12,540 nucleotides of DNA, from contig JAIDJS010000052.1 in the NCBI GenBank assembly GCA_029052085.1, positions 1-12,540 on the forward strand, in the 5' to 3' direction. The DNA comes from Eubacterium sp. (GTDB taxonomy: Bacteria > Bacillota > Clostridia > Oscillospirales > Acutalibacteraceae). The notes under the pieces are model-generated. The model worked only from the letters and a program-made list of their open reading frames with translations, was not told the origin of the DNA and did no database searches. Below are positions 1 to 12,540 of the stretch, in pieces; position 1 is the first letter of the stretch, and the number at the start of each line of letters is the position of its first letter. A program made the translations under genes and the position numbers.

Positions 1-912
1 ACGCTTTCAGAGGATGATAAGCCTTACGATGAAAAAACGATTGAGGAGTACTGTGCCGATGATATTTCAACGGAGGAAGCAGAGGAAATTATCAAAACGA
101 TTGAGGAAGAGCTTGGAAATGATGTTTTCAGATTCTATCCGGGTGTTTCCTACCGCCATTGTCTTATATGGGATAACGGCACAACCGATTTGGGCAAAAT
201 GACACCTCCCCATGATATTACAGGCAAAGTGATTACGGATTATCTTTCAACAAGCGAAAATGCGAAGCCGCTTATCGAAATGATGAAAAAATCCTATGAT
301 ATTTTAAAAGATCATCCCGTAAATATTGCCAGAAAGGCAAGGGGCAAGCGTCCTGCAAACTCAATCTGGCTCTGGGGCGAGGGTACAAGACCTGCGTTCA
401 GCCCGTTTGAAGAGGTTACAGGTGTTAAAGGCGGCGTTGTTTCTGCTGTTGACCTTATTAAGGGTATCGGCGGCTGCGCTGAAATGGAGGTTGCCGAGGT
501 TGAGGGTGCAACAGGATATATAGATACCAATTTTGAGGGCAAGGCAAAAGCAGGCCTTGATATATTGGAAAGAAACGATCTTGTTTATATCCATTTTGAA
601 GCAACGGATGAATGTGGCCATAGAAATGAGCCGGAAAACAAGGTTCGTGCTATTGAAATGATAGACGAAAGAGTGCTTCCGATTCTGTTTGAGGGACTTA
701 AGAAATATGACGATTACAAGATTATGGTGCTTCCCGATCATCCAACCCCGATTGTAACAAGAACCCACGCTTCCGATCCCGTTCCTTATCTTATTTATCA
801 TAAGAATAAAGAAGTTGAAGGTGTAGAAACTATAAATGAGGAAACTGCAGAGAATACAGGCAATTTTATTGATTTCGGTCCGGGTATTATGAAGCATTTT
901 ATCAACGATTAA
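1..912 (+). CDS. Archaeal-type cofactor-independent phosphoglycerate mutase / proposed homoserine kinase (5' partial)
   Basis: The reading frame is open from base 1 to the TAA at 910-912, so the gene runs off the left edge; 303 residues remain of a family that is usually about 400 long. The ATG at 190 is internal, because the family's conserved sequence continues upstream of it. The C-terminal half carries the metal-site motifs of the alkaline phosphatase superfamily as seen in the archaeal phosphoglycerate mutase family: HFEATDECGH, then LPDHPTP and RTHASDPVPYLI. The phosphoserine nucleophile would lie in the missing N-terminus. One branch of this family, common in Clostridia and Bacteroidetes, is annotated as a proposed homoserine kinase because it clusters with threonine and methionine genes. 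The adjacent metY, 23 bp downstream and probably cotranscribed, points to that branch. The sequence alone does not separate 2-/3-phosphoglycerate isomerisation from homoserine phosphorylation. Confidence 0.85.
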   Translation, partial: TLSEDDKPYDEKTIEEYCADDISTEEAEEIIKTIEEELGNDVFRFYPGVSYRHCLIWDNGTTDLGKMTPPHDITGKVITDYLSTSENAKPLIEMMKKSYDILKDHPVNIARKARGKRPANSIWLWGEGTRPAFSPFEEVTGVKGGVVSAVDLIKGIGGCAEMEVAEVEGATGYIDTNFEGKAKAGLDILERNDLVYIHFEATDECGHRNEPENKVRAIEMIDERVLPILFEGLKKYDDYKIMVLPDHPTPIVTRTHASDPVPYLIYHKNKEVEGVETINEETAENTGNFIDFGPGIMKHFIND

Positions 913-935
913 TATATAAATAAGAGGAAAAAATT

Positions 936-2204
936 ATGAAATTAGATACACTATGTGTTCAGGGTGCTTACAAGCCGAAAAGCGGCGAACCGAGAGTAGT
1001 TCCGATTGTTCAGAGCACAACTTTTAAATACGATACAAGCGAGGAAATGGGCGATCTTTTTGATTTAAAGGCAACCGGCTATTTCTATTCACGCTTACAG
1101 AATCCAACCTGCGATTATGCGGCTGCTAAAATTGCGCTTTTAGAGGGCGGTGTTGCCGGAATGCTTACCTCATCGGGTCAGGCGGCAAATTTTTATGCTG
1201 TTTTCAATATTGCGCAGGCAGGCGATCACGTTGTTTCAAGCTCTGCCATTTACGGCGGAACGTATAATCTTTTCAACGTTACAATGAGAAAGCTTGGAAT
1301 AGAGTTTACCTTTGTTTCTCCAAGAGCAAGTAAGGAGGAAATTCAGGCAGCTGTTCAGCCGAATACAAAATGTATCTTCGGCGAAACCATTTCAAATCCA
1401 AGCCTTGATATTCTGGATATAGAGCTTTTTGCAGAGGTTGCTCATGAAAACGGAATTCCTCTTATTATGGATAACACCTTTGCAACGCCTGTAAACTGCC
1501 GCCCGTTTGAATTCGGCTGTGATATTGTTACGCATTCCACAACAAAATATATGGAGGGTCATGCCTCAACCATCGGCGGTGCTATTGTGGACAGCGGTAG
1601 GTTCAATTGGGAGCAGAATGATAAATTCCCGGGGCTTACGACGCCGGATGAAAGCTACCATGGCGTAACCTATTCCAAGGAGTTCGGCGAGGCAGCGTAT
1701 ATTACAAAAGCAACTGTACAGCTTATGAGAGATTTAGGCTCCATTCAGGCACCGAATAATGCGTTTCTTCTTAATGTTGGTCTGGAAACGCTTTGCTTAA
1801 GAATGGCACGCCACTGCGAAAACGCTAAAAAGGTTTCCGAATATCTTAAGAATAATGAAAAAATCACTTGGGTTAAATGTCCTATGCTTGAGGGTGATGC
1901 GCAGTATGATATTGCGCAGAAATATATGCCGAACGGCACCTGCGGTGTTGTTTCTTTCGGTGTTAAAGGCGGAAGAGAAGCCGGTGTTAAGTTTATGAAC
2001 AGCTTAAAGCTTGTTGCTATCGTAACCCATGTTGCCGATGCACGCACCTGCTGTTTGCATCCTGCATCATCAACACATCGCCAGCTTACGGATGAAGAGC
2101 TTGTTGAAGCCGGCGTAACTGCGGATTTAATCAGATTCTCCTGTGGCATTGAGGCGGCAGAGGATATTATTGAGGATATTCAGCAGGCACTTGATCAAAT
2201 TTAA
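936..2204 (+). CDS. metY: O-acetylhomoserine aminocarboxypropyltransferase (sulfhydrylase), MetY
   Basis: This PLP enzyme condenses O-acetyl-L-homoserine with sulfide (or methanethiol) to give homocysteine (or methionine) in the cytoplasm. The product has 422 residues, normal for the family and longer than cystathionine gamma-synthases (about 380-400). Visible landmarks are LTSSGQAANFYAVF around residues 77-90 (cofactor phosphate loop), LIMDNTFATP around 176-185 with Asp179 for the pyridine nitrogen, and HSTTKYMEGH with the Schiff-base lysine at Lys204. The substrate-binding region around SIQAPNNAFLL and the C-terminal VADARTCCLHPASSTH block are typical of the Met/Cys-metabolism fold-type I family. 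The start ATG is preceded by AAGAGGAAA. It follows the phosphoglycerate mutase/homoserine-kinase-like gene by 23 bp and ends just before a strong terminator, so the two likely form the end of an operon. Confidence 0.95.
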   Translation: MKLDTLCVQGAYKPKSGEPRVVPIVQSTTFKYDTSEEMGDLFDLKATGYFYSRLQNPTCDYAAAKIALLEGGVAGMLTSSGQAANFYAVFNIAQAGDHVVSSSAIYGGTYNLFNVTMRKLGIEFTFVSPRASKEEIQAAVQPNTKCIFGETISNPSLDILDIELFAEVAHENGIPLIMDNTFATPVNCRPFEFGCDIVTHSTTKYMEGHASTIGGAIVDSGRFNWEQNDKFPGLTTPDESYHGVTYSKEFGEAAYITKATVQLMRDLGSIQAPNNAFLLNVGLETLCLRMARHCENAKKVSEYLKNNEKITWVKCPMLEGDAQYDIAQKYMPNGTCGVVSFGVKGGREAGVKFMNSLKLVAIVTHVADARTCCLHPASSTHRQLTDEELVEAGVTADLIRFSCGIEAAEDIIEDIQQALDQI

Positions 2205-2231
2205 TTTATATATAATATGTATATATTATAA

Positions 2232-2259
2232 GGGCGGAAACTATTTCCGCCCGTTTTTT
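2232..2259 (+). terminator. Intrinsic terminator of metY operon
   Basis: A perfect 9-bp stem (GGGCGGAAA at 2232-2240 with TTTCCGCCC at 2244-2252) has a 3-nt loop and is followed by GTTTTTT. It starts 27 bp after the metY stop codon. Confidence 0.93.
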
Positions 2260-2282
2260 ATATGAATTATCAAACCGATATG

Positions 2283-2366
2283 CCTCCCTTGTCAAAGGGA
2301 GGGGAACCACTTGTGGTGGAGGGATTCCAAAAGGGAGGTGGCAACCGCAAGGTTGACGGAGGGATT
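2283..2366. repeat. Intergenic palindromic repeat, type 1, two modules
   Basis: The cluster starts with a palindrome, CCTCCCTT (2283-2290) pairing with AAGGGAGG (2295-2302). Two modules of the same plan follow, 2294-2326 and 2330-2366: an A/G-rich head close to AAGGGAGGTGG, a small hairpin, then a tail GGAGGGATT. The hairpin arms differ (accac/gtggt at 2306-2317; caacc/ggttg at 2342-2355 around a GCAA loop) while the flanks are kept. Related modules occur at 8419-8578. No coding function is seen. Confidence 0.75.
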
Positions 2367-2370
2367 GAGC

Positions 2371-2414
2371 GGTTCGTCGAGGACGCCGAACCCTACGATT
2401 TGTTTTTGTAACAA
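2371..2414. repeat. Intergenic repeat, type 2 (CCCTACG element)
   Basis: Imperfect hairpin ggttc-gtc/gac-gaacc (2371-2392) runs directly into CCCTACG and then a second T-rich hairpin, ttgtt/aacaa (2400-2414). The same order (hairpin, CCCCTACG, T-rich hairpin) recurs at 8604-8640. The remaining stretch to 2499 is AT-rich with no recognisable element. Confidence 0.6.
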
Positions 2415-2499
2415 TATATTTTTATTTTTTCTTTACTTTTTCATTACCATACTTGAATTTTATTGTAGTTTAATACACTTAACGGGTTTATCTTATGTT

Positions 2500-2515
2500 G
2501 ATAATATGTTAAAAT
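2500..2515 (+). promoter_or_regulatory. Weak candidate promoter region for the two-component operon
   Basis: Two -10-like hexamers, GATAAT (2500-2505) and TAAAAT (2510-2515), lie 20-35 bp upstream of the response regulator start. No good TTGACA-like -35 is present at 17 bp from either, so if this is the promoter it may need an activator, possibly the regulator itself. This is a weak call. Confidence 0.3.
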
Positions 2516-2534
2516 ACGGAAGGGAGTGATACGA

Positions 2535-3224
2535 ATGGAAACGATATTGGTTTGCGATGATGACAAGGCTATTCTTGATTCAATCGAAATTTATCTTAAG
2601 CTTGAGGGTTATAATGTTCTGAAAGCAGAGGATGGGATACAGGCACTTGAAGTTATCGAAAAAAATGAAATTCATTGCCTTGTGCTGGATATTATGATGC
2701 CGAGAATGGACGGTCTGCAGGCAACGCTGAAAATCAGAGAAAAGCATAATTTTCCGATTATTATGCTTTCCGCTAAATCGGAGGATACGGATAAAATTGC
2801 AGGTCTTGGTTTCGGCGCGGATGATTATGTAACTAAACCGTTTAACCCGCTTGAGCTTGTTGCAAGGGTTAAATCACAAATCAGAAGATATATTTCGTTT
2901 TCCGGCTTTGTTAAAAAGGATACCCAGATTGTTACGGGCGGCTTAATCATTGATACAGATGCCAAAACCGTTTCGGTTGACGGCGAAAGTATAAAGCTTA
3001 CGGCAACGGAGTATATGATTCTTGAATATCTTTGCAAAAATCTCGGCAGGGTGCTTTCCTCAGGGCAGATTTATGAGGCGGTCTGGAATGAACCGTCCTT
3101 CCGTTCGGAAAAAACAGTTACGGTACATATTAAAAACATAAGAGAAAAGATAGAGATTAATCCGAAAGACCCGAAATATATTAAGGTGGTGTATGGTCTT
3201 GGATACAAAGTGGAAAAGATTTAA
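2535..3224 (+). CDS. OmpR/PhoB-family response regulator
   Basis: This is a two-domain DNA-binding response regulator, 229 residues from the ATG at 2535. The N-terminal receiver domain has the acidic pocket at Asp8-Asp10, the phospho-acceptor Asp52 in LVLDIMMPRMDG, the switch Ser79 in IIMLSAK, and Lys101 in VTKPFNP. The C-terminal winged helix (about residues 130-229) shows LTATEYMILEYL, VLSSGQIYEAVW, and KTVTVHIKNIREKI ending in VVYGLGYKVEKI. I chose ATG 2535 over an in-frame GTG at 2526 because the GTG lies inside the ribosome binding site AAGGGAG, which is well spaced from the ATG. The 3' end overlaps the downstream sensor kinase by 32 bp, implying translational coupling. The partner kinase should be its phosphodonor; target genes are unknown. 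Confidence 0.95.
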   Translation: METILVCDDDKAILDSIEIYLKLEGYNVLKAEDGIQALEVIEKNEIHCLVLDIMMPRMDGLQATLKIREKHNFPIIMLSAKSEDTDKIAGLGFGADDYVTKPFNPLELVARVKSQIRRYISFSGFVKKDTQIVTGGLIIDTDAKTVSVDGESIKLTATEYMILEYLCKNLGRVLSSGQIYEAVWNEPSFRSEKTVTVHIKNIREKIEINPKDPKYIKVVYGLGYKVEKI

Positions 3225-5652
3225 ATACAGCAGCGGAAATAAGCTGCTGTGCGTTTTGCTTGCGCTTCTTATGGTTGCGTGTTTGATGAGCAATGTTGTT
3301 CAGCTTGCAAAAGCTTTCTCTTTTTACGGGGAGGATGTTTTAAAACAGGAAACAACAAGCTTTTATGAAACTTATCCTTTTTGTAATCTATTAAGGACAA
3401 ATCTTGCCTCTATTCAGTATGATTTAACAAGTAATGAAAGAGCAAGAGCAAAACAGGATTATATTGACAGCTTTTATGCTGCTTACAAAAAGGCTGAGAA
3501 GGAAAATCAATTAAGCTCTGTCAATATTCGCGGTGTTGTCTCAGGTTATGAATATACAGATGATGGCGAATACGAAGCAGTTTATGATGATTACTCCGGT
3601 GATCCTTATATAATTGGTGTGCTTGAAGACGGTAGAAAATTTTATAAGGGTGATGACGGGTATTATTATACAAAATATATGATGTATGATAATCAACGCC
3701 TTAATGATGCAAACGATGACGAAGACGGCGTGAATTTCGGTCGTGATGAGAATACCGTTCGTGATATGGCAGCAAGTTATTATAATAGCAATTATGGGGA
3801 TGGTAACTACTTTAATTACAGAGAGAATTATGCTGCCCTAAAGAATATTCGGTTTTATGCTGTTCATGAGGACGGAACGGTAATAACGAATGTTGATACA
3901 GATACGAAAGCGTTTATTCAGCGTGTTAAAAATGGCGAAGGCAACAGTATTGCCTATGAGCCGAAGGGTTGTTATGCCAGCGGTGGTTTAACGCATTTAA
4001 CGGATTACGGTCATGTTTATGACAATGAGAATTTCAGCATTTATGTTCAGATAGATTCTGAATTGAAAGCGGATGATACTGTAAAGGCTGTTTATCAAAG
4101 CTATCTGGAAGTACAGGATATAAACTTAAACTTTATCTGTATAAATATTCTGGTTTCCTTTGTTTTATTGATTGCACTTGCGGTTGCTTCCTGCCGTCTT
4201 GCTGGGCATAAGGACGGCGCGCTTTCTATGGCGAAACTGGATAAAATGCCTTTTGATCTGCATTTTGCTCTGATGGGTACGGCAGTCGGCTTTGCAGGCT
4301 ATGGTGCAGGTGCTCTTGTCTTAGCATATGCAGAATATTCTGCATATGGATATAGTTATTTAAAAAATAGTGATTTTGACATTTTATTCTTTAAATCAGG
4401 CTGGTTTGTTGCTGTTGTCTGTATCATTTCAATGCTGATCTGGCTTATGATTCTGGGCTTTGCTATGTCACTTTCAAGAGCTGTAAAATGCGATTATCCC
4501 GTTTTCTCAAAGCTTCTTGTTGTAAGAATTGTTGTTTTGATTTTCAAGGTGTTAAAGTGGTTTGTTTTCGGAATATTCAGGATTATTGGAAAAGCATTTA
4601 AGGGAATCGGCAGAGCGCTCGGCAGCTATGCCTTTAAGCCGAAAAGGCTTCATAAAAGGTCTGTTCCGGCCGTTGTTCTGTATACATTCTTTAATCTGGT
4701 TTCACTTGGTATTATCATTCTGCTTTTCTCTGCTTATGAAAGCTTTTTGAATTTCTGCGGCTTCCTTGGCTCGGTTGTTCTCCTTGGTGCAGACGGTTAT
4801 CTGGTTTACAGAGCCGTTAAGTATATGAAATCGCTTGATGATATTATCGCTGCAAGCGAAAAGGGCGAGCCTTTGCCTTATAATACGGATAAGCTGCCGC
4901 AAAGTCTTAAAATCCTTGCAGACAGCCTTGAAGATACAAATGCCCAGCTGCAGCAGGCAGTTATAAAGGCGGTTAAGGATGAACGCACGAAAACAGAGCT
5001 GATTACAAATGTATCCCATGATTTAAAAACACCGCTTACCTCGGTTATCAATTATATTGATTTGCTTCAGAAATGCGATATTGAGGATGAGGATGCAAAG
5101 AAATATATGGCGGTTATAGCTGAAAAATCAAATAAGCTGAAAAGGCTGATTGAGGATTTGATTGAGGCTTCAAAGGTATCCTCGGGCAATGTTACCTTAA
5201 ACAAAACAATGATTAATCTGAATGAGCTTGCTGCGCAGGCGGTTGTTGAGGAAACGGCGGATATAGAAAAGAATAATCTTCAGGTTATTTTTGAAGAAGC
5301 TGTTGATAAGCATATTGTGTTTGCAGACGGCACGAAGATTTACCGTGTGTTTGAAAATCTGCTTTCCAATGCAAGAAAGTATTCCGCCCCCGGTTCCCGT
5401 GTTTATGCAAGGGTTTATTCAGATGCGGATTACGGCTGTTTTGAAATTAAAAATATTTCAAAAGAGCAGCTTAATATTACTGCAGAGGAACTGACCGAAC
5501 GGTTTGTAAGGGGCGATCAATCCCGAAGCCAGGACGGAAACGGACTCGGGCTTTCCATTGCAAAGGAACTTTGCAGGCTGAATAACGGCGAGCTTATTAT
5601 TTCCATAGACGGCGATTTGTTCAAGGCTACTGTTAAGCTGCCGAAGAAATAA
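3193..5652 (+). CDS. Large membrane sensor histidine kinase, VanS-like catalytic core
   Basis: The product has 819 residues, much longer than a minimal two-TM kinase. A first membrane segment lies at about 17-42, followed by a 270-residue extracytoplasmic domain (about 43-311) that is rich in Tyr, Asp and Asn. Further hydrophobic segments lie near 312-334, 357-380, 404-427, 493-513 and 520-540, with a basic amphipathic stretch near 442-475. The kinase core starts around 575. The H-box NVSHDLKTPLTSVINY places the phospho-accepting histidine at His609; the N-box ENLLSNARKYS has Asn726; the F-box is LTERFVRGDQS; the G2-box is GNGLGLSIA. A canonical DxGxG G1-box is absent; the corresponding stretch reads FEIKNIS, a variant I recall from some Firmicute kinases. 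The ATG at 3193 follows AAGGTGG inside the regulator gene. The sensed signal cannot be read from sequence; the sensor domain matches no family I recognise. Confidence 0.92.
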   Translation: MVLDTKWKRFKYSSGNKLLCVLLALLMVACLMSNVVQLAKAFSFYGEDVLKQETTSFYETYPFCNLLRTNLASIQYDLTSNERARAKQDYIDSFYAAYKKAEKENQLSSVNIRGVVSGYEYTDDGEYEAVYDDYSGDPYIIGVLEDGRKFYKGDDGYYYTKYMMYDNQRLNDANDDEDGVNFGRDENTVRDMAASYYNSNYGDGNYFNYRENYAALKNIRFYAVHEDGTVITNVDTDTKAFIQRVKNGEGNSIAYEPKGCYASGGLTHLTDYGHVYDNENFSIYVQIDSELKADDTVKAVYQSYLEVQDINLNFICINILVSFVLLIALAVASCRLAGHKDGALSMAKLDKMPFDLHFALMGTAVGFAGYGAGALVLAYAEYSAYGYSYLKNSDFDILFFKSGWFVAVVCIISMLIWLMILGFAMSLSRAVKCDYPVFSKLLVVRIVVLIFKVLKWFVFGIFRIIGKAFKGIGRALGSYAFKPKRLHKRSVPAVVLYTFFNLVSLGIIILLFSAYESFLNFCGFLGSVVLLGADGYLVYRAVKYMKSLDDIIAASEKGEPLPYNTDKLPQSLKILADSLEDTNAQLQQAVIKAVKDERTKTELITNVSHDLKTPLTSVINYIDLLQKCDIEDEDAKKYMAVIAEKSNKLKRLIEDLIEASKVSSGNVTLNKTMINLNELAAQAVVEETADIEKNNLQVIFEEAVDKHIVFADGTKIYRVFENLLSNARKYSAPGSRVYARVYSDADYGCFEIKNISKEQLNITAEELTERFVRGDQSRSQDGNGLGLSIAKELCRLNNGELIISIDGDLFKATVKLPKK

Positions 5653-5665
5653 GGACTGCAGCAAT

Positions 5666-5696
5666 AAAGCACGGTCCGCTATCAGGGCAGTGCTTT
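5666..5696 (+). terminator. Possible weak terminator after the two-component operon
   Basis: AAAGCAC (5666-5672) pairs with GTGCTTT (5690-5696), with a further weak inner stem gtcc/gggc. No U-tract follows (ACATATAAAC), so termination efficiency is doubtful. It is placed 13 bp after the kinase stop. Confidence 0.4.
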
Positions 5697-5747
5697 ACAT
5701 ATAAACAAATATGTTGTTACAATAAAATATTATTTGTAAAATTTTTA

Positions 5748-5776
5748 TTGACAAATAACTTTTTCCCCCTCATAAT
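5748..5776 (+). promoter_or_regulatory. Promoter of the MFS transporter gene
   Basis: A perfect -35 TTGACA (5748-5753), 17-bp spacer and -10 CATAAT (5771-5776) predict a start near 5783. The ribosome binding site AAGGGGG (5784-5790) would begin at the very 5' end of the mRNA. Confidence 0.85.
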
Positions 5777-5798
5777 AAACTATAAGGGGGAATTTTTT

Positions 5799-7169
5799 AT
5801 GGAAAACAATAAAACAAAGCTTGGGGGTCGTATCTGGCTGAATATAATTCTTTTCGGATTTATGGGTCAGATTGCATGGGCTGTTGAAAATATGTTTTTC
5901 AACACCTTTCTCTACAATTCAATTTATAACGGCGCAACGCAGGAGGCTGTAAACGGCTCTATCGATGTTATGAGCGCTATCAGCATAATGGTTGCCGCAA
6001 GTGCATCCTTTACTGTTGTTGCAACCTTTTTAATGGGCACTTTGAGCGATAAAATCGGAAAGCGCAAGCCGTTTATTTCAATCGGCTATATTCTTTGGGG
6101 TATTGTTACGGCAAGCTTTGGTGTTATTTCAAGAGATCATACTGCCGAGCTTTTCCATCTTAATGATGAAATTAAAATTTTAACCGTAACCGTTGCAATG
6201 GTTATTGTTATGGATTGTGTCATGTCCTTTATCGGTTCAACCGGCAATGATGCGGCGTTCAATGCGTGGGTAACCGATGTTACAAGCACACGCAACCGTG
6301 CAACCGTGGAAAGTGTTTTAACCATTCTTCCGCTTGCGGCAACAGCAGGTGTTATGGGGCTTGCAGGCGCAGTTGAAAGCATTGGCTATGATGTTATCTT
6401 TATCGGGCTTGGCGCTATTGTAACCCTTTGCGGTATAATCGGTTTGTTTTCTATTAAAGACAGCAATGTAAAAACCGTTCAGAGCGGCTCTTTCTGGAAG
6501 GATTTGCTTTACGGCTTCCGTCTGTCTGTTGTTAAGGAAAACAAAAAGCTTTATCTTGCACTTTCCGCAAACTGCTTTACATCAACGGCATTTCAGGTGT
6601 TTTTCCCGTACATATTTATTTATCTCGGCAACGTAATGAATTTCAGTTTGGATAATGTGCTTGCCTCATTAACGCCTGCAACTATGGCTGTTGCTGCGGT
6701 AGTTGTTATTATCGCAATTGCTCTTGTTATTTCGGCAGGTAAATTAATGGATAAGCTCGGCAAGGATAAGTTTATGGTATTCTCTGTTGTTCTGTATTTT
6801 GCAGGTCTTTTTGCAGCAGGCTTTGCGAAAAATATTGTTGTTTTCTTTATCTGTGCCGTTCCTGCTCTTCTCGGTTGGGCATTGTTCGGAATTGCGATGA
6901 ATGCTTCTGTTCGTGATTATATGCCTGAGGGCAAGGTTGGATCCTTCCAGGGCATCAGAATTATTTTCTATGTTCTGATTCCTATGATTATCGGTCCGTT
7001 TATCGGAAATATTGTTTGCCGCTTCTCAAAGATTACATATACAAATGAATACAATGTTGTAACCTCAGCTCCCGGTAATGTTATGTTCTGGGCAGCAGCG
7101 GTTGTTGCCGTATTAACCCTGATTCCTGTTATTATCCTCAGAAAGAATAATAAAAAGACAACAGAATAA
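5799..7169 (+). CDS. MFS transporter, GPH/SLC45-like
   Basis: This is a 456-residue polytopic inner membrane transporter, with a hydrophobic pattern consistent with about 12 helices. The N-terminal half has GQIAWAVENMFFNTFLY in TM1 and the MFS motif A-like loop GTLSDKIGKRKP at about 80-91; a corresponding cytoplasmic loop GKLMDKLGKDKF recurs at about 313-324 in the second half. This form is usual for the glycoside-pentoside-hexuronide/SLC45-type sugar:cation symporter side of the superfamily, but the substrate cannot be assigned. An upstream in-frame ATG at 5748 was rejected because it overlaps the -35 box; ATG 5799 has the strong AAGGGGG ribosome binding site and begins the normal N-terminus. 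Its own promoter makes it a separate unit from the kinase gene. No clear terminator separates it from gapA. Confidence 0.88.
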   Translation: MENNKTKLGGRIWLNIILFGFMGQIAWAVENMFFNTFLYNSIYNGATQEAVNGSIDVMSAISIMVAASASFTVVATFLMGTLSDKIGKRKPFISIGYILWGIVTASFGVISRDHTAELFHLNDEIKILTVTVAMVIVMDCVMSFIGSTGNDAAFNAWVTDVTSTRNRATVESVLTILPLAATAGVMGLAGAVESIGYDVIFIGLGAIVTLCGIIGLFSIKDSNVKTVQSGSFWKDLLYGFRLSVVKENKKLYLALSANCFTSTAFQVFFPYIFIYLGNVMNFSLDNVLASLTPATMAVAAVVVIIAIALVISAGKLMDKLGKDKFMVFSVVLYFAGLFAAGFAKNIVVFFICAVPALLGWALFGIAMNASVRDYMPEGKVGSFQGIRIIFYVLIPMIIGPFIGNIVCRFSKITYTNEYNVVTSAPGNVMFWAAAVVAVLTLIPVIILRKNNKKTTE

Positions 7170-7176
7170 ATAAATT

Positions 7177-7194
7177 TTGTTAAATTTTTAGCAA
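7177..7194. promoter_or_regulatory. Candidate Rex (redox) operator upstream of gapA
   Basis: TTGTTAAATTTTTAGCAA matches the Rex consensus TTGTTAAN4TTAACAA at 13 of 14 specified bases, with one A-to-G change in the right half. It covers the -35 of the upstream gapA promoter. Rex is the Firmicute repressor that releases DNA at a high NADH/NAD+ ratio. Confidence 0.6.
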
Positions 7195-7205
7195 TTTATT
7201 ATAAA
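7177..7205 (+). promoter_or_regulatory. gapA promoter P1
   Basis: The -35 TTGTTA (7177-7182), 17-bp spacer and -10 TATAAA (7200-7205) predict a start near 7212. The -35 and spacer coincide with the Rex-like operator. Confidence 0.55.
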
Positions 7206-7230
7206 ATGTATAACAAATGGGAAAAAATGC

Positions 7231-7259
7231 TTGATATTCGGGGACAAACAGTATAAAAT
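7231..7259 (+). promoter_or_regulatory. gapA promoter P2
   Basis: The -35 TTGATA (7231-7236), 17-bp spacer and -10 TAAAAT (7254-7259) predict a start near 7266. It lies downstream of both Rex-like sites and just before the leader hairpin. Confidence 0.6.
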
Positions 7260-7267
7260 ATAAGCAA

Positions 7268-7293
7268 TAAAATATCGGAAGTGCGATATTTTA
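7268..7293 (+). promoter_or_regulatory. Inverted repeat / 5' leader hairpin of gapA
   Basis: TAAAATATCG (7268-7277) and CGATATTTTA (7284-7293) form a perfect 10-bp inverted repeat around a 6-nt centre. It begins about 2 nt from the predicted P2 transcription start and ends 17 nt before the ribosome binding site. It could be an mRNA-stabilising 5' stem-loop or a DNA operator. Confidence 0.6.
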
Positions 7294-7324
7294 AATAATC
7301 ATTATTTTTCGGAGGTAATTCCAA

Positions 7325-8338
7325 ATGGTAAAGGTTGCTATTAATGGTTTTGGCCGTATCGGTCGTCTTGCTTTCCGCCAGATGTTTGGTGCTGAAGGCT
7401 ATGAGGTTGTTGCTATCAACGATCTTACAAGCCCAAAGATGCTTGCTCATCTTCTTAAGTATGATTCATCACAGGGTAAGTATGCTCTTGCTGATACAGT
7501 TGAAGCAACTGATGATTCTATCATCGTAGATGGCAAAGAAATTAAAATTTATGCAAAGGCTAATGCTGAAGAGCTTCCTTGGGGCGAGCTTGGTGTAGAC
7601 GTTGTTCTTGAATGCACAGGCTTCTACTGCTCAAAGGATAAGGCATCTGCTCATGTTAAGGCTGGTGCTCGCAAGGTTGTTATTTCTGCTCCTGCAGGCA
7701 ACGATCTTCCAACAATCGTTTACAATGTAAACCACGACAAGCTTACAGCTGAAGATACAGTTATTTCTGCTGCTTCCTGCACAACAAACTGCCTTGCTCC
7801 TATGGCTAAGGCTCTTAACGATTATGCAGAGGTTCAGAGCGGTATCATGTGCACAATCCATGCTTACACAGGCGATCAGATGACACTTGACGGTCCTCAG
7901 AGAAAAGGCGATCTTCGTCGTTCTCGTGCTGCTGCTGTTAATATCGTTCCAAACTCAACAGGTGCTGCAAAGGCTATCGGTCTTGTAATTCCTGAGCTTA
8001 ACGGCAAGCTTATCGGCTCTGCTCAGCGTGTTCCTACTCCAACAGGTTCTACAACAATTCTTACAGCTGTTGTTAAGGGCAGTGATGTAACTGTTGATGG
8101 CATCAACGCTGCTATGAAGGCTGCTGCAAATGAGAGCTTTGGCTACAACACTGATGAAATCGTTTCTTCAGATATCGTTGGTATGCGTTACGGCTCACTC
8201 TTTGATGCTACACAGACAATGGTTCTTCCTCTTGGAAATGATCTTTATGAGGTACAGGTTGTTTCTTGGTATGATAACGAGAACAGCTATACTTCACAGA
8301 TGGTTCGCACAATCAAGTACTTCTCAGAACTTGGCTAA
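7325..8338 (+). CDS. gapA: Glyceraldehyde-3-phosphate dehydrogenase (type I, NAD-dependent)
   Basis: This glycolytic enzyme converts glyceraldehyde-3-phosphate, NAD+ and phosphate to 1,3-bisphosphoglycerate and NADH in the cytosol. The 337-residue product is the usual length. The N-terminal Rossmann motif [14 protein letters not shown] and Asp33 in INDLT indicate NAD rather than NADP preference. The catalytic cysteine is Cys152 in [12 protein letters not shown] and the base is His179 in [10 protein letters not shown]; the signature [13 protein letters not shown] is near the C-terminus. ATG 7325 follows GGAGGT with 8-nt spacing. Codon choice is narrow (Ala mostly GCT/GCA, Thr mostly ACA, Leu mostly CTT), unlike the neighbours and consistent with very high expression. 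The gene appears monocistronic: its own promoters lie upstream and a strong terminator lies downstream. Confidence 0.98.
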
Positions 8339-8368
8339 GCGAAACGCTGAAAAAGCAAATATAAAATG

Positions 8369-8395
8369 AAGCAGGGTGTATACCCTGCTTTTTTC
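8369..8395 (+). terminator. Intrinsic terminator of gapA
   Basis: A 9-bp stem (AAGCAGGGT at 8369-8377 with ACCCTGCTT at 8382-8390) with a GTAT loop runs into TTTTTTC. It begins 30 bp after the gapA stop. Confidence 0.95.
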
Positions 8396-8418
8396 ATACA
8401 AATCAATAAACTCTTTTG

Positions 8419-8578
8419 CCTCCCTTGTCAAAGGGGGATGGGTGCGAAGCACTCAGAGGGATTCCATACAAATCTCAAAAGCTTCTGTTCCTCCCATGTA
8501 AAAGGAAGGTGGTAACCTTTAGGTTGGCGGAGGGATTTCAAAAGAGAGGTGTCTGCATCTTATACAGACGGAGAGATT
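8419..8578. repeat. Intergenic palindromic repeat, type 1, three modules
   Basis: Three modules follow the plan seen at 2283-2366. Module 3 (8431-8463) is preceded by CCTCCCTT at 8419-8426 and has hairpin arms gggtgc/gcactc. Module 4 (8501-8537) is preceded by CCTCCC and has arms aacc/ggtt. Module 5 (8541-8578) has arms gtctg/cagac and diverged flanks (GAGAGGTG, GGAGAGATT). The spacer between modules 3 and 4 is unrelated sequence. No open frame in this region has support as a gene. Confidence 0.75.
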
Positions 8579-8600
8579 TTTCTGTTCTCTCATAAAAAAC

Positions 8601-8670
8601 GGACGAGCAATGCTCGCCCCCTACGGTTGTTTGTTTCAACAGAATTTGTAGGTGATGGTTTTCCCATCCC
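8601..8670. repeat. Intergenic repeat, type 2 (CCCTACG element), full-length copy
   Basis: Three small hairpins lie in a row: cgagc/gctcg (8604-8616), gttg/caac (8626-8640) and gatgg/ccatc (8654-8668). The middle one is enclosed by CCTAC (8620-8624) pairing with GTAGG (8648-8652). The left part matches the element at 2371-2414. It abuts the 3' end of the asparaginase gene on the other strand and may serve as its transcript end, though no U-tract is present. Confidence 0.6.
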
Positions 8671-8679
8671 AAAGCTATT

Positions 8680-9666
8680 TTACAGCAAATCTCCGCCAAG
8701 TGATTTATCATATATTTTATGAAAATCAATATTGTTTTCTGATGAAATCCAAAGCTTGATATATTGTGAGATAAATGCAGACGGCGGAAGAATGGTAATT
8801 CCGTATTCTGAAAACACCGTTGCACGTTCGTTTGGTTCCCTGTTATCTGCACCGCAGATATAGCAGGGAATGTTTTTGTTTTTTATCGTTTGGGCAAAGG
8901 TTTTAAAGCTGTCATTATCTGTACAAATTGTGCCGGAATGGTATGTTTTTATCAAAACTGCCTTTGTGCCGCCGTCAATCTGCGGATATTCATTGCCGAC
9001 ATATGCGTTAAAAACCTTAATATCTTTGCTGAATTCGGAAAGCTTTATTCTGCCGAAGGGCTTGATTTCATCATCCCTTTCATCAAAGTCGGGGTTCTTA
9101 ATAAAGGTATCTCCGTTATAGCTTCCGTAATAGTGATTTTTTATGCTGAAAATATCGTCTGAAAGCTCGCCGTGCTGTAAAAGTCTGCCTGCACGATGAA
9201 TATAAACCTTGTTATCGCTGTTTTTGTAGGGTACGAAAACGCCGTTCCCGTACTCCTTTTCAATAAAATCAACGGCTGCTGCAAAGTTTGAAAGTCCGTT
9301 TGCATTTTTGTCAGTCAGCACATAATTGCTTGAAACAAGCATAACCGGTTTGCAGGAATTTCCAAGTGCGTATGACAGTGCAGCAGCGGAATACTGCAGA
9401 GTATCCGTTCCGTGCGTAATAATAATTCCGCTGTAATTCTTTTTTTGTGCATCATATACGGCTGAAATAAGATGTTCAATGGTTTTTCCCGTATTATTTT
9501 CGCTCAAAGCATAATATGGTTCTGAAATTTCAAAATCGGTATGTTTCCCATATTCTTTTTTATACAGTTCAAGCAGAAGCTTCTTGTTTTCGCTGTTTGG
9601 GGAAATACATTCTCCGTTTGATGAAGAACCGATGGTTCCGCCTGTAAACATAACTAATATATTCAT
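8680..9666 (-). CDS. ansA: L-asparaginase (type I-like)
   Basis: This enzyme hydrolyses L-asparagine to aspartate and ammonia. The 328-residue product has no signal peptide, so it is predicted to be cytoplasmic, as for type I enzymes. The first catalytic loop is FTGGTIGSS at residues 7-15, with the nucleophile Thr11. The second is ITHGTDTLQYSA, with Thr87 and Asp88, and the triad lysine is Lys106 in KPVMLVSS. The usual motif after this lysine (TGAQRP or similar) is replaced by SSNYVLTD, so the protein is somewhat divergent and substrate choice (Asn versus Gln or a related amide) is not certain. The start codon at 9666 follows a short leader with GGTGAT. It diverges from ylmH, with abutting promoters, and stands alone. 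Confidence 0.88.
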   Translation of the reverse strand: MNILVMFTGGTIGSSSNGECISPNSENKKLLLELYKKEYGKHTDFEISEPYYALSENNTGKTIEHLISAVYDAQKKNYSGIIITHGTDTLQYSAAALSYALGNSCKPVMLVSSNYVLTDKNANGLSNFAAAVDFIEKEYGNGVFVPYKNSDNKVYIHRAGRLLQHGELSDDIFSIKNHYYGSYNGDTFIKNPDFDERDDEIKPFGRIKLSEFSKDIKVFNAYVGNEYPQIDGGTKAVLIKTYHSGTICTDNDSFKTFAQTIKNKNIPCYICGADNREPNERATVFSEYGITILPPSAFISQYIKLWISSENNIDFHKIYDKSLGGDLL

Positions 9667-9683
9667 TTTGTATCACCAAATAA

Positions 9684-9712
9684 ATTATAACCTGTTATTA
9701 TTGAAAAAACAA
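9684..9712 (-). promoter_or_regulatory. Promoter of the asparaginase gene
   Basis: On the - strand, -35 TTGTTT (9707-9712), 17-bp spacer and -10 TATAAT (9684-9689) predict a start near 9677, leaving a leader of only about 10 nt that begins at the GGTGAT ribosome binding site. Confidence 0.75.
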
Positions 9713-9729
9713 CGAGAATATAATAAAAT
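9701..9729 (+). promoter_or_regulatory. Promoter of ylmH
   Basis: The -35 TTGAAA (9701-9706), 17-bp spacer and -10 TAAAAT (9724-9729) predict a start at about 9736, the A of the ATG. An alternative -10, TATAAT (9719-9724), lacks a good -35 and would still give a leader of only about 5 nt. The -35 directly abuts the -35 of the divergent asparaginase promoter. Confidence 0.6.
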
Positions 9730-9735
9730 AAGATT

Positions 9736-10464
9736 ATGGAAAATTTAGAAAAAAGATTTTTAGAGCTTGCCGACAGAGCAGAACAGCGCTTTTATACCAC
9801 CTTTTCCGATTTTCTTAATATGGAGGAGGAAAGCGTTTTAAGCGCATTACATCTGAATATAAATTATTGCCTTTTCGGCGGATATGACGGAGCGGAACGC
9901 TGTATTGCCGCCTTTGGATATGACCTTGAAGATGCCGAATTTCCGATAAGTATTATTAAAGCGGAGCCTGTCTCGCCGAAATTTGCGGATAAGTTTTCGC
10001 ACAGGGATTTCCTGGGCTCTCTTATGGGGCTTGGAATTAAAAGAGAGGTGCTTGGCGATATTGTTATTGCTGATAATATTGGCTATATTTTCTGCCTGAA
10101 TACGATTGCTGAATATATTGTTGGGGAGCTTTCAAAGGTTCGCCATACGATTGTGAAGTGCAGTATTGCGGAAGCATTGCCGGATTCGGTTGTCAAAAAA
10201 CCAGAAACAGAGCAGCTGGTTGCTGCTTCCGAACGGCTTGATGTTATTATTTCAGCCGTTTATAATTTATCTCGCAGTGCGGTGAAAGAGCTTTTTATTG
10301 CACGGAAAATTTATGTAAACAGCCGGCTTTGCGAAAATTTTTCTTATACACCAAAGATAAATGATATCATTTCCGTTCGCGGCAGGGGCAGATTTGTTTA
10401 TAACGGCGTAATCGGAAAAACAAAGAAAAGCAGGAATATTATTTCTGTCAGTGTTTATAAATAA
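9736..10464 (+). CDS. ylmH: YlmH/RqcP2-like S4-domain RNA-binding protein
   Basis: This 242-residue cytoplasmic RNA-binding protein has the family's full length. The N-terminal YlmH-specific region contains the recognisable HRDFLGSLMGLGIKREVLGD block at about 89-108. The S4 RNA-binding domain occupies about 165-225 and starts with ERLDVIISAVYNLSRSAVKEL. In Bacillus subtilis YlmH (RqcP2) acts on stalled 50S/peptidyl-tRNA in ribosome-associated quality control; the same role here is inferred from homology. The gene normally sits in the ylmDEFG-sepF-divIVA part of the division cluster but stands alone here. No Shine-Dalgarno sequence precedes the ATG, a stop codon lies in frame at 9724, and the next Met is at residue 29, so ATG 9736 is the only credible start and translation may be leaderless. 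Confidence 0.9.
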   Translation: MENLEKRFLELADRAEQRFYTTFSDFLNMEEESVLSALHLNINYCLFGGYDGAERCIAAFGYDLEDAEFPISIIKAEPVSPKFADKFSHRDFLGSLMGLGIKREVLGDIVIADNIGYIFCLNTIAEYIVGELSKVRHTIVKCSIAEALPDSVVKKPETEQLVAASERLDVIISAVYNLSRSAVKELFIARKIYVNSRLCENFSYTPKINDIISVRGRGRFVYNGVIGKTKKSRNIISVSVYK

Positions 10465-10492
10465 AAAGCAGTTGATGTTAATCAACTGCTTT
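10465..10492. terminator. Bidirectional terminator between ylmH and ybjQ-like gene
   Basis: A perfect 12-bp stem (AAAGCAGTTGAT at 10465-10476 with ATCAACTGCTTT at 10481-10492) has a GTTA loop. On the - strand the stem runs into TTTTTATTT, on the + strand into TTTCTGTCTTT. It begins at the ylmH stop codon and serves both convergent transcripts. Confidence 0.88.
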
Positions 10493-10504
10493 CTGTCTTT
10501 ACCG

Positions 10505-10527
10505 GCCTTCCCCTCTCGGGGGAAGGC
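10505..10527. repeat. G/C-rich palindrome, possible repeat remnant or second terminator
   Basis: GCCTTCCCC (10505-10513) pairs with GGGGAAGGC (10519-10527) around TCTCG. It resembles the opening palindrome of the type 1 intergenic repeats but lacks their GGAGGGATT tail, and only GTTTTAAAT follows. It may back up the adjacent bidirectional terminator. Confidence 0.55.
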
Positions 10528-10541
10528 GTTTTAAATATAGT

Positions 10542-10865
10542 TTATTTGTTCTGAACAACAACGGCTGTTCCTGTTGCGATAACCATAATCATTCCGGCAT
10601 TGCCGAATGATTCATAGTCAATTTTAACGCCTACAACTGCGTTTGCGCCAATTTGTGCGGCCTTTGCTTCCATTTCTCTTAAGGCATTATTTCTTGCTTC
10701 AACAAGTTCTTCCTCGTATCCTGCGGATCTGCCGCCGATGATATTTCTTATTGATGCTCCGAAATCCTTAATGAAATTAATTCCTGCAACAATCTCGCCT
10801 GTTACAATACCCCTGTATTCAACAATAACTCCGTTTTCAAGGGTTGGGGTTGTTACACTGATCAT
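10542..10865 (-). CDS. YbjQ family protein (UPF0145, putative heavy-metal-binding domain)
   Basis: This 107-residue protein covers the full YbjQ domain: an N-terminal strand region ISVTTPTLENGVIVEY, then GIVTGEIVAGINFIKDFGASIRNIIGGRS, EEELVEARNNALREMEAKAAQIGANAVVGVKIDYE, and a C-terminal VIATGTAVVV strand. The family forms small oligomeric rings and is labelled heavy-metal-binding in domain databases from structural analogy; biochemical function is not established, and no Cys or His metal cluster is visible here. It is the last gene of the nfeD-paraslipin operon, 23 bp after the paraslipin stop, with a GGAG ribosome binding site. This position suggests a job linked to the SPFH membrane module. 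Confidence 0.9.
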   Translation of the reverse strand: MISVTTPTLENGVIVEYRGIVTGEIVAGINFIKDFGASIRNIIGGRSAGYEEELVEARNNALREMEAKAAQIGANAVVGVKIDYESFGNAGMIMVIATGTAVVVQNK

Positions 10866-10888
10866 AATGAATTCTCCTCTTTGCTGAA

Positions 10889-11818
10889 TTATTTTTTAAG
10901 CACACCGTCAAGGCCTGATGCAAGGCCTGCAAGCGACTGAATTTCGCTTGGAATAATGATTTTTGTTGACTGTCCGTCTGCTGCCTTTGCAAAAGCTTCA
11001 AGTGATTTGATTTTAACAACAGCCTCTGACGGATCAGCCTCTTTAATCATTCTGATGCCGTCAGCTTCAGCCTGTTTGATCTTAAGAATAGCCTGTGCCT
11101 CACCGTCTGCCTCGCGGATTTTCTGTTCACGAACAGCCTCGGCGCGAAGAATTGCAGACTGCTTTTCAGCCTCAGCTTCAAGAATTTTAGATTCCTTAAA
11201 GCCCTGTGCTTCAAGAATACGGCTCTGCTTATCACCCTCGGCACGAAGAATAGCCTCACGGCGTTCACGCTCTGCCTTCATCTGCTTCTCCATGGAATCC
11301 TGAATTTCTTTTGGAGGAAGAATGTTTTTAAGCTCAACTCGGTTTACCTTGATGCCCCAAGGATCTGTTGCTTCGTCAAGAATAGAGCGGATTTTGGTGT
11401 TGATTGTGTCTCTTGATGTAAGTGTTGCGTCAAGCTCCATTTCGCCGATGATGTTACGAAGCGTTGTTGCAGTAAGGTTTTCAATAGCTGCAAGCGGAGC
11501 TTCAACACCATAGCAGTAAAGCTTCGGGTCTGTAATCTGGAAGAAGACAACCGTGTCTATTTTCATTGTAACATTATCCTTTGTAATAACAGCCTGCGGC
11601 GCAAAGTCTACAACCTGTTCCTTAAGCGAAACAATTTTTGCAATTCTTTCAATAAACGGAATTTTGACTTTCAGTCCGCCTGCTTCCCATGTGGCAGAGT
11701 ATCTGCCGAGTCTTTCAACAACATATGCTTTAGACTGGGGAATAACCTTGATATTTGCAATTCCGATAATGAGCAGTATAAGAACAAGTATACCGATAAA
11801 AATTAAAAATCCATCCAT
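10889..11818 (-). CDS. SPFH/Band 7 paraslipin (stomatin/QmcA-like)
   Basis: This 309-residue stomatin-like protein has an N-terminal membrane anchor at about 3-22. The SPFH/Band 7 domain covers about 23-170 and includes NIKVIPQSKAYVVERLGRYS, the TATTLRNIIGEMELDATLTSRD core and the WGIKVNRVELKNILPP end block. Residues about 175-260 form a highly charged helix in which an 11-residue pattern repeats about six times (186-251), as expected for the cage-forming coiled coil of SPFH proteins. The C-terminus ends in a short hydrophobic/glycine-rich IQSLAGLASGL segment. Family members form large membrane-associated cages and partner with NfeD-type proteins; the NfeD gene lies 15 bp upstream in the same operon. 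The ribosome binding site AAAGGAGA precedes the ATG. Substrates or clients are unknown. Confidence 0.95.
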   Translation of the reverse strand: MDGFLIFIGILVLILLIIGIANIKVIPQSKAYVVERLGRYSATWEAGGLKVKIPFIERIAKIVSLKEQVVDFAPQAVITKDNVTMKIDTVVFFQITDPKLYCYGVEAPLAAIENLTATTLRNIIGEMELDATLTSRDTINTKIRSILDEATDPWGIKVNRVELKNILPPKEIQDSMEKQMKAERERREAILRAEGDKQSRILEAQGFKESKILEAEAEKQSAILRAEAVREQKIREADGEAQAILKIKQAEADGIRMIKEADPSEAVVKIKSLEAFAKAADGQSTKIIIPSEIQSLAGLASGLDGVLKK

Positions 11819-11833
11819 AATAAAAAATCTCCT

Positions 11834-12271
11834 TTAAAATAAAATATTTTCATTAACTGATACAATCAGCTTAACGCCTTCTATTCTGAGCACATTAACC
11901 TTTGTGCCCGCGGAAATCGTTTCTCCGTTTTCACTACGTGCCGACCAGATTTGATTATCAACCTTAACCTGGCCCTTGGCATCAATGTTGGATATTTCCT
12001 CTGTTACAACCGCAAGCTTTCCGACATAACGGTCCGCATTGGTTTTGACACGCTCTGTTTTCAGCGATTTTCTTGCAAGCGGATAAATAATTGCAATCGC
12101 CGCAACTGAAACTGCGAAAAACAGGAAAATCTGTATCGCAATATTATCCGTAAAAAAGCTTGCTGCCAAAGCTGCAATGCCGCCAACTGCAAACCAGATT
12201 GAAAGAAGCTGTGCACTGAAAACCTCAACAACGATTGCAATTGCTATTACGGCAACCCATACCCAAATCAT
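11834..12271 (-). CDS. NfeD-like membrane protein with C-terminal OB fold
   Basis: This is a short, 145-residue NfeD family protein without the ClpP-like protease domain of long NfeD proteins. Three hydrophobic segments (about 2-20, 23-41 and 45-66) are followed by a basic linker KSLKTERVKTN and a soluble OB-fold domain (about 80-145) with the signature RYVGKLAVVTEEISN and IWSARSENGETISAGTKVNVL. The gene is paired with paraslipin in many bacteria, where the OB fold is thought to contact the SPFH partner. The ATG at 12271 has a perfect AAAGGAGG ribosome binding site. It is the first gene of the operon, and a candidate riboswitch and terminator lie between it and the only strong upstream promoter. 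Confidence 0.93.
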   Translation of the reverse strand: MIWVWVAVIAIAIVVEVFSAQLLSIWFAVGGIAALAASFFTDNIAIQIFLFFAVSVAAIAIIYPLARKSLKTERVKTNADRYVGKLAVVTEEISNIDAKGQVKVDNQIWSARSENGETISAGTKVNVLRIEGVKLIVSVNENILF

Positions 12272-12286
12272 CTGATAACCTCCTTT

Positions 12287-12377
12287 GATATTATTAGCGG
12301 TTTGTTTTCTGCTTAAGCATCAAAAAGTCGAAGCATATGTTTCGGCTCTTTAATATTTAAACATTGAAAAATTGTTT
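12287..12377 (-). other. AT-rich leader between attenuator and nfeD
   Basis: This is a 90-nt untranslated stretch between the leader terminator and the nfeD ribosome binding site. The only structure I see is an imperfect hairpin at 12326-12347, better paired on the + strand. No ORF or second promoter of note is visible. Confidence 0.5.
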
Positions 12378-12411
12378 AAAAAAACTCATATACGGAAGTC
12401 CGCATATGAGT
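12378..12411 (-). terminator. Leader (attenuator) terminator upstream of the nfeD operon
   Basis: On the - strand, ACTCATATGCGG (12411-12400) pairs with CCGTATATGAGT (12395-12384) as a 12-bp stem including one G-U pair, with an ACUU loop, then seven T. On the + strand the G-U becomes an A-C mismatch and there is no U-tract, so the element works only on the - strand. It lies about 105 nt before the nfeD start, so it must be read through for operon expression. Confidence 0.9.
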
Positions 12412-12497
12412 CTCATTCATTAAAACTTTGCCAGAGGCTTTCTTCCCGCGGTTGGTGACAAAAGTTCGCAATTTGATTTGTGGAATTACTCCCTCAA
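12407..12497 (-). promoter_or_regulatory. Candidate yybP-ykoY-like (Mn2+) riboswitch aptamer
   Basis: Read on the - strand, the leader fits the yybP-ykoY layout. P1 is UGAG (12496-12493) with CUCA (12410-12407). The motif GGAGUA (12492-12487) follows. P2 is AUUC (12486-12483) with GAAU (12418-12415). The second motif GAGA (12414-12411) lies directly before the 3' strand of P1. Inside, AACUUU (12466-12461) pairs with AAAGUU (12429-12424), with UGUCA after its 5' strand and GGC before its 3' strand, resembling the CGUCA...GGC of known members. Deviations are a short P1, GAGA where AAGA is usual, and UGUCA for CGUCA. The 3' P1 strand is shared with the terminator stem, the usual arrangement of a transcriptional ON switch. 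I consider the leader-type regulatory element likely and the class assignment moderately likely. Confidence 0.5.
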
Positions 12498-12507
12498 GGT
12501 TGGCTTA

Positions 12508-12536
12508 ATTATACCATAACGCTTCCGGTTTGTCAA
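12508..12536 (-). promoter_or_regulatory. Consensus extended promoter of the riboswitch-nfeD operon
   Basis: On the - strand there is a perfect TTGACA (12536-12531), a 17-bp spacer and a perfect TATAAT (12513-12508), with the extended -10 TGG at 12516-12514. The predicted start is near 12501, only a few nt before P1 of the candidate aptamer. Confidence 0.93.
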
Positions 12537-12540
12537 TATT

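Follow-up and report, generated by a model that had tools for sequence, protein, structure and literature searches.

We identify here a leader RNA that very probably (we put the probability at about 0.87) is a variant of the yybP-ykoY Mn2+ riboswitch with a three-way junction in place of helix P4 and controls an nfeD-SPFH-ybjQ operon by transcription antitermination. The leader is encoded upstream of nfeD on the minus strand and lies at the end of a contig of 12540 bases, the whole of which was analysed and is referred to below as the window. It extends over ~230 nt, reckoned from an inferred transcription start to the nfeD start codon at 12271. The elements of the locus, in the order in which they would be transcribed and with the genes last, are as follows.

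12508..12536, minus strand: sigma-70-type promoter, TTGACA-17 nt-TATAAT with extended TG (12/12 consensus)
12402..12501, minus strand: candidate aptamer domain, P4-less yybP-ykoY-type (match to covariance model R3, 60 bits, E 6.5e-12)
12493..12496, minus strand: P1.1 5' strand UGAG, putative switch helix, pairing with 12407-12410
12487..12492, minus strand: L1 5' strand GGAGUA, identical in 217 of 218 matches
12483..12486, minus strand: P1.2 5' strand AUUC, pairing with 12415-12418
12467..12482, minus strand: P2 hairpin CACAA/UUGCG, with one A-C mismatch in the window (double-sided changes in 5/5 pairs, alignment A4)
12457..12466, minus strand: P3.1 5' strand AACUUUUGUC, with one bulged U, pairing with GGCAAAGUU at 12424-12432
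12450..12456, minus strand: L3 ACCAACC, in which A12453 is the counterpart, matched by sequence, of the Mn2+-contacting A41/A48
12434..12449, minus strand: P3.2 hairpin GCGG/CCUC (GAGG/CCUC in 8 aligned relatives, alignment A1)
12424..12432, minus strand: P3.1 3' strand GGCAAAGUU, pairing with AACUUUUGUC
12419..12423, minus strand: 5-nt linker UUAAU where helix P4 would be (5 nt in 211 of 218 matches)
12415..12418, minus strand: P1.2 3' strand GAAU (motif-anchored pairing)
12411..12414, minus strand: L1 3' strand GAGA (GAGA in 177, AAGA in 25 and CAGA in 16 of 218 matches)
12407..12410, minus strand: P1.1 3' strand CUCA, common to P1.1 and the terminator
12378..12411, minus strand: intrinsic terminator ACUCAUAUGCGG-ACUU-CCGUAUAUGAGU plus U run, the putative expression platform (-16.9 kcal/mol)
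11834..12271, minus strand: nfeD, the first gene controlled (PF01957, 65.1 bits)
10889..11818, minus strand: SPFH/Band 7 protein, HflK-like (PF01145, 137.1 bits)
10542..10865, minus strand: YbjQ-family protein (PF01906, 124.3 bits)

An earlier note on this DNA had described a fully consensus extended promoter ahead of the leader, and the site at 12536-12508 is indeed the only one of 44 promoter-like matches in the window to score 12/12; by eye, a promoter can also be recognised ahead of the leader in relatives. The SPFH protein scores 110.3 bits against TIGR01933 (hflK), under the cut-off of 159.4. NfeD and SPFH genes adjoin in 9/9 named relatives. The YbjQ-family gene, probably the third of the operon, directly follows the SPFH gene in three of these nine and lies ~1.1 kb further on in a fourth, one of the nine stretches ending too early to judge.

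The nested pairings on which the earlier note had built its case, UGAG-GGAGUA-AUUC (12496-12483) with GAAU-GAGA-CUCA (12418-12407), are present, as is the inner helix formed by 12466-12457 and 12432-12424. P1.1 has only four standard pairs in the window, and the C at 12448 in P3.2 is specific to it (alignment A1). Neither helix P4 nor the four-way junction is found in the window leader, and the 5-nt linker in its place implies a three-way junction. When P1.1 and P1.2 are enforced, the aptamer fold has an energy of -12.1 kcal/mol, compared with -15.8 kcal/mol for the unconstrained fold. The predicted energy minimum of the leader RNA does not show the aptamer fold, and the structure proposed here therefore rests on comparison and not on energy. 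Energy folding yields chiefly the terminator.

The Rfam model of the class, RF00080, does not recognise this RNA. It was absent from the 16 Rfam matches obtained with cmscan for 12200-12540 at E<=10, and at E<=0.001 it matched 0/60 genomes, the window's own included, and 14 of 196 genomes of the class, none above the gathering cut-off of 45; these genome searches used a coarse first look with strict filters and are not proof of absence. On 20 loci that carry matches to our first model, R1, RF00080 gave a single match, of 15.4 bits. The E. coli mntP riboswitch (locus L335, 962-1058) scores 41.6 bits with RF00080 and thus also falls under the cut-off, so that the failure says as much about the model as about the RNA. 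For the same reason we rejected the argument that an RNA missed by RF00080 is not a yybP-ykoY RNA.

Three covariance models were used: R1, built from 15 sequences; R2, a refined model of 101 matches whose training included nfeD leaders; and R3, built from 90 matches in the class with no nfeD leader and no sequence from the genus of the window, its training rows having been selected with R2 and hence with a model trained partly on nfeD leaders. With R3 the window leader scores 60.0 bits (E 6.5e-12) and is the sole match in the 12540 bases at E<=10. The same model matches 9/9 further nfeD leaders given to it, at 54.7-69.2 bits. It also matches 16 loci that had been located with RF00080; two of these (L117 and L119) belong to the training set, which leaves 14/14 fair tests outside it, with scores of 24 to 65 bits. 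R3 also matches the mntP leader of E. coli, at 25.2 bits (E 0.0014-0.003), while the E. coli alx region (L336) gave no match with RF00080, R2 or R3, and at E<=1 R3 matched none of 32 control loci (20 nfeD loci lacking the leader and 12 SPFH loci). At the level of sequence profiles, the window leader is linked to accepted members of the yybP-ykoY class.

The core of the RNA is conserved among the matches. In an anatomy count of 218 rows, in which two places occur twice, the L1 strand GGAGUA is found in 217 opposite RAGA in 202 (12492-12487 and 12414-12411 in the window); the 5-nt linker count of 211/218 leans towards 5 because the models themselves have a 5-nt linker. In the model-fitted alignment, 21 of 23 pairs show double-sided changes. 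Pairing is possible in 94.7% of cells there, and sliding the partners lowers this to 27-50%. Pairings anchored on the motifs rather than on the model gave 94.4% for P1.2, against 65.4% with partners reshuffled, and 97.9% against 91.9% for P1.1, in 189 of 191 rows that had been found by model; examples of covarying helices anchored in this way are AUUC/GAAU, GCAA/UUGC and GUCG/UGAC, and P1.1 occurs in relatives as UGAG/CUCA, UAAG/CUUA and UGCG/CGCA. Covariation, a criterion for the class, supports P1.1, P1.2, P2 and P3.1. The earlier note had named two findings that together would count against its assignment, a failed search with RF00080 and a lack of conservation or covariation among related leaders; the first was observed even at E<=10, and the second was not, since GGAGUA is kept in 217/218 matches and P1.2 covaries.

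The putative metal-binding loop is conserved as well. According to PMC6754395, L3 reads UCA41AUUC in the L. lactis RNA (Llac) and ACA48UACU in that of X. oryzae (Xory), A41 and A48 contact Mn2+ by N7, and L1 contains an A-minor residue, A10. Letters matching the published L1 A10 and L3 are present in the window, where A12453 is preceded by C, and the window L3 would therefore carry the counterpart of the invariant Mn2+-contacting adenosine. Among the 153 rows scored with an 8-nt L3, the loop starts AACA, GUCA or GACA in 151, and C-A occupies its positions 3-4 in the same number; C-A is also present in 9/9 nfeD rows. A script scored L3 as 7 nt in 8/9 nfeD rows, the usual length elsewhere being 8; the ninth row is the window itself, whose loop is scored as 9 because of the P3.2 mismatch.

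Related leaders are common in the class. The four closest congeners carry a leader with 89-94% identity to that of the window, and within the genus it occurs in 9 species besides the window's own. When 98 genomes were searched at the DNA level, congeners yielded the nfeD leader, and weaker matches revealed another type of leader that stands ahead of a P-type ATPase. The exact nfeD-type pattern was found in nine named records, all MAGs labelled Clostridiales, Clostridia, Eubacterium, Ruminococcaceae or Oscillospiraceae. Matches to R1 were present in 91/295 genomes of the order and matches to R2 in 139/391 sampled genomes of the class. The genes downstream were counted for the 191 leaders (189 distinct) aligned in A4 and A5, a subset of all matches: MntP 77, P-type ATPase 73, Ca/Na exchanger 12, NfeD 9, ABC ATPase 7, HflK-like SPFH 3, oxaloacetate decarboxylase beta (OadB) 2, and 8 unclustered. 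The last comprise a TerC/Alx gene, one more SPFH gene, genes for a Na/Pi cotransporter and for a 474-aa protein that has no Pfam match, a TetR-type-like regulator and a 2Fe-2S-like protein (both judged by eye), and two leaders with no open frame found behind them. Representatives checked with Pfam and NCBIfam were assigned to Mntp, E1-E2_ATPase, Na_Ca_ex, TerC ('R_switched_Alx') and Band_7. Mn2+ riboswitches are known to control MntP, TerC/Alx and Mn2+/Ca2+ ATPases (in part PMC9495176). The association with genes of Mn2+ homeostasis is thus found among the relatives, the window's own target being nfeD; a second such leader, whose L3 has 8 nt, stands ahead of a P-type cation ATPase in the window's own genome (G000:C265, L014).

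Several of the matches merit separate mention. An ABC transporter ATPase, which to our knowledge is not a recognised target of such leaders, follows seven of them (L176, L177, L183, L187, L198, L225 and L234), and the beta subunit of oxaloacetate decarboxylase, a Na+ pump, follows those of L243, L248 and L274. Locus L029 has two leaders ~1 kb apart (425-567 and 1501-1611), one of them ahead of an SPFH gene and the other ahead of a Na/Pi cotransporter carrying a PhoU domain, and the leader at 208-308 of L060 precedes the 474-aa protein without a Pfam match. Two aptamers, apparently in tandem, lie 47 nt apart in L208 (133-229 and 277-369). The copy in L199 (160-257), whose L1 is damaged (GAGUA) and behind which no open frame of at least 80 aa was found, is perhaps a decaying duplicate.

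The earlier note had left open whether the RNA is a divergent member of the class or a sister class. A sister riboswitch would, at least in the nfeD type, whose L3 is shorter, use the same two-loop site for another ligand (e.g. Fe2+, Co2+/Ni2+ or Cd2+), and the 7-nt loop in 8/9 nfeD rows, where mostly 8 nt are found elsewhere, speaks for it, as do the genes downstream of the window leader, which are not exporters, and the annotation of YbjQ as 'putative heavy-metal-binding'. We nevertheless consider a sister riboswitch unlikely, because L1 retains its letters and L3 its C-A, relatives of the RNA precede mntP and in one case an alx-type gene, and L3 was likewise scored as 7 nt in 8 leaders of P-type ATPases. 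The core, the gene context and the match to R3 instead favour the first of the two readings, a divergent P4-less member.

Could the leader be a former Mn2+ riboswitch, retuned or decaying, that still terminates but switches no more? The P3.2 mismatch specific to the window, the P2 mismatch and the short P1.1 would fit such decay, as would a scattered distribution: nfeD is present in 71/80 genomes of the genus, yet the nfeD-type leader was found by DNA search in only 9/60 genus genomes, the window's own included, and by R1 in 10 of the best 30 nfeD loci from the 71 genus genomes with an nfeD match. However, core and terminator have been kept in 9 other species while the surrounding sequences diverged, and the window's R3 score of 60 bits falls within the 54.7-69.2 of the other nfeD leaders, so that decay seems very improbable. 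That an ordinary promoter and terminator (an attenuator) resemble the motifs by chance would accord with the failure of RF00080 and with energy folding that alone shows chiefly the terminator, but is made very unlikely, short of a shared artefact, by the match to R3 (E 6.5e-12), a model trained without nfeD sequences, by covariation, and by the related RNAs that precede mntP and P-type ATPases in many families.

Taken together, the results favour a P4-less Mn2+ riboswitch, and the arrangement of its 3' end suggests how it might act. The terminator hairpin spans 12411-12384 and is followed by a U run at 12384-12378; the earlier note had not counted it as part of the switch. Its 5' arm begins within the 3' end of the aptamer in 168/191 leaders (163 by a slightly different script). 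Shuffling the 100 nt downstream lowered this to a mean of 41.6 of 191, and swapping downstream sequences among leaders gave a mean of 159.7 of 191, a control that is only half informative because both parts are conserved. Since CUCA belongs both to P1.1 and to a strong terminator, an antitermination switch that is ON with Mn2+ is predicted. At low Mn2+, the nascent RNA would fold the terminator at 12411-12384 and transcription would halt. At high Mn2+, L1 and L3 would dock around one Mg2+ and one Mn2+ ion, with N7 of A12453 providing the soft contact to Mn2+; docking would keep P1.1 (UGAG/CUCA) closed and the CUCA arm barred from the terminator, and with the terminator blocked RNA polymerase could read through into the operon. 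In L. lactis, Mn2+ holds P1.1 and thereby allows read-through (PMC11087558). By analogy, the window leader would be an ON switch. Mn2+ is its likely ligand, and NfeD and SPFH proteins may have a role in the response to Mn2+ excess.

Three settings, distinct in lineage and in the type of gene, were observed in which this RNA precedes NfeD or SPFH genes. In addition to the nfeD operons, HflK-like SPFH genes that are orthologous (74-75% identity to that of L038) stand as the first gene behind the RNA in L038, L055 and L029, which represent three families outside the genus. In a further family (L245), the first gene behind the RNA is an SPFH gene 54.6% identical to that of the window over 280 aa. 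Among the best 30 loci of the order for the window's SPFH gene (209 genomes matched) only one, the window's own, carries the RNA, and among the best 30 loci for the other SPFH type (173 genomes matched) three do, a 12-bit match at L322 (E 1.7) having been left out of the count. These numbers point to occasional recruitment, not a rule. On the same grounds we rejected the idea that the RNA accompanies all nfeD and SPFH operons (10/30 nfeD, 1/30 and 3/30 SPFH loci, the best 30 in each case). In the family of G712, where 22/80 genomes were matched, no second SPFH target was present in the 27 R2 matches examined, all of which precede transporters save for one unassigned gene; two places occur twice among the 27 and one match comes from G058.

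What might connect these genes to manganese? FtsH is modulated by HflK/C-type SPFH proteins. In B. subtilis, high Mn2+ potentiates the cleavage of MgtE by YqgP, which is also an FtsH adaptor (PMC7231995). We speculate that an excess of Mn2+ calls for quality control of membrane proteins, which could be the logic of the link. More broadly, NfeD/SPFH membrane-scaffold operons may form a dedicated and recurrent limb of the Mn2+-excess response (HflK-like quality control or remodelling of membrane proteins), recruited to Mn2+ riboswitches several times, with the shortened metal loop of the nfeD-type RNA tuned to a different Mn2+ range; this is a tentative proposal to which we give somewhat less than even odds. 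A limited literature search found no publication tying NfeD or SPFH to manganese or riboswitch control.

The P4-less subfamily, unrecognised by the curated Rfam library, and its use before NfeD/SPFH genes are new. A compact form of the Mn2+ riboswitch appears to be common in the class Clostridia, and because the library misses it, the Mn2+ regulons of the class are probably undercounted. Looking ahead, we note that the P4-less form offers a way to test if docking and Mn2+ selectivity depend on the fourth helix, and that the SPFH/NfeD targets provide a genomic lead tying poorly understood membrane-scaffold proteins to Mn2+.

Comparison with known systems places the window leader close to, and yet apart from, canonical yybP-ykoY RNAs (RF00080; L. 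lactis yoaB, X. oryzae yebN, E. coli mntP). It has the same L1, GGAGUA/RAGA, the same invariant adenosine in L3 and the same order of elements, P1.1-L1-P1.2-P2-P3.1-L3-P3.2, and its relatives share their gene context; as in L. lactis, the switch helix P1.1 has a strand in common with the terminator. The L3 of E. coli mntP, AACAUACU, is that of 44/153 relatives scored with an 8-nt L3. By contrast, canonical members form a four-way junction with P4, and E. coli mntP has, by eye, an extra hairpin (GACUGAA...UUCAGUC) where the window has the 5-nt linker. At ~100 nt the window RNA is also far shorter than the 177-position RF00080 model, which does not match it; it stands before nfeD-SPFH, and its type of L3 is one nucleotide shorter than the canonical loop. 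Another Rfam family, RF02617 (SSRC10, Streptococcus sRNA 10), has a consensus with GGGAGuag, CGUC and gaGaCc and no helix between P3 and gaGaCc. It is filed as gene/sRNA and not as a riboswitch, and to us it has the look of a P4-less Mn2+ riboswitch; it matches the relatives L013, L023, L025 and L029 below threshold (22.8, 28.8, 36.3 and 37.5 bits against 56) and is absent from the Rfam matches to the window leader (12200-12540, E<=10). The closest parallel lies in the same genome, where the P-type ATPase leader (G000:C265) has the architecture, promoter and overlapping terminator of the window leader but an 8-nt L3, AACAUCAU, and longer P2 and P3.2 loops. Judged by sequence comparison, the case is strong for counting the window leader in the yybP-ykoY Mn2+ class, as a divergent member that lacks P4.
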